64,000 nt of DNA. Source: Pseudomonas sp. Q11 (GTDB lineage: Bacteria; Pseudomonadota; Gammaproteobacteria; Pseudomonadales; Pseudomonadaceae). Below are positions 1-64,000 of the stretch, one piece after another. How positions within the stretch are numbered: position 1 is the stretch's first letter; the number at the start of each line of letters is the position of its first letter. Location of the stretch: NCBI RefSeq assembly GCF_024494355.1, contig NZ_JAKNQY010000011.1, positions 62,001 through 126,000 on the forward strand, read 5' to 3'. Under the pieces are notes generated by a model. That model worked only from the letters and a program-made list of their open reading frames with translations. It did not search any database and was not told the DNA's origin. The position numbers and the translations under genes are program-made.

Positions 1-1
1 T

Positions 2-544
2 TTCGTCAGCAACATCGACAACGAAAGCGTGCGCATGCAGCAATTGATCGAGCGTTTGCTCAACCTGGCCCAGGTCGAGCAGCGACAGGGACTGGAAGAA
101 GAGATTGCCGTGCCGCTGGCGACATTGATGGACGAACTGCTGGAAGCCCGCAGTGGTTGGATCGAAAGCCGGCAGTTGCGGATCGAGCGGCACATTGCTG
201 TCGACCTGGCGCTGACCGGGGAGCCATTTCTGTTGCGTCAGGCTCTGGGCAATTTGCTGGAAAACGCCCTGGACTTCACGCCCGTCAACGGGCTGTTGCT
301 CCTGAGTGCCGAGCGTGTCGGCAACCGCGTCGAGATCCGGCTGTTCAATCAGGCCGAACCGATTCCCGACTACGCCCTGGCGCGTCTGAGCGAACGCTTC
401 TACTCCCTGCCGCGCCCGGACAGCGGCCGCAAGAGCACCGGTTTGGGGCTCAACTTCGTGGAGGAAGTGGTGCAGTTGCATGCCGGGGAATTCAGTATTG
501 GCAATGTCGAGGGTGGGGTGGAGGTGGTTTTGCGGTTGCCCTGA
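2..544 (+). CDS. creC: Sensor histidine kinase CreC, C-terminal part (5' end outside window)
   Basis: The frame is open from base 2, so the gene begins upstream of the window; about 180 residues remain. What is left is the end of the dimerisation helix (RMQQLIERLLNLAQVEQ) and the HATPase_c domain, with an N box (RQALGNLLENALDF) and a G2 box (KSTGLGLNFVEEVV) near the end. It would autophosphorylate and pass phosphate to a response regulator encoded upstream. Assignment to CreC rests mainly on the gene that follows, creD, because creBCD is a conserved Pseudomonas order. In P. aeruginosa CreBC responds to cell-wall stress and controls creD. The kinase identity is clear; the name is inferred from context. 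Confidence 0.85.
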   Translation, partial: FVSNIDNESVRMQQLIERLLNLAQVEQRQGLEEEIAVPLATLMDELLEARSGWIESRQLRIERHIAVDLALTGEPFLLRQALGNLLENALDFTPVNGLLLLSAERVGNRVEIRLFNQAEPIPDYALARLSERFYSLPRPDSGRKSTGLGLNFVEEVVQLHAGEFSIGNVEGGVEVVLRLP

Positions 545-566
545 AACCACAGTTCTTCGCGATGAT

Positions 567-665
567 TGTAGGAGCTGCCGAGCGAAGCGAGGCTGCGATC
601 TTTCCCCTGGCAATTGAGTCTGGAGCGGAAGATCAAAAGATCGCAGGCTTCGCCAGCTCCTACAG
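567..665. repeat. Paired REP element (GGAGCTG/CAGCTCC variant)
   Basis: Two inverted arms, TAGGAGCTGCCGAGCGAAG... and ...CTTCGCCAGCTCCTA, about 100 bases end to end between creC and creD. The same variant recurs at 33700-33772. It lies inside the likely creCD operon and could stabilise or attenuate the transcript. Confidence 0.8.
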
Positions 666-757
666 ATTCACATCTCCATACAATCTCCACAATCTCTCCA
701 TAACCCCAGCACACTGCCGGCTCAAGCTCTCCGTCAATCGAACAGGGAGAGCCCCAC

Positions 758-2131
758 ATGAACCGCAGCCTCGCCATAAAACTGGGCATGATTGCCCTAT
801 TGATCCTCCTGCTGATGATCCCGCTGTTGATGATCAACGGCCTCATCGACGAGCGCCAGGAGCTGCGTGACGAGGTACTGCAGGACATCGCCCGCAGTTC
901 CAGTCACAGCCAGCAACTCATCGGGCCGATGATCGTGGTGCCGTTTCGCAAGGATGTGCGGGTCTGGAATACCAACGAGAAGACCGGGGTGCGTTTCCTG
1001 GAAACCGTCGAGCAAAGCGGTGAGTTGTATTTTCTGCCGGAGCAATTGGACGTCGACGGCCAGATCCGCACAGAAACTCGTGCACGCGGGATCTACGAGG
1101 CGCGGTTGTTTCATGCCGACAACCGGGTCGACGGCCACTTCAAGGTGCCTGAGCGTTTCGGCGTAGCCACCAAGGATTTTGCCGACTACCGCTTTGACGA
1201 ACCGTACCTGAGCGTGGGCATCAGCGACATCCGCGGCATTGAGAATGCACTGACCCTGACGCTCAACCAGCAGACCGTCGATTTCCTGCCCGGCTCGCGG
1301 ACCGGCTGGCTGGGGCAGGGCGTGCATGTGCCGCTGCCCATGGTCACGGCCCAGGGCAGTGCTGAACTGACCTTCGGTTTCGACCTGCGGCTGCAAGGCA
1401 CCGGTCAGTTACAGATTCTGCCGGTAGGTAAATCCACCCAAGTGCACCTGTCGGCCGACTGGCCGCACCCGAGCTTCATCGGCAACTACCTGCCTACCCG
1501 GCGCGACATCAATGAGCAGGGCTTCAGTGCCGACTGGCAGACATCGTTTTTCTCTACAAACCTGCTGGAAACCCTGCAAGCCTGCGAGCCAAGCGATGGC
1601 TGCGAAGCGTTCCGCAGCCGTGCCTTTGGTGTGAGTTTCATCGATCCGGTGGACCAGTACCTCAAGAGCGACCGGGCGATCAAATATGCACTGCTGTTCA
1701 TTGCGCTGACGTTTGCCGGGTTCTTTCTCTTCGAAGTACTCAAGAGCCTGGCGGTGCATCCGGTCCAGTACGCCTTGGTGGGCGCGGCGTTGGCGTTCTT
1801 TTACCTGTTGCTGCTGTCCCTGTCGGAACACATCGGCTTCGCCCTGGCCTACCTGGTGTCAGCCAGTGCCTGTGTGCTGCTGATCGGGTTCTATGTTTGC
1901 CATGTGTTGCGCAGCGTGAGCCATGGCCTGGGGTTTTCAGCGGGGTTGGCGGGCTTGTACGGCTTGCTCTATGGATTGTTGAGTGCCGAGGACTACGCTT
2001 TGCTGATGGGCTCGCTGTTGCTGTTCGGTCTGCTCGGTGTGTTCATGGTATTGACCCGTAAGCTGGACTGGTACCGGGTGGGAGCCAAGCCGACGGCCGC
2101 GATGACGTTCGATCTGGGGGAGGTGAAATGA
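758..2131 (+). CDS. creD: Inner membrane protein CreD
   Basis: A 457-residue member of the CreD (Cet-like) inner membrane family. Residues about 6-28 form one N-terminal membrane segment (LGMIALLILLLMIPLLM), then a large non-cytoplasmic domain to about residue 300, then five or six closely packed hydrophobic helices to about residue 445. In Pseudomonas and Aeromonas CreD is strongly induced by CreBC and affects fitness in beta-lactam and cell-wall stress; its biochemical role is unknown. A GGGAGA ribosome site precedes the ATG. It follows creC by 213 bases holding a REP pair. Family and length fit well. Confidence 0.93.
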   Translation: MNRSLAIKLGMIALLILLLMIPLLMINGLIDERQELRDEVLQDIARSSSHSQQLIGPMIVVPFRKDVRVWNTNEKTGVRFLETVEQSGELYFLPEQLDVDGQIRTETRARGIYEARLFHADNRVDGHFKVPERFGVATKDFADYRFDEPYLSVGISDIRGIENALTLTLNQQTVDFLPGSRTGWLGQGVHVPLPMVTAQGSAELTFGFDLRLQGTGQLQILPVGKSTQVHLSADWPHPSFIGNYLPTRRDINEQGFSADWQTSFFSTNLLETLQACEPSDGCEAFRSRAFGVSFIDPVDQYLKSDRAIKYALLFIALTFAGFFLFEVLKSLAVHPVQYALVGAALAFFYLLLLSLSEHIGFALAYLVSASACVLLIGFYVCHVLRSVSHGLGFSAGLAGLYGLLYGLLSAEDYALLMGSLLLFGLLGVFMVLTRKLDWYRVGAKPTAAMTFDLGEVK

Positions 2132-2222
2132 GCCGGTCGCTGGGGTTGCGCGAGGACCGGCAATGGCGAGAAGTGTTGGTGACGCGGCTCGCGCAGTTGT
2201 TTCCCTTGGATCCGCTGCGCTG

Positions 2223-2292
2223 CCATCGCGGGCAAGCCTTGCTCCCACAAGGGCCGGGCTCAACCTGTGGGAGCAAGGCTTGCCCGCGATGA
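2223..2292. repeat. Paired REP element
   Basis: Inverted pair CATCGCGGGCAAGCCTTGC...GCAAGGCTTGCCCGCGATG with a short spacer, downstream of creD. This is the CGGGCAAGC sequence variant of the genome's main REP family. Confidence 0.9.
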
Positions 2293-2314
2293 CGCCGGTA
2301 CAGTCACCGCAAAG

Positions 2315-2944
2315 TCAGACCTTGGGCACCGTCTCAACCATCGAGGGCCGCAAGCTCACTTCGGCAAACCACTGCGCCAGTTGCGGATTGGCCTTGCGCC
2401 ATTCCAGGTCGGGATGGCGCAGGTCCAGGTAACCCAGGGCGCAGGCCACACTGATGGATGCAATGTCGAAATGGCAGGCCAGCTCGGCAATTGCCTCGGC
2501 TTCGAGCATGCCCAGGGCGCGGCGGATCTTGTCCCGTTGCGCATCGAGCCACTCGGCCCAGTGTTTTTCTGAAGGTCGCAGGGCGGTTTCGTAGCGAATC
2601 ATCACCGCGGCATCCATGATCCCGTCAGCCAGGGACGCCAGGGTCAGGCGCCGCCAGCGGGCCGCGCCGTCCCGGGGGATCAGCGGATTGCCGACATGCT
2701 GGTGGTCGAGGTAATCAAGAATGACGCGACTGTCGTGGATGACATTGCCGTTGGCCAGGCGCAAGGCTGGGATCTTGCTCAGGGGGTTGTCATCCATGAG
2801 TGCCAAATCCGGTTTGACCGGCGTGAGCTGGCTGAGCTGCAGCGCCACGCGGTCCTGCTGGCCGGTTTCGTGCAGCAGCACCAGGACCTTGCGCACGAAA
2901 GGCGAAGCGGGGTTGTGGAACAGCGTCATGCTGGGGGCCGACAT
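2315..2944 (-). CDS. Glutathione S-transferase family protein
   Basis: A 209-residue protein with a thioredoxin-like N-terminal domain (TLFHNPASPFVRKVLVLL, residues about 7-24, containing the expected active-site serine region) and the cis-proline/ligand segment around KIPALRLANGNVIHDSRVI, followed by an all-helical C-terminal domain. GSTs of this size conjugate or reduce substrates with glutathione in the cytoplasm. GAGGATACC lies just before the ATG. It stands alone between REP-containing gaps and points toward creD. The substrate cannot be told from sequence. Confidence 0.88.
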   Translation of the reverse strand: MSAPSMTLFHNPASPFVRKVLVLLHETGQQDRVALQLSQLTPVKPDLALMDDNPLSKIPALRLANGNVIHDSRVILDYLDHQHVGNPLIPRDGAARWRRLTLASLADGIMDAAVMIRYETALRPSEKHWAEWLDAQRDKIRRALGMLEAEAIAELACHFDIASISVACALGYLDLRHPDLEWRKANPQLAQWFAEVSLRPSMVETVPKV

Positions 2945-3011
2945 GCAGGTATCCTCGATTAACGGGCAGGGGCTTAGCCTAGACAGTTCCGGCTCGGCTG
3001 GCGAGTTCCAG

Positions 3012-3041
3012 TGTGGGAGCGAGCAAGCCCGCTCCCACAGG
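3012..3041. repeat. Single REP element
   Basis: One palindromic arm, GTGGGAGCGAGC...GCTCCCAC, unpaired, in the gap between the GST gene and the siderophore locus. Confidence 0.75.
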
Positions 3042-3059
3042 GGACGCGTCTGGCAGGCG

Positions 3060-3239
3060 TTATCCGCGTTTGAATAAGCCCCAAGTCCCCAAGACCGTCG
3101 GTATTCCCAGCCCCACCCAACTCACGGCGTCCCAGGCCCCGTCGCCCAGCAATGCCGAAAATAACCCCGCGGCGCTCAGCACGCCGATTGCCACGGGAAT
3201 ACCAAACACTTTCCAGAAACTCGACTGCCGAGGTCTCAC
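3060..3239 (-). CDS. Small membrane protein at the end of the siderophore locus (59 aa)
   Basis: A 59-residue protein whose GTG start shares bases with the TGA stop of the PepSY protein (GTGA overlap), so it is probably translationally coupled. It begins MRPRQSSFWKVFGIPVAIG and has two hydrophobic helices (about residues 10-31 and 40-55), ending in basic residues (LFKRG). It is the last gene of the sigma/FecR/receptor/PepSY series. Small membrane proteins follow PepSY-type siderophore reductases in other Pseudomonas (the PA2464 position after foxB in P. aeruginosa). A role assisting ferric-siderophore reduction or uptake is inference from position only. Confidence 0.75.
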   Translation of the reverse strand: MRPRQSSFWKVFGIPVAIGVLSAAGLFSALLGDGAWDAVSWVGLGIPTVLGTWGLFKRG

Positions 3240-4366
3240 GAAGCGACCTCCGTGCCGAGGGTTGCGCGCTTGGCCGCCTTGCGCCGCACCAGCCACAGGT
3301 AGACGCCGCTGCCGAGGACGATGATGGTCAGCACGTCCAGGGTCGCCCAGAAAATCTGCATCGGCCGACCGCCGTAGTCGCCGAAGTGCAGCGGCAGGGA
3401 CAGGCTCATCATATCCATGTACCACGGCCGTTCAGCCACGGCAGTGACGTCCAGGGTGCTGGCGTCGATCAAGACGGGTGTCAGCAAATGGGAGGTCAGG
3501 TGGGTGTCACCTTTCATGAACACGCTGTAGTGGTGTTCGCTGGAAAACAGCGTGCCGGGGAAGGCGATGAAGCTGGGTTCCATGCCCGGCGCAACCTCTT
3601 TGGCGATGTCCAGCAAGCGGGTCGCCGGGGCCAGTTGCGTCAGCGGCGGGGCGTCGCGATAGGGCTCGACCATGGCGCTGAGGCTGTCGTTGCGCCAGGC
3701 GGCGATGATCAGGTCGGCGCACGCGGCGATGACACCGGTAACACCCACCGTCAGCGCCCAGACCAGCGTGACCACGCCGATCAGGTTGTGCAAATCGAGC
3801 CAGCGCAGCCGCGTGGATTTGTCCTGGCGCACCGTGGCGAATTTCAGGCGTCGCATGAATGGCAGGTACAGCACCACACCGGAGACGATGGCGATCACGA
3901 ACAACAGGCCCATGAACGCCAACAGTAATTTGCCTGACAAGCCGGCGAACATATCCACATGCAGGCGCAGCATCACCATCATGAAACCGCCGTTGGCCGA
4001 GGGCATTTCCAGGGCCTCGCCGGTGCGGGCATCGAGCATGAACGTGTGAGAGGAGTTGGGTTCGGTGCCCGGCGTCGGCGCCATGATGGTGATGACACCG
4101 TTGGGATCATCCTCGTCCCAGCCAAAATACTGGACCACCTCACCCGGGCGATGGGCCTTGGCTTTTTCCACCAGCTGCGCAAGGTCCAACTTTGCTGTGT
4201 TGGCCGGCATCTGCCGAAGCTCGGGAGCATCGCCTAGCAGGTGTTCGATTTCGTGATGAAAAATCAACGGTAGCCCGGTGATCGCCAGCATCAGCAGAAA
4301 CACCGTGCAGATCAGGCTGGTCCAAGTGTGGACGAAGGACCAGCGGCGGATGGTTTTGCTTTTCAT
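3236..4366 (-). CDS. PepSY-associated membrane protein, probable ferric-siderophore reductase
   Basis: A 376-residue inner membrane protein with four predicted helices: one near the N terminus (LICTVFLLMLAITGLPLIF), two in the middle (LLLAFMGLLFVIAIVSGVVL; GVVTLVWALTVGVTGVIAA) and one near the C terminus (VLTIIVLGSGVYLWLV). PepSY-like periplasmic regions lie between. A TTG six codons earlier is possible, but the ATG giving MKSKTIRRWSF is the natural start of this family. Related proteins beside siderophore receptors, such as FoxB of P. aeruginosa, are reported to release iron from the siderophore by reduction. Here it follows the receptor after 174 bases with a REP pair and overlaps the small protein that follows. 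Confidence 0.85.
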   Translation of the reverse strand: MKSKTIRRWSFVHTWTSLICTVFLLMLAITGLPLIFHHEIEHLLGDAPELRQMPANTAKLDLAQLVEKAKAHRPGEVVQYFGWDEDDPNGVITIMAPTPGTEPNSSHTFMLDARTGEALEMPSANGGFMMVMLRLHVDMFAGLSGKLLLAFMGLLFVIAIVSGVVLYLPFMRRLKFATVRQDKSTRLRWLDLHNLIGVVTLVWALTVGVTGVIAACADLIIAAWRNDSLSAMVEPYRDAPPLTQLAPATRLLDIAKEVAPGMEPSFIAFPGTLFSSEHHYSVFMKGDTHLTSHLLTPVLIDASTLDVTAVAERPWYMDMMSLSLPLHFGDYGGRPMQIFWATLDVLTIIVLGSGVYLWLVRRKAAKRATLGTEVAS

Positions 4367-4412
4367 GATTGATCCGAATGCCAAAAGGGCCCCTTGAGGC
4401 GAGGGGATTTAT

Positions 4413-4501
4413 CTGTGGAAGCAAGGCTTGCCCGCGAAACAGGCAATGCGGTCCTTCAGAAACCGAGTCGCCTCCATCGCGGGCAAGCCTTGCTCCCACA
4501 C
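4413..4501. repeat. Paired REP element
   Basis: CTGTGGAAGCAAGGCTTGC and the inverted CGGGCAAGCCTTGCTCCCA, between the receptor and the PepSY gene. Confidence 0.85.
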
Positions 4502-4540
4502 CGCGCCACTCTAAAAAGGGTGGGTGCGAATGCTAACCGT

Positions 4541-6979
4541 TTACCATTTGTATTTCACGCTGGCGACGACGCTGCGTTGATCGCCGTAGTAGCAATAGAA
4601 GCCGTCACAAGTGGACAGGTAGTCCTTGTTGAAGACGTTTTTTGCATCCACCGCCACCGATACCCCTTTGAGCGAGTTGTTCAGGCGACCCAGATCGTAA
4701 TGGGCCGACGCGTCATACACGGTGTATGAACCGACATGGCCCCAATTGGTGTTAGTGGTGTTGCCATAGGTGTCGCCGACATAACGCACACCCGCACCGA
4801 CACCGAAGCCGTCCAGCGGGCCGTTGTGCCAGGTGTAATCGGCCCAGGCGGTGGCCTGGTTGCGTGGCACCTGGGCCATGCGCTTGCCCTTTTCAGCCGC
4901 AGAACCTTTGGTGATTTCGCTGTCGTTGTAGGTGTAGGAGCCGACCAGTTTCAGGTTGTCGGTTACATCGCCTGAGGCTTCCAGTTCCAGGCCACGCACC
5001 TGGACTTCACCCACTTGGCGGGTGACGTTGTTTTCGGTCACGGAGTTGTTTTTCTGGGTCAGGTCGAACACCGCAGCGGTCAACAGGGTCTTGGTGCCGG
5101 GTGGCTGGTATTTGATGCCCGCTTCGTATTGTTCGCCTTCTGTCGGCTTGAACGCTTCGGTGCTGTTGACGGTTGAACCTGCCGCCGCCTGGAACGATTG
5201 GGCGAAGGAGATGTAGGGCGTCACACCGTTATCGAAGACATAGCTCAACGCCGCGTTGCCGCTGAATTTCTTGTCGCGCTGGGTGTTGGTGACGTTGTTC
5301 AAGTTGTGGAATTCGGTGCCGGTGTGAATCCAGTCCTCACGGCCACCGAGGGTCAGGCGCCAGTTGTCCAGGGCGATCTGGTCCTGCACGTACAGGCCGG
5401 TTTGATGGGTCTTCTGGTTGTAGTCATACATGGTGAAGTACTGGACGTTGGAGAAATCCTGTCCGTAGATCGGGTTGTGGATGTTGCTGGTCGGCACGCC
5501 AGTCGAACCCCAATCCCAGCGCGAATTGCTGTTGGAGCGCTGGTGATCCAGGCCCAGCAGCAGGGTGTGGCTGAGGGCGCCGGTCTGGAAGTCGGCCTGG
5601 AAATTGTTGTCCACGGCGAACTGGCTGATGTCTTCGTTGATGACGCTGGCGCTACGCTTGACGTTGCCGTCGGCGTCCACCGATTGGTCGGGGCCGTCTG
5701 GCCAGAATTGCCCGCCAGCCGAGATGCCTTGGGTTTCCAGATCGCTCTTGGTGTAGCGCAGGTTCTGGCGGAACTGCCAGGTGTCGTTCAGGCGATGTTC
5801 GAACGCATAGCCGAGGGCGTAGTAGGTACGGTCGTAGAATTCCCAGTCCGGATCACCCAGGTTTTTGTGGTGGGAAATCTTGCCGGCCGGCGACGACAGC
5901 TTGGTGCCTTGCAGCGGCAGGAATTGCCCGGTGATGCCGGTGTCGTCGCGGGTGTATTGAGACAGGAACGTCAGGCGGGTGTCGTCGTTGATGTTCCAGG
6001 TCAGGCTTGGGGCGATGTTGTAGCGTTTGTCCGGGATGTGATCGACCTGGGCGTTGCTGTCGCGCACCGTGCCGCTGAGCCGATACAGGAACTGGCCTTC
6101 GTCATCGACCTTGCCGGTGCTGTCGAAGTTGATCTGCTTGTGTTCGTTGCTGCCGGCTTGCAGTTCGACTTCGTGACTGCTTTCGGCTTGCGGGCGACGG
6201 CTGACCATGTCCAGCATGCCACCGGGTGGCGTCTGGCCGTAGACCGAAGATGCCGGACCACGCAGCACGGCGATGCGTTCGAGGTTCCAGGGCTCGATTT
6301 TCGGCGTGACGTAGTTGCCCTTGGGCAGCGGCAGGCCATCGAGGAACTGCGTCGGTACAAAACCGCGCACCAGCAGCCAGTCGTTGCGTGAGTCCGAGCC
6401 GTAGCCGCTGCTCTGCACGCCAGCGGTGTAGCGCAGGGCGTCATTGAGGTTGAGGACCGAGCGATCTTCCATCTGCTGGCGTGTGACCACGGAAACCGAG
6501 CGCGGCAGTTCGACAATCGGCGTATCCGTCTTGGTGCCGGCCGCCGTGCGAGTGGCGACGTAGCCGTCGGTCGGGCCCCACGCGGTTTCGCTGAGGCCGG
6601 CGCCGATCACGCTGGTTTCCGGCAACGCCATTACGCCTTCGGGTACGGCCACCAGGCTGTAGGTGCCGGCGCTGCTTTGTTCCAGTTGAAGGCCAGTGCC
6701 GCGCAAGGCCTCACGCAATGCACCAATGGCGTCGAACTGGCCCTGGACCGGTGCCGAGGTTTTGCCCGAGGCCAGGGACGGGGTCAGGCTCAGGGCAAGA
6801 CCGGCCTGACTGGCGATCTGGTTCAAGGTGGTGGCCAATGGCGCGGCGGGCAAGTTGTAGGCACGCACGCTCGAGGCTTGTTCGGCGGCCAGCAACGGAC
6901 CGCTGACCAACGGGGCGGCAAAAGCGATGGCGACGGCCAACAGACTGGGGCGCAACAGGGTGTCTAGCGGGCGGGACAT
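4541..6979 (-). CDS. fiuA: TonB-dependent ferric-siderophore receptor with signalling (STN) domain, FiuA/FoxA type
   Basis: An 812-residue outer membrane receptor. It has a signal peptide (residues 1-32, ending GPLLAA), an STN signalling domain (about 50-105, LPAAPLATTLNQIASQAGL), a plug domain (about 145-255, with DALRYTAGVQ and VLRGPASSVYGQTPPGG) and a beta-barrel ending in the terminal aromatic YKW. STN receptors sense their loaded siderophore and signal through a FecR anti-sigma to an ECF sigma, both encoded directly upstream. FhuA-like barrel stretches (YNIAPSLTWNINDDTRLTFL) suggest a hydroxamate siderophore. The position between creD and glcB matches the fiuIRA locus of P. aeruginosa, while the PepSY neighbour recalls foxA-foxB; the ligand is therefore not certain. 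The receptor class is certain. Confidence 0.8.
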   Translation of the reverse strand: MSRPLDTLLRPSLLAVAIAFAAPLVSGPLLAAEQASSVRAYNLPAAPLATTLNQIASQAGLALSLTPSLASGKTSAPVQGQFDAIGALREALRGTGLQLEQSSAGTYSLVAVPEGVMALPETSVIGAGLSETAWGPTDGYVATRTAAGTKTDTPIVELPRSVSVVTRQQMEDRSVLNLNDALRYTAGVQSSGYGSDSRNDWLLVRGFVPTQFLDGLPLPKGNYVTPKIEPWNLERIAVLRGPASSVYGQTPPGGMLDMVSRRPQAESSHEVELQAGSNEHKQINFDSTGKVDDEGQFLYRLSGTVRDSNAQVDHIPDKRYNIAPSLTWNINDDTRLTFLSQYTRDDTGITGQFLPLQGTKLSSPAGKISHHKNLGDPDWEFYDRTYYALGYAFEHRLNDTWQFRQNLRYTKSDLETQGISAGGQFWPDGPDQSVDADGNVKRSASVINEDISQFAVDNNFQADFQTGALSHTLLLGLDHQRSNSNSRWDWGSTGVPTSNIHNPIYGQDFSNVQYFTMYDYNQKTHQTGLYVQDQIALDNWRLTLGGREDWIHTGTEFHNLNNVTNTQRDKKFSGNAALSYVFDNGVTPYISFAQSFQAAAGSTVNSTEAFKPTEGEQYEAGIKYQPPGTKTLLTAAVFDLTQKNNSVTENNVTRQVGEVQVRGLELEASGDVTDNLKLVGSYTYNDSEITKGSAAEKGKRMAQVPRNQATAWADYTWHNGPLDGFGVGAGVRYVGDTYGNTTNTNWGHVGSYTVYDASAHYDLGRLNNSLKGVSVAVDAKNVFNKDYLSTCDGFYCYYGDQRSVVASVKYKW

Positions 6980-7111
6980 ACGGCGGCTCCTGAATGGAAA
7001 TGTTTCTCAATTGCCTGGGTGCCGGATGAAAATTAAAAAGTGATAGGGCTGGATGAAAATAATTTAGATTCAGGGTGAGGTGTCCAACTGGTTTTTGTGC
7101 CGGGCTGGCCT

Positions 7112-7207
7112 CATCGCGAGCAGGCTCGCTCCCACATTTGATATTCAGCGAACCCCAGCGGTGTGTACAACGCTGCTCCACTGTGGGAGCGAGCCTGCTC
7201 GCGATGG
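7112..7207. repeat. Paired REP element
   Basis: CATCGCGAGCAGGCTCGCTC...GAGCGAGCCTGCTCGCGATG, in the 251-base gap between the anti-sigma and receptor genes. The receptor promoter must lie between this element and 6979. Confidence 0.9.
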
Positions 7208-7230
7208 CGCCATCACTGACTCCAGATTCC

Positions 7231-8211
7231 TCAAGGTTTGGTCTCGGCCCTCGGCCCCACCACCACCCACCAGCGCGTGTGATGCTCGACCTGCACCGGC
7301 AAGGTCGGCAGCAGGGCGCTCAGTGCCAGATCGGTGTCGTGCAGCGGGAAGCTGCCAGTGATGCGCAGGTCTGCCACGTGTGGCTCGACGCCCAGGTAGC
7401 CGCGCCGATAGCGGCCCAGTTCATGGACCAGGTCTTCGAGGCGGGCGTTGTCCACCACCAGCATGCCGCGGGTCCAGGCATCGGCGCCCGGACTCAGGGC
7501 CATTGTCGGCCCGAGGCCGTCGCGGCGCATCAACACCTGCTGGCCTTCGCGCAGGATCTGCTCTTCGTCGGTGGCCTGCGGATGCGCCGCCACCGCCGAC
7601 TTCAACACGCTCAAGCGCGTGCCTTCTGCTTCTCGCTTGACCAAAAATCGGGTGCCCAGGGCGCGCATGCTGCCTTCGCGGGTTTCAACGATAAACGGGC
7701 GTGGATCGTTGTGGCCGGTTTCCACCAGGATCTCGCCTTCTTGCAGGACAATACGTCGCTGCGTGTCATCGAAACGCACGTCCAGCGCACTGTGGGTGTT
7801 GAGGTTGATCAGCGTGCCGTCGGCCAGGCGCAGGATGCGTTGCTCGCCGGTGGTGGTGCGCTGGTCGGCCAGCCAGTAATCCAGCGGCAAGTAACGATCC
7901 CCGGCAAACAACGCCAGACCGATCACTGCAACAATACTGGCCAGGCTGCTGCCGAGCTTGCGCACCCGGCGACGAATGTTTGCTCTGGATTGCAACAACG
8001 CGGCTCGCCCAGGGCCGTTGGCGACACTGAAACGTTGGTCGAGCATGCCCAACTGCCGCCAGGCCCGGGCGTGTTCTTCGTCGGCGGCATGCCATTGGGC
8101 GAATGCTTCACGCTCCTGGGCGCTGCCGCCGCCTGAGTCCAGGGACAGTTGCCAGGTAATGGCCGCATCCAGAACCCCGGTCGAGACGGGTTTGGACGAA
8201 GGCGTGCTCAT
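7231..8211 (-). CDS. fiuR: FecR-family anti-sigma factor
   Basis: A 326-residue FecR-type regulator. An N-terminal cytoplasmic sigma-binding part (DUF4880, residues about 12-60, with QWHAADEEHARAWRQLG) is followed by a single membrane segment (about 88-104) and a periplasmic FecR domain (about 130-225, RILRLADGTLINLNTHSALDV) ending in a C-terminal region that should bind the receptor's STN domain. The ATG overlaps the sigma stop by four bases, giving tight co-translation. In this family the protein holds the sigma inactive until the receptor binds its siderophore. The symbol follows the receptor call and shares its uncertainty. Confidence 0.88.
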   Translation of the reverse strand: MSTPSSKPVSTGVLDAAITWQLSLDSGGGSAQEREAFAQWHAADEEHARAWRQLGMLDQRFSVANGPGRAALLQSRANIRRRVRKLGSSLASIVAVIGLALFAGDRYLPLDYWLADQRTTTGEQRILRLADGTLINLNTHSALDVRFDDTQRRIVLQEGEILVETGHNDPRPFIVETREGSMRALGTRFLVKREAEGTRLSVLKSAVAAHPQATDEEQILREGQQVLMRRDGLGPTMALSPGADAWTRGMLVVDNARLEDLVHELGRYRRGYLGVEPHVADLRITGSFPLHDTDLALSALLPTLPVQVEHHTRWWVVVGPRAETKP

Positions 8212-8726
8212 GTTGGCTCACCATAAAGTGCGATGTAGCACTGGCGCATGCCCTGGGCCAGGTACTGCCGCACCCGTGGCACGGAAACCCCCAGGCGCTC
8301 GGCGATTTCTGCATGGCCGAGGCCGTCGAGGCGGTTATAAAGGAAGGCGGCACGGGCCTTGCTCGACAATTTGCCGAGCAGCCGATCAATAGCCTTGAGG
8401 TCTTCGAGGATCAGTTGCTGCTCTTCCACCGACGGTTGTTCGTTCTCCGGGATCAGCATCAGCTCGGTGAGGTAGGTCTGCTCCAGCGCCGCCCGACGGA
8501 AATAATCGAACAGCAGTCCCTTGGCGATCGCCACCAGAAACGCCCTGGGCTCCCGGGGCGCTGTCAGTTCCTCCCGGCCCAGCAGGCGCACGAAGGTATC
8601 CTGGCTCAGATCTTCGGCCCGCTGCGGGCAGGCGACGTTGCGGCGCAGCCATGCCAATAGCCACCCGCGATGGTCACGGTACAACGCACCAACCAGATCA
8701 CTGTGGGGGCTTGGGACTGACGACAC
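8208..8726 (-). CDS. fiuI: ECF sigma factor, FecI family
   Basis: A 172-residue iron-starvation sigma factor with region 2 near the N terminus (LVGALYRDHRGWLLAWLRR, then AEDLSQDTFVRLLG) and region 4 near the C terminus (LDGLGHAEIAERLGVSVPRVRQYLAQ). It should direct RNA polymerase to the receptor promoter when released by the adjacent FecR protein. The start is a GTG; GGTGATG upstream is a plausible ribosome site. A Fur-like box about 20 bases upstream fits iron repression. First gene of the sigma, anti-sigma, receptor, PepSY, small protein series. Confidence 0.9.
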   Translation of the reverse strand: MSSVPSPHSDLVGALYRDHRGWLLAWLRRNVACPQRAEDLSQDTFVRLLGREELTAPREPRAFLVAIAKGLLFDYFRRAALEQTYLTELMLIPENEQPSVEEQQLILEDLKAIDRLLGKLSSKARAAFLYNRLDGLGHAEIAERLGVSVPRVRQYLAQGMRQCYIALYGEPT

Positions 8727-8746
8727 GAAGCATCACCGATGTTTTA

Positions 8747-8765
8747 AGTAACGAGAATTGTTCGC
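8747..8765 (-). promoter_or_regulatory. Possible Fur box upstream of the ECF sigma gene
   Basis: On the minus strand the bases read GCGAACAATTCTCGTTACT, which matches the 19-base Fur consensus at about ten positions and resembles sites before Pseudomonas fecI-type genes. It sits 21-39 bases before the GTG. Iron repression of this locus is expected for the family; the site itself is only a moderate match. Confidence 0.4.
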
Positions 8766-8836
8766 GATTGTCGCAGAGGCGGGGCAGGGAAAGCAATTGG
8801 CGCTGGTCGGAGCACGCTCCGCGGGTTCAGGTGAGT

Positions 8837-8862
8837 CTGTGGGAGCAGCCTTGCTTCCACAG
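8837..8862. repeat. Degenerate single REP element
   Basis: CTGTGGGAGCAGCC and inverted GCTTCCACAG, short of the family core, between the exonuclease and sigma genes. Confidence 0.6.
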
Positions 8863-8878
8863 GTCAATCACCCATGGG

Positions 8879-9586
8879 TTAAAGCGAAGGCGCCCGTTGC
8901 CGCCGCTTCCATTGGCTCAGGCGCTGTTGCAGCTCAAGCGGGCTATGGATCTGCTGCTGACGGGCACGGCTGAACAGAATGAGCGCCAGTTCGGCGGTGG
9001 CCAGGGCGTCGGCGCTGGCGTTATGGCGGTCGAAGACTTGCAGTTTGCACCAGTCGATCCAGTCGTCCAGTCCAGCCTTGCGCAAGTGCGCCTGTGGACA
9101 GAGCATCGGCGCCAGGTCAGCGACATCCAGAAATGGGTGCTGCAAACGATAACCGAGGTAGTCCTTCAGGGCCCGCCCCAGCATGTGGGAGTCAAACGGT
9201 GCGTGGAACGCCAGCAGTGGGCTGTCGCCGACGAACTCCATGAACGCCAGCAGCGCCTCGGCTGGATCGCTGCCCGCGGCAATTTCACTCGGCGCCAGGC
9301 CATGAATCAATACGCTCGGCCCTAGCTTCTGCTTGTCGCACTGCAAGGTGCGTTCGAACTGCTGGCTGAAGTCGATAGCGCCGTCTTCTATGACGATCGC
9401 ACCAATGGACAGCACCTGATCTTTATTCAGATTCAGCCCCGTGGTTTCCAGATCCAGCACCACCCAGCGTTGCTCTCTCAGGCTGTACTCCCCCAGAGGC
9501 GAAGGTGTCGGCAGGCGTTCCACGCGCTGTTGCACGTTTTCAGACAACATCGGTTGGACCGGGCGTAACCAGGAAAAAATGCTCAC
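8879..9586 (-). CDS. 3'-5' exonuclease, DnaQ/PolC-epsilon-like (DEDDh)
   Basis: A 235-residue DEDDh exonuclease. Exo I is VVLDLETTGLN (catalytic D and E, residues about 43-53), Exo II includes LAFHAPFDSHMLGRAL, and Exo III is FDRHNASADALATAELALI with the general-base His and the last Asp. It is too short and too divergent at the N terminus to be the replicative epsilon subunit and belongs to the accessory DnaQ-like group. Its ATG overlaps the stop of the DUF294/CBS gene upstream by four bases, so both are made from one transcript. This pairing recurs in Pseudomonas. The nucleic-acid substrate is unknown. Confidence 0.87.
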   Translation of the reverse strand: MSIFSWLRPVQPMLSENVQQRVERLPTPSPLGEYSLREQRWVVLDLETTGLNLNKDQVLSIGAIVIEDGAIDFSQQFERTLQCDKQKLGPSVLIHGLAPSEIAAGSDPAEALLAFMEFVGDSPLLAFHAPFDSHMLGRALKDYLGYRLQHPFLDVADLAPMLCPQAHLRKAGLDDWIDWCKLQVFDRHNASADALATAELALILFSRARQQQIHSPLELQQRLSQWKRRQRAPSL

Positions 9587-11565
9587 AACTGGTACCTCAG
9601 CGTCAGGCTGCTTTGCAGCCGTTGGGCCTGGCGCAGGGATTCGCGCAGAATGCGCCGGTCCAGATGGTTGAGGCTGTCGGGGTCGACCCGGTTGGAGTAG
9701 GGCAGGTTCTCGCGGGTTTGCAGTTGATGTTGTTGCATCCGGGTTTGCTGAATGAAGTGATAGGCCTCTTCATAGGCCGCGCCATCGAGCGGTTGGATCA
9801 CGTCCTTGATGACCAGTTGCCGCAGGCGCTCCAGGGTATTGTTGGCTTCGATGCCATTGGCCAGGGCCAGCAGGCGGGCGCCGTCGACAAAAGGCGTCAG
9901 GCCTTGCACTTTCAGGTCCAGAGTGGCTTTTTCGCCGTTCTTGCGGCTGAGCACGAAATCCCTGAAGCGTCCCACCGGCGGACGATGACGCAGCGCGTTC
10001 TCGGCCATCATGCGCTGGAACAAACGGTTATCGGCCACCTGTTCGAGCACCTGCTGGCGCAACTGCTCACAGCCTTGCTCGTCGCCCCAGACCACCCGCA
10101 GGTCGAAATAGATACTTGAACTCAACAGGTTCTCCGGCGTGGCTTCACGAATGAACGCGGCAAAGCGTCGGGCCCATTCGGCGCGGGACAGGCACAGCTC
10201 CGGGTTGCCGGCCATGATGTTGCCTTTGCACAAGGTGAAACCACAGAGGGCCAGGCTCTGGTTGATCTGTTGAGCGATGGGCAGCAGTAGCCCGCGGATC
10301 TGCGCCGCCTGGGCGGCGTCCCGGGCTTCGAACAGAATGCCGTTGTCCTGGTCGGTGTGCAGGGTCTGCTCCTGTCGGCCTTCACTGCCGAAACACAACC
10401 AACTGAACGGCACGCCCGGGTCACCCTTGTCGGCCAGGGTCAGTTCGATGACCCGGCACACGGTGTGGTCGTTGAGCAGTGTGATGATCTGGGTGATCTG
10501 CGTCGACGATGCGCCATGGGCCAGCATGCGCTCCACCAATTGCCCGATTTCGCCGCGCAGGGCCACCAGACTCTCGACTTTCGGGGCACTGCTGATGGTC
10601 CGTGCCAGATGCACCAGGTCGACCCGCTGCAGGGAAAACAGATCGCGTTCGGACACCACGCCGCACAAGCGATGGTCCTTGACCAGACATACATGGGCGA
10701 TGTGGCGCTCAGTCATGGCAATGGCCGCGTCGAAGGCGCTGTGGTCCGGCGAAAGATAAAAAGGTGTCGGGGTCATGTGCGCGGCGATGGCTTCGGAAAA
10801 ATCCCCGGAACCGTCGGCGACCACATGCCGCAGGTCACGCAGGGTAAAGATCCCTACCGGCGCTTTCTGCTCGTTCACCACCACAATGCTTCCGACCTGC
10901 TGCTCATGCATCAGTTTCACCGCTTCGCGCAGTGGCATGTCGGGGGGGCAACTCACCGGATGACGCATCGCCAGTTCGCCCAGCCGGGTGTTGAGGGAAT
11001 ATTGGGTGCCCAGGGTTTGCGCGGACTTCTGCTGGACTTGCTGATTGAATTGGTCAAGCAGACTGCTGACCCCACGCAGGGCGAAATCACGAAACGGGCT
11101 CGACAGGGCGAACAGCTTGATGAAAGCCAGCTTGTTCAACTGCAGGCAGAAGGTGTCCTCGCCGGCCCGGTGCTCAGTGCGGGTGGCCCGCTCACCCAGC
11201 AGCGCGGCAAGGGGGAAGCATTCGCCGGTGGTGATTTCGAAAGTGGTTTCGGTGCCTGCTTTCGCCGAATGCGGACGTTCGCCCACGACCCGGCCCTGCT
11301 TGACGATATAGAAGTGTTCCACCGTGCCGTCGGCCGGTTTGATGATGGTTTCTCCCAGTGCGTAAAAACGCAGCAGGCATTGCTCCACCAGGTAAGCCAG
11401 GTGAGCGTTTTCCATTTGGTTGAACGGGGGAAAGCGCTGGAGGAATTGCAGCGTTCCCTGGATGTTTTGCAACACCGCGGTTTTCCCTGCCTGGGTAAAG
11501 GCGTCCGTTTTTTTCATAACTATGGCGCAGTCTTTTTGAATTGTTGTGGTCGGATCTGTCTCCAT
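9583..11565 (-). CDS. cNMP-binding/CBS/DUF294 putative nucleotidyltransferase signalling protein
   Basis: A 660-residue multidomain protein. In order: a cyclic-nucleotide-binding fold (about residues 35-165; ENAHLAYLVEQCLLRFYALGETII, IVKQGRVVGER), two CBS domains (about 205-330; MHEQQVGSIVVVNEQKAPVGI, VCLVKDHRLCGVVSERDL), a DUF294 nucleotidyltransferase core (about 385-425; CFGSEGRQEQ then HTDQDNGILF, giving the GS and DxD signature) and a DUF294 C-terminal helical domain. The chosen ATG has AGGGG six bases upstream; a TTG two codons earlier has no spacing for a ribosome site. The family resembles GlnD-like uridylyltransferases in its core. It is divergent from a stand-alone receiver gene and overlaps the exonuclease. 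Enzyme target and effector nucleotide are unknown. Confidence 0.88.
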   Translation of the reverse strand: METDPTTTIQKDCAIVMKKTDAFTQAGKTAVLQNIQGTLQFLQRFPPFNQMENAHLAYLVEQCLLRFYALGETIIKPADGTVEHFYIVKQGRVVGERPHSAKAGTETTFEITTGECFPLAALLGERATRTEHRAGEDTFCLQLNKLAFIKLFALSSPFRDFALRGVSSLLDQFNQQVQQKSAQTLGTQYSLNTRLGELAMRHPVSCPPDMPLREAVKLMHEQQVGSIVVVNEQKAPVGIFTLRDLRHVVADGSGDFSEAIAAHMTPTPFYLSPDHSAFDAAIAMTERHIAHVCLVKDHRLCGVVSERDLFSLQRVDLVHLARTISSAPKVESLVALRGEIGQLVERMLAHGASSTQITQIITLLNDHTVCRVIELTLADKGDPGVPFSWLCFGSEGRQEQTLHTDQDNGILFEARDAAQAAQIRGLLLPIAQQINQSLALCGFTLCKGNIMAGNPELCLSRAEWARRFAAFIREATPENLLSSSIYFDLRVVWGDEQGCEQLRQQVLEQVADNRLFQRMMAENALRHRPPVGRFRDFVLSRKNGEKATLDLKVQGLTPFVDGARLLALANGIEANNTLERLRQLVIKDVIQPLDGAAYEEAYHFIQQTRMQQHQLQTRENLPYSNRVDPDSLNHLDRRILRESLRQAQRLQSSLTLRYQL

Positions 11566-11773
11566 GGTCAACCCCTGAGGGTAGGGTGCCCATTGGACGT
11601 AAGTCTAGGTCGCTACAAAGGCGCCGAAACTGTAGAAAAATCCCACGTTTGGCCTCCGAAAAGCCTGTAGTAAATATACTTGGAAAAAAATCCGACGAAG
11701 TGCACATTGAAGCGCAGCAGAACGATGTCTGACCACTGTGCCGGGGACCGATTTAAAGAACGTAGAGAGCATC

Positions 11774-12220
11774 ATGTCCGACCACGATATTTTGAGTGAC
11801 GCCGAGCGCGAGGCGCTGAGTGCCGTCATGCTGGAACCTGATCTGCCGCCGCAGCGAGTCTTGATCGTCGATGACGATAAGGACGCCCGCGAGTTGCTGT
11901 CGGAAATTCTGGCGCTGGACGGTATTCATTGCATGACCGCCGCCAGCGGTGAAACGGCGCTCAAGTTGCTGGAAACCAAGCCGTCGATCGGCCTGTTGAT
12001 CACTGACTTGCGTATGGGCAATGTCGATGGCCTGGAGCTGGTCCGTCTGGTGCGGGAGTCGGAGCGGGCAGCGCTGCCGATCATCCTCGTCTCCGGCGAT
12101 GCGGACGTGAAGGACGCCATTGAAGCGATGCACCTGAGCGTAGTGGATTTTTTGCTCAAGCCCATTGATACGGAAAAATTGCTGGGCCTGGTCAAACATG
12201 AGCTGGGGATGGATCTTTAA
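11774..12220 (+). CDS. Stand-alone response regulator receiver protein
   Basis: A 148-residue single-domain receiver. After a 25-residue leader come the acidic pair (VLIVDDDKDAREL), the phospho-acceptor aspartate in LLITDLRMGNVDG, the Thr/Ser of IILVSGDAD, and the conserved Lys in FLLKPID. No output domain follows. An upstream in-frame GTG would add 12 residues, but the ATG with AGAGAG before it is the better start. It is transcribed away from the DUF294/exonuclease pair from a shared 208-base region, which suggests a functional link. No kinase gene lies near it. Confidence 0.9.
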   Translation: MSDHDILSDAEREALSAVMLEPDLPPQRVLIVDDDKDARELLSEILALDGIHCMTAASGETALKLLETKPSIGLLITDLRMGNVDGLELVRLVRESERAALPIILVSGDADVKDAIEAMHLSVVDFLLKPIDTEKLLGLVKHELGMDL

Positions 12221-12227
12221 AATTGTC

Positions 12228-12252
12228 TGTTGGAGCAAGGCTGCTCCCACAG
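12228..12252. repeat. Short single REP element
   Basis: TGTTGGAGCAAGG...CTGCTCCCACAG, a truncated palindrome just behind the receiver stop. Confidence 0.55.
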
Positions 12253-12310
12253 ATAAATCCCCTCGCCCCGATGACTCGAGCATCAGCCAGGGCTTGGTGA
12301 TTTTGCAATG

Positions 12311-12343
12311 AAAAAGCCCTGATCTTTCGATCAGGGCTTTTTC
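12311..12343. terminator. Bidirectional hairpin terminator between the receiver gene and glcB
   Basis: AAAAAGCCCTGATC, a short loop and GATCAGGGCTTTTT form a perfect stem flanked by A and T runs, so it can end both converging transcripts. Confidence 0.92.
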
Positions 12344-12366
12344 TTGGGCTGCGTTTTACCCCTCAA

Positions 12367-14544
12367 TCACAACCCATTGGCTGCCTTGAACTCGCGACGA
12401 CGACGGTGCAGCACCGGCTCGGTATAGCCGTTTGGCTGCCGGGTGCCTTCGATCACCAACTCCACCGCCGCCTGGAAGGCGATGTTGCTGTCGAAGTCCG
12501 GTGCCAATGGTCGGTACAGCGGGTCGCTGGCGTTCTGGCGATCCACCACCGGCGCCATGCGCTTGAGGCTTTCCATCACCTGGTCCTGGGTGACGATGCC
12601 GTGACGCAGCCAGTTGGCGATGTGCTGGCTGGAAATACGCAACGTCGCACGGTCTTCCATCAAGCCAATATCGTTGATGTCCGGCACCTTGGAGCAACCT
12701 ACGCCCTGGTCGATCCAGCGCACCACGTAACCGAGGATGCCCTGGGCGTTGTTGTCCAGTTCGTTCCTGATCTGCTCCGGTGTCCAGTTCGGGTTGACTG
12801 CCAGCGGGATGGTCAGGATGTCGTCCACCGAGGCGCGGGTACGTTTGGCCAGTTCGGCCTGACGGGCGAACACGTCGACCTTGTGATAATGCAGCGCGTG
12901 CAGCGCAGCAGCGGTCGGCGATGGAACCCATGCGGTATTGGCACCGGCCATAGGATGAGCGATTTTCTGCTCCAGCATCGCGGCCATCAGGTCCGGCATG
13001 GCCCACATGCCTTTACCGATCTGTGCACGACCTTGCAAGCCAGTGCTCAGGCCGATATCGACGTTCCAGTTTTCGTACGCGGCGATCCACTTCTCAGCCT
13101 TCATGTCGGCCTTGCGCACCATCGGGCCAGCTTCCATGGAAGTGTGGATTTCGTCGCCGGTGCGGTCCAGGAAACCAGTGTTGATGAACACCACGCGTTC
13201 GCTGGCGGCCTTGATGCAGGCCTTGAGGTTGACCGTGGTCCGGCGCTCCTCGTCCATGATCCCGACCTTGAGGGTGTTGCGCGGCAGGTTCAGCACGTCT
13301 TCGACGCGGGCGAACAGCTCGTTGGTGAACGCGGCCTCTTCCGGCCCGTGCATCTTCGGCTTGACGATATACACCGAGCCGGTACGGCTGTTGCGACGCG
13401 AAGTATTGCCGTTGAGGCTGTGGATTGCCGCCAGGCTGGTGATCAGGCCATCCAGGATGCCTTCCGGCACTTCGTTACCGTGCTTGTCCAGGATCGCGTC
13501 GATGGTCATCAGATGACCGACGTTGCGCACGAACAGCAGCGAGCGGCCATGCAGTGTCAGGCCCGAACCATCGCCAGTCGTGTACGCACGATCGGGGTTC
13601 ATGGTGCGGGTAAACGTCTGACCGCCCTTGGCGACCTGTTCCGACAGATCGCCCTTCATCAGACCAAGCCAGTTACGGTAGATCACCACTTTGTCATCAG
13701 CATCGACGGCGGCGACCGAGTCTTCGCAGTCCATGATGGTGGTCAGCGCGGCTTCCATCAGGATGTCTTTGACGCCGGCGGCATCGGTCTGGCCGACGGG
13801 GGTACTGGCGTCGATCTGGATTTCGAAGTGCAGGCCGTTGTGCTTCAACAGCACGGCGGTCGGTGCCGAAGCGTCGCCCTGGAAACCGATCAGTTGCGCG
13901 TCGTCACGCAGGCCGCTGTTGCTGCCGCCCTTGAGGGCAACCACCAGTTTGCCGTCGACGATTTTATAAGCGGTGGAATCAACATGGGAACCGGCCGCCA
14001 ACGGCGCGGCTTCGTCGAGGAAGGCGCGGGCAAAGGCGATGACCTTGTCGCCGCGCACCTTGTTGTAGCCTTTGCCTTTTTCCGCACCATCGGCTTCGCT
14101 GATGGTATCGGTGCCGTACAGCGCGTCGTACAGCGAACCCCAGCGGGCGTTCGATGCGTTGAGAGCGAAGCGGGCATTCATCACCGGCACGACCAACTGC
14201 GGGCCGGCCATGCGGGCGATTTCGTCATCGACATTTTGCGTCGTGGCCTGGAAGTCCGCCGCTTCTGGCAGCAGATAACCGATGTCTTGCAGGAAGGCTT
14301 TGTAAGCCACGGCATCGTGGGCGTGGCCGGCACGGGCCTGGTGCCAGGCATCGATCTGTGCCTGGAAATCGTCGCGTTTGGCGAGTAGGGCTTTGTTCTT
14401 CGGGGCCAGGTCGTGGATGACTTTGTCGGCACCGGCCCAGAACGTGTCGGCGGTGAGGCCGGTTCCGGGGATGGCTTCGTTATTCACGAAGTCGAACAGG
14501 ACTTTGGCGACCCGCAGGCCACCGACTTGAACGTGTTCAGTCAT
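12367..14544 (-). CDS. glcB: Malate synthase G
   Basis: A 725-residue protein, the exact usual length, condensing glyoxylate and acetyl-CoA to malate in the glyoxylate shunt in the cytoplasm. It begins [19 protein letters not shown] and carries the family signature region around [18 protein letters not shown] (about residue 270) and the [20 protein letters not shown] segment, with the C-terminal [20 protein letters not shown]. The ATG chosen gives the family start and has GAGG before it; a GTG four codons earlier is less likely. Upstream are two palindromes that may be operators. A hairpin terminator lies 24 bases past the stop. Confidence 0.97.
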
Positions 14545-14745
14545 TGCTTGCCTCACTCTGCTCAGCTATTTCGCTTTTCAGCTCTTCGATTTTGACAATG
14601 AAGCCTCGGGACATTTAAACCACAAACCCCGGAACCAGTACATGCCATCGCTGGCGGCTGGGTGGGACCTATCACGGGCGTTAAGCCTTGCTGACGGGGC
14701 TTTCAGGGATGCGACTGCGCCTTAAGCAGACATCGGTCCAACGTT

Positions 14746-14805
14746 ATGTAGTGCGCGCTGCGGCATACTACATGATCAATTGCGGTTGTGAAAATTAGAC
14801 TAATT
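14746..14805 (-). promoter_or_regulatory. Two palindromes upstream of glcB
   Basis: ATGTAGT (14746-14752) and ACTACAT (14767-14773) are perfect 7-base inverted arms 14 bases apart. Twenty bases away is a second perfect palindrome, AATTAGACTAATT (14793-14805), symmetric about its central base. Both lie 200-260 bases before the glcB start. They look like operator sites; the binding protein is unknown. Confidence 0.35.
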
Positions 14806-14928
14806 GCGTCGTTCCGCGACCCACTAACGTGCTACGGTCACAACGAGGCATGGGATGTTCTCAAAAAACAGAGTGATTGTTCCAGATAAATATTGAAACT
14901 TGTACACGATACTGCTGGAGCGCCATCC

Positions 14929-15016
14929 ACTGTGGGAGCAAAGCTTGCTCGCGATGAAGATATCTCAGTCGTCCGGAACCGATGCGCCTGTATCGCGAGC
15001 AAGCTTTGCTCCCACA
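14929..15016. repeat. Paired REP element
   Basis: CTGTGGGAGCAAAGCTTGCT...AGCAAGCTTTGCTCCCACAG. Both arms carry the same AAAGC change against the family core, so the pair has varied together. Confidence 0.85.
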
Positions 15017-15103
15017 GTGGATGAGGTATAAATCCCTAAGCCCACAGTCTGTCCGCGACCACCTGCCTATACTGTCCCTTCCATCAACCAGAGGGCTCGC
15101 GCC

Positions 15104-15622
15104 ATGGACCATCTCGTCATCACTGTTTTCGCCCCGGACAAGCCCGGGTTGGTCGAGCACATCGCCCTTTGCATCGCCGAGCATGGCGGTAACTGGCTGG
15201 AAAGCCGCATGTCGCGCCTGGCAGGACAATTTGCCGGGATCCTGCGCCTGAGCGTTCCGGCCGAATCCCATGACGAACTGATCGAAGCCCTGCAAGGCCT
15301 GTCGGCCCACAACATCCGGGTGCTGATCGCCGAGGGCATCGTCGAAGAGTCCTGCACCTGGAAACCTATCGCGATGGAGCTGGTGGGCAATGACCGTCCT
15401 GGCATCGTGCGCGACATCACCCGCTTGCTGAGTGAGCAGGGTGTCAACGTCGAGCGACTGGTCACGGACGTGCGACCGGCGCCGATGAGCAGCGAGTTGC
15501 TGTTTCACGGTGAAGCGATTCTCGGGGTGCCGGTGACCTTGTCTCTGGACACTTTGCAGGAGCGCCTTGAAACCCTGGCCGATGAGCTGATGGTGGAGCT
15601 GAAACTCAACGACGAAAGCTGA
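15104..15622 (+). CDS. ACT-domain protein, glycine cleavage repressor (GcvR)-like
   Basis: A 172-residue protein made of two ACT domains: residues about 2-80 (HLVITVFAPDKPGLVEHIA) and about 88-165 (IAMELVGNDRPGIVRDITRLL). Each has the DxPG-type ligand turn (PDKPGL, NDRPGI). GcvR in enteric bacteria binds GcvA to repress the glycine cleavage operon when glycine is low. No gcvA or gcv genes lie here, and Pseudomonas genomes carry more than one such protein, so the target is uncertain and no symbol is given. It is monocistronic, next to a REP pair upstream and an inverted repeat downstream. Confidence 0.85.
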   Translation: MDHLVITVFAPDKPGLVEHIALCIAEHGGNWLESRMSRLAGQFAGILRLSVPAESHDELIEALQGLSAHNIRVLIAEGIVEESCTWKPIAMELVGNDRPGIVRDITRLLSEQGVNVERLVTDVRPAPMSSELLFHGEAILGVPVTLSLDTLQERLETLADELMVELKLNDES

Positions 15623-15623
15623 T

Positions 15624-15668
15624 ACAGGTTATCCAAGGAAAAACTGCGCCTGCCTGTGGATAACCTGT
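15624..15668. other. Inverted repeat with a DnaA-box core
   Basis: ACAGGTTATCCA (15624-15635) and TGGATAACCTGT (15657-15668) are perfect 12-base inverted arms starting two bases past the stop of the ACT gene. The right arm contains TGTGGATAA (15655-15663), a perfect DnaA 9-mer in reverse. There is no T run, so a simple terminator role is not obvious. Confidence 0.5.
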
Positions 15669-15767
15669 AGAGACACGCCGCCAGCCCATATGGGCCGGGG
15701 CTTGATGATGAGTGATTAAAAAATCACCAGTTTTCAATGGCTTGTGCACAAACGGCGGGGATCAGGT

Positions 15768-15776
15768 TGTGGATAA
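15768..15776 (-). other. DnaA-box-like 9-mer
   Basis: A second TGTGGATAA, embedded in GGTTGTGGATAACC, about 100 bases from the first. A near palindrome TTGTGCACAA lies at 15742-15751. Such boxes occur by chance in a genome; the local cluster is noted. Confidence 0.35.
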
Positions 15777-15839
15777 CCTTGGGGCGGATCGCCGCAGGCC
15801 ACGTCGTGTTTGGCCTGCGCGAGGTTGTTCGATTTTTGA

Positions 15840-16727
15840 TCAGTTGCGTCGGCGCATGCTCACCACGGCATCGATGCTGTACACCGCAAGCCCTGCCCAG
15901 ATGAACAGGAACGCCACTAATGTGCTGGACGACAGATGCTCGTCGAACAGCAGCACCGCCAGCAGTAGCACCAGCGTCGGGGCGATGTATTGCAGAAAGC
16001 CCAAGGTGGTGTAGGGCAAGTGCCTTGCTGCGGCGTTGAAACACACCAGTGGCACCAGTGTCACGGGACCCGCCGCCACCAGCCACCAGGCTTCGGAGGT
16101 GGTCCAGAAAACCGCTTGGGCACTGGTAGCCGCCGGGTTGAACAACAACCAGGCAACGGCGATCGGCACCAGCATCCAGGTTTCCACCACCAGCCCAGGT
16201 AGGGCCTTGACCGGGGCCTGCTTGCGGATCAGCCCATAAAAGCCGAACGTCAGCGCCAGTACCAGCGACACCCATGGCAGGCTGCCCACCTGCCAGACCT
16301 GCTGCGCCACACCGACCGCGGCCAACCCCACCGCCAGCCACTGCATACGCCGCAACCGTTCACCCAGGATCAACATGCCGAGCAATACGTTCACCAGCGG
16401 GTTGATGTAGTAACCCAGGCTTGCTTCGAGCATGCGCCCGTTGTTCACCGCCCAGACGTAGGTCAGCCAGTTGGCCGCGATCAGCGTACCGCTCAAGGCG
16501 AGGATCGCCAGTCGGCGTGGATTGTCCCGCAGTTCGCGCCACCAGCCCGGGTGTTTCCAGACCATCAGCAACGCCGCGCCGAACAAGGCCGACCACAACA
16601 CCCGGTGGATGATGATTTCCACCGAGGGCACGTTGGCGATGGCTTTGAAATAGATCGGGAACAGACCCCAGATGATGTAGGCGCTCAGGCCCAGGATATA
16701 CCCGCGACGCGGGTTGGCGGCTTGCAT
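15840..16727 (-). CDS. rarD: EamA-family transporter RarD
   Basis: A 295-residue inner membrane protein with about ten hydrophobic helices in two EamA repeats. The start MQAANPRRGYILGLSAYIIWGLFPIYFKAI and the segment IIIHRVLWSALFGAALLMVW are typical of the RarD branch. RarD was linked to chloramphenicol resistance by overexpression; its natural substrate is unknown. It is a single gene; its stop faces the ACT gene over a 217-base gap containing DnaA-like boxes. The gene order rarD-srkA-modE-comF-bioB follows the Pseudomonas backbone. Confidence 0.92.
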   Translation of the reverse strand: MQAANPRRGYILGLSAYIIWGLFPIYFKAIANVPSVEIIIHRVLWSALFGAALLMVWKHPGWWRELRDNPRRLAILALSGTLIAANWLTYVWAVNNGRMLEASLGYYINPLVNVLLGMLILGERLRRMQWLAVGLAAVGVAQQVWQVGSLPWVSLVLALTFGFYGLIRKQAPVKALPGLVVETWMLVPIAVAWLLFNPAATSAQAVFWTTSEAWWLVAAGPVTLVPLVCFNAAARHLPYTTLGFLQYIAPTLVLLLAVLLFDEHLSSSTLVAFLFIWAGLAVYSIDAVVSMRRRN

Positions 16728-16828
16728 GCAGAATCCTTGCTTAGGCAGCTAACAAAAGAGTGATTGTAAGGGGATTTGTCAGATTGTGCCGTGAACCTTG
16801 CTAGGAGTAGTTCCACCGCAGGTCCTCA

Positions 16829-16920
16829 TGTGGGAGCGAGCCTGCTCGCGATAGCAATGTGTCAGTCAACATAAATGGCGACTGTTCCACCGCAATCGCG
16901 AGCAGGCTCGCTCCCACAGG
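16829..16920. repeat. Paired REP element
   Basis: GTGGGAGCGAGCCTGCTCGC...GCGAGCAGGCTCGCTCCCAC between srkA and rarD; the canonical version in this window. Confidence 0.92.
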
Positions 16921-16949
16921 GTTTCAGTGGGTGTTGGAACCCAGCCCGA

Positions 16950-17924
16950 TCAGAACAACTTCAACGGCTCCTCATTGAGCGCCGCCAGTTGCTCGCGCAA
17001 CGCCAACACCTGGTCGCCCCAGTAGCGTTCGCTGCCGAACCACGGGAAACTGCGCGGGAACGCCGGATCGTCCCAACGGCGCGCCAGCCAGGCGCTGTAA
17101 TGCATCAGGCGCAGGGCACGCAGTGGCTCGATCAAGGCCAGTTCACGCGGGTCGAAGTCATGGAACTCACGGTAGCCGTCCATCAATTCCGACAATTGTC
17201 CCAGGCATTCCTGACGATCACCGGCGAGCATCATCCACAAGTCCTGTACCGCCGGCCCCATGCGGCAGTCGTCCAGGTCGACGATATGAAAAACCTCGTC
17301 GCGGCACATCATGTTGCCGGGGTGGCAGTCGCCGTGCATGCGGATGTTCTTGTGGGGCGTGGCGGCATAGACCTCTTCGACCCGTTTGAGCAGATCCCTG
17401 GCCACTGACTCGTAGGCCGGAAGCAGGCTGCGGGGCACGAAACCGCTTTGCAGCACGGTGGTCAGCGAATCATGGCCGAAGTTTTTCACGCCCAACGCTT
17501 CACGGTGTTCGAACGGGCGGGTAGACCCGACTGCGTGCAGGCGCCCGAGCAATTGCCCCAGGCGATAGAGTTGGTCGAGGTTGCCCGGCTCAGGCGCGCG
17601 GCCGCCGCGCCGGGGAAACAGGGTGAAACGAAACCCGGCGTGTTCGTGCAGGCTGACACCGTTGTGAATCAGCGGCGCTACCACCGGCACGTCGCATTCG
17701 GCCAGTTCGAAGGTGAAACGGTGCTCCTCCAGAATCGCTTCGTTGGTCCAGCGCTGAGGGCGGTAGAACTTGGCGATCAGCGGCTCGGCGTCTTCGATAC
17801 CCACCTGATAGACACGGTTTTCATAGCTGTTGAGGGCCAGCACACGGGCGTCGCTGAGCAAGCCCATGCTTTCAACGGCATCGAGCACCAGGTCGGGTGT
17901 GAGGGTTTCAAACGGATGGGACAT
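16950..17924 (-). CDS. srkA: Stress response Ser/Thr protein kinase SrkA (YihE/RdoA)
   Basis: A 324-residue aminoglycoside-phosphotransferase-fold kinase. The family start MSHPFETLTPDLVLDAVE has GGAG upstream, which rules out the longer frame. Visible motifs are LIAKFYRPQRW (nucleotide-binding Lys), the catalytic loop MHGDCHPGNMM and the metal site IVDLDDCRMGP. In E. coli SrkA phosphorylates protein substrates and counters stress-induced death under the Cpx response. It is monocistronic here, with REP pairs on both sides. Confidence 0.93.
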   Translation of the reverse strand: MSHPFETLTPDLVLDAVESMGLLSDARVLALNSYENRVYQVGIEDAEPLIAKFYRPQRWTNEAILEEHRFTFELAECDVPVVAPLIHNGVSLHEHAGFRFTLFPRRGGRAPEPGNLDQLYRLGQLLGRLHAVGSTRPFEHREALGVKNFGHDSLTTVLQSGFVPRSLLPAYESVARDLLKRVEEVYAATPHKNIRMHGDCHPGNMMCRDEVFHIVDLDDCRMGPAVQDLWMMLAGDRQECLGQLSELMDGYREFHDFDPRELALIEPLRALRLMHYSAWLARRWDDPAFPRSFPWFGSERYWGDQVLALREQLAALNEEPLKLF

Positions 17925-18014
17925 GCTGACTCCTGCGCAGCGGCAGGGCTGCCGCGTCCGGCCCAGCATGGTAGCGCAAAGCAGTCGGGATTAATCGGTG
18001 AGACTTCAATTGCT

Positions 18015-18116
18015 CTTTGTGGCGAGGGAGCTTGCTCCCGCTTGGGTGCGTAGCGCCCACAAAATAAAGTGGGGTCGCTGCGCAACCCAGCGGGAGCAAG
18101 CTCCCTCGCCACAAAG
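18015..18116. repeat. Paired REP element of a second family
   Basis: TTTGTGGCGAGGGAGCTTGC...GCAAGCTCCCTCGCCACAAA ending two bases before the phoX stop codon. The GGCGAGGGAGCTTGC core differs from the window's main family. Confidence 0.9.
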
Positions 18117-18118
18117 TG

Positions 18119-20014
18119 TCAGGCGCCGATGACCCCGCCATCCTCGCGGGTAATCACCATCACCGACGACCGCGGCTTACCATTGGGCAGATGTTCAGGG
18201 AACGTCGAGCCGCCGCTGGGATGCTGGATGCCGACGAACAGGGTTTTGTAGTCCGGCGAGAAGCTGATCCCGGTCACTTCGCAACCCACCGGTCCGACCA
18301 GGAATCGACGGATTTCGCCGCTGTCGGGGTCGGCGCAGAGCATCTGGTTGTTGCCCATGCCGGCAAAGTCCCCGGTATTGCTGAAATCACCGTCGGTCTG
18401 AATCCACAACCGCCCGGCCTTGTCGAAGCCCAGGCCATCGGGGCTGTTGAACATGTTCTGCGGGTTGATGTTGGACGAGCCGGCCTTTGGCGTGTTGGCG
18501 TGTACCGCCGGGTTGCCGGCGACCACAAACAAATCCCAGGCGAAAGTGCTGGAAGCGTGATCGTCGCGGTCGGTGCGCCAGCGCAGGATCTGCCCGTAGA
18601 CATTCTTGGCCCGAGGATTGGGCCCTTCCACCGGCTGGCCGGCTTCGCCGCGCTTGGAGTTGTTGGTCAGGGTGCAATAGACCTGGCCGTCTTTGGGGCT
18701 GACGACTATCCACTCCGGACGGTCCATGCGGGTGGCGCCGACAGTGGTGGCGGCCAGACGTGCATGGATCAGGACTTCGGCCTGATCGGCGAAACCATTG
18801 CTGGCGTCAAGACCGTTCTTGCCATGGGTCAACTCGATCCACTGGCCCATGCCTTTGGGATGGTCCGGGTTGGCATCACCGGCATCGAAGCGCGCCACGT
18901 ACAACGTGCCGTGATCCAGCAGGTTACGGTTGGCCTTGGGTTTTTTGTGGTCGATTTTGTCCCGGCTGACGAATTTGTAAATGAACTCGCCGCGCTCGTC
19001 GTCGCCCATGTAGACAACGGCATGACCGTCGCTGGTTTGTGTCAGGGCGGCGTTTTCGTGCTTGAAACGACCCAGGGCCGTGCGTTTGACCGGGGTGGAT
19101 TTCGGGTCAAACGGGTCGATCTCCACCACCCAGCCGTGACGATTGAGTTCGTTGGGGTTTTTCGCCAGGTCGAAACGCGGGTCGTGCAGGTGCCAGTCGA
19201 TTTCGCTGCTGGCGACGGTGGCGCCGTAACGCTTCTGCGCCTTATCGAACTGCAGGTCCGCCTTGCTGCTGCCAAAGCAGTCGGTGAAGTTCTCTTCGCA
19301 GGTCAGGTAAGTGCCCCACGGCGTCATGCCATTGGCGCAGTTCTGGAAAGTACCCAGCACTTTCTTGCCGCTCTTGTCGGCGCTGGTTTTCATCAAGTCA
19401 TGGCCGGCGGCGGGGCCACCGAGATCAATTGGCGTGTTGCCATGAATCCTGCGGTTGTAGCGCGAATCCTGCACGAATCGCCATTGTCCGCCCTGACGCT
19501 GTATTTCAATCACCGACACACCTTCACAGGCTTGGGCCTTGTGTACATCTTCGGCCGACTTCGGCTGGCCGCCATGGGGGAAGAGGTATGGGTAGTTGGT
19601 GTACTCGTTGTTGATCGCCATCAGCGCCCGGTTGTCGTCGCCGGGAAACGGGAACAGGCTCATGCCGTCGTTATTGTCGCCAAACTGCATTTCCTGGGCG
19701 CGGGCGGTGCCATTGCCGCTCGGATCAAACGCCGGTGCATTTTTCTGCAGGGGTTGACCCCAACTGATCAGCACCGAGGATTTGTAGCCCGGCGGCAGCG
19801 TAATGGTGTCGGCCGTGGCGGCGGCGATGCTGTTGAAGCCCAGCAGCTTGCTGTTGCCTTCGCTGACGGCGGCGGCCAGTACGCTGCGACTCAGCAGGTT
19901 GCCGCCCAGGAACATCGCCGCGCCGCACAGGGCGCCGGCGCTGATGAAGCTTCGACGGCTCAGGCCGACGATCTTTTCCAGGTCGGTGGATTGGTTTTCT
20001 TCTAATAGGCTCAT
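18119..20014 (-). CDS. phoX: PhoX-family phosphatase, Tat-exported
   Basis: A 631-residue PhoX/DUF839 protein. Residues about 19-50 form a twin-arginine signal (LSRRSFISAGALCGAAMFLGG), so it is exported folded to the periplasm. The body has the DUF839 beta-propeller segments (GDDNRALMAINNEYTNYPYLF, WGTYLTCEENFTDCFG, GDDERGEFIYKFVS). PhoX enzymes are calcium/iron-dependent alkaline phosphatases releasing phosphate from esters. The ATG chosen has GGGAGCCTC before it. A Pho box is expected; only a weak half-match is visible upstream. Close homologues exist whose activity has not been tested, so substrate range is open. Confidence 0.88.
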   Translation of the reverse strand: MSLLEENQSTDLEKIVGLSRRSFISAGALCGAAMFLGGNLLSRSVLAAAVSEGNSKLLGFNSIAAATADTITLPPGYKSSVLISWGQPLQKNAPAFDPSGNGTARAQEMQFGDNNDGMSLFPFPGDDNRALMAINNEYTNYPYLFPHGGQPKSAEDVHKAQACEGVSVIEIQRQGGQWRFVQDSRYNRRIHGNTPIDLGGPAAGHDLMKTSADKSGKKVLGTFQNCANGMTPWGTYLTCEENFTDCFGSSKADLQFDKAQKRYGATVASSEIDWHLHDPRFDLAKNPNELNRHGWVVEIDPFDPKSTPVKRTALGRFKHENAALTQTSDGHAVVYMGDDERGEFIYKFVSRDKIDHKKPKANRNLLDHGTLYVARFDAGDANPDHPKGMGQWIELTHGKNGLDASNGFADQAEVLIHARLAATTVGATRMDRPEWIVVSPKDGQVYCTLTNNSKRGEAGQPVEGPNPRAKNVYGQILRWRTDRDDHASSTFAWDLFVVAGNPAVHANTPKAGSSNINPQNMFNSPDGLGFDKAGRLWIQTDGDFSNTGDFAGMGNNQMLCADPDSGEIRRFLVGPVGCEVTGISFSPDYKTLFVGIQHPSGGSTFPEHLPNGKPRSSVMVITREDGGVIGA

Positions 20015-20080
20015 CTGAGGCTCCCTGCTGGTTTTGGCAGCCACCTTAAAGCCGGGCGATGACGCTTTTGTTGCAGCGCG

Positions 20081-20857
20081 CTACAACGGTGTGCCGAGCA
20101 GCACATTTGTCGCCGAAAACTCCACTTGTACCGGTGAGCCGGTATCCAGGTTTCGTTCGCGCAGTTGCAGCGGATCGGCCAACGCACACAGCGTTTGGCC
20201 GTTGGGCAGACCGATGCGCACTTCGCTGGGGCCGTTTTCGGCGGCGGCAACGTATTCAATCACCCCACGCAAGGCATTTTCCCCAGGGTTGTTGCCCGTT
20301 TTTTCCGGCGGATCGACCGGGTGCAGTTCCAGCCAGCCGGCCTTGATCAGGGCAACCACGGCAGTGCCGATACCCAGTTCCAGGCGTACCGTGCTGTCAT
20401 GGGTGATCTGCGCCTGGATAACCAGGCCCCGTGCGAGCTCCAGGTAAACCCGGTCGTTATGACCCAAGGGCTCAATGTTCAGGACTTTGCCGTGCAACTG
20501 ATTGCGCGCGCTGGTGCGCAGCATCAGGCGACTGAGCAGGCCCAGATCCCCGGCATCTTCGCTCGCCTCCAGCAATTGCGCCTGCAAGGCTTGCAGGCGC
20601 TGATACAGGCGCAGCACGCGCAGTCCTTCCTGGGACAGTTTTGCACCGCCACCGCCTTTGCCCCCAACGCTACGCTCCACCAGCGGCTGGTCCGCCAGGT
20701 TGTTCAATTCGTCGATGGCATCCCACGCGGCCTTGTAGCTCAGGCCCGCGCTCTTGGCGGCGCGGGTGATCGAGCCTTGTTCGGCGATGTGCTGCAACAA
20801 GGCGATGCGTTGTGGGCGCCGGACGATGTGCTGGGTCAGGAGCGGGGGCAATGACAT
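20081..20857 (-). CDS. modE: Molybdate-responsive regulator ModE
   Basis: A 258-residue protein with a LysR-like N-terminal winged helix (IALLQHIAEQGSITRAAKSAGLSYKAAWDAIDELN, residues about 17-52) and two TOBE/mop molybdate-binding modules (about 120-185, ARNQLHGKVLNIEPLGHNDRV split by loops; about 195-258, ALRGVIEYVAAAENG). ModE binds molybdate and represses modABC or controls molybdoenzymes. No mod transport genes are adjacent, which is also the arrangement at this locus in other Pseudomonas. It runs in the same direction as comF and phoX but with separate gaps. Confidence 0.9.
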   Translation of the reverse strand: MSLPPLLTQHIVRRPQRIALLQHIAEQGSITRAAKSAGLSYKAAWDAIDELNNLADQPLVERSVGGKGGGGAKLSQEGLRVLRLYQRLQALQAQLLEASEDAGDLGLLSRLMLRTSARNQLHGKVLNIEPLGHNDRVYLELARGLVIQAQITHDSTVRLELGIGTAVVALIKAGWLELHPVDPPEKTGNNPGENALRGVIEYVAAAENGPSEVRIGLPNGQTLCALADPLQLRERNLDTGSPVQVEFSATNVLLGTPL

Positions 20858-20914
20858 GACGGAAAACTGCGTAAAGGAATCATGGGCGGACGTTGGCGCC
20901 TCGAACGCGGCGCG

Positions 20915-21655
20915 TCAAGCCGGCTCACCGGGTTTCGGCGTGCGTGCCAGACAATACACATCGACCCGGGCGGCACCGGCATCCAGCAACAGGCGGGCCA
21001 GCGCCTGGGCAGTGGCGCCGGTAGTGAGCACATCGTCCACCAAGGCAAGGTGACGGTTGCCCAGCACGGCGTCGGGTGTGACGGCAAAGGCTTGGCGCAG
21101 GTTTCGGCGCCGGGCCCTGGCATCGAGTGCCTGCTGGGCGGGGGTGTCCTGGATGCGCCGCAGCAGTTGTTCTTCGCAAGGGATCTTCAATGCCGCGCTG
21201 AGCCAGCGTGCAAGCATCGAGGCCTGATTGAAACCGCGCTGGCGCAAGCGCCGGTTGGCAAGCGGTACCGGCACCAGTGCATCGGGCTGCTCCAGTCCTT
21301 CATTGAAGTGATGTTGCAAGGACTGTGCTAGCAGTTCGCCCATCAGCCGACCAAGTGGCCATTTGGCCTGATGTTTGAAGCGGGCGATCAAGCTGTCGAT
21401 AGGAAAATCGTAGGCCCATGGCGCCAGGACCCGCTCGAAGGCGGGCGGCTGCGTGGCGCACTGACCGCAATGCAGTCCGGCCATGGGCAGCGGCAAGGCA
21501 CAGATACTGCACTGGTGGCCGAGCCAGGGCAGCTCGCTTTCGCAGGGGGTGCAAATGGGTTGGAGCGTGTCGGTAGTTTCGCCACACAGCAGACAAGATT
21601 GTTTATTTTTTAACCAGATGTAAACCGGTCCATCGTATCGTGGTTGACAGCGCAT
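20915..21655 (-). CDS. comF: ComF-family phosphoribosyltransferase-like protein
   Basis: A 246-residue ComF/GntX protein. It has an N-terminal zinc-ribbon with four Cys pairs (CLLC, CTPC, CSIC, CGQC; residues about 21-64) and a C-terminal type I phosphoribosyltransferase fold with the PRPP loop [18 protein letters not shown]. Homologues take part in DNA uptake or use of DNA as nutrient; the reaction is unknown. The start is an ATG with GGAAGAG before it. The first dozen codons overlap the BirA operator and the divergent bioB promoter. Confidence 0.9.
21619..21651 (+). promoter_or_regulatory. BirA (biotin) operator
   Basis: Left arm ATGTAAACC (21619-21627) and right arm GGTTGACAG (21643-21651) are separated by exactly 15 bases, matching the proteobacterial BirA consensus TTGTAAACC-N15-GGTTTACAA closely. 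It lies about 100 bases before bioB and overlaps its -35 hexamer, so bound BirA-biotinyl-AMP would block transcription. Confidence 0.85.
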
Positions 21656-21672
21656 GACTCTTCCTTAAATAT
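21645..21672 (+). promoter_or_regulatory. bioB operon promoter
   Basis: A perfect -35 TTGACA (21645-21650) is followed after 15-16 bases by an AT-rich -10 (TAAATAT, 21666-21672). The -35 hexamer overlaps the right arm of the BirA operator, as expected for biotin-repressed bio operons. Confidence 0.75.
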
Positions 21673-21745
21673 GCCGAACATCCGTGTCGCGCCTGTGGGT
21701 ATTCCGTTTCCCAGGTGCCAGCCAAGCATAATCAAGGAAATGCCC

Positions 21746-22801
21746 ATGAGCGCCAGCACCACTGCCAACCTGCGTCATGACTGGTCTTTGGCCGAAGTCA
21801 AAGCTCTCTTCGTCCAGCCCTTCAATGACCTGTTGTTCCAGGCGCAGACCGTGCACCGCGCGCATTTCGACGCCAACCGCGTTCAGGTGTCCACGCTGCT
21901 GTCGATCAAGACCGGCGCCTGCCCGGAAGATTGCAAATATTGCCCGCAGTCCGGCCACTACAACACCGGGCTGGAAAAAGAAAAGTTGCTGGAAGTGCAG
22001 AAAGTCCTTGAAGAGGCCGCGCGTGCCAAGGCTATCGGCTCGACCCGTTTCTGCATGGGCGCGGCGTGGAAGCATCCGTCGGCCAAGGACATGCCTTATG
22101 TGCTGGAGATGGTCAAAGGCGTGAAGGCCATGGGCCTGGAGACCTGCATGACCCTGGGCCGCCTCGATCAGGACCAGACCCAGGCCCTGGCCCAAGCGGG
22201 CCTGGACTACTACAACCACAACCTCGACACCTCGCCGGAGTTCTACGGCAGCATCATCACCACCCGCACTTACAGCGAGCGTCTGCAAACCCTGGCCTAC
22301 GTGCGAGATTCGGGGATGAAGATCTGCTCCGGTGGCATCCTGGGCATGGGCGAGTCCCTGGACGATCGCGCCAACCTGCTGATCCAACTGGCGAACCTGC
22401 CGGAGCACCCGGAATCGGTGCCGATCAACATGTTGGTCAAAGTCGCCGGCACGCCGCTGGAGAATGCCGAAGAGATCGATCCTTTCGATTTCATCCGTAT
22501 GCTCGCCGTGGCGCGGATCATGATGCCCCAGTCCCATGTGCGGCTGTCTGCCGGCCGCGAAGCAATGAACGAGCAGATGCAGGCGATGGCATTTTTTGCC
22601 GGCGCCAACTCGATTTTTTATGGCGACAAACTCCTGACCACCGCCAACCCGCAAGCCGACAAGGACATGCAACTGTTCGCTCGCCTGGGCATCCAGCCGG
22701 AGGCCCGCGAAGAGCACGCCGATGAAGTGCATCAGGCAGCGATTGAACAGGCGCTGGTGGAGCAGAAGAGCAGCGAGCAGTTTTACAACGCCGCCCTCTG
22801 A
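21746..22801 (+). CDS. bioB: Biotin synthase
   Basis: A 351-residue radical SAM enzyme inserting sulfur into dethiobiotin. The 4Fe-4S motif is CPEDCKYC (Cys 59, 63, 66). The second-cluster and substrate regions include [15 protein letters not shown] and [20 protein letters not shown]. The ATG chosen has AAGGAA upstream and gives the usual length; an upstream in-frame ATG would extend into the promoter. First gene of bioBFHCD. Confidence 0.97.
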
Positions 22802-22816
22802 GCTGACGCAAAAAAA

Positions 22817-22908
22817 TGTGGGAGCGAGCCTGCTCGCGATGACGATGGAACATTCAACATTTATGTTGACTGGCACGCCGCTATCGCGAGCAGGCTCGCT
22901 CCCACAGG
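22817..22908. repeat. Paired REP element inside the bio operon
   Basis: TGTGGGAGCGAGCCTGCTCG...CGAGCAGGCTCGCTCCCACA between bioB and bioF. It could reduce readthrough or protect the bioB mRNA end. Confidence 0.92.
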
Positions 22909-22953
22909 GGGATCTCCTCCAGTCTTTAAATAGCGGTTCACCCCGAGGCCTGC

Positions 22954-24132
22954 ATGCCCTTCGATCTCGCCGCACGCCTGGCTGCCCGTCGTGCCGAAAA
23001 CCTCTATCGCCAGCGCCCGCTGCTCGAAAGTCCGCAGGGGCCAGAGGTGGTGGTGGACGGCCAACGCCTGCTGGCGTTCTGCAACAATGATTACCTGGGC
23101 CTGGCCAATCATCCGCAGGTGATCGAAGCCTGGCGCGCCGGCGCGGCCCGATGGGGCGTCGGTGGCGGCGCCTCCCATCTGGTGATCGGCCACAGCCGGC
23201 CTCATCATGCCCTGGAAGAAGCCTTGGCTGACTTGACCGGCCGCCCGCGGGCACTGCTGTTCACCACGGGCTACATGGCCAACCTTGGCGCGGTCACCGC
23301 ACTGGTGGGGCAGGGCGATACGGTGCTGGAGGATCGACTCAACCACGCTTCGTTGCTCGACGCCGGCTTGCTGTCCGGCGCGCGCTTCAACCGGTACCTG
23401 CACAACGATGCCCAGAGCCTGGCCAACCGTCTGGAGAAATCCACCGGCAATACGTTGGTGGTCACCGATGGTGTGTTCAGCATGGACGGCGACATCGCTG
23501 ATCTACCGGCCCTGGCCCGTGAAGCCAGGGCCAAGGGCGCCTGGCTGATGGTCGACGATGCCCATGGCTTCGGTCCGTTGGGGCCCAATGGCGGCGGGAT
23601 CGTCGAACATTTCGGCCTGAGCCAGGATGACGTGCCGGTATTGGTTGGCACCCTGGGCAAAGCCTTCGGCACTGCCGGTGCTTTTGTCGCCGGCAGTGAA
23701 GAGCTGATCGAAAGCCTGATCCAGTTCGCTCGTCCCTACATCTACACCACCAGCCAACCGCCGGCCCTGGCCTGCGCTACGCTCAAGAGCCTTGAGCTGC
23801 TGCGCAGCGAGCATTGGCGGCGCGAACATTTGCGAGTGCTGATCCGCCAGTTTCGTCACGGTGCCGAGCAGATCGGCCTGCAACTGATGGACAGCTTCAC
23901 GCCGATCCAGCCGATCCTGATCGGCGATGCGGGGCGGGCGATGCGCTTGTCGCAAATGTTGCGTGAGCGGGGACTGATGGTTACGGCGATCCGCCCACCC
24001 ACCGTGCCGGCCGGCAGCGCCCGTTTGCGCGTGACCTTGACCGCCGCTCACAGTGAAGCTCAGGTGCAGCTACTGCTCGAGGCACTGGCCGAGTGTTTTG
24101 CACAATTGGGACCGGAGTCAAGCCATGCGTGA
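22954..24132 (+). CDS. bioF: 8-amino-7-oxononanoate synthase
   Basis: A 392-residue PLP enzyme that condenses pimeloyl-ACP with alanine. Visible are [13 protein letters not shown] near the N terminus, the His-containing [17 protein letters not shown], the [16 protein letters not shown] metal/PLP region and the PLP lysine in [14 protein letters not shown] (about residue 238). GAGG precedes the ATG. The last 8 bases overlap bioH. Confidence 0.96.
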
Positions 24133-24856
24133 TCGACTGATATTGCTGCCCGGTTGGGGCTTGGGCGTTTCCCCGCTGGAGCCTCTGGCGGCTGCGCTGC
24201 AAGGGCTCGATGAACATCTGCGGGTCGAGATCGAGCCGTTGCCGGCACTGACCTCAAGCGATCTCAATGAATGGCTCGATGAGCTGGACGCCACACTGCC
24301 CCAAGATGCCTGGCTGGGTGGCTGGTCCCTGGGCGGCATGCTGGCCGGCGAGCTGGCGGCGCGTCGGGGCGAGCGCTGCTGCGGCTTGCTGACCCTGGCG
24401 AGCAACCCTTCTTTCGTGGCCCATGATCAATGGCCGAGCGCGATAGCCGATGAAATCTTCGATGGGTTTCTCGCCGGATGCGCCGCCGATCCGCGCCAGA
24501 CCCTCAAACGCTTCAGTTTGTTGTGCGCCCAGGGTTGCAGCGATCCGCGTGGCTTGTCGCGGTTATTGCTGGCGGGTGCGCCGGTCACTTCACCCGATGT
24601 GTTGATGGCTGGGCTCGAACTGCTGGCGCAACTGGATACCCGCGCGGCCTTGCAGGGCTTCGGTGGCCCGCAGCTTCACTTGTTTGCCGGGCTCGACGCC
24701 CTGGTACCGGCGGAGGCGGCAGGTGAGTTGCTGGTGTTGCTGCCGGATGTTGAAATCGGTCTGATCGAACAGACTGGCCACGGATTCCCTTTGGAGGACC
24801 CCCACGGAGTAGCGGGGGCGATTCAGGCTTTTTTGCATGAGTCCGATGATGACTGA
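24125..24856 (+). CDS. bioH: Pimeloyl-ACP methyl ester esterase BioH
   Basis: A 243-residue alpha/beta hydrolase. The start [14 protein letters not shown] gives the family oxyanion segment; the nucleophile is Ser68 in GWSLGG, the acid Asp is in [12 protein letters not shown] and the His in [12 protein letters not shown]. It removes the methyl group added by BioC, releasing pimeloyl-ACP for BioF. The ATG overlaps the end of bioF and has GGAG upstream. Confidence 0.94.
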
Positions 24857-25661
24857 TTTGTCTGTTCCCAAATTGCCCGGTGCCTTGCCGGACAAGCGCC
24901 AGGTGGCGGCCTCGTTTTCCCGGGCTGCGACCAGTTACGACAGCGTGGCCGAGCTGCAGCGCGACGTCGGCCAGCAGTTGCTGGACCGGCTGCCTGCTTC
25001 GATCCTGCCTGAGCGCTGGTTGGACCTGGGTTGTGGCACCGGCTATTTCACCCGGGCGCTGGGTGCGCGCTTCGGCGAGGCGAACGGGTTGGCGCTGGAT
25101 ATCGCCGAAGGCATGCTCAACCATGCTCGCCCTCAGGGCGGGGCTGCGCACTTTATAGCCGGTGACGCCGAGCGGTTGCCCTTGCAGACCTCGAGTTGCG
25201 AGCTGGTGTTCTCCAGTCTGGCGGTGCAGTGGTGTGCGGATTTTGCCTCGGTGTTAAACGAAGTCCATCGTGTGTTGAAACCCGGTGGCGTGTTTGCCTT
25301 CACAAGCCTTTGCGTCGGCACGTTGTATGAATTGCGCGACAGCTGGCGTCAGGTGGATGGCCTGGTGCACGTCAACCGCTTTCGCGCGTTCGAAACGTAT
25401 CAACAGCTATGTGAGGCCAGCGGGTTGAACGTTGTCAGCCTGGAAAACCGTCCCCATGTGATGCATTACCCGGATGTGCGCGGCCTGACTCATGAACTGA
25501 AAGCCCTCGGCGCGCACAATCTGAACCCCGGCCGGCCCGGTGGGTTAACGGGTAGAGCGCGGATCCTCGCGCTGGTTGATGCTTACGAACAGTTTCGTCA
25601 GGTACAGGGTTTGCCCGCGACCTATCAGGTGGTCTACGCCGTGCTGGAGAAACCGCTATGA
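24837..25661 (+). CDS. bioC: Malonyl-ACP O-methyltransferase BioC
   Basis: A 274-residue SAM methyltransferase that starts pimelate synthesis by methylating malonyl-ACP. Motif I is [15 protein letters not shown] (about residues 62-76), followed by [11 protein letters not shown] and [11 protein letters not shown]. The start lies inside bioH by 20 bases; ATGs at 24846 and 24849 in the same frame are equally possible and the last gives the common start MTDLS. Its TGA overlaps the bioD ATG. Confidence 0.93.
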
Positions 25662-26341
25662 ACCAGGCTTATTTCATCACCGGCACCGACACCGACGTGG
25701 GCAAAACCACCGTCGCGGCCGGCCTGCTGCACGCTGCGCGACAGGCTGGCATGAGCACCGCGGCAGGCAAGCCTGTGGCTTCCGGATGTGAGGTGACACC
25801 CAAAGGGTTGCGCAATGCTGATGCTTTGGCGCTGTTGGCCGAGTGCTCGGTGCCGCTTGATTATGCCCAGGTCAATCCGCTGGCGTTCGAGCCGGCGATC
25901 GCGCCTCACCTGGCCGCTCGAGAGGCCGGCGTAGCCCTGACGGTACAATCGTTGCTGGGGCCGATGCGTGAAGTGTTGGCCTTGAAGGCCGATTTCACCC
26001 TGATCGAAGGCGCGGGTGGCTGGCGCGTGCCGCTGGCCGATCAGGACAACCTCTCGGACCTGGCGATGGCGCTGGGGCTGCCGGTGATCCTGGTGGTGGG
26101 TGTGCGCCTGGGTTGCATCAGCCACGCCCTGCTGACCGCCGAGGCCATCGCCCGGGACGGCTTGCAACTGGCTGGTTGGGTGGCCAATATCATCGACCCC
26201 AAGACATCGCGCCTGGAAGAAAATCTGGCGACCCTGGCCGAACGTCTGCCGGCGCCGTGCCTGGGGCGTGTGCCGAAAATCAAGGGCGTCACCGCCGAAG
26301 CCGTGGCTGCGCATCTGCACCTGGATTTGCTGGACTACTAA
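25658..26341 (+). CDS. bioD: Dethiobiotin synthetase
   Basis: A 227-residue P-loop ATPase closing the ureido ring of dethiobiotin from 7,8-diaminononanoate, CO2 and ATP. The P-loop is [10 protein letters not shown] (residues 9-18); the substrate segment [11 protein letters not shown] and [16 protein letters not shown] are typical. ATGA overlap with bioC shows tight coupling. bioA, the aminotransferase, is not in this cluster, as in other Pseudomonas. Confidence 0.96.
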
Positions 26342-26448
26342 GGTTTTCACTATGACAAGGCACTGTGCCATTAGTGTTTTTGTCGGGCCTTTTCCCGGGG
26401 CTTCTGCTTCAATGGGCACTGCCAACCCTCAAGAAGACGAACTCTGCC

Positions 26449-26745
26449 ATGGAAATCTCAGGAAATACCGCGTTCTACGCCGGTCTGAGCACTATTCAGA
26501 CAGGGCAGAACCGTGTCGATCAAGCTTCGAGCCAGATCGCCAACAATACGATCGAACGTTCGGTCACCAGCCAGTCGTCCGAACTGCAAGCCGATCGCCT
26601 ACGGTCAGTGGATCGCAGCCAGCAATCGGACTTGGCCAGCAATATGGTCGAAATGTCCCAAGGCAAGTTTCAGGTCCAGTTGGGCGTGAACGTGGCCAAG
26701 GCCTCCGACGAAATGCTCGGTACGTTGATCGATACCTTCGCTTGA
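26449..26745 (+). CDS. Minimal flagellar rod/hook-like protein behind bioD (98 aa)
   Basis: A 98-residue protein. Its N-terminal half (AFYAGLSTIQTGQNRVDQAS then SQIANNTIER) resembles the flagellar basal-body rod N-terminal motif, where a hydrophobic helix is followed by NNIANANT-like residues. Its C-terminal half (LGVNVAKASDEMLGTLIDTF) resembles the rod/hook C-terminal motif. The large middle domains of true rod and hook proteins are missing. AAGAAG lies before the ATG; an upstream GTG at 26365 would add a hydrophobic stretch but is less convincing. A gene in the same position occurs in P. aeruginosa after bioD (PA0505). No flagellar genes are near, so function is unknown. Confidence 0.75.
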   Translation: MEISGNTAFYAGLSTIQTGQNRVDQASSQIANNTIERSVTSQSSELQADRLRSVDRSQQSDLASNMVEMSQGKFQVQLGVNVAKASDEMLGTLIDTFA

Positions 26746-26767
26746 TATCGTTGGTTGCCGCAGCGGT

Positions 26768-26802
26768 AAATGCACTCGAGAGAGGATCGTCCAGTGCATT
26801 TT
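26768..26802. terminator. Hairpin terminator between the rod-like gene and the delta-60 gene
   Basis: AAATGCACT (26768-26776) and AGTGCATTT (26793-26801) form a perfect 9-base stem flanked by A and T runs between two converging genes, so it can serve both. Confidence 0.75.
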
Positions 26803-26811
26803 CCGGTCTCG

Positions 26812-28074
26812 TCAGTTTCCAACGAATCCCCAAATATGGGGCTTAGGGCCCTGAGAATTGCCCGCTACTACGACCCGTCCAGAGACTTGAACGGTGACGT
26901 CGGAGCTTTGACCTTCCGGTTGTTCGGAAAGGAAGCCTTCTATCTGTCCGTTCTGATCCACACGCTCGCATACCAGGGAAGCTGAGGCGCGGCCTACTAA
27001 CAGGATTTTGCCATCCGCTTGCAGCGTCATCGAATGGATGGTTGTTTCTTTTGACGGATAACTAATCAAAAGCGGTTTGCCGTCATTGAAACTTCCATCC
27101 ATTCGGCCGTTCGCCTCCAGCCTGACGAGTAAGCCGCTTTGCTGTCCATCGGTAGCATCTGCGTAGCCTGCGACAAGAATTTTGTCGTCATCCTGTACCA
27201 GTACGCGGCTGACGATATCAGATTGAAAAGGATAGGGAGCGAGTGATTGTACAGGCCCCTCCTCGACGGCTATTTCAGTGAAACCGTCGCTACCAAAACT
27301 CGGGTCCAGTTCGCCTGTTGGCATGTAGCGAGCAACGGTTCGTGTCCTGGGCGTTCCGTCTAGGCGGTACGAACTGCCCGCCACGATGATTTTGCGATCA
27401 CGTTGGACTTGTACATCACAGGCGCGACTCTCATAGCCGTGGAATTGGATATCAATAAAGCCACCCGAGCCGAAGTCCGGATCGAGTACACCATTGTCTC
27501 GAAGACAAAACAGGCGGTTCAGCTTTTTGAGCGGTTTGTCGTCTCCTTCAAAAGCGTCGTAACTGGCACAGATCAGTATCTTTTGATCTATTTGCAGGCA
27601 TCCGTCGACGTGTTTGTAATTCAGGGGAGAGGGCCCGTTGCGATTGTTCGGCCCAGGCAAAACTGCCCTACCTAACCAACCAAACGAATTATCTATCGTG
27701 CCATCTGTATCAATTCGTACGACAGCCGCTTGCCATTTGTCTTGGTCTTGTTCGTCAGCTTTGTATGACGACCCTATAACCAGGATTTTTTCATCCTCTT
27801 GCAACAATACGCGCGTCGGTGTGCTGTCGTCGCGATCCCGAAAATTTAACAAAACATACCTGAATGTATCGTCCTCGATTCCGTCACGTAGATAGCGCGT
27901 CAGCACGAAACGACTCTCAAGGTTCAAGGTGAAGATCAACTTGCCGCCGCCATCGGAGACGATAGCGGTGGTATTGCCGCCCTCATTGAATTGGATTGAA
28001 CCTTCTGTACCGAAAGACCGGTCCAGGTCGCCTGGCCTGCGATTTGAATTGCTTCCTGTGGATTGATTGTCCAT
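26812..28074 (-). CDS. Delta-60 repeat protein
   Basis: A 420-residue protein starting MDNQSTGSNSNRRPG, with GGAGGAAAG before the ATG. It has about five copies of the delta-60 repeat signature xGxLDxSFGxxG: RPGDLDRSFGTEG, DGTIDNSFGWLG, NGVLDPDFGSGG, TGELDPSFGSDG and NGRMDGSFNDG. Between them recur blades such as QEDEKILVIGSSYKAD and QRDRKIIVAGSSYRLDG, giving a probable beta-propeller. No signal peptide, membrane helix or anchoring motif is visible. The gene is clearly AT-richer than its neighbours, which suggests acquisition. The biological role of this repeat family is unknown. Confidence 0.85.
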   Translation of the reverse strand: MDNQSTGSNSNRRPGDLDRSFGTEGSIQFNEGGNTTAIVSDGGGKLIFTLNLESRFVLTRYLRDGIEDDTFRYVLLNFRDRDDSTPTRVLLQEDEKILVIGSSYKADEQDQDKWQAAVVRIDTDGTIDNSFGWLGRAVLPGPNNRNGPSPLNYKHVDGCLQIDQKILICASYDAFEGDDKPLKKLNRLFCLRDNGVLDPDFGSGGFIDIQFHGYESRACDVQVQRDRKIIVAGSSYRLDGTPRTRTVARYMPTGELDPSFGSDGFTEIAVEEGPVQSLAPYPFQSDIVSRVLVQDDDKILVAGYADATDGQQSGLLVRLEANGRMDGSFNDGKPLLISYPSKETTIHSMTLQADGKILLVGRASASLVCERVDQNGQIEGFLSEQPEGQSSDVTVQVSGRVVVAGNSQGPKPHIWGFVGN

Positions 28075-28294
28075 GTCGCTTTCCTCCAATCGGCACTAGT
28101 CTGGATTGAGTGGTCCCGTGCCGTTGCGTTCGGAGGCAGTACATCAGCTTTCTTGCGCTTGCGAACCTGTAAGAGTTGACAGTCACTACGTCCGGTTGAG
28201 CTGGCGCCGTGGGCGGTTCGCTGTTTGAATTTTGAACGCGGGACGAGCGGTAACGGATCGGCGCTTGACAAGATTTAGGCGTAAACGTATGTTT

Positions 28295-28308
28295 CAAACA
28301 ACTGTTTG
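28295..28308. promoter_or_regulatory. PsrA-like operator upstream of the first acyl-CoA dehydrogenase
   Basis: CAAACAACTGTTTG is a 6+6 palindrome matching the PsrA consensus (G/C)AAAC-N2-4-GTTT(G/C). It is 62 bases before the dehydrogenase ATG. PsrA is the TetR-family fatty-acid sensor that controls beta-oxidation genes in Pseudomonas. Confidence 0.65.
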
Positions 28309-28369
28309 ACCGTCACAACAAATCCATGCGGTCGTTCATTCCCGGTTACATCAGCAGAGGTTTATCGCT

Positions 28370-30175
28370 ATGCCTGACTACAAGGCCCCCTTGCGTGATA
28401 TTCGCTTCGTTCGTGACGAACTGCTTGGCTATGAAGCGCATTATCAGAGCCTTCCGGCTTGCCAGGACGCCACTCCAGATATGGTTGACGCCATTCTCGA
28501 AGAAGGCGCCAAGTTTTGTGAGCAGGTGCTGGCGCCGCTGAACCGTGTGGGCGACATCGAAGGCTGCACCTGGAGCGAATCCGGTGTGAAGACCCCGACC
28601 GGTTTCAAGGAAGCCTACAAGCAATTCGTCGAAGGTGGCTGGCCAAGCCTGGCCCACGACGTGGAGCATGGCGGTCAAGGCTTGCCGGAGTCCCTGGGCC
28701 TGGCGGTCAGCGAGATGGTTGGCGAAGCCAACTGGTCGTGGGGCATGTACCCAGGCCTGTCCCATGGCGCGATGAACACCATTTCCGAGCACGGTACGCC
28801 CGAGCAGCAAGAGGCCTACCTGACCAAGCTGGTTTCCGGCGAATGGACCGGCACCATGTGCCTGACCGAGCCGCACTGCGGCACTGACCTGGGCATGCTG
28901 CGTACCAAAGCCGAGCCACAGGCCGACGGTTCGTACAAGGTCAGCGGCACCAAGATCTTCATTTCGGCCGGCGAACACGACATGGCCGACAACATCGTCC
29001 ATATCGTTCTGGCACGCCTGCCGGATGCTCCGGCCGGCACCAAAGGCATTTCGCTGTTCATCGTTCCCAAGTTCCTGCCTAACGCCGACGGCTCCATTGG
29101 TCAGCGCAATGCGGTGAGCTGCGGTTCGCTGGAACACAAAATGGGCATCCACGGCAACGCCACTTGCGTGATGAACTTCGACGCGGCCACCGGTTTCCTG
29201 ATCGGCCCGGCGAACAAAGGCTTGAACTGCATGTTCACCTTCATGAACACCGCACGCCTGGGCACCGCGTTGCAAGGTCTGGCCCACGCCGAAATCGGCT
29301 TCCAGGGTGGCCTGAAATACGCCCGCGACCGTCTGCAAATGCGTTCCCTGACCGGCCCGAAAGCGCCGGACAAGGCTGCCGACCCGATCATCGTGCACCC
29401 TGACGTGCGTCGCATGCTGCTGACCATGAAGGCCTTCGCCGAAGGTAACCGGGCGATGGTTTACTTCACCGCCAAGCAAGTGGACATCGTCAAATACGGC
29501 GTCGACGAAGAAGAGAAGAAAAAAGCCGATGCGCTGCTGGCGTTCATGACGCCGATCGCCAAGGCGTTCATGACTGAAGTCGGCTTCGAATCGGCCAACC
29601 ACGGCGTGCAGATCTATGGCGGTCACGGTTTCATCGCCGAGTGGGGCATGGAGCAGAACGTTCGCGACAGCCGCATTTCGATGCTGTACGAAGGCACCAC
29701 CGGCATCCAGGCCCTCGACCTGCTGGGCCGTAAAGTGCTGATGACCCAGGGCGAAGCGCTCAAGGGTTTCACCAAGATCGTCCACAAATTCTGCCAGGGC
29801 AACGAAGGCAACGAAGCGGTCAAAGAATTCGTAGAACCCCTGGCTGCGCTGAACAAGGAGTGGGGCGAGCTGACTATGAAGGTCGGTATGGCCGCCATGA
29901 AAGACCGCGAAGAAGTGGGCGCGGCCTCGGTGGATTACCTGATGTATTCCGGTTACGCCTGCCTGGCCTACTTCTGGGCTGACATGGCACGCCTGGCGGC
30001 GGAAAAACTCGCAGCCGGCACCACCGAAGAAGCCTTCTACACCGCCAAGCTGCAGACCGCGCGCTTCTACTTCCAGCGCATCCTGCCGCGCACTCGTACG
30101 CACGTGGCAACCATGCTGTCGGGCGCCAACAACCTGATGGATATGAAAGAAGAAGACTTCGCACTGGGTTACTAA
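28370..30175 (+). CDS. FadE-type acyl-CoA dehydrogenase (paralogue 1)
   Basis: A 601-residue acyl-CoA dehydrogenase of the long Pseudomonas type. It begins [20 protein letters not shown], has the FAD/substrate segments [12 protein letters not shown] and KISAG-type FISAGEHD (about 160-205), the central [21 protein letters not shown], and the catalytic glutamate in [19 protein letters not shown] (about residue 445). It introduces the first double bond in fatty acyl-CoA. Its position after the bio operon matches PA0506, reported as a fatty-acid dehydrogenase in P. aeruginosa. The upstream PsrA-like site supports fatty-acid control. Confidence 0.9.
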
Positions 30176-30193
30176 GCCTTACGCGGTTCTTCC

Positions 30194-30229
30194 AAAGCCG
30201 CTGGACCTTCGGGGACAGTGGCTTTTTTG
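30194..30229 (+). terminator. Hairpin terminator after acyl-CoA dehydrogenase 1
   Basis: AAAGCCGCTG pairs with CAGTGGCTTT (one G-T pair) around a TTCG-containing loop and is followed by a T6 run, 18 bases past the stop. Confidence 0.8.
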
Positions 30230-30248
30230 TAACTGGTCCAAATCCCCT

Positions 30249-30341
30249 TGTGGGAGCGGGCTTGCTCGCGATAGCGGTGGGTCAGCTCGCAATGATATTG
30301 AATGTGCCGCCGTCATCGCGAGCAGGCTCGCTCCCACAAGG
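30249..30341. repeat. Paired REP element
   Basis: TGTGGGAGCGGGCTTGCTCG...CGAGCAGGCTCGCTCCCACA between the terminator and the diguanylate cyclase. The two arms differ at three core bases. Confidence 0.9.
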
Positions 30342-30471
30342 GATTATGGTGCTCCCGGCACAACATTCCTCTCCAAGACCCTAAGAAAACCTTCCGTCCT
30401 GCCGTTACAAGGGGGTGGCAGTGTGACATCTGTCACATCTCGCGTGCCTTACTGCTCCAGCAGCAGGCACA

Positions 30472-31797
30472 ATGCCATCTTTCATCAGTTGGGTCGGAGC
30501 TTTACCCTTGTCGCGTTCTTCCGCCGTACGTTGGAGTCACTTTCTACCCTCGCTGCTGTTATTACTGGCGGGGCTTGCGGCTGCCTACGTCAAAGACCTC
30601 AACGTCTTTTTCACCTCTCTGTTCAACGTTCTTCCTACACTGGTGTTGTTGCTGGGCGGTGCGTATTGCGCCGTTTACCGACGCCAGCGTGAGCTGTTTC
30701 TGATGGTCACGGTGTATATCGCTTACTACCTGTTGGACACCCAGACCGACTTCTACCGTGACAACGGTAAGGTGCGCGAGGACGCAGCAGTGGTATTCCA
30801 CCTCGTCTGCCTGTTGCTGCCGTTGTTGTTTGGCCTGTTCGCCGCGTGGCAGGAGAGAACCCATTTGTTCCAGGACATGGTGGCGCGGTTCGCGGTGCTG
30901 CTGGTCTTTGGGAGCGTGGCGCTGGCCCTGGAGCAAAGCTTTCCCCAGGCGTTGCTGTTGTGGCTTTCGGAGATCCGCTGGCCTGCGTTGCACGGCGCCT
31001 GGATGAGCCTGATCCAGTTGTCCTACCCGGTTTTCATCGCAGCCTTCCTGTTGCTGGCCTGGCAATACTGGCGCCACCCGCGACCGTTGCATGCCGCGCA
31101 ATTGGTGGGTTTGCTCGGGGTGTTCTGGATGTTACCGAAGACTTTCATCCTGCCGTTTACCCTGAACATCATGTGCAGCCAGGTGATGCTGATGATCGCG
31201 GCCGCGGTCGCCCATGAGGCTTATCAAATGGCGTTCCGTGACGAACTGACCGGCCTGCCGGGGCGTCGGGCGCTGAATGAGCGCATGCAGCGCCTGGGTC
31301 GCAATTATGTATTGGCGATGAGCGACGTGGACCATTTCAAGAAATTCAACGACACCCACGGCCATGACGTGGGTGACCAGGTACTGCGGCTGGTCGCCAG
31401 CAAACTGTCGAAAATCAGCGGTGGCGGTAGGGCCTATCGCTACGGTGGAGAGGAGTTCGCGCTGGTATTTGCAGGCAAAACCATCGAAGAGTGCATGCCT
31501 CATCTGGAAGTCATTCGCGAATCCATCGCGAATTACAGCATTCAGCTACGCAATCCCGACAGTCGTCCCCAGGATGATCAACAAGGTCGCCAGCGTCGTG
31601 CCGGTGCCGGGGCATCCTGTGTATCGGTGACGGTCAGCATCGGCGTGGCCGAACGCATCGAACAGCGCACCCCTGAAGAAGTCCTCAAGTCCGCCGACCA
31701 GGCCCTTTACAACGCCAAGGGGGCTGGGCGTAACTGTGTGATTGCCTATGGGCAGAACCGTCGCGGCGCGGTGCGCATGGAAGTTGCCGCGGGTTGA
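30472..31797 (+). CDS. Membrane-bound diguanylate cyclase (GGDEF)
   Basis: A 441-residue protein with about seven hydrophobic helices (residues 25-245) and a C-terminal GGDEF domain (about 255-430). The active-site loop is YRYGGEEFALVF (GGEEF, residues 325-329) and the metal Asp is in AMSDVDHFKKFND, so it should make c-di-GMP from two GTP. The residues at the usual RxxD inhibitory site are SGGG, so product inhibition through that site is not expected. It sits between two acyl-CoA dehydrogenase genes and upstream of RsmX, with its own 296-base gap. The signal sensed by the membrane part is unknown. The ATG chosen has only a weak ribosome site. Confidence 0.9.
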   Translation: MPSFISWVGALPLSRSSAVRWSHFLPSLLLLLAGLAAAYVKDLNVFFTSLFNVLPTLVLLLGGAYCAVYRRQRELFLMVTVYIAYYLLDTQTDFYRDNGKVREDAAVVFHLVCLLLPLLFGLFAAWQERTHLFQDMVARFAVLLVFGSVALALEQSFPQALLLWLSEIRWPALHGAWMSLIQLSYPVFIAAFLLLAWQYWRHPRPLHAAQLVGLLGVFWMLPKTFILPFTLNIMCSQVMLMIAAAVAHEAYQMAFRDELTGLPGRRALNERMQRLGRNYVLAMSDVDHFKKFNDTHGHDVGDQVLRLVASKLSKISGGGRAYRYGGEEFALVFAGKTIEECMPHLEVIRESIANYSIQLRNPDSRPQDDQQGRQRRAGAGASCVSVTVSIGVAERIEQRTPEEVLKSADQALYNAKGAGRNCVIAYGQNRRGAVRMEVAAG

Positions 31798-31888
31798 GTG
31801 ATGACGGCGCATTCAGCGTCTGGACTGTGATTGTGGGCCTCGGTGGCCGGCAGTAGGTTTGAACGACCTGTTACCGGAGAAGACCACC

Positions 31889-33685
31889 ATGCCCGAGTAC
31901 AAAGCCCCGTTGCGCGACATGCGCTTTTTGATCGACCACGTCTTCGATTTCCCTGGCCGTTATGCCGAACTGGGCGCCGACGATGCCAGCCCGGACATGG
32001 TCAGCGCGATCCTCGAGGAAGGCGCCAGGTTCTGTGAGAATGTGCTGGCGCCGCTCAATCGCTCCGGTGACGAAGAAGGCTGCCATTTCGACAGCGGCGT
32101 GGTCACAACGCCTGCAGGCTTCAAGCAGGCGTTCGCACAATACGTGGAGGGCGGCTGGCACGGGCTGGCGGCGGACCCGGCTTACGGCGGCCAAGGATTG
32201 CCCAGTTCCCTGGGCCTGGTCATCAGCGAAATGGTCGGCTCCAGCAACACCTCCTGGGGCATGTACCCAGGCCTGACCCATGGTGCGATGTCGGCCATTC
32301 ATGCCCACGGCACCGAAGACCAGAAACAGGCCTACCTCACCAAGCTCACGGCCGGTCAGTGGACCGGCACGATGTGTCTCACCGAGGCCCATTGCGGCAC
32401 GGACCTGGGCATCATCAAGACCCGCGCCTTGCCTCAGGCCGACGGCAGCTACGCGATTACCGGCAGCAAGATTTTCATTTCCGCCGGCGAGCACGACATG
32501 AGCGACAACATCATTCACTTGGTGCTCGCCAAACTGCCGGATGCCCCTGCCGGGACCAAAGGTATCTCGCTGTTCATCGTGCCCAAATTCCTGCCAGACG
32601 CCAGTGGCGAAGCGGGACCGCGCAATGGTGTCTCCTGCGGCTCGATCGAGCACAAAATGGGCATCAAGGCGTCCGCCACCTGCGTGCTGAATTTCGACGG
32701 GGCCAAGGGATTCTTGATCGGCGAGCCGAACAAGGGCCTGAACTGCATGTTCACCATGATGAACCATGCCCGGCTGGGCACCGGCATGCAGGGCCTGTGC
32801 CTCGGTGAAGCAAGCTTCCAGGGTGCGATCAAATATGCCAGCGACCGTTTGCAGATGCGCTCGCTGACCGGTCCCAAGGCGCCGGAAAAAGCCGCCGATC
32901 CGATCATCGTCCATCCCGATGTGCGTCGGATGTTGCTGACCATGAAAGCCTTCAACGAGGGCAACCGGGCGCTGACTTACTTCACCGCGCAACTCTTGGA
33001 TATCGCACACCTGAGCAGCGACGAAACCGCCCGCCAGGAGGCCGAAGACCTGCTGGCGTTCCTCACTCCCATCTGCAAGGCTTTCATGACCGACACGGGG
33101 TTGGAGGTGACCAACCACGGCATGCAAGTGTTTGGCGGCCATGGCTTCATACGTGAATGGGGCATGGAACAACTGGTGCGAGACTGTCGCATTGCGCCGA
33201 TCTACGAAGGCACCAATGGTATCCAGGCCTTGGATCTATTGGGGCGCAAGGTGCTGGGCAGCCAGGGCAAGTTGCTGCGAGGGTTCACCAAAATCGTCCA
33301 CAAATTCTGCGCTGCAAATGCCGATCACCCACAACTCAAGTCCTATATCGCGCAACTCGATGAACTGAACCGGCAATGGGGCGAGCTCACTACCCAGGTC
33401 GGCATGGCAGCCATGAAGAACCCCGATGAAGTCGGCGCCGCTTCGGTGGACTATTTGATGTACAGCGGCTACATCATCCTGGCCTATCTGTGGTTGCGCA
33501 TGGCGTTGGTGGCCCAGGCGCAACTTGACGCAGGCGAAGGTGACGCAGGTTTCTGTCGGGGCAAACTGGTGACCTGTGAGTTTTACTTCAAGCGGCTGCT
33601 GCCAAGGACTGCAGCCCATCGGGCTGCTGTTGAGGCGGGGAGCGATTGCTTGATGAAGCTGCCAGCGGAGTTGTTTGCCCTCTGA
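31889..33685 (+). CDS. FadE-type acyl-CoA dehydrogenase (paralogue 2)
   Basis: A 598-residue paralogue of the genes at 28370 and 33904. It starts MPEYKAPLRDMRFLIDHVFD with GGAGAAG upstream, carries CLTEAHCGTDLG and [12 protein letters not shown], and places the catalytic glutamate in [19 protein letters not shown]. It differs from paralogue 1 in having an Ala for Pro in the TE-x-HCG motif. It follows the diguanylate cyclase by about 90 bases and may be read from the same transcript. Chain-length preference cannot be told from sequence. Confidence 0.9.
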   Translation: MPEYKAPLRDMRFLIDHVFDFPGRYAELGADDASPDMVSAILEEGARFCENVLAPLNRSGDEEGCHFDSGVVTTPAGFKQAFAQYVEGGWHGLAADPAYGGQGLPSSLGLVISEMVGSSNTSWGMYPGLTHGAMSAIHAHGTEDQKQAYLTKLTAGQWTGTMCLTEAHCGTDLGIIKTRALPQADGSYAITGSKIFISAGEHDMSDNIIHLVLAKLPDAPAGTKGISLFIVPKFLPDASGEAGPRNGVSCGSIEHKMGIKASATCVLNFDGAKGFLIGEPNKGLNCMFTMMNHARLGTGMQGLCLGEASFQGAIKYASDRLQMRSLTGPKAPEKAADPIIVHPDVRRMLLTMKAFNEGNRALTYFTAQLLDIAHLSSDETARQEAEDLLAFLTPICKAFMTDTGLEVTNHGMQVFGGHGFIREWGMEQLVRDCRIAPIYEGTNGIQALDLLGRKVLGSQGKLLRGFTKIVHKFCAANADHPQLKSYIAQLDELNRQWGELTTQVGMAAMKNPDEVGAASVDYLMYSGYIILAYLWLRMALVAQAQLDAGEGDAGFCRGKLVTCEFYFKRLLPRTAAHRAAVEAGSDCLMKLPAELFAL

Positions 33686-33699
33686 TGTGAGAGGGGAGC

Positions 33700-33772
33700 A
33701 AAGATCGCAGGCTTCGCCAGCTCCTACAGAAGAGCGTGTATTCCATAGGAGCTGACGAAGCCTGCGGTCTTT
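33700..33772. repeat. Paired REP element (CAGCTCC/GGAGCTG variant)
   Basis: AAAGATCGCAGGCTTCGCCA then inverted TGACGAAGCCTGCGGTCTT, between acyl-CoA dehydrogenase genes 2 and 3. Same variant as at 567-665. Confidence 0.85.
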
Positions 33773-33903
33773 CCGTGATGACTAAAAATAACAAAGCAGT
33801 CACCGGATGACCCTATGTGTCGCAAAAGTTGTTGAGGTACACTCAGACCACTGCAAAAACCGTTTTCTTACGAACCAATTGTTTAGATCCTGCGAGGTTT
33901 GCC

Positions 33904-35682
33904 ATGGCTGACTACAAAGCGCCCCTGCGCGATATGCGCTTCGTCCTCAATGAAGTGTTCGAGGTCGCGAAACTCTGGGCTCAACTGCCGGCGCTGGCCG
34001 AGACCGTAGACGCTGAAACCGTCGAGGCGATCCTTGAGGAAGCCGGCAAAGTCACCAGCAAAAGCGTCGCCCCCCTCAGCCGCGCAGCTGACGAAGAAGG
34101 TTGCCACTGGGCTGACGGTGCCGTCACCACGCCAGCCGGTTTCCCTCAGGCCTACAAGACTTACGCTGAAGGCGGCTGGGTCGGTGTCGGTGGTGATCCG
34201 ACCTACGGCGGCATGGGCATGCCCAAGGCTGTTTCGGCCCAGGTCGAAGAAATGGTCAACTCCGCCAGCCTGTCCTTCGGCCTGTACCCCATGCTGACCG
34301 CCGGGGCTTGCCTGTCGATCAATGCCCACGCCAGTGAAGAGCTGAAAGCCGCCTACCTGCCGAACATGTACGCCGGCGTCTGGGCCGGCTCCATGTGCCT
34401 GACCGAGCCGCATGCCGGTACGGACCTGGGCATCATTCGCACCAAGGCCGAACCTCAGGCCGACGGCTCCTATAAGGTCAGCGGCACCAAGATATTCATT
34501 ACTGGCGGCGAACACGATCTCACCGAAAACATCATTCACCTGGTGCTGGCGAAGTTGCCGGATGCGCCAGCAGGCCCGAAAGGCATTTCGTTGTTCCTGG
34601 TGCCCAAGTTCATGGTCAATGCCGACGGCAGCCTGGGTGCGCGTAACGCGGCCAATTGCGGGTCGATCGAACACAAGATGGGCATCCAGGCATCCGCCAC
34701 CTGTGTGATGAACTTCGACGAAGCCGCGGGTTACCTGGTCGGCGAGCCGAACAAAGGCCTGGCGGCGATGTTCACCATGATGAACTACGAGCGTCTTGGG
34801 GTGGGTATCCAGGGCCTGGCCACCGGTGAGCGCTCCTACCAGAACGCCATTGAATACGCCCGTGACCGCCTGCAAAGCCGTTCGCCAACCGGTGCACAGA
34901 ACAAAGACAAAGTCGCTGACCCGATCATCGTCCACCCGGACGTGCGTCGGATGTTGCTGACCATGAAAGCGTCGAACGAGGGCGGCCGGGCATTTTCCAC
35001 CTACGTGGCGATGCAACTGGACACCGCCAAGTTCAGCGAAGACCCGGCCACCCGCAAGCGTGCAGAAGATCTGGTGGCCTTGCTGACACCTGTGGCGAAG
35101 GCCTTCCTGACCGATTTGGGGCTGGAAACCACTGTCCATGGCCAGCAGGTTTTCGGCGGTCACGGTTACATTCGCGAATGGGGCCAGGAGCAACTGGTGC
35201 GTGACGTGCGCATCACCCAGATCTACGAAGGCACCAACGGTATCCAGGCGCTGGACTTGGTGGGGCGTAAGATCGTCGGCAGCGGCGGGGCGTTCTACAA
35301 ACTGTTCACTGACGAAATTCGCCACTTCACCGCTACCGCGAGCAGCGATCTGGCGGAGTTCACCAAGCCGCTGAACGATGCTGTCGGTACGTTGGATGAG
35401 CTGACCGAATGGCTGCTGGACCGATCGAAAAGCAACCCGAACGAAATCGGTGCGGCCTCCGTGGAATATCTCCAGGCGTTTGGCTACACCGCCTATGCTT
35501 ATATGTGGGCGCTGATGGCCAAGGCTGCTTTGGGCAAAGAAGCCCAGGATGATTTCTATGCGAGCAAACTGGGTACGGCACGGTTCTACTTCGCCCGCTT
35601 GCTGCCGCGTATTCACTCTCTGAGTGCTTCGGTGAAAGCGGGTAGCGAGTCGCTGTTCCTGTTGGAGCCTGAGCAGTTCTAA
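33904..35682 (+). CDS. FadE-type acyl-CoA dehydrogenase (paralogue 3)
   Basis: A 592-residue acyl-CoA dehydrogenase starting [20 protein letters not shown], with GCGAGG before the ATG. Key segments are CLTEPHAGTDLG (an Ala replaces the Cys found in the other two), FITGGEHDLTEN, and the catalytic glutamate in QIYEGTNGIQALDLVGRKI. It matches the position of PA0508 in P. aeruginosa, reported as a second FadE. A GAACCAATTGTTT stretch upstream only loosely resembles a PsrA site. A GacA box starts 13 bases past the stop. Confidence 0.9.
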   Translation: MADYKAPLRDMRFVLNEVFEVAKLWAQLPALAETVDAETVEAILEEAGKVTSKSVAPLSRAADEEGCHWADGAVTTPAGFPQAYKTYAEGGWVGVGGDPTYGGMGMPKAVSAQVEEMVNSASLSFGLYPMLTAGACLSINAHASEELKAAYLPNMYAGVWAGSMCLTEPHAGTDLGIIRTKAEPQADGSYKVSGTKIFITGGEHDLTENIIHLVLAKLPDAPAGPKGISLFLVPKFMVNADGSLGARNAANCGSIEHKMGIQASATCVMNFDEAAGYLVGEPNKGLAAMFTMMNYERLGVGIQGLATGERSYQNAIEYARDRLQSRSPTGAQNKDKVADPIIVHPDVRRMLLTMKASNEGGRAFSTYVAMQLDTAKFSEDPATRKRAEDLVALLTPVAKAFLTDLGLETTVHGQQVFGGHGYIREWGQEQLVRDVRITQIYEGTNGIQALDLVGRKIVGSGGAFYKLFTDEIRHFTATASSDLAEFTKPLNDAVGTLDELTEWLLDRSKSNPNEIGAASVEYLQAFGYTAYAYMWALMAKAALGKEAQDDFYASKLGTARFYFARLLPRIHSLSASVKAGSESLFLLEPEQF

Positions 35683-35694
35683 AAACTGATGTTG

Positions 35695-35712
35695 TGTAAG
35701 CAAACGCTTACA
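35695..35712. promoter_or_regulatory. GacA box (upstream activating sequence of rsmX)
   Basis: TGTAAGCAAACGCTTACA is a perfect 18-base palindrome matching the GacA consensus TGTAAG-N6-CTTACA. Its centre is about 65 bases before the predicted RsmX start, the spacing seen for rsmX/Y/Z genes. A -10-like TAATCT lies at 35758-35763. Confidence 0.93.
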
Positions 35713-35768
35713 CAACGTACTGGCGTTTTCCCTCTATCGGCAGATTGGATCCAGGGCTAATCTACTTC

Positions 35769-35892
35769 ACATGGACGTCGCGCAGGATGCGCAAAGCAAA
35801 AACACGGACACGTAGGATTCTGCCAGGATGGCGGAGTGAAATGGATGTCAGGGAAACAGTCTGCAAAGCCCCGCTTCGGCGGGGTTTTCTTT
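35769..35892 (+). ncRNA. rsmX: RsmX small regulatory RNA
   Basis: About 120 bases with eight GGA motifs, several exposed in hairpin loops: GCGCA-GGA-TGCGC (35780-35792) and GCCA-GGA-TGGC (35822-35832) are perfect stems with GGA loops. It ends in the strong hairpin CCCCGC-TTCG-GCGGGG (35869-35884) and a T-rich tail. Such RNAs titrate RsmA/RsmE (CsrA family) and free mRNAs for secondary metabolism, exoenzymes and biofilm traits. The GacA box upstream puts it under GacS/GacA. The exact 5' end is estimated from the promoter. Confidence 0.92.
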
Positions 35893-36014
35893 TGTCCGCG
35901 TTTTTATCTTCCCGCGCTTCCTCCCTCCTGGACTGCTTCTCACTGAACCCTGACGAGCGGTCAGGTGTCCATGAGCTATATGGCAATGTGGCCATCGCCA
36001 ATCAGGAGTCATCC

Positions 36015-36173
36015 ATGGATATCATTCGAATCATCATCGCCATCCTACTGCCGCCGTTGGGTGTGTTTCTGCAAGTGGGCTTCGGCGGGGCATTCTGGCT
36101 CAACATCCTGCTGACTCTATTGGGTTATATCCCGGGTATCGTGCATGCGGTGTACATCATCGCCAAGCGCTGA
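36015..36173 (+). CDS. YqaE/Pmp3-family small membrane protein (52 aa)
   Basis: A 52-residue protein with two hydrophobic helices: MDIIRIIIAILLPPLGVFLQ and LNILLTLLGYIPGIVHAVYI, with the PPLGVFLQVGFGGAFWLNI linker and GYIPGIVHA typical of the Pmp3/UPF0057 family, ending in a short basic tail (AKR). GGAG lies just before the ATG. Homologues are stress-induced and affect membrane potential in yeast and plants; the bacterial role is unclear. It lies 123 bases after RsmX and probably has its own promoter. Confidence 0.93.
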   Translation: MDIIRIIIAILLPPLGVFLQVGFGGAFWLNILLTLLGYIPGIVHAVYIIAKR

Positions 36174-36197
36174 ATTTGTTGGTTTGCACAAATCCCC

Positions 36198-36288
36198 TGT
36201 GGGAGCGAGCCTGCTCGCGATAGCAGTAGATCCAGTCAAAATCTCCATGGACTGATCCACCGTTGTAGCGAGCAGGCTCGCTCCCACA
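36198..36288. repeat. Paired REP element
   Basis: CTGTGGGAGCGAGCCTGCTC and inverted GCGAGCAGGCTCGCTCCCAC between the Pmp3 gene and the converging S9 peptidase gene. Confidence 0.9.
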
Positions 36289-36306
36289 TTTGGTTTTGCA
36301 TTTGCC

Positions 36307-38139
36307 CTATAGGGGGCCATCCATCACCCTGCGATAGAACAACCATTCATGCTCCAGCGCATGAGCCTGGTTGATCGCCTTGCGAAAGCCATGGCGCTCA
36401 TCGACGTAGTAATGCGCTTCTACCGCGATGCCGTTGTTCTGCAATGCCTCGACCATATCGCGTGTCTGCTGCGGCACGACCACGGCATCCAGTTCACCCT
36501 GGAAAAATATCACCGGTGCGCGGATCTGGTCAGCGTGCAGCAGCGGTGTGCGGTCGCGGTAGCGTTCGGCGTCCTGTTGCGGGTCGCCGATCAGCCAATC
36601 CAGATAGTCGCCTTCGAATTTATGCGTGGCATGGGCCAGGGCGACGGGGTCGCTGACGCCATAGAGGCTGGCGCCGGCACGGAACACGTCATGGAACGCG
36701 AGGGCGCAAAGAGTCGTGTAGCCTCCTGCACTGCCGCCACGAATGAACGCGCCACGACCATCGATCAAGCCTTGCTCTTCAAGGTGCGTGACCACTGCGC
36801 AGGCATCCTCGACATCTACCACGCCCCAGTTCAAATACAGCGCCTGTCGATAGGCCCGGCCATAACCGCTGCTGCCGCGGTAATTGAGATCGGCCACGGC
36901 AAAGCCGCGCTGGGTCCAATACTGGATGCGCGGATCAAAGATGGGATAACACGCCGAGGTCGGTCCGCCATGGATGAACACCACCAGTGGCGGTTTTTCT
37001 TCGGCGTTCATGGCCGGGGGATAAAAGAACCCATGGGCTTGGCTGGAAGCCGAGGGATAGCACAGGGTTCGGGGGCGGCTGATGTGTTCGACGGGTAACG
37101 GGGCGACGCCCCCGGCCAGCGCCACCACTTTATGGTTTTGCCGATCAATGGCGATTACCGCCGACGGGCTGACGGGCGAGGCAGCGATGGCATAAATGAA
37201 CCGCTCATCCAGTGCCAGGCTGCGAAAACGCGTGTAAGTACCGGTGAAATCTTCGTATCCGCCGCCACTGCGGCAAAGACCCAGTCGCCCGAATCCCGCC
37301 TCGGTCCAGCTCGCCAGGTATTCGCGCTCGCCCACCGGCAGCCACGTACAGCCGCCCAGTTGCCATGGCGCAGGGGCGTGATCGGCTTCGGCGGCGGGCA
37401 GCGGCTCCAGGCCGTCGGCGGATTCAATCAAGGGTTGCCAATAACCGCCACGATCGCTCAGGCAATAGAGGCGACTGCAATGATCAAAACGCGGTTGCTG
37501 AATGGACTCCTCGTGCCCGCTGCCCGCTATGCAACGTGGCTCGCTCCAGGGGCCAGCGTTGCGTTCGGCCAGCATCAGTCTCGTTGACGTCCACGGTTGA
37601 TGGGGGCGGCTCCACTCCACCCAGGCCAGCCGTCGACCATCAGGGCTCAAGGTCGGCGTGGCGTAGAAGTCCGCACCTTCGGCCAGCAGATGCCGCTGAT
37701 GATCCGCCAACCCGATCGAGACCAGGCGATGCTGATTGGCCTGCTCCTCCACTGCCAGCACCTGGCCGCAAGCGAAGTGAAGATCGCCATATCGACAATC
37801 CCCCGAGGTCAGCGCCACGGGCTGTTCGCTGGCCAGCGACTGGTGATACACCTGCTGGTCGGCCTCATTGACGAACAGCACACCGTCGTCGCTCAGGCAG
37901 AACGATCCGCCGCCGTATTCATAAACCCGGCTGCGCGCACTGAGCCCGTCCGGGGTCAGGCATCGGGCTTTGGCATCCTGCCAGTGCCAGATCCGGCAGG
38001 TACCGTCTTCGGGACGGTATTCATTCCAGAACAGTCCAAGGGGCCCGGCCTGCAGCTCAGCGAAGTCGATGCCTGCCGCAACGGCCTGGGTGGCGCTGAA
38101 AGGCTCAGCCTTTAGCGATGAGGCGTGAGTTTCGTTCAT
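36307..38139 (-). CDS. S9-family prolyl oligopeptidase-like peptidase of the PQQ cluster
   Basis: A 610-residue protein with an N-terminal beta-propeller (to about residue 340) and a C-terminal alpha/beta-hydrolase domain. The catalytic Ser is in [14 protein letters not shown], the Asp in [12 protein letters not shown] and the His in DERHGFRKA. It is the last gene of the PQQ cluster; this position is occupied in P. fluorescens by a gene named pqqM or pqqG, suggested to help digest PqqA-derived peptide. The start is not settled: the ATG used gives [15 protein letters not shown] and overlaps pqqE by 35 bases, while another ATG is 12 codons earlier. A role in PQQ synthesis is inferred from position. 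Confidence 0.88.
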
Positions 38140-39274
38140 TGCGAAAGGCCAGTTGTTCAATGGTTTGCGTGGCATGCTCGGCGTCTTCCCGAGCCTTAAG
38201 AATCATCCCGTGATGCTCGGATTTGCTGCACACCGGGTCGGCATTGCTCGCGTCGCCCGTGAGCATGAACGCCTGGCAGCGACAGCCGCCGAAGTCCTTT
38301 TCTTTTTCATCACACGAGCGGCACGGCTCGGGCATCCAGTCATAGCCACGGAAGCGATTGAAGCCGAACGAGTCGTACCAGATGTGCTGCATGCTGTGGT
38401 CGCGCACATTGGGAAATTGCACGGGCATCTGACGGGCGCCGTGACAGGGCAATGCAGTACCGTCCGGTGTGACGGTCAGGAAAATGCTGCCCCAGCCGTT
38501 CATGCAGGCCTTGGGGCGTTCTTCATAATAGTCCGGGGTGACGAAGATCAACTTGCACGGATGCCCTTGGGCTTGCAGCTTGGCGCGGTATTCGTTGGTG
38601 ACACGTTCGGCGCGCACCAGTTGTTCCCGGGTGGGCAGCAAGCCGACGCGGTTGAGCTGCGCCCAGCCATAGAACTGGCAGGTGGCGAGTTCGACGAAGT
38701 CGGCTTCAAGGGCGATGCACAGCTCGATAATGCGGTCGATCTTGTCGATGTTGTGCCGATGGGTGACGAAGTTCAGCACCATCGGATAGCCGTGGGCCTT
38801 GACCGCCCGGGCCATTTCCAGTTTTTGCGCGAAGGCTTTCTTCGAGCCGGCCAGCAGGTTGTTCACCTGCTCGTCGCTGGCCTGGAAACTGATCTGGATG
38901 TGGTCGAGGCCGGCGTTTTTGAAATCGCTGATTTTCTGCTCGGTCAAGCCGATGCCAGAGGTGATCAGGTTGGTGTAGAAACCCAGCCTGCGCGCCTCGG
39001 CGATCAGTTCGGCCAGGTCCTGGCGCACCAGCGGCTCGCCGCCGGAGAAGCCCAATTGCGCGGCGCCCATCTCACGAGCTTCGCGAAACACCTTGAACCA
39101 CTGCTCGGTACTCAGCTCCTTGCCCTGTTCGGCGAAGTCCAGCGGATTGGAGCAGTACGGGCATTGCAACGGGCAACGGTAGGTCAGCTCGGCCAGCAAC
39201 CACAGCGGCAGGCCGACTTCAGGCTTGGGCGGCAGGCCCGTGACTTCAGGCAAGTTCGATCCAATGCTCTGCAC
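38105..39274 (-). CDS. pqqE: PqqA peptide cyclase (radical SAM) PqqE
   Basis: A 389-residue radical SAM/SPASM enzyme joining the Glu and Tyr side chains of PqqA. The SAM-cluster motif is CPLQCPYC (Cys 34, 38, 41). The C-terminal auxiliary-cluster region has [27 protein letters not shown] and further Cys. I chose the GTG at 39274 because GGAGGT lies six bases upstream and it gives the family-like [12 protein letters not shown] leader; the longer frame would overlap pqqD by over 120 bases. It overlaps pqqD by 29 bases. Confidence 0.95.
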
Positions 39275-39521
39275 GGGCGACCTCCATGAATTGCTCGATG
39301 TCGTCACCGAGTTCCGGCACGTCGGGGAACTGCTTCTCCAATTCACCGATGATGGCCGCGACATCCCGTTCACCATCGATCAGGCCGCCAATCAGCGAGG
39401 CGCTGTCGTTGAGCTTGATCATGCCTTCAGGATAGAGCAGCACGTGGCCCTTCTGTGCCGGCTCGTACTGAAAGCGATAGCCGGGGCGCCAGCGTGGGGT
39501 CTTGCTGCGGTCGAAACTCAT
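39246..39521 (-). CDS. pqqD: PQQ biosynthesis peptide chaperone PqqD
   Basis: A 91-residue protein, the usual length, starting [20 protein letters not shown]. It binds the PqqA peptide and presents it to PqqE. The segments [20 protein letters not shown] and [15 protein letters not shown] are typical. Its ATG overlaps the pqqC stop by four bases, and GGAA precedes it. Confidence 0.96.
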
Positions 39522-40270
39522 AAGGTAATTCCTTTGTGCCACACCCGTTGCCCGGTCACGCTGTGATAGGGCGGGCGGTTCAATTCGTAGGCCATGCTCA
39601 TGGCATCGAGCATGCTCCAGAGGATATCCAGTTTGAACTGGAGAATCTCCAGCATGCGCTCCTGGCCTTCGCGGGTGGTGTAATGCTGCAAGGTAATCGC
39701 CAGGCCATGCTCCACGTCACGCCGGGCCTGGCCCAGGCGGGTGCGGAAGTATTCGTAGCCGGCGGGGTCGATCCAGGGGTAATGCTGCGGCCAGCTGTCC
39801 AGGCGCGACTGATGGATCTGCGGTGCGAACATTTCGGTCAGGGAGCTGCTGGCGGCCTCCTGCCAACTGGCCCGGCGGGCGAAGTTGACGTAGGCATCCA
39901 CCGCGAAGCGCACGCCCGGCAGCACCAGTTCCTGGGAGCGCAGTTGATCGGGATCCAGCCCCACCGCCTGACCCAGCCGCAGCCAGGCTTTGATGCCGCC
40001 GTCTTCACCGGGCGCGCCGTCATGGTCGAGCAGGCGCTGGATCCACTCGCGGCGGATTTCCCGGTCCGGGCAGTTGGCCAGGATCGCGGCATCCTTGAGC
40101 GGGATGTTCACCTGATAGTAAAAACGGTTCGCGACCCAGCCCTGGATCTGCTCGCGAGTGGCGCGCCCCTCATACATCGCCACGTGATACGGGTGGTGGA
40201 TGTGGTAATACGCGCCTTTGGCACGCAGGGCCGCTTCGAACTCGGCGGGGGACAGGGGGGTGTCAGTCAT
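39518..40270 (-). CDS. pqqC: Pyrroloquinoline-quinone synthase PqqC
   Basis: A 250-residue all-helical oxidase carrying out the last ring closure and eight-electron oxidation to PQQ without a metal. Family-typical stretches are [36 protein letters not shown], and the C-terminal [22 protein letters not shown] precedes the ATG. It is separated from pqqB by 213 bases with a REP pair, but couples tightly to pqqD. Confidence 0.97.
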
Positions 40271-40320
40271 TTTGGGTTCTCCGGGAAATGCCCGTGGGTT
40301 CTGTGGCGTCAGGGCTGGCC

Positions 40321-40415
40321 CCATCGCGAGCAGGCTCGCTCCCACACTGGTTTTGCTGTGAGTCAGATATCCAATGCGACTCGAACTACTGTGGGAGCGA
40401 GCCTGCTCGCGATAG
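40321..40415. repeat. Paired REP element inside the pqq operon
   Basis: CCATCGCGAGCAGGCTCGCT and inverted AGCGAGCCTGCTCGCGATAG between pqqB and pqqC. It could set the relative level of pqqAB against pqqCDE transcripts. Confidence 0.92.
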
Positions 40416-40483
40416 CATCCTTTCAGGCATCATCAACCTGGCTAACACACCGCAAGCTCAACCCCACATTGGTTCCGCCCGTC

Positions 40484-41395
40484 CTACAACTCAATACTCA
40501 TTCCGTCGTAGGCCACTTCAATCTTTCGACGTACAAGCTCGGCCCGCTCGGGTGAATCTTCGTCGAGGATCGGGTTGGTATTGTTGATATGAATAAGGAC
40601 TTTGCGCGGCTCGGGCAGTTGCTCCAGCACTTCGATCATCCCGCCAGGCCCGTTCTGTGCCAGATGGCCCATCTCCCGGCCGGTGCGGGTGCCGACGCCA
40701 CGACGCTGCATTTCATCGTCGTCCCACATCGTGCCGTCCACCAACAGGCAATCACTGCCGGCCATGATCTCCAGCAGCGGTCCGTCGACCTTGCCCAGGC
40801 CCGGGGCGTAAAACAGCTTGCCGCCAGTGCGCAGGTCTTCGACGATCAGGCCGATGTTGTCGCCCGGGTGCGGGTCGAAGCGGTGCGGTGAATAGGGCGG
40901 GGCGGCGCTACGCAGGGGCAGTGGGGTGAAGCGCAGGTTCGGACAGGCGGCGATGGTGAAGCTTTGGTCGAGTTCGATGCGGTTCCAGCTCAGCCCGCCG
41001 TTCCAGTGGGTCAGCATGTTGAACAGCGGAAAACCCGTGCTCAGGTCTTCATGGACCATGTCGGTGCACCAGACTTGATGCGGGCAGCCTTCGCGCAGGC
41101 TGAGCAGGCCGGTGGTGTGGTCGATCTGGCTGTCCATCAAAATGATGGCGCCGATACCGGTATCCCGCAGTGCCCGGCCCGGTTGCATCGGGGCGAACCC
41201 TTGGAGCTGGGCGCGAATGTCCGGGGAGGCGTTGCACAGCACCCAGTTCACACCGTCATCGGAAATCGCGATGGACGACTGGGTACGTGCCTGGGCCCGC
41301 AGGCTGCCGTTGCGAAAACCTGCGCAATTGGCGCAGTTGCAATTCCACTGGGGGAAACCGCCGCCGGCGGCGGATCCTAGAATCTGGACAAACAT
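40484..41395 (-). CDS. pqqB: PQQ biosynthesis hydroxylase PqqB
   Basis: A 303-residue metallo-beta-lactamase-fold protein starting [19 protein letters not shown], with the Cys-rich [10 protein letters not shown] loop near residue 25 and the central [18 protein letters not shown]. PqqB hydroxylates the cross-linked Glu-Tyr intermediate and has also been linked to PQQ export. Its start follows pqqA after an attenuator-like hairpin. Confidence 0.96.
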
Positions 41396-41420
41396 GGCCG
41401 CTCCATCTGCAAACCGAAAT

Positions 41421-41448
41421 AAAAAACGCCCCGGCTGGCCGAGGCGTT
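41421..41448 (-). terminator. Attenuator-like hairpin between pqqA and pqqB
   Basis: On the minus strand AACGCCTCGG, loop CCAG, CCGGGGCGTT form a 10-base stem (one T-G pair) followed by a T run. It lies 29 bases past the pqqA stop, so much pqqA mRNA should end here, giving more PqqA peptide than enzymes. Confidence 0.88.
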
Positions 41449-41476
41449 GTGCTGCGCGTTTAACCGCCTGCAGCAA

Positions 41477-41551
41477 TCAACGGCTGGCGAAGTACATGGT
41501 GACTTCGAAACCGATACGCAGGTCGATATATGCGGGTTTGGACCAGGACAT
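41477..41551 (-). CDS. pqqA: PQQ precursor peptide PqqA (24 aa)
   Basis: A 24-residue peptide beginning [12 protein letters not shown] and ending FASR. Glu16 and Tyr20, spaced E-x-x-x-Y in the segment EVTMY, are the residues fused into PQQ. The start ATG has AAGGAG seven bases upstream. It is followed by the attenuator hairpin and then pqqB. Confidence 0.97.
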
Positions 41552-41592
41552 GGGAATACTCCTTTGGTTGGGGGGATTGGGGTCGATGGAAC

Positions 41593-41630
41593 GGTGGAGA
41601 CCTATACATATAGTCCACCTCCGTTCGGAG
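41593..41630 (-). promoter_or_regulatory. Adjacent palindromes in the pqqA promoter region
   Basis: GGTGGA (41593-41598) and TCCACC (41614-41619) enclose the palindrome CTATACATATAG (41602-41613); directly beyond is the perfect hairpin CTCCGTTCGGAG (41619-41630). They lie 42-79 bases before the pqqA ATG. Either a regulator-binding site or a leader hairpin is possible. Confidence 0.4.
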
Positions 41631-41733
41631 ATGTTCAGATGCTTAGGCGCCTATGTTACTAAATCTGACAAATTCGTTCGCTGCGATTCTCGAAGAAAGC
41701 TCATTACAGCGACTGCAATGATCGCTTCTCCGC

Positions 41734-44154
41734 TTACCAGTGTTCTGGCGCGCAGCCGCCGTTGCTCAGGCAATACCATCCCCCTTGCGCATCGATCAAA
41801 CTCTGGGCGGCTGCTTCTAGCTGGGCGCGGTCCAGGCACAGGATGGCAGCGGCGAGTTGTTCAAGGTGATCCGACGAGCGGCCGGCCAGCTTGCCCTGCC
41901 AGAGCAGTTCGGCGGCCTGGGCGAAGGGCAGGGCACTGCTCTGGAGCTGGGCAGCGAGGGCCTGCTGCTGGCCGGTCAGGGATGAATCATCGAGCTGCTG
42001 GATCAGCGCCGGTAACGCAGCCAGAAATTGCTCGATGTGGGCGATCAGTTGTGTTGCCGAAAGGCTGGGCGATTGGACACCGAACAACACCCCGGTTTGT
42101 CCATCGATCTGCTTCAACCCACTGAACACCGCATAACCCAACTGCAACTCGACGCGCAGGCGCTGGTAGAACGGCGTCTGGCACAGTTGTGCCAGCCAGC
42201 GCCAGGCGGCTTCGTCGGCCAGCGCCAGGGTGGCCGTCGGGCAAAACAGCAACACGGCCGCTTCTTCGCCGTGGGTCTGGAGCGTATGCCAGATGCGTTG
42301 CCCGCGCGGTGCCGCCGTCAGGCTGACGTCCTCGCCGGCATTGCCCGGTACGCGGGCCAGCACCGGGCCAAGCGCCCCTTGGGTGGCGGCCGACAAACCG
42401 ATGGACAGCCCGTCCCAGCGAGCCGTTGTCCACATGTTTTGATCGCTGTCGGGCAGTGGCAGCGCTGGTGATTGCCGGCAATGATCCGGCAACACCTTCA
42501 ACAGCTGTCGAATCGCCATCGATGGGGTTTCGTCACCGGCCTGGGCCATTGGCAGCGGTTGGGCAAGCTTCGCCAGAACGTGTTCGAGCACCAACGGGAT
42601 CGGTGCCTGCAAGCCGACCAGTTTCAGCAGGCATTGATGGCCGCAGGGTTCGAAACTGACCTCCACGCCGGCCTGCCGAGCCTCTTCGCGCACATCCTCC
42701 AAGTGTCGGTCGAGCCTGGATTGAACGTCGAGCGGTGCCTGGGTCGTCAGTTGCCAGCGCAGGTAAACCGCGCCTTCACGGCCGTTGTCTGGCAGCGCCT
42801 GGCTGAACTGCATGGGCGAGCGTTCCCGTCGGCCCCGGGAGCGGTCCTGGGCGAAGGTTCGCAAGCCGCGATGGGCACTGGTCTGGCCGCGTATCAGCCC
42901 GGCGCGAGGCGCTTCGCTGGGTGTTTGCAGGAACGGGTTGGGCGCGGGCAGTTGCCAGGGTTCCACGACGTTATTGGCAGGATTCAGTTGCTTGAGGATT
43001 TCCCTGAGCCTCACGAGGTCGTTTGCCAGCAGCGGCGTGTCACGTCCTTCGCAGTCCCAGCGGGCCAACTGCAAGGCCGATCCTGTCTCCTGCCGACGTT
43101 GCAACAACGCGGTGAACTCCTGGCGCAACGGTGCCCAGTCGTTTTGGGCGGCAAAGAATCCCAGCCAGTCGTGCAGCAACGGTTGGATATGCGCCGCTGC
43201 CTGAGCGTTGCTGTGCTTGAATTCGATGTGCAGCAGTGCCTGTCCGGCATATTCATACAGCGCGGTGGCCTTGAGGCTGTCAGCCAGGCCGCGCTGACGC
43301 AACGTGGCGAGCAGGCCGCCCGGTTTGCTGGAGTTCAGCCACGTACAGAGAAAATCCAGGGCTTGGGGCGAGGCGGCTGGCAACGCTTCGAAGGCGAACA
43401 GCAGGTCGAAACAACCTTCGTGGGCCTGTTGATAACGGGTCTGGGACGACGCCATCAGTTTTGGCGGTGCCGGTCTGGCAACCGCTTCACCGGTCGGTAC
43501 ATGGTTGCTGAACTGTTCCGCCAGCGTTTTCAAGGCATCGATGCTTTGCGGGCCGGTCAGGCTCAGGGCCATCTGGCGGCTTTGGTAGAAATGGCGATAG
43601 AAGTCGTGCAATGCGGTTTGGAATGCTGCGTGCTCCACCGCGAGACTGTCGCGATTGCCGGCGTGAAAACCCCGCAGCGGGTGGGACGCTGACACTCCGC
43701 CGTACAAGGCAAGCTGTCGCTGGGCGGCCGCATCCTGGGACCAGGCGATGAATTCTGCGTGCAGCACTTCGCGTTCCCGCAACTGATCAGCTTCATCCAG
43801 ACGTGGCTGGGCGAGCATGTCCCACAGCCGTTCCAGCCCGTCGACGAAGGTTGCGGGAGGCAGTTCGAAGAAAAAATCCGTGGTGCGTTCACTGGTGCGC
43901 GCATTGACCTGACCGCCGTGCCGCTGTACGTAGGCCATCAGGTTCTCCCCGGCGGGAAACCGTTCGGTGCCGAGGAAGAACAGATGTTCGAGCAAGTGCG
44001 CCATGCCCGGCCAGGCCAGAGGGGCATCATGGCTGCCAGCGGCGACGCGCAGTACCGCGGCGCTGCGCTTGAGGCCCGGGACATGACGCAAGGTCACCCG
44101 CAAGCCGTTGGCCAGGATTTCAGTGTGGGGGCGGAGGGAGTCGGGGACCGGCAT
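41734..44154 (-). CDS. pqqF: PQQ biosynthesis zinc peptidase PqqF (M16 family)
   Basis: An 806-residue insulinase-like M16 peptidase. The inverted zinc motif is HLLEH in GMAHLLEHLFFLGTE (about residues 50-64), with the distal Glu about 75 residues later (VLHAEFIAW). The full two-domain M16 architecture is present. It cuts the processed PqqA product out of its peptide. It is upstream of pqqA with a 182-base gap, so pqqA has its own promoter, giving the Pseudomonas order pqqFABCDE plus the S9 peptidase. Confidence 0.95.
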   Translation of the reverse strand: MPVPDSLRPHTEILANGLRVTLRHVPGLKRSAAVLRVAAGSHDAPLAWPGMAHLLEHLFFLGTERFPAGENLMAYVQRHGGQVNARTSERTTDFFFELPPATFVDGLERLWDMLAQPRLDEADQLREREVLHAEFIAWSQDAAAQRQLALYGGVSASHPLRGFHAGNRDSLAVEHAAFQTALHDFYRHFYQSRQMALSLTGPQSIDALKTLAEQFSNHVPTGEAVARPAPPKLMASSQTRYQQAHEGCFDLLFAFEALPAASPQALDFLCTWLNSSKPGGLLATLRQRGLADSLKATALYEYAGQALLHIEFKHSNAQAAAHIQPLLHDWLGFFAAQNDWAPLRQEFTALLQRRQETGSALQLARWDCEGRDTPLLANDLVRLREILKQLNPANNVVEPWQLPAPNPFLQTPSEAPRAGLIRGQTSAHRGLRTFAQDRSRGRRERSPMQFSQALPDNGREGAVYLRWQLTTQAPLDVQSRLDRHLEDVREEARQAGVEVSFEPCGHQCLLKLVGLQAPIPLVLEHVLAKLAQPLPMAQAGDETPSMAIRQLLKVLPDHCRQSPALPLPDSDQNMWTTARWDGLSIGLSAATQGALGPVLARVPGNAGEDVSLTAAPRGQRIWHTLQTHGEEAAVLLFCPTATLALADEAAWRWLAQLCQTPFYQRLRVELQLGYAVFSGLKQIDGQTGVLFGVQSPSLSATQLIAHIEQFLAALPALIQQLDDSSLTGQQQALAAQLQSSALPFAQAAELLWQGKLAGRSSDHLEQLAAAILCLDRAQLEAAAQSLIDAQGGWYCLSNGGCAPEHW

Positions 44155-44216
44155 GGGCGCTTCCAGAACAAGGATGCGCCCATGCTAGCGGATCAGGGCC
44201 CTTTCTCAATCCTCAA

Positions 44217-45014
44217 TCAGTGTTTGTGCAAGTCGTCGTAAAGCTCAGGACGGCGGTCATGCAGGTAGTTGTAGGCCGCCCGGCAATCTTCTATCAGTTG
44301 CCGATCCAGCTCACCCACGATCAAGGCCTCGTCCAGCCCGGCAAGGGCAGGGCGGCTGCCATCGGGGGCGGCGATGCTGCTTTGGCCGCAGTACTGCAAC
44401 TCACCTTCATGACCGCAATAATTGGCGTAAGCCACGAAACACTGATTTTCGATGGCCCGGGCGCGCACGGTGACATCGGCGATGAACTCGTAGGGCTGCA
44501 TGTTGGCGGTGGGCACCAGGATCAGTTCGGCGCCGGCCAGGGCCAGGCGCCGGGCGTTTTCCGGGAATTCCAGGTCATAACAGATCAGAAAGCCGAGCTT
44601 CCAGCCGTTAAGCTCGACGATGGGCAGCTCGCTATCGCCAGCGCTGAACATCGCGTGATCCAGATCGCCAAACAGGTGACTCTTTCGATAATTTGCCAGA
44701 CGTTCGCCATGGGCATCGATCAGTTGCACCGCGTTGTAAATCTGCCCGTCTTCACTGCGTTCCGGGTAGCCATAGGCAATCGCCAGGCCGGCCGCCTTGG
44801 CGATACGAGCGATCTGCTGCGCCCATTCGCCGTTGTAGACCTCGGCCAATACATTCACCGCGTCGACGCCAATGTTGTAGCCGGTCAGGAACATTTCCGG
44901 CAACACCAACACATCGGCGCCCCTGGCCTCCAGCGCCACCTGATGCAGGCGTTGCAGGTTGGCGGCCGGATCCAGCGGCAGCGGTGGACATTGGTAAAGG
45001 GCTACACGCATCAA
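44217..45014 (-). CDS. davA: 5-aminovaleramidase DavA (nitrilase superfamily)
   Basis: A 265-residue carbon-nitrogen hydrolase. The catalytic triad is visible: Glu in LVLPEMFLTGYN, Lys in NYRKSHLFGD, Cys in FLICYDLEFPENAR. It hydrolyses 5-aminovaleramide to 5-aminovalerate and ammonia. The gene starts 9 bases past davB, a two-gene operon well known in P. putida lysine catabolism. The davB neighbour makes the call firm. Confidence 0.93.
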   Translation of the reverse strand: MMRVALYQCPPLPLDPAANLQRLHQVALEARGADVLVLPEMFLTGYNIGVDAVNVLAEVYNGEWAQQIARIAKAAGLAIAYGYPERSEDGQIYNAVQLIDAHGERLANYRKSHLFGDLDHAMFSAGDSELPIVELNGWKLGFLICYDLEFPENARRLALAGAELILVPTANMQPYEFIADVTVRARAIENQCFVAYANYCGHEGELQYCGQSSIAAPDGSRPALAGLDEALIVGELDRQLIEDCRAAYNYLHDRRPELYDDLHKH

Positions 45015-45023
45015 AAACTCCTT

Positions 45024-46706
45024 TTATTCGGGCAGGGCGATCGGACCGATTTCGTCGAACACATCACCTGGACCCGGGTTCTCGGGGTGAGTTTCACCAC
45101 CGAAGTGCTTCATGATCCCCCACACGGCATTGAGCGAGGTCTGTACCGCGCCCTCAACCCAGGCGGGTGTCCATGAGACGTCATCGCCGGCGATAAAGAT
45201 CCCTCGCTGTTCGGCCGGCATGTCGTCCTGCATGAAGTGTGCGTACATGCGCTGGTTGTAGCGATAGTGGCCGGGCAGGGCACCCTTGAAAGCGCCGAGG
45301 AAATGCGGGTCGGCTTCCCAGGATACGGTGATCGGATCACCGATGATCCGTGCGGCGATGTCCACCTTGGGATAGATCTTCTTCAAGGCATCGAGGGCCA
45401 GCTTCACGCGCTTTTCCACCGGATGGGGGAGCATTTTCAGCGCATCGCTCATCCACGAGTACGACAGGCAAATGACCCCCGGCTTGTCATCGCCATTGTC
45501 GAACAGATAGGTGCCACGGGTGAGGCGATCGGTGAGGGTCATGCTCATCAGATCGCGGCCGGTTTCCGGATCCTTGTCCTTCCAGAACGGTCGGTCGACC
45601 ATTACGAAAGTCTTCGACGATTGCATGTAGCGGGTGCGGTCCAGGGCCATCCACATCTTTTGCGAGAACAGCGCCTCTTCGCATTCGATCTGAGTGGTCA
45701 GCAGCCAGCTTTGGCAGGTGACCAGCACCGCTGCATATTCGCGGGTGTTGTCCCACACGTCCGTTACGCTGAAGCGACCATCGTCGGCACGGGCGATGCG
45801 CTTCACACCGCTGCGGGGGGCGCCAAGGTGCAACGAATTGAGGCTGGTACCTTCTGGCCAATGCGCGCAGCGCTCCGGCACATGTTTCCAGATGCCATGG
45901 GGCACCTGCTCGACGCCGCCGACCACCAGGTGCTGGTGATCGTCGCAATTGGTCATCACCACGCGAAAGATTTCCAGCATCGAGTTGGGAAAGTCCGAAT
46001 CCCAGCCGCCGGTGCCGAAACCAACCTGGCCGAACACTTCACGGTGTTGGAACGAGAGTTTGGCAAACGCCTTGGACGTGGCGACGAAGTCGTAGAAAGT
46101 GCGGTCGTCCCACAGGGGGACCAGGGTGTTCCACAGTTCCTTGAGGCGTGGCACGTCGCGGTCGCGAATCGCTTGCTGGATATCGCCGAAGCGCGAACCG
46201 TCCTCCAGCGCATCCGCCCAGGCGTCGGCCACTTCCTGGAACAATGCCGGCAGGTCGGCCATCTTCTGTGCGTAGTAGGTCTGGCCTTCCAGGTCGATGA
46301 CCGTACTGCCCGAGGCCGGGGTCAAAGGGTTGGGAAACGGTTTGGTCTCCAGGCCCAGTTTGTCGACGTAGTGATAGAACGCCGTGGACGACACCGGAAA
46401 CCGCATGCCCCCCAGTTCGGCAATAATACCCTCGGCGCCGTTGAACGCTTGTGAGCGCAGGCGCCCACCCATTTTCGACGCTTCGTAGACCACTGGCTTG
46501 AGGCCCAGCTTCATCAACTCGTAGGCCGCCACCAGGCCGGCGATCCCGGCACCGACAACCGCGACTTCCGCCCCATGGTTGTGAGCGGGAATACTGCCCA
46601 GGCCGGCCGGATGTTCGATCCAGTCGTCAAAAGCGAAAGGAAAGTCCGGCCCGAAAATGGTGATGGGCTTCTTGCCGTCTGCTGGGTGGCGATTGTGCTT
46701 GTTCAT
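45024..46706 (-). CDS. davB: Lysine 2-monooxygenase DavB
   Basis: A 560-residue FAD-dependent amine oxidase-fold enzyme converting L-lysine with O2 to 5-aminovaleramide and CO2. The dinucleotide site is VAVVGAGIAGLVAAYELMKL (about residues 47-66). The C-terminal FAD motif is IFIAGDDVSWTPAWVEGAVQ. Length and sequence along the whole chain fit P. putida DavB. AAGG precedes the ATG. The 379 bases upstream before the toxin gene carry no gene and should hold the promoter. Confidence 0.95.
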   Translation of the reverse strand: MNKHNRHPADGKKPITIFGPDFPFAFDDWIEHPAGLGSIPAHNHGAEVAVVGAGIAGLVAAYELMKLGLKPVVYEASKMGGRLRSQAFNGAEGIIAELGGMRFPVSSTAFYHYVDKLGLETKPFPNPLTPASGSTVIDLEGQTYYAQKMADLPALFQEVADAWADALEDGSRFGDIQQAIRDRDVPRLKELWNTLVPLWDDRTFYDFVATSKAFAKLSFQHREVFGQVGFGTGGWDSDFPNSMLEIFRVVMTNCDDHQHLVVGGVEQVPHGIWKHVPERCAHWPEGTSLNSLHLGAPRSGVKRIARADDGRFSVTDVWDNTREYAAVLVTCQSWLLTTQIECEEALFSQKMWMALDRTRYMQSSKTFVMVDRPFWKDKDPETGRDLMSMTLTDRLTRGTYLFDNGDDKPGVICLSYSWMSDALKMLPHPVEKRVKLALDALKKIYPKVDIAARIIGDPITVSWEADPHFLGAFKGALPGHYRYNQRMYAHFMQDDMPAEQRGIFIAGDDVSWTPAWVEGAVQTSLNAVWGIMKHFGGETHPENPGPGDVFDEIGPIALPE

Positions 46707-47085
46707 GGCGGACCTTGATTGGGCGACTCGACGCGGCGTGCGCGTCTGAGTATAGGAAAGATGCCAGCCATTCTAGAGAGGGCGAAACACGTTAATAAGA
46801 CGCAATGTGTCGTCGTTCTGGATTGTTATGAGTCATTTTGATGCGTGGGTTAGTCGTAATGACGAAGCTGCGCCCTGTGAACCTTCTGGTCGCGAGCAAG
46901 CCCGTTTTCACATTAGATAAGTTTCGAAGTGATGGTCTCTTTCAGACCATTCATGCTGTCGATCCACATCGAACTCTCACAGAAACCCCATTTAACAATT
47001 GCCCGGGGGATCAAGCTGGCCAGGCAGCGTCTGAAGCACCTAAGGTTATTCCCTTGAGGTTATATAACTTGGGTGGCATATTGGA
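46707..47085. other. 379-base region between davB and the toxin-antitoxin pair
   Basis: No supported gene. An 83-codon frame (46838-47089) lacks a ribosome site and any family resemblance. The right half is AT-rich. It contains a decayed REP-like piece (GTCGCGAGCAAGCCC near 46889) and a palindrome before the toxin start. Confidence 0.6.
47059..47068 (+). promoter_or_regulatory. Palindrome before the toxin-antitoxin operon
   Basis: GTTATATAAC is a perfect 10-base palindrome 17 bases before the toxin ATG, with a related half-site AGGTTATTCC 15 bases upstream. It overlaps the likely -10 region, as expected of an autoregulated toxin-antitoxin operator. Confidence 0.45.
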
Positions 47086-47451
47086 ATGAGATGGGATGTT
47101 GAGTACACCGATGAATTTGAGAGGTGGTGGAACCGTCTCAGTGAGTCTGAGCAGGACGCTGTGCAGGTATCGGTGATGTTGCTTGGTGATGCCGGGCCAC
47201 ATTTGGGTTTTCCTCACACCAGCGATATCAAAGGTTCGCGCCATGGCCACCTTCGGGAGTTACGGGTGCAACATGCAGGCAGACCTTATCGTGTGCTGTA
47301 TGCATTTGATCCGCGCCGCTGCGCCATTCTGCTGATCGGCGGGGACAAAACGGGCCAGGATCGCTGGTATCAGGAGCACGTACCGTTGGCTGAGCGTCTT
47401 TATGACGAGCATTTGGAAGTCTTGAAGAATGAGGGCTGTGACAATGGCTAA
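47086..47451 (+). CDS. HigB-like toxin (RelE/Gp49 family)
   Basis: A 121-residue RelE-superfamily protein of the phage Gp49/HigB branch: MRWDVEYTDEFERWWNRLSE at the start, LGFPHTSDIKGSRHGHLREL and YRVLYAFDPRRCAILLIGGDK in the core, ending in a helical tail. Such toxins cut mRNA on the ribosome. It precedes and overlaps the antitoxin gene by 8 bases, the reverse order typical of higBA. The AT-rich setting suggests acquisition. Confidence 0.87.
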   Translation: MRWDVEYTDEFERWWNRLSESEQDAVQVSVMLLGDAGPHLGFPHTSDIKGSRHGHLRELRVQHAGRPYRVLYAFDPRRCAILLIGGDKTGQDRWYQEHVPLAERLYDEHLEVLKNEGCDNG

Positions 47452-47758
47452 GAAGTTTGCAGATTTAGTAGCGCGTCGTTCGCCTGACGCCCAGGCTCGT
47501 ACGCAGGCTCTGTATCAGAAACTGAGGGCAGAAATGCCGCTTCACGAGTTGCGTCAGGCGCAGGAGTTGAGCCAGGAGGCTCTGGCCAGGACGCTGCATA
47601 TCAATCAGGCAGCGGTGTCGAAGATGGAGCGTCGCACCGACATGTACATCAGCACATTGCGTAATTACATTCGTGCTATGGGGGGGGAATTGGAAATTAT
47701 CGCAACTTTCCCTGATGGGCAGGTCAGGATAGAAAATTTCTCCCATCAAACACAGTAA
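47444..47758 (+). CDS. HigA-like antitoxin (XRE family)
   Basis: A 104-residue protein with a helix-turn-helix (LRQAQELSQEALARTLHINQAAVSKMERRTDM, split here by helix boundaries, residues about 37-68) and a C-terminal ELEIIATFPDGQVRIENF strand segment shared with antitoxins of this class. The ATG has GAGGG upstream and overlaps the toxin end. It should neutralise the toxin and repress the operon, perhaps through the palindrome before the toxin gene. Confidence 0.87.
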   Translation: MAKKFADLVARRSPDAQARTQALYQKLRAEMPLHELRQAQELSQEALARTLHINQAAVSKMERRTDMYISTLRNYIRAMGGELEIIATFPDGQVRIENFSHQTQ

Positions 47759-47768
47759 CCCGCATTCT

Positions 47769-47795
47769 CTGTGGGAGCGCACCGGCTCGCGATAG
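47769..47795. repeat. Single degenerate REP element
   Basis: CTGTGGGAGCGCACCGGCTC with GCGATAG; a decayed partner (CATCGTGAGCACG) lies near 47820. Between the antitoxin and the Lrp-type gene. Confidence 0.65.
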
Positions 47796-47846
47796 CGGCA
47801 TGTCGGTCATGGTCCGATGCCATCGTGAGCACGTTAAGTCGCACGC

Positions 47847-48308
47847 TCAGACCGGCTGCCCCCGGTCGATCTTGCTGCTGAGGATGATCGAAGTGGTGGT
47901 TTTCTCCACCCCCTCCACACTGCCAATCTGGTCCAGTAACTGATCCAGCTGCTCCGGCGAGTCCGTGCGCAGCCAGGCCACATAGTCGAATTCGCCGCTG
48001 ACCGCGCACAGTTGCTGGACCTGGGCCATCGCACTCAAGCGCCGTAGCACTTCCTTGCCGGAGCGCGGTTGAACCTTGATGCCGACATAAGCCTGCAACC
48101 CGCCGTCAATCACCCGCTGTCCCAGACGCACGCCGTACCCGGTAATCACCTTGGCCTTCTCGAGCCGTGCCAGCCGCGAAGTCACGGTGGTGCGGGCGAT
48201 GCCCAATTGTCGGGCGAGCATGGCGACGCTTTCCCGGGCATTGATTTGCAGGGCGGCAATCAGTTGGCGGTCGATTTCGTCGAGGACGGGAGGGCGGCTG
48301 TCAGACAA
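47847..48308 (-). CDS. Lrp/AsnC-family transcriptional regulator
   Basis: A 153-residue regulator with an N-terminal winged helix (NARESVAMLARQLGIARTTVTSRLARLEKAKV, across helices at residues about 23-53) and a C-terminal RAM ligand-binding domain (YVGIKVQPRSGKEVLRRLSAM). The start is TTG with GGAG six bases upstream; no closer ATG gives the whole helix. It lies in the same direction as the symporter and davBA. Regulation of either by an amino acid is plausible but not shown. A palindrome precedes it. Confidence 0.9.
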   Translation of the reverse strand: MSDSRPPVLDEIDRQLIAALQINARESVAMLARQLGIARTTVTSRLARLEKAKVITGYGVRLGQRVIDGGLQAYVGIKVQPRSGKEVLRRLSAMAQVQQLCAVSGEFDYVAWLRTDSPEQLDQLLDQIGSVEGVEKTTTSIILSSKIDRGQPV

Positions 48309-48337
48309 GATGGGCTCCGGCGTGGATATCGGTGGTA

Positions 48338-48352
48338 GGCATGTTACATGCC
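48338..48352 (-). promoter_or_regulatory. Palindrome upstream of the Lrp-type gene
   Basis: GGCATGTTACATGCC is a perfect 15-base palindrome about the central T, with GGTGG and CCACC outside it, 30-44 bases before the TTG start. It is a good candidate for an autoregulatory Lrp-family operator. Confidence 0.5.
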
Positions 48353-48390
48353 TTTGCCACCGACTCCATTGGGATGCGGTCGGGAAATGC

Positions 48391-48420
48391 CTGCCACCAT
48401 GACTTTGCTCATGGCGGCAG
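48391..48420 (-). other. Hairpin downstream of the symporter gene
   Basis: CTGCC-A-CCATG and CATGG-C-GGCAG pair with one mismatch around an 8-base loop, 80 bases past the symporter stop. There is no T run, so it may be an mRNA-end stabiliser rather than a terminator. Confidence 0.4.
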
Positions 48421-48500
48421 TATCAGCAGATTTGACGATGCGGGCATCAGCCCGTTTCAGAGGTGGCCGCAGCCCAATCCAGGCTGCGACCGGGTCAGGA

Positions 48501-49931
48501 TCATTTCCAGCGATTCGTATCCCATGCCTTGCGGTCGAGATCGAGGTCGGGGAATTTTGCCGGATCGAAGACCGGCCTTGCCACACCGGCTTTCAACTGC
48601 GCGCGGAAGTCGTTGATCACCCGTATTGCAGTAGGGAACAACATCAGAATCGCAATCAGGTTCACAAGTGCCAGAATGCCCATCATCGGGTCTGAGAAGA
48701 AGAAGACCGAGGTGGCGTTCGGGGCGGCGGCGCCGAGGAAAATCAAGCCCAGGATCAACACGCGCAGCACCAGCAGGGCGGGTTTGGATTGGGTGATGGC
48801 CGCCAGTGCGTTCTCACCCAGATAAACGTTATAGATGATGGACGAGAAGGCGAAGAGCAGGATCGCCAGACTCAACGCGTAGCGCGACCACTCACCAAAA
48901 TGGCTGGCCAGTGACTGCTGTGTCAGCACGACACCGTCGATACCCGTTGCGCCGGCAACGTAGACATCACCCAGCAGGATGATGAACGCCGTGCACGAGC
49001 AAATCACGATCGTGTCGATGAAAACCGAGAACGATTGGGTGATGCCCTGGCTGACCGGGTGATGGACCAGCGCAGTGGCTGCGACGTTCGGTGCCGAACC
49101 AAGCCCCGCCTCGTTTGAGAACAGCCCGCGGCGCAAGCCTTGCGCGATCGCAGCCCCCATGCCACCGGCGATGGCTTCTTCATAGCCGAAGGCGCTCGAG
49201 ACGATGCGTACGAAGAGCGCCGGAATTTCACCGATGTTCATCACGATGACGATCAGGGCAAGCGCCAGGTAACCCAGCGCCATGACGGGTACCACGACGT
49301 CGGCCGCCTTGGCGATGCGCTTGATGCCACCAAAGATCACGAACCCGGTAACAAGGACCAGTAGCGCTCCGGTCACAAAGCGGCTGATCCCGAACGAATC
49401 CTGCATCGCGCCGGCAACAGTGTTGCCTTGGAAGGCATTGAAGCCAAGGCCGAAGGCCGCCAGCAGACAGATTGCATAAACTATCGCAAGCCAGTTGTAG
49501 TTCGACCCGAGGCCATGCCGGATATAGTCGGCTGGGCCGCCACGGAAGGAGTGTTCACCGTCAGTGCGCTTATAAATCTGGGCAAGCGTACATTCGACGA
49601 GACTGGTTGCCATGCCGATGAGCGCGATGCACCACATCCAGAAAACCGCTCCGGGCCCACCGAGTGTGATCGCGACGGCTACGCCGGCAATGTTTCCGCC
49701 GCCCACGCGGCCGCCCACCGATACGAGCAGCGCTTGGCGTGCGCTGAGGTTGTTGGGGTCGCTGTTCTGGTTCTTCCCTGAGAGTACGCGGAACATCCGG
49801 CCGAAGAATTCGAACTGGACGAAACCCGACATAATCGTGATGAACACTCCGAAGACTACGAGAATGGGTATGAGCGACCACCCCCACGTGAGGCTGTCGA
49901 CATACCCAAACAGCGTTTGCAGGAATTCCAT
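48501..49931 (-). CDS. Alanine/glycine:cation symporter (AGCS family)
   Basis: A 476-residue inner membrane protein with about eleven helices. Family signatures are VSVGGRVGGGNIAGVAVAIT (about residues 70-89) and GLRRGLFSNEAGLGSAPNVAA (about 265-285). It takes up alanine or glycine with Na+ or H+. GGAG precedes the ATG. It runs toward the Lrp-type regulator on the same strand, 192 bases apart. An unassigned stretch lies upstream. Confidence 0.93.
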   Translation of the reverse strand: MEFLQTLFGYVDSLTWGWSLIPILVVFGVFITIMSGFVQFEFFGRMFRVLSGKNQNSDPNNLSARQALLVSVGGRVGGGNIAGVAVAITLGGPGAVFWMWCIALIGMATSLVECTLAQIYKRTDGEHSFRGGPADYIRHGLGSNYNWLAIVYAICLLAAFGLGFNAFQGNTVAGAMQDSFGISRFVTGALLVLVTGFVIFGGIKRIAKAADVVVPVMALGYLALALIVIVMNIGEIPALFVRIVSSAFGYEEAIAGGMGAAIAQGLRRGLFSNEAGLGSAPNVAATALVHHPVSQGITQSFSVFIDTIVICSCTAFIILLGDVYVAGATGIDGVVLTQQSLASHFGEWSRYALSLAILLFAFSSIIYNVYLGENALAAITQSKPALLVLRVLILGLIFLGAAAPNATSVFFFSDPMMGILALVNLIAILMLFPTAIRVINDFRAQLKAGVARPVFDPAKFPDLDLDRKAWDTNRWK

Positions 49932-50373
49932 CTGTTTCTCCTATATTTCTTATTATCGGCGGAACGACTTTCTTGAGCGTCCCGCGATCAGTTTTATGCC
50001 TGGTTTTACATCCGATTTCTCGTCTTCGGACGTTTCGATGCCGCCGATCGTTCCCGATCCGAAAACCCGCAACATGGCACCGTCGAGTTGTTCGAGGGCA
50101 GCACCGGCCTTTATCGCTGGCAGTGGCCGGGCCCTGGCGGGCGCAACTGTACTACAGAGCGGTAAGTTTGGGCCCTGATAGTTATGCGCAATCAGTCTCA
50201 GGGTTTTCAAATATCTGTTCACATGAGTGCTACTGCTATTTTTCTGAGTGCCCGGTATAGGTGACATTCAATATAGCTGGTTGCGGATATATGACATGGA
50301 TGATGCCCTCATCCCGAAGCAACTTGGCTACCAGCTCTGGCAACGGCGCCCAGTCTTGCCGCTCAGAAACGAC
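49932..50373. other. Unassigned DNA between the symporter and tRNA-Ile2
   Basis: About 440 bases with open frames on both strands, none convincing. A minus frame at 49953-50267 (104 codons) and another at 50236-50436 (66 codons, reading through the tRNA) have no ribosome site or family match. It must contain the symporter promoter, and may include remnants of an insertion next to the tRNA. Confidence 0.55.
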
Positions 50374-50398
50374 GAAAGCCGCGCAATGCGCGGCTTTC
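50374..50398 (-). terminator. Terminator of the tRNA-Ile2 gene
   Basis: GAAAGCCGCGC, loop AAT, GCGCGGCTTTC is a perfect 11-base stem starting five bases past the tRNA 3' end on the minus strand. Confidence 0.85.
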
Positions 50399-50402
50399 AA
50401 GA

Positions 50403-50479
50403 TGGTGGGCCCACACGGACTCGAACCGTGGACCAAAGGATTATGAGTCCTCTGCTCTAACCAACTGAGCTATAGGCCC
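50403..50479 (-). tRNA. tRNA-Ile2 (CAU anticodon, lysidine type)
   Basis: On the minus strand a full cloverleaf is read: acceptor GGGCCTA pairing with TGGGCCC, D arm AGCTCAGTTGGTTAGAGC, anticodon stem-loop GGACTCATAATCC, T arm CACGGTTCGAGTCCGTG and encoded CCA. The CAT anticodon in a GACTCATAATC context is that of tRNA-Ile2, whose C34 becomes lysidine to read AUA, rather than of a methionine tRNA. Confidence 0.93.
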
Positions 50480-50494
50480 TCAGTAGGTCGCGGA

Positions 50495-53400
50495 TTATAA
50501 CGACGGTTTCTCGGCTGTGCTATCCGAAAAATCCGATACGGTCATACGAAGAAACGTTGCGGCGAACTCTTCGGCGCACAGGGGCAGGCTGACGATGTAG
50601 CCCTGGATCTGTTCGCACCCTTCTTCAGCCAGGAATTGCTGCTGGGCCAGGGTTTCGACGCCTTCGGCGATGATGGTGAATTGCATGCTGCGGCCCAGGG
50701 CGATGATTGCCCGCACGATGGCCACGTCGTGGGGGTCATCGGGCAGGCCGCGGACGAAGGACTGGTCGATCTTGAGAAAATCCAGTGGCAAGCGTTTGAG
50801 ATAGCTCAGGGAGGAATAGCCGGTGCCGAAGTCGTCGATCGCCAGTTGCACGCCGAGTTTTTTCAGTTGGTGCAGCACCGCCAGCGCCTCTTCGGCCTGG
50901 CTCATGATGAAGTTTTCAGTAATTTCCAGTTGCAATAAGCCGGGCTTGAGACGGTGCTCACGCAGCAGTTGTTCGATACGTCCCAGCAGGTTGGGTTGGC
51001 GCAGTTGGGCTCCGGCAAGATTGACCGACAGTGGGCCGAGACTTTCATAGGTATCGTTCCATTCGGACAGTTGCCGGCAGGCACATTCCAGTACCCAGTC
51101 GCCAATTTGCAGGATCATGCCGTTTTCTTCCGCCAAGGGGATGAAATGTTCCGGCGGCACGTCGCCAAACGTGGGATGGGTCCAGCGTATCAGCGCCTCG
51201 GCGCCCACCAGCTGGTTGTCGGCGAGGCTGAATTTTGGTTGGTAAGACAGCGACAACTCGTTGCGTTCTATGGCTCGTCGCAACTCGTGTTCCAGAGCCA
51301 CCCGCTCACTGGCCTGGGCGGTGAGGTCGCGGGTGTAGCTTTCCACCCGGTTGCGACCCTTGGCTTTGGAGCGGTACATCGCCGCATCGGCATTCTTGAC
51401 CAGGGTGGCAACGTCGCAGCCATCTTGCGGGTACAGGCTGGTGCCGATGCTGGCGCTGATGAAGAATTCATGCTCGCCGGCCTGGAACGGCGCGGCAAAG
51501 CAATTCAACAGCTTCTGGGCGATGTACTCGGCATCGCTGGGTTGTTGCAGGCCTGGCAGCAAGATGATGAATTCGTCTCCACCCAGGCGCGCCACGGTGT
51601 CGATATCGCGCAACTGCTCACGCAGACGCACGGCGATGCCCTTGAGCAGCAGATCCCCCACCGGGTGCCCCAGGCTGTCATTGATGTGCTTGAAGCGATC
51701 CAGGTCCAGAAATAGCACCGCACCCTGGCCTCCATTTTCCTGCTGGCTGTTGAGAGCCATCAGTAAGCGGCTTTCGAACAATGTACGATTCGGCAGGCCG
51801 GTGAGCGGGTCGTGGTGCGCCTGGTAGTCAAGTCGGGCCTGGGCGTGTTTGAGGCTGGAAATATCGGCAAAGACCGCAACGAAATGGGTGATCTCCCGAT
51901 CCCGATTACGCACCGCACTGATGGTCAGCCAACTGGGATACAGCTCGCCGTTTTTACGCCGATTGGAAATCTCCCCCTGCCAGTGGCCATCGGCTGTCAA
52001 CTGATGCCACATCGCGGCGTAAAACGCGCTGTCATGCAGGCCGGAAGCCAACAGCCGCGGGGTATGGCCCAGGGCTTCGGTTTCGCTATAGCCGGTGATT
52101 TCGCTGAAGGCACGGTTTACCGCGCTGATGTGTTGTTGCGTATCGGTGATCAACACGCCTTCGGCGGTGCTCTCGAATACCGTTGCGGCCTGTTGCAGCT
52201 TTTCCTGCATCAGGTGGCGTTCGGTGATGTCCCGGGCGATGGTCAGCATGCAGTCCTCGTTGCCGATGGGGAGGGGCCGACTGGATACCTCACAAAGCCG
52301 TACCTGCCCGTCGTTGCGGCGGATATGGCACCTGAAATCCCTGACATAACCGTCTCGTTGCAGCAGGTCGAGCATCTGTTTGCGCTCGTTGAGGTTGACC
52401 CAGATGCCCAGGTCCAGGGTGGAGCGGTCCACCGACAGGGCGCTGTTGAAACCGGTAATGCGGCTGAAGCCTTCGTTGACCTCAATCAGCAGGCCGTCAC
52501 TTTGTCGGGACAGCAGCAGGCCGTCGGGCGAGGCGTGAAAAGCCTTGGCGAACTTCTCTTCGGAGGTTTGCAATTGCTGCTGGGTTTCCTTGAGCTGGCT
52601 GATGTCACGGACCACCACGACCAAGGCTGGGGTGGTGTCCAGGTCGAAGGGTTCGGCGGAGATCAGCCCAGTGAACACCTGGCCGTTACTGCGGCGGAAA
52701 GTCATTTCCAGATTACGGATACTGCCGGCCTGCAATCTTTGCAGCAGCCCCGGCCCCACGTTCTGATTGCCCCAGATGTTCAGTTCGGTCGCGGTCTGGC
52801 CTACCACCTCTGCGGCGCTCAGACCAATTTGTTCTTCGAAGGCTTTGTTGACCTCCAACAGGCAACCGTCCAGCAGGCGCGCAATCACCAGGATGTCCGG
52901 ACACTGGCGGAATACCGAAGCGAACTTCTGCTCCGATAGACGCAGCGCTTCTTCGGTGCGTTTGGCTTCACTGATGTCGATCATCAACCCGCGCATCACC
53001 GGCTCGTGGCCGTGCTCGATCAGGCTGACGATATCGCGTACCCACAGGCAGCGGCCGTCAGCGGTGATCACGCGGTAATCAATGCAATGGTCTCGGCCCG
53101 CCAGCACTTCATGATCGCAATAGGTCTGGGCGCGGATCAGGTCGGCAGGATGAATAATGTTGCGCCAGAACCCTGGAATCAGCCAGTGGGCGAGGGGGTA
53201 ACCGAGCAGTTCTTCGGCGTGGGGCGATACATAGCTGTAGGTAAAATCGCTGACCCTTGCCTCCCAGGCAATTGCTGAAAGGCTCTCCACCAGCCCGCGA
53301 TAGTGGTATTCGCTGCTGCGCAGTTCTTGTTCCAGATCGACTCGTCGCGCGATCTCTGAGCTGAGGCGACGATTGATGCGAATCACCGCCGCGAGGACAC

Positions 53401-54238
53401 CGCTCAATAGGAACAGCGCAGGCAAGCCGTAAAGCAGCAGATCTGACCAGAACCTTCGATAATCTCGGACATTGCCGACCCATTTTTCCTGGATTTCGCT
53501 GATCTGGACTGGGGTCATGTCCGCTATCACCTTGTCCAGGATCCCCACCAGTATCTTGTTTTCTCGTGGGACGCCCATTGCCAGTTGATAGCGATAGGGC
53601 GTTTCTCCGCTGACATAGAGGCCGTCGAGCTTGAGCTGGCGCAGGCTCCAGACACTGGAAGCCAGGTCGCCCACCACGGCATCCACTTTGTCAGTTGCCA
53701 GGGCCTGCAGAGCTGAACTGACATTGGGCAGCGCCATCAGATTCAGGTCGGGATGGTGGTTGCGCAGCAGTTCGTGGGGGGCATAGTTTTCCACCACGGC
53801 GATTTTCAACCCGTACAGATCCTCAAGATTATGAGGTTCGGCACCGCCGTGATGGGCCAGGATGACTATCGGGAAGTCGAGATATGGGCGGGTGAAGGCC
53901 AGGTAACTCTGACGTTCTGGGGTGGACATGATGCCCGGCAACAGATCGATTTTGCCCTGTGCGACTTGTTCCAGCACCATGGTCCAACTGACAGGCTCGA
54001 TGGGCGTGAGTGTGACAGCCAGCCGCTCGCGGATAACATCCACGTAGTCGGCGGCCAGGCCCTGATATCGCCCTTGATCGTCACGAAACTCGAACGGCGG
54101 CCAGGAGGCGTCTACACCCAGGCGCAAGTCGGGGTGGTCCTTGAGCCAGCGGCGCTCTTCGTCTGTAAGCGTCAGCGCGCCAGCCGTTGCGGTCCAGGTC
54201 ATCAATGACAGCAAAATCACGGCCGTCAGTCTGGGCAT
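50495..54238 (-). CDS. rmcA: RmcA-like c-di-GMP phosphodiesterase (SBP-PAS4-GGDEF-EAL)
   Basis: A 1247-residue inner membrane protein. In order: signal peptide (1-19), periplasmic solute-binding-protein-like sensor (about 30-255), membrane helix (about 270-292), four PAS domains (about 325-815), GGDEF (about 820-985, with LGGDEFIILLPG) and EAL (about 1000-1240, with GAEALIRWTHP and IAIDDFGTGYSSLSYLKRLP-type segments). It matches RmcA of P. aeruginosa (PA0575) in length, domains and place beside rpoD; RmcA lowers c-di-GMP in response to redox state and phenazines. The ATG was chosen because the signal peptide starts there; the frame is open 72 codons further. Confidence 0.9.
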   Translation of the reverse strand: MPRLTAVILLSLMTWTATAGALTLTDEERRWLKDHPDLRLGVDASWPPFEFRDDQGRYQGLAADYVDVIRERLAVTLTPIEPVSWTMVLEQVAQGKIDLLPGIMSTPERQSYLAFTRPYLDFPIVILAHHGGAEPHNLEDLYGLKIAVVENYAPHELLRNHHPDLNLMALPNVSSALQALATDKVDAVVGDLASSVWSLRQLKLDGLYVSGETPYRYQLAMGVPRENKILVGILDKVIADMTPVQISEIQEKWVGNVRDYRRFWSDLLLYGLPALFLLSGVLAAVIRINRRLSSEIARRVDLEQELRSSEYHYRGLVESLSAIAWEARVSDFTYSYVSPHAEELLGYPLAHWLIPGFWRNIIHPADLIRAQTYCDHEVLAGRDHCIDYRVITADGRCLWVRDIVSLIEHGHEPVMRGLMIDISEAKRTEEALRLSEQKFASVFRQCPDILVIARLLDGCLLEVNKAFEEQIGLSAAEVVGQTATELNIWGNQNVGPGLLQRLQAGSIRNLEMTFRRSNGQVFTGLISAEPFDLDTTPALVVVVRDISQLKETQQQLQTSEEKFAKAFHASPDGLLLSRQSDGLLIEVNEGFSRITGFNSALSVDRSTLDLGIWVNLNERKQMLDLLQRDGYVRDFRCHIRRNDGQVRLCEVSSRPLPIGNEDCMLTIARDITERHLMQEKLQQAATVFESTAEGVLITDTQQHISAVNRAFSEITGYSETEALGHTPRLLASGLHDSAFYAAMWHQLTADGHWQGEISNRRKNGELYPSWLTISAVRNRDREITHFVAVFADISSLKHAQARLDYQAHHDPLTGLPNRTLFESRLLMALNSQQENGGQGAVLFLDLDRFKHINDSLGHPVGDLLLKGIAVRLREQLRDIDTVARLGGDEFIILLPGLQQPSDAEYIAQKLLNCFAAPFQAGEHEFFISASIGTSLYPQDGCDVATLVKNADAAMYRSKAKGRNRVESYTRDLTAQASERVALEHELRRAIERNELSLSYQPKFSLADNQLVGAEALIRWTHPTFGDVPPEHFIPLAEENGMILQIGDWVLECACRQLSEWNDTYESLGPLSVNLAGAQLRQPNLLGRIEQLLREHRLKPGLLQLEITENFIMSQAEEALAVLHQLKKLGVQLAIDDFGTGYSSLSYLKRLPLDFLKIDQSFVRGLPDDPHDVAIVRAIIALGRSMQFTIIAEGVETLAQQQFLAEEGCEQIQGYIVSLPLCAEEFAATFLRMTVSDFSDSTAEKPSL

Positions 54239-54330
54239 CACGGTCTCGTCATGGCTTGGGGAGGATGTTTCGAGTGTAGACGGGCAATAGGGCGGGGGCG
54301 CGCAAGGAGGGGATTTTATCTGCACATAAC

Positions 54331-54358
54331 AAAACCCCCGGCAGGGCCGGGGGTTTTT
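54331..54358 (-). terminator. Terminator after rpoD
   Basis: AAAACCCCCGGC, AGG, GCCGGGGGTTTTT form a strong stem five bases past the rpoD stop. Symmetric A and T runs let it work both ways. Confidence 0.93.
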
Positions 54359-54362
54359 AACG

Positions 54363-56210
54363 TCACTCGTCGAGGAAGGAGCGCAGATGTTCGCTTCGCG
54401 TCGGATGGCGCAATTTGCGCAAGGCTTTGGCTTCGATCTGACGAATCCGCTCACGGGTCACGTCAAACTGCTTACCGACTTCCTCAAGGGTGTGATCGGT
54501 ATTCATGTCGATGCCGAAACGCATGCGCAGTACCTTGGCTTCACGGGCAGTAAGGCCGGAAAGTACTTCGCGAGTCGCTTCCTTGAGGCTCTCAACGGTG
54601 GCGACATCGATCGGCGACTGCATGGTGGAGTCTTCGATGAAGTCACCCAGGTGGGAGTCTTCGTCATCACCGATCGGGGTTTCCATGGAGATCGGCTCTT
54701 TGGCGATCTTCAATACCTTGCGGATCTTGTCCTCAGGCATTTCCATGCGTTCGCCCAGCTCTTCCGGCGTCGGTTCACGACCCATTTCCTGCAACATCTG
54801 CCGGGAAATGCGGTTGAGCTTGTTGATGGTCTCGATCATGTGCACCGGAATACGGATGGTGCGGGCCTGGTCGGCAATCGAGCGAGTGATCGCCTGACGG
54901 ATCCACCAGGTGGCATAAGTCGAGAACTTGTAGCCACGACGGTATTCGAACTTGTCCACCGCCTTCATCAGACCGATGTTGCCTTCCTGGATCAGATCGA
55001 GGAATTGCAGGCCGCGGTTGGTGTACTTCTTGGCGATGGAAATCACCAGACGCAAGTTCGCTTCGACCATCTCTTTCTTCGCGCGGCGGGCTTTGGCCTC
55101 ACCGATCGACATGCGACGGTTGATGTCCTTGATCTCGGCGACGGTCAGGCCGGTTTCGGCCTCCAGCGTGGTCAGCTTCTGCTGGCAACGAATAATGTCC
55201 GGTTGCAGGCGGGCAATCGCTTCGGCGTATTTGCTTTTGCCTTTGGCCAGGGCATCAGTCCAGCTTTCGTCGACTTCGTGACCAGGGAACTGACGCAGGA
55301 AATCGGCACGTGGCATGCGGGCATCACGCACGCAAAGTTGCATGATCGCGCGCTCTTGCTGACGCAGACGATCCAGGGCGCCACGAACACGCTCTACCAG
55401 GCCTTCGAACTGCTTTGGCACCAGTTTGATCGGCATGAACAGCTCGGCCAGTGCCAACAGCTCGGCAATCGCCTGCTTATTGCTGCGGCCGTGCTTCTTC
55501 AGCGCCTTGCGGGTGATCTCCATCTGGTCGGACACCGCGCCGAAACGCTGTGCAGCGATGACCGGATCCGGACCGCTTTCGGCTTCTTCTTCGTCGTCGC
55601 TGGCTTCAGCGTCGTCGTCATCGGTGTCGTCGTCAGCCTTGGCGGCTTTCGCGTCGATCGGCGGCGGCACTTCGGCTGCAGGCGGCGCGATACCGTCGTC
55701 CGGGTCGATGTAACCGCTCAGGACGTCGGACAGGCGGCCACCTTCGGTGGTGACGCGGGTGTACTCGGAGAGAATATGGTCAACCGTGCCAGGGAAGTGC
55801 GCGATTGCGCCCATCACTTCGCGGATGCCTTCTTCAATACGCTTGGCGATTTCGATTTCGCCTTCACGCGTGAGGAGCTCTACCGTGCCCATTTCACGCA
55901 TGTACATGCGCACGGGATCGGTGGTGCGACCAATGTCGGTCTCGACCGCTGCCAACGCTGCAGCCGCTTCTTCAGCGGCCGCCTCGTCGGTATCGGCGTC
56001 GGCCAGCATAAGGGCATCCTTATCTGGAGCAACCTCGAATACGTTGATCCCCATGTCGTTGATCATGCGGATGATGTCTTCCACCTGTTCCGGATCTGAA
56101 ATATCCTCCGGCAGGTGGTCGTTGACCTCCGCGTAAGTCAGGTAGCCCTGCTCACGACCCAATAGGATCAACTCTTTGATACGAGACTGCTGTTGCGCTT
56201 TTCCGGACAT
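54363..56210 (-). CDS. rpoD: RNA polymerase primary sigma factor RpoD (sigma-70)
   Basis: A 615-residue sigma-70. Region 1.1 starts [18 protein letters not shown]; an acidic non-conserved insert ([20 protein letters not shown], about residue 195-215) follows; region 2 has [20 protein letters not shown] and [17 protein letters not shown] (core binding and -10 melting); region 4 has [20 protein letters not shown] (the -35 helix-turn-helix). Third gene of the macromolecular synthesis operon rpsU-dnaG-rpoD. Confidence 0.98.
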
Positions 56211-56277
56211 AACACCCTATCCACTGAAGGTCTTGGCGGGCAAAAAACAAGCCGAGGATTATACCTGAGCTGTGACC

Positions 56278-58236
56278 TCACGCGCCAGTTGAGGTCGGGT
56301 TTGATGCGCAAACATTGCGGCTGAGTAAGTCGCGCAATTGGTTTTTCTCTTCGCTGGTCAACTCGCTCTGGCGAGCTTTTCGCAGAAGTTGTTCCAGATT
56401 TCGCTCGCGTTGGCGGGCGGACAAGCTAGTAATGGTGTCGAAAAACTGTTGTTCAAGGTTGTCTCCATCAATCAGCCATTCCTTCTCGGCCAGGGCCTTC
56501 AACAGGCGTCCTTGTTCAGTGCCGTGCCACCGGGCGATCAACTGGAAAGAGTTTAGCTTGGGGTTCTTCTGCACGGCTTCAAGGAGTGCGATTAGCAATT
56601 GCGTATTGCTGTGGTCCTCGGCGGCGAAGTGCCCCGCGTCCTCGACTTTTCCAGCCAGTTGCGGGTGGTGCAGCAAAGTCCGCAGGGCGGCCAGTGTTGG
56701 TGGTTCGACGGCGGCCGGCACGCGCGGGGCACGTGGCTGGTCGCGATCGCCGCGCTTACCGTTTTTGTCCCAGGGTTTTTTGTCCCATTTCTTGCCGCCG
56801 CTGCCGGGTTTTTTCGGCGTCCATTCCTGCTGCGGCGCATAGTCCTGCTGAGGTTGATGATAGTCGGCGAAATCCGGCATCGCGTCGTAATCGATGCCCG
56901 GGTCGTAAGCCGGCGGCGCTTCCTGGGGGGCGCTGTGAACCAGCTGATTGACCGCTTCGCTGTTCAGGCCGGTGATTTCGGTCAGGCGCTGGCGCATCAG
57001 TGTGCGCAGGTTGGCGCCGGGTACCTTGTCGATCAGCGGTGCCGCGAGGGTGGCCATATGAGCCTTGCCTTCGAGGGACCGTGGATCGGCTTCTTCGGTC
57101 AACTGCTGGAAAAAATAATCGGCCAGCGGTTGCGCGTGCTGGTTGATCCGCGCACGGAATGCATCGGTTCCTTCGGAGCGCACCAAGGTGTCCGGGTCTT
57201 CGCCCTCGGGTAAAAACAGAAAGCGCGCTCGCCGCCCATCCTGCAGGCATGGCAACGTGGCTTCGAGTGCTCGCCAGGCGGCATTGCGGCCAGCCTGGTC
57301 GCCGTCGAAGCAGAACAACACGCTGGGCACGACGCGAAACAGGCGCTTCATGTGCTCTTCGCTGGTGGCGGTGCCTAAGGTCGCAACGGCATTGCGCAGA
57401 CCTTGCTGGGCCAGGGCGATCACGTCCATGTAGCCTTCGACGACGATGATTTCGTCGAGGTTGCGGTTGTTCTTGCGTGCTTCGTACAGCCCGTAGAGTT
57501 CCTGTCCTTTATGGAATACCGGGGTTTCCGGGGAGTTCAGGTACTTGGGTTTGTCGTCGCCCAGGACCCTGCCGCCAAACGCGATGATCCGCCCGCGGGT
57601 GTCACGGATCGGGAACATTACCCGGTCGCGGAAGCGGTCGTAGCGCTTGCCGGTTTCGGCATTTTCTATCAGCAGGCCGGCGTCGATCATGGCGCGCTGC
57701 TGCAAGGTGTCGCTGCTTAAATGCTTGTAAAGATTGTCCCAGCCGGGCGGGGCAAAGCCTAGGCCGAAGTCCCGGGCGATTTCTCCGGTCAGGCCGCGGC
57801 CCTTGAGATAATCCACTGCCGCTTTGCGGGCAGGATGACTTTTGAGGGCCTGGCGATAAAAATCGGCCGCCGCGGTCAGTAGCGGATAGAGCGGCGAGTC
57901 GGTCGGTTGGCGCGGTTTGTGCGCTCGACCGCTTTCCTCGCGGGGAATTTCCATGCCGGCGGCTTTGGCCAGTTCTTCGACAGCCTGGGGAAAATCCAGG
58001 TTGTCGTGGTCCATGATGAAACCGAGGGCATTGCCACCAGCGCCACAGCCGAAGCAGTAATAAAACTGTTTGTCGGGGCTGACACTGAAGGAGGGGGTCT
58101 TTTCCTTATGGAACGGGCAGCAGGCCGTGTAGTTCTTGCCGGCTTTTTTCATTTGCAGGCGAGAGCTGACCACATCGACGATGTCGGTGCGGTTCAGGAG
58201 GTCGTCAATAAAGCTCTGGGGAATCAGCCCGGCCAT
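56278..58236 (-). CDS. dnaG: DNA primase DnaG
   Basis: A 652-residue primase. The zinc-binding domain has Cys40, His43, Cys61 and Cys64 (CPFHKEKTPSF, YYCFGCGAGG). The TOPRIM core contains IVVEGYMDVIAL and CFDGDQAG. The C-terminal helicase-binding domain follows a Lys/Gly-rich linker (about residues 465-510). It makes RNA primers for replication with DnaB. It lies 67 bases before rpoD in the same operon. Confidence 0.98.
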   Translation of the reverse strand: MAGLIPQSFIDDLLNRTDIVDVVSSRLQMKKAGKNYTACCPFHKEKTPSFSVSPDKQFYYCFGCGAGGNALGFIMDHDNLDFPQAVEELAKAAGMEIPREESGRAHKPRQPTDSPLYPLLTAAADFYRQALKSHPARKAAVDYLKGRGLTGEIARDFGLGFAPPGWDNLYKHLSSDTLQQRAMIDAGLLIENAETGKRYDRFRDRVMFPIRDTRGRIIAFGGRVLGDDKPKYLNSPETPVFHKGQELYGLYEARKNNRNLDEIIVVEGYMDVIALAQQGLRNAVATLGTATSEEHMKRLFRVVPSVLFCFDGDQAGRNAAWRALEATLPCLQDGRRARFLFLPEGEDPDTLVRSEGTDAFRARINQHAQPLADYFFQQLTEEADPRSLEGKAHMATLAAPLIDKVPGANLRTLMRQRLTEITGLNSEAVNQLVHSAPQEAPPAYDPGIDYDAMPDFADYHQPQQDYAPQQEWTPKKPGSGGKKWDKKPWDKNGKRGDRDQPRAPRVPAAVEPPTLAALRTLLHHPQLAGKVEDAGHFAAEDHSNTQLLIALLEAVQKNPKLNSFQLIARWHGTEQGRLLKALAEKEWLIDGDNLEQQFFDTITSLSARQRERNLEQLLRKARQSELTSEEKNQLRDLLSRNVCASNPTSTGA

Positions 58237-58713
58237 GGCGTTCTCATCATCACTGCGCGAAATATGGACCCGAAATCAGCAGGCGTAACCGACTCTAGGT
58301 CTTGAGGCACGGTAAAACGGTGGCTCGACCGGGTCGTCTGCATCATCGCTGTCGGGAAGTGTATCTGCCGATAATCCACTGACGTTAATAACTAATCAGT
58401 TTTCGACTGTTTGAATATGTTGCGCTGAGTCCGGTAACGGCCGGTCGGGCCTCGGATCATCAGGCGGGCACGCAAGCAGGTGCCTTGGGCTGATCGTCGT
58501 TAGAGGAATCAGGGGTGTGCTCGTCAGTAGCCTTGGAAGGCTCGTCAGAAGAGACGTGCACCGCTGGCAAAAGAGCCAGGTCTGACGTGGTAAAGCAGGT
58601 CGTCTCGATCGCATGCGCGACGTTGACGGTGAAGCATCAAGCGTTTTCCGCAAATGCCATAAGCCCGGCTTGAAGGCCGGGCTTGGCAGAAGCTTGCTAC
58701 GGACGTCTGTGTA
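58237..58713 (-). other. 477-base spacer between rpsU and dnaG
   Basis: No supported gene. One minus frame near 58460-58570 encodes an acidic tail-like stretch (SSDEPSKATDEHTPDSSNDD) after a stop, without an ATG or ribosome site. It contains the hairpin listed separately and should carry the internal dnaG-rpoD promoters known from this operon in other bacteria. Confidence 0.55.
58662..58685 (-). terminator. Hairpin after rpsU
   Basis: AAGCCCGGC, loop, GCCGGGCTT form a perfect 9-base stem 29 bases past the rpsU stop. Without a long T run it may act as a partial terminator, as at the same place in E. coli. Confidence 0.7.
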
Positions 58714-58929
58714 TTAGTACAGACGTACGGCGCGGCGCTGTTCGCGCTGAACTTTCTTGGCGTGACGCTTAACAGCGGCTGCTGCTTTGCGCTTACGCTC
58801 GGAAGTCGGCTTCTCGTAGAATTCGCGGCTACGAACTTCAGCCAGAACACCGGCTTTTTCGCAGGAGCGCTTGAAACGACGCAGTGCTACGTCGAAGGGT
58901 TCGTTCTCTTTTACTTTGACGGCTGGCAT
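58714..58929 (-). CDS. rpsU: Ribosomal protein S21
   Basis: A 71-residue basic protein of the small ribosomal subunit, starting [21 protein letters not shown] and ending in a Lys/Arg-rich helix. S21 helps base pairing of the mRNA ribosome site with 16S rRNA. First gene of rpsU-dnaG-rpoD, divergent from tsaD across about 200 bases. Confidence 0.98.
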
Positions 58930-59128
58930 CCAGAGCTACCTTCATTCATTACCGGGGTCAACATCCTCGCGGCAAAAGAGCACTTGAAGACGTCGGTTTT
59001 TAAGGGTTGCGGATGTTAACCCCTCATCGCTCGGAATGCAAAGCCTCTGATCGAAAACCGCTGGTCGGGGCACAACGCGGCGACTATTATGCGCGCCTTC
59101 GAATTCAGCCTCTACAAGGCGCAAACCC

Positions 59129-60154
59129 ATGCTAGTACTGGGATTAGAAACCTCCTGCGACGAAACCGGTGTCGCACTATACGACAGTGAACGCGGCCTG
59201 CTGGCCGATGCGCTGTTCAGCCAGATCGATCTGCACCGCGCCTATGGCGGCGTGGTGCCCGAACTGGCCTCCCGTGATCACGTCAAGCGCATGCTGCCCT
59301 TGATCCGCCAGGTCCTGGCCGAAGCCGGTTGTGTGCCGACCGAGATCGATGCCATTGCCTACACCGCCGGGCCGGGCCTGGTGGGCGCGCTGCTGGTGGG
59401 GGCCTCCTGCGCCCAGGCGCTGGCCTTTGCCTGGGGTATCCCGGCCCTGGGTGTGCATCACATGGAAGGCCATCTGCTGGCGCCGATGCTGGAGCCGCAA
59501 CCGCCAGAGTTTCCGTTCGTCGCTTTGTTGGTCTCTGGCGGTCATACGCAGTTGGTCCGGGTCGATGGCATCGGCCAATACGAGTTGTTGGGGGAAACCC
59601 TGGACGACGCTGCCGGTGAAGCGTTCGACAAAACTGCGAAAATGATGGGCCTCAATTACCCGGGCGGTCCAGAAATCGCACGGTTGGCGGCCCAAGGGGT
59701 TGAAGGACGTTTTGTGTTTCCGCGTCCGATGTGTGACCGCCCCGGTCTGGATTTCAGCTTCAGCGGCCTGAAAACCTTCGCCCTGAACACCTGGCAGCAA
59801 TGCGTCAGTGCCGCAGACGACGGCGAGCAAGCCCGTTGCGACATCTCGCTGGCGTTCCAGCAGGCGGTGGTGGAGACTTTGACCATCAAGTGCAAGCGTG
59901 CCCTGAAACAGGCCGGACTACAGCGTTTGGTGATCGCTGGCGGGGTCAGCGCGAACAAGGCTTTGCGCGTATCTCTGGAGAAGATGCTCGGCAGCATGAA
60001 CGGCGACGTTTACTACGCCAGGCCGGAGTTCTGCACAGATAATGGTGCGATGATTGCCTTCGCCGGGTGCCAGCGTTTGCAAGCCGGCCAGCACGAAAGC
60101 CTGGCGATCAGCGTGCAGGCGCGCTGGCCCATGGAGCAGTTATCACCTCTGTAA
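59129..60154 (+). CDS. tsaD: tRNA threonylcarbamoyladenosine transferase TsaD
   Basis: A 341-residue Kae1/TsaD ASKHA-fold protein. The metal-binding histidines are His111 and His115 in [12 protein letters not shown]; the nucleotide segments include [12 protein letters not shown] and [13 protein letters not shown]. With TsaB and TsaE it transfers threonylcarbamoyl to A37 of ANN-decoding tRNAs, including the Ile2 tRNA in this window. Divergent from rpsU, the classic arrangement. Confidence 0.97.
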
Positions 60155-60164
60155 GGCGCGCGGA

Positions 60165-60734
60165 CTAAAAATGCCGTTCGCGCCCGGCAAACAGGTCGCG
60201 TAGATTGCCTCGGTGGCGCCAGACGATCAGTGCGACGAGTGCGGTCACCGGCAGCAAGACCGCCGGCTCCTGCCAGGCCAGCAACGGCAGGATCAGCGGT
60301 GTGGCGATCAGTGCGGCCAGGGAGCTGGTACGGGTCAGGTAGAACGTCAGCAGCCAGGCAGCGACGGCCAGCAGGGCAGCGGGTGGATACAGGCCCAGCA
60401 GCATGCCGGCGGCGGTGGCGACACCCTTGCCGCCGCGAAAGCGAAAGTACAGCGGGAACAAGTGACCGATGACGGCGCAGACACCAATCCAGGCCTGTTG
60501 CTGCAACGAAAGTCCTGCAAGATTGGCGATCAGAACCGGTACAAGGCCTTTGCAGAGGTCGCCAAGCAGGGTCAGGATGGCGAGTTTGCGGCCGGCCAGG
60601 CGCAGCATGTTGGTGGCGCCGGCATTGCCCGAGCCACTCATTCGCGGATCCGGGCGACCGGTCAGGCGGCTGAGCAAAATGGCGAAGGACAGCGAGCCGA
60701 GCAGGTAGGCGAGAGTCGCCAGTAACCAAAACAT
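60165..60734 (-). CDS. plsY: Glycerol-3-phosphate acyltransferase PlsY
   Basis: A 189-residue inner membrane protein with five or six helices. The conserved loops are [17 protein letters not shown] (about 33-49) and [13 protein letters not shown] (about 98-110). It acylates glycerol-3-phosphate from acyl-phosphate, the first step of phospholipid synthesis. It converges on tsaD with an 10-base gap and diverges from folB. Confidence 0.97.
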
Positions 60735-60808
60735 GCTAACTATTCCGGGCGAGGACGCCCTGATTCTAACGGCGCATTGCGCCCTTGTCGTGCTGCGGAG
60801 AAGAGTGC

Positions 60809-61162
60809 TTGGACAGAGTGTTTATCGAGGGCCTGGAAGTCGACACGGTCATTGGTGCCTACGACTGGGAGCGAGGCATCCGCCAGTGTCTGCGGCTTGA
60901 TCTGAGTTTCGCTTGGGATAACCGTCCCGCCGCCGCAGGCGATGACCTGACCCTGGCGCTTGATTACGCCAGTGTATCGTCGCGCATCCAGGCGTTTGCC
61001 GAGCAAGCCCGATTCCAGTTGGTCGAGACCTTTGCCGAACGACTGGCTCAAGAGCTGATGGACGAGTTCAAGATTACCTGGCTGCGGCTGAAAGTGACCA
61101 AGCCTGGTGCTGTGCCGGCGGCCAGTGGTGTGGGTGTGGAGATCGAGCGCGGATGTCGCTGA
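60809..61162 (+). CDS. folB: Dihydroneopterin aldolase
   Basis: A 117-residue enzyme of folate synthesis, starting [20 protein letters not shown]. The start is a TTG with GGAGAAGAG upstream; the longer reading frame adds residues not found in the family. The Glu/Lys active-site region ([20 protein letters not shown]) is present. It overlaps folK by 10 bases. Confidence 0.95.
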
Positions 61163-61692
61163 CTCAGGTTTTTCTCGGGCTCGGCAGCAATATCGAGCGC
61201 GAAACCCATTTGTGCGCGGGTCTTGAAGCCCTCGCCGGCTTCCTGGTGGACATACGCTGTTCGGCGGTGTTCGAGAGCCAGCCGGTGGGGATCAAGAGCG
61301 GGCCGTTTTTCAATTTCGTCGTGTCGGCCTTTACGGATCTGCCGCTGATGGAGCTGGACCGTCGCCTCAAGTTCATCGAGGCGGACAATGGTCGTTATGC
61401 CCCGGACCGCAAGGGGCTGCCGCTGGATATCGACGTGTTGTTGTATGGCGAGCAGGTCGGCAACTTCGACGGTTTGATCCTGCCCCGCGCCGAAATCCTC
61501 AAGAATGCCTTTGTCCTTTGGCCGTTGTCGTTGATTGCGCCCGATCGGATTCATCCTGGCGTAGGTAAAAACTTCGCTACGTTGTGGGATGAGTCGCAGA
61601 TTGACCAGGTGCTGGCTCCGGTGGCTTTTGAGTGGCGGGGTGTACCGCTCACGCCTTTGGAGCTGCTGTCAGGCCTGACGTCATCGCGATGA
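61153..61692 (+). CDS. folK: 2-amino-4-hydroxy-6-hydroxymethyldihydropteridine pyrophosphokinase
   Basis: A 179-residue HPPK starting [19 protein letters not shown]. Conserved stretches include FNFVVSAFTDLPLMELDRRL and the metal-binding LPLDIDVLLYG. It is longer than E. coli FolK by about 20 C-terminal residues and belongs to the short paralogue paired with folB in Pseudomonas. Translationally coupled to folB by overlap. Confidence 0.93.
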   Translation: MSLTQVFLGLGSNIERETHLCAGLEALAGFLVDIRCSAVFESQPVGIKSGPFFNFVVSAFTDLPLMELDRRLKFIEADNGRYAPDRKGLPLDIDVLLYGEQVGNFDGLILPRAEILKNAFVLWPLSLIAPDRIHPGVGKNFATLWDESQIDQVLAPVAFEWRGVPLTPLELLSGLTSSR

Positions 61693-61712
61693 CCCTGAGC
61701 GCTCCGCGAAAT

Positions 61713-61740
61713 CCTGTGGGCGCGAGCCTGCTCGCGATGG
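61713..61740. repeat. Single REP element
   Basis: CCTGTGGGCGCGAGCCTGCT with GCGATGG, unpaired, between the converging folK and cca genes. Confidence 0.75.
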
Positions 61741-61783
61741 CGGCGGCCTATGCTCCCGAGATACAAGCCGACACAAAGCTCCG

Positions 61784-63010
61784 TCAGTTCGCCGCATCCT
61801 TGTACGCCTTCAATGCCCGAAGCCGCTCACGCTTGATCGCTTCCCCCAGTTCAGGTCCCTTGAAGCCTTTCTCCAGCAAGGGTTGCACCGCCACTCCGCG
61901 CGCAGCCACTGCTGCGCCGCGCAGATAATCCGCCTGTGGATAACTCCGATTCTCCAAGCCTTTGCGGCCACGAGCATCCATTTCGCACGCTGCGATGAAC
62001 TCCTCAAAGCGCTGGGGGCGGCGATACACGTCAAAACTTTGCAACAGCTCAAGCAAAGTGGACGCCTTCAATTCGAGCGCACGATGACCATGGGTGTGGT
62101 ATTGACCGACCAATAACGCCAGTTCCTGGCAGTCGCGTGGGGCCTTGAAACGTTCATTGACCGCCTTGATCAGCTTCAAGCCCTTGTGCTCATGGGCGAT
62201 GTGTCGGGGCCATTCGTGTTCGGGCGTCAGACCTTTGCCCAGATCATGTAGTAGACACGCCCAACGGACAGTCAGTGGCTGTGCATGCAGTGCCGCCTGC
62301 TCCAGCACGCTGAGGGTGTGGGCGCCGGTGTCGATTTCAGGGTGATGGGCCTCGGGTTGCGGCACGCCAAACAGTGCATCAACCTCGGGCAACAAAACCT
62401 TGAGGGCTGTGCAATCGCGCAGGACCTGGATAAACACCTGTGGCTGGCTTTCCATGAGGGCGCGGGAGATTTCTTTCCAGCTACGTTCTGCGGTCAAGGC
62501 TTGCAATTCGCCAGAGTCGCTGAGCTGGCGCATCAGCTCAAGGGTTTCGTCCGCCACTTTGAAACCCAACGGAGCATAGCGTGCGGCAAAGCGGGCAACC
62601 CGCAAGACCCGGAGGGGATCTTCGGCGAACGCGGGAGAAACATGGCGAAGCAGGCGGGCTTCGAGGTCGCGCTGGCCGTTGTACGGGTCGGTAAGATTGC
62701 CATGGTCGTCTTCGGCCATGGCGTTGATCGTCAGGTCTCTGCGGATCAGGTCCTCTTCGAGGGTGACTTCGGGGCTGGCATGGAACACGAAGCCACCATA
62801 ACCACGGCCACTTTTGCGTTCGGTGCGGGCGAGGGCGTATTCCTCACCGGTCTTGGGGTCGAGGAATACCGGAAAATCCGCCCCCACCGGGCGAAAGCCC
62901 TTGGCGAGCATGTCCTCGGCGCTAGCCCCCACCACGACCCAATCGATGTCAGTGACAGGAATGCCCAGCAGGCGATCGCGAACGGCGCCGCCGACTTTAT
63001 AGATCTGCAT
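61784..63010 (-). CDS. cca: CCA tRNA nucleotidyltransferase (multifunctional)
   Basis: A 408-residue class II enzyme adding or repairing the CCA end. It begins [20 protein letters not shown] with the GGxVRD motif and the catalytic DxD in [12 protein letters not shown]. The nucleotide-specifying [16 protein letters not shown] motif follows. A C-terminal HD domain ([17 protein letters not shown]) gives phosphohydrolase activity, as in the long gamma-proteobacterial form. Confidence 0.97.
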
Positions 63011-63073
63011 AAAAAACCTCCGTTGGTCCGACAGGATAACCTTTGCGCCAGACGTTCGGAGGTGAAAACGGGG

Positions 63074-64000
63074 TCAAAGATGAATGACGGCCAAGTCCAG
63101 GCGGCCATAGTCTCCTTCGGTTTGTTCGGTTCTGGGCGGCACGTGATGGGTTTTCATCACCTGGTCGCCCTGCAAGGTTTCCAGGTGAATGTCGAACCCC
63201 CAGAGGCGGTGCAGGTGCTTGAGGACTTCGTCGGTTGAATCGCCCAGCGGTTTGCGATCGTGCGCCTGATGACGCAGCGTCAGCGAGCGATCGCCCCTGC
63301 GATCGATGCTGTAGATCTGAACGTTGGGCTCGCGATTGCCCAGGTTGTATTGTGCCGCCAGCGTCTCGCGGATGGTGCGATACCCGCTTTCATCATGGAT
63401 AGCGGGCACCAACAGGTCATCCTTCTGGTCGTCATCGAGGATGCTGAACAGTTTCAGGTCGCGAATGACCTTGGGCGAGAGGTACTGCAGGATGAAGCTC
63501 TCATCCTTGAAGCTGCTCATCGCAAATTTAATGGCGGACAACCAGTCCGAGCCGGCAATGTCCGGGAACCAGCGCCGATCTTCCTCGGTAGGGTCTTCGC
63601 ACATGCGCCGGATATCGCGATACATGGCAAAGCCCAGGGCGTAAGGATTGATGCCGCTGTAGTACGGGCTGTCGAAACCGGGCTGGAACACCACGCTGGT
63701 ATGGGACGTGAGGAACTCCATCATGAAACCGTCAGTGACCAGGCCTTCGTCATACAGGTCGTTCATCAGCGTGTAATGCCAGAACGTGGCCCAACCCTCG
63801 TTCATGACCTGGGTCTGGCGCTGTGGATAAAAATACTGAGCGATCTTGCGCACGATGCGCACGATTTCCCGCTGCCACGGCTCCAGTAGCGGAGCGTGTT
63901 TTTCAATGAAGTAGAGGATGTTTTCCTGGGGTTCGGCAGGGAAGCGCGCGTTGTCTTTCTCGCTGTACTTGTCGGCGCCTTTGGGAATGGTGCGCCACAA
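63074..64000 (-). CDS. SpoVR-family protein, C-terminal part (5' end outside window)
   Basis: The last 308 residues or so of a SpoVR/YcgB-family protein, read from the edge of the window. The conserved core is present (WATFWHYTLMNDLYDEG, QPGFDSPYYSGINPYALGFA, WFPDIAGSDWLSAIKFAM) with the C-terminal HRLWGFDIHLETLQGDQV. The family is cytoplasmic and co-occurs with PrkA kinase and YeaH-type genes, controlled by stress or the stationary-phase sigma; its biochemistry is unknown. In Pseudomonas, these genes usually lie next upstream of this one. Confidence 0.93.
   Translation of the reverse strand: MWRTIPKGADKYSEKDNARFPAEPQENILYFIEKHAPLLEPWQREIVRIVRKIAQYFYPQRQTQVMNEGWATFWHYTLMNDLYDEGLVTDGFMMEFLTSHTSVVFQPGFDSPYYSGINPYALGFAMYRDIRRMCEDPTEEDRRWFPDIAGSDWLSAIKFAMSSFKDESFILQYLSPKVIRDLKLFSILDDDQKDDLLVPAIHDESGYRTIRETLAAQYNLGNREPNVQIYSIDRRGDRSLTLRHQAHDRKPLGDSTDEVLKHLHRLWGFDIHLETLQGDQVMKTHHVPPRTEQTEGDYGRLDLAVIHL

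Follow-up and report, generated by a model that had tools for sequence, protein, structure and literature searches.

The window analysed here is a 64,000-nucleotide stretch of contig NZ_JAKNQY010000011.1 of Pseudomonas sp. Q11, and the locus of interest lies at the end of a block of acyl-CoA dehydrogenase genes on its plus strand. The block comprises three such genes assigned through Pfam, of which the first (28370-30175) is 66.3% identical to the second (31859-33685) and the second 56.7% identical to the third, a fadE-type gene at 33817-35682 that carries PF12806, PF00441, PF02770 and PF02771. Inside the block, at a conserved position, is a plus-strand gene for a GGDEF diguanylate cyclase (30472-31797; PF00990, 105.4 bits), and 3,974 bases separate its end from the start of a downstream small RNA at 35771-35888 (plus strand; predicted transcript about 118 nt). 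The third fadE reading frame stops 12 bases ahead of TGTAAGCAAACGCTTACA at 35695-35712, a GacA box whose centre lies about 67 nt ahead of the RNA start. A first-pass annotation had reported an 18-base perfect GacA palindrome just 3' of the third dehydrogenase, eight GGA motifs in an RNA of about 120 bases and a strong terminator, and all of these are present. The eight GGA motifs of 35771-35888 begin at 35773, 35785, 35806, 35815, 35826, 35833, 35843 and 35852, and a stem with a U tract, recognized by a terminator scan and in the fold of the RNA, forms a terminator-like element at 35865-35888. Folding of 35771-35893 gives -44.3 kcal/mol (z -2.78), with 4 of 200 shuffles equally stable. Ahead of the RNA start, TAATCT at 35758-35763 is the likely -10 region, as suggested by a tabulation of promoter-end forms for 118 loci, in which the hexamer recurs in 13 of the 15 most frequent. 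A sigma-70 consensus scan of 35500-36250 returned no promoter match, which is expectable for an activator-dependent promoter.

The covariance model of RsmY (Rfam RF00195) scores 125.2 bits at 35771-35888 on the plus strand (cut-off 57, E 7.3e-30) and is covered end to end, from position 1 to 121 of 121. On sequence grounds the element is almost certainly the genome's one rsmY gene, encoding a GacA-controlled small RNA that would titrate RsmA/RsmE; the repeated GGA motifs and the intrinsic terminator of that family occur together within it. The first-pass annotation had the kind of element right, a GacA-box RNA of the RsmA-titrating type with every sequence feature where it was placed, and the covariance search with the Rsm families that it proposed does yield a match over the cut-off at the site. 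Its name for the element, RsmX, is wrong. An RsmX copy here is exceedingly improbable: the layout of box, GGA repeats and terminator is alike in both families and the RF02144 and RF00195 models weakly match each other's members, but RF00195 scores above RF02144 at the site, the rsmX model finds nothing there at E 0.001 and a single place on another contig in the whole genome, and the genome's own rsmX carries the box TATAGC-N6-CTTACA, with a left half that is degenerate as judged by eye. The PrrB/RsmZ model (RF00166) likewise gave no match at the site, its sole match in the genome lying elsewhere.

Across the 6.19 Mb genome (99 contigs) RF00195 exceeds its cut-off at one place only. A second match, of 37.1 bits and below the cut-off, coincides with the rsmX locus, and a search for additional RsmY copies over the cut-off came back empty. 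The rsmX gene (G000:C20:2461-2572, RF02144, 103.5 bits) and the rsmZ gene (G000:C17:3351-3484, minus strand, RF00166, 129.9 bits) are on contigs other than that of rsmY. The earlier guess that extra rsmX copies may exist elsewhere comes down to one each of rsmX, rsmY and rsmZ over the cut-offs in this genome. The genome search also found three CsrA/RsmA-family genes over the cut-off and one UvrY/GacA-type response regulator (317.5 against 280 bits), with 74 further matches below.

The box is distinctive within the genome. With up to one mismatch, TGTAAG-N6-CTTACA occurs at a single place in the 99 contigs, 35695-35712, whereas the reversed pattern, used as a control, gives four matches per strand. 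A loose box alone means little, because 0.66 chance matches per window are expected when two mismatches are allowed. Its recurrence in the genus was sampled in 119 genomes, including that of Pseudomonas sp. Q11. RF00195 matches in all 119 and exceeds its cut-off in 117; one genome with a weak match (G014, E 1.2e-6) was left out, and 118 rsmY loci were read. A box within two mismatches precedes the RNA in 118 of 118 (85 perfect, 30 with one mismatch and 3 with two), and its centre is 65-67 nt ahead of the RNA in 117 and 113 nt ahead in one, so that the box at 35695-35712 stands at the conserved upstream spacing.

Studied orthologues suggest how the locus would operate in Pseudomonas sp. Q11. 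By analogy with them, phosphorylated GacA would bind the box at 35695-35712 and activate transcription from about 35771, the 118-nt RNA would end at the terminator at 35865-35888, and its GGA motifs would sequester RsmA/RsmE-type proteins and so free target mRNAs; for this strain all three, transcription, its dependence on GacA and the binding of RsmA, are predicted on that basis. The closest described counterpart is rsmY of P. fluorescens SS101, for which PMC4353343 gives a predicted length of 118 bp, eight GGA motifs, an 18-bp box and significant downregulation in gacS and gacA mutants. The gene described here shares the length, the motif number and the box, along with the full-length RF00195 match and the terminator of the family; the outer bases of the box dyad, GTTG/CAAC here, are the one difference found. 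RsmX and PrrB/RsmZ, encoded at other loci in the genome, are likewise GacA-controlled sponges of RsmA/RsmE according to PMC7366521. In itself the gene is of an already known kind, an ordinary rsmY that had been misnamed, with a standard promoter and an inherited neighbourhood.

That neighbourhood had been taken as a sign of shared evolution of lipid use, c-di-GMP and Gac signalling, but the arrangement is common in the genus. An acyl-CoA dehydrogenase gene lies upstream of rsmY on the same strand in 104 of the 118 loci, its best match being the window's third fadE in 103 and the first in one, and no such gene is present in the stretch read (1.5 kb for 31 loci, 2.5 kb for 87) in the other 14. 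Fewer than 200 nt separate the fadE stop from the box in 99 loci, as in the window, and fewer than 20 nt in 83 of these; the distance exceeds 800 nt in five. A second collection, obtained by scanning named genomes for an RsmY core pattern (at least 118 stretches, 80 with names), extends the view further upstream. Among the matches listed, 36 loci extend 5.4 kb or more upstream. The block includes the GGDEF gene in 33 of them, the order being fadE1-GGDEF-fadE2-fadE3 in 18, GGDEF-fadE2-fadE3 in 11 (some of these stretches end before fadE1) and fadE1-GGDEF-fadE3 in 4; of the other three, one has fadE1-fadE3 only and two have none of these genes. The third fadE adjoins rsmY in 101 of the 109 listed loci with at least 400 bases upstream, and the eight listed without it include P. 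indoloxydans (L070) and P. alcaliphila (L081). One stretch carrying the core pattern comes from a 3.8-kb contig titled Mycobacterium sp. (L059, JAKJHY010000102.1), which is probably Pseudomonas contamination of that assembly. The organization of rsmY genes in several strains is described in the legend to figure 1B of PMC4353343.

As judged from these sequences, rsmY behind fadE is an inherited gene order common across most of the genus. The persistence of the GGDEF gene in the block could be read as a sign that lipid use, c-di-GMP and Gac signalling are functionally coupled, but vertical inheritance of gene order gives the same neighbourhood, so the link is not evidence of shared regulation, and the 14 genus loci that keep rsmY with no such fadE in the stretch read argue against it; we regard the coupling as very unlikely. 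Shared regulation of fadE, the GGDEF gene and rsmY was considered and set aside, there being nothing in its favour beyond gene order.

What may be a new detail is that the outer arms of the rsmY GacA box covary. The dyad is longer than the 18-mer and spans 35691-35716, with 11-base arms around the 4-base spacer AAAC; as RNA it would form a hairpin just 3' of the fadE stop. A first reading, which we hold tentatively and short of an even chance, is that the box also acts as RNA, its arms pairing into a hairpin located at the fadE mRNA 3' end or close to it. Consistent with this, the 88-nt spacer in the window has a predicted folding energy of -26.6 kcal/mol (z -3.45), and the extension is concentrated where the box closely follows fadE. 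At least four outer pairs in a row, allowing G-T, are found in 43 of the 83 tight rsmY loci (fadE stop less than 20 nt from the box), against none of the 16 loci with a gap of 20-200 nt, 4 of the 19 far or unlinked loci, 1 of 28 rsmX boxes (one copy per genome over the cut-off, two of them having their best box in an atypical position) and 3 of 30 rsmZ boxes (30 of 41 matches). The rsmX box centre is mostly 64-66 nt ahead of the model start (26 of 28) and that of rsmZ 179-182 nt (29 of 30), and both show little extended dyad. The right half is degenerate (CCTAGT) in a few rsmZ boxes, and many have a further GTAAG or TGTAA half-site a few bases downstream; L260, L268, L004 and L272 illustrate these features.

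The hairpin is favoured further by the way the arms change. Of the 66 distinct flank pairs from the 83 tight loci, 50 have a Watson-Crick match at outer pair 2 (26.9 in shuffles) and 38 at pair 3 (25.7 in shuffles); pairs 1 (36 against 28.0) and 4 (48 against 44.9) are weaker, both with p 0.0095, and pairs 5-8 are not above shuffles in this set. The letters at pair 2 are diverse, with CG in 38, UA in 9, AU in 6, GC in 5 and UG in 5. In 74 distinct 38-base rows the pair counter, whose shuffle-type control is inflated by the relatedness of the sequences, counts 45 double-changed cells where shuffles give 16.4 (0 of 500 shuffles) and returns a covariation score of 0.363, compared with 0.202. When the partner is shifted by 1-3 columns, 10-16 such cells are left. 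In the same rows neither the number of pairs changed on both sides (185 of 500) nor that of further pair types (25 of 500) is clearly above shuffles.

On a tree built from fadE coding ends, left and right positions change on the same branch nine times at pair 2 (3.35 expected) and eight times at pair 3 (2.47 expected); a standard pair results in six and seven of these cases, respectively. Five of the six at pair 2 pass from one standard pair to another and one starts unpaired; at pair 3 three pass from pair to pair and four start unpaired, and these changes that begin unpaired weigh against a hairpin. Co-change alone is partly a long-branch effect, because the mismatched control of left 3 with right 2 also co-changes nine times (3.62 expected), although it leaves a pair just once. 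Pair 1, with three same-branch changes against 1.46 expected, all from pair to pair, is not significant, and pairs 4-6 have no same-branch change that leaves a pair on this tree. A second, partly independent set agrees at pairs 2 and 3. It was drawn, among the matches listed, from 113 of the 118 loci of the named-genome collection at any distance from fadE (five with too little upstream sequence were dropped), and removal of 26 with a 50-base stretch in common with the first set left 87, 65 of them distinct, although species may overlap. With G-T allowed, 55 of the 65 form pair 2 (compared with 46.8) and 37 form pair 3 (compared with 30.4), both with p 0.001; pair 6 reaches p 0.036, and pairs 1, 4 and 5 are not significant among the 65.

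Loci with wider gaps supply a related observation. In 11 of the 12 loci, out of the 16, with a gap of 58-164 nt, a separate hairpin of -22 kcal/mol or lower lies ahead of the box, and nine of these are equalled by at most 1 of 50 shuffles, which again favours a structure near the fadE 3' end; the other two are unexceptional (5 and 11 of 50), and the twelfth locus has no strong hairpin. Against the hairpin, four outer pairs are missing from 40 of the 83 tight loci, and many of these 40 are tree neighbours; the pattern is incomplete and differs between clades. On the tree, the four-pair state changes 18 times and the tight/wide split only twice, and the contrast between the tight and wider-gap groups accordingly amounts to nearly one evolutionary event. 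Also against it, the terminator scan of the window finds no U tract or terminator at the dyad on the plus strand, and among the tight loci the scan calls an intrinsic terminator after the fadE stop and ahead of the RNA in 7 of 83 (none in 76) and ahead of the box in 0 of 83, compared with 83 of 83 within rsmY itself; one precedes the box in 3 of the 16 loci with a gap of 20-200 nt. Read on the minus strand, 35691-35716 gives the dyad followed by ATCAGTTTTT and scores as terminator-like, and the element might limit antisense transcription into fadE. Minus-strand terminators were called at the dyads of 2 of 83 relatives by a less sensitive scan that detects the rsmY terminator in just 54 of 83.

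Alternatively, the outer arms could lengthen the DNA site bound by GacA, or by some other dimeric regulator, which we consider rather less likely than not. In favour of this, conservation of the right flank TGACGTGCTG is strong, dimers touch both halves of a dyad, and a weak trend towards extension exists at rsmZ boxes (p 0.064 at pair 3 and 0.051 at pair 6). This trend and the extension in some far rsmY loci would equally be given by a role at the DNA level, and to that extent count against the hairpin. However, the arms stay paired while their letters change at pair 2, which sequence-specific recognition does not need, and this is not seen at rsmX boxes.

Returning to the hairpin, our hypothesis of a double use of the GacA box goes further. 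In many fadE-linked pseudomonads the element could serve as a GacA box in DNA and as a hairpin near the fadE 3' end in RNA, with read-through from fadE carrying RsmY as a 3' tail to the RsmY terminator and supplying a GacA-independent trickle of RsmA sponge tied to fatty-acid gene expression. We think this combined scheme unlikely as a whole. If the hairpin is real, a transcription-factor box would be under a second, RNA-level constraint. The rsmY gene of P. aeruginosa presumably adjoins dnr and is not behind fadE, so read-through from fadE could not explain residual expression in that species. Such residual transcription in P. aeruginosa lacking GacA is described in PMC7911923, and a real hairpin would give a testable explanation for some of the GacA-independent rsmY expression. 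In a non-exhaustive search of titles and opening lines of abstracts on rsmY context, promoter, read-through, and terminator and box, we found no mention of a hairpin role for the box.

Downstream of rsmY, a gene for a 52-residue membrane peptide of the Pmp3 family (36015-36173; PF01679) follows directly, and its frame is open backwards through rsmY to 35745, probably by chance. An inverted repeat of GTGGGAGCGAGCCTGCTCGC type, noted by eye at 36199-36288, is one that we take to be a REP-like pair. Beyond it, on the minus strand, 36307-44154 encodes an S9 peptidase and further open reading frames pointing towards rsmY, which from their translations we presume to be pqqE, pqqC, pqqB and a pqqF-type protease.
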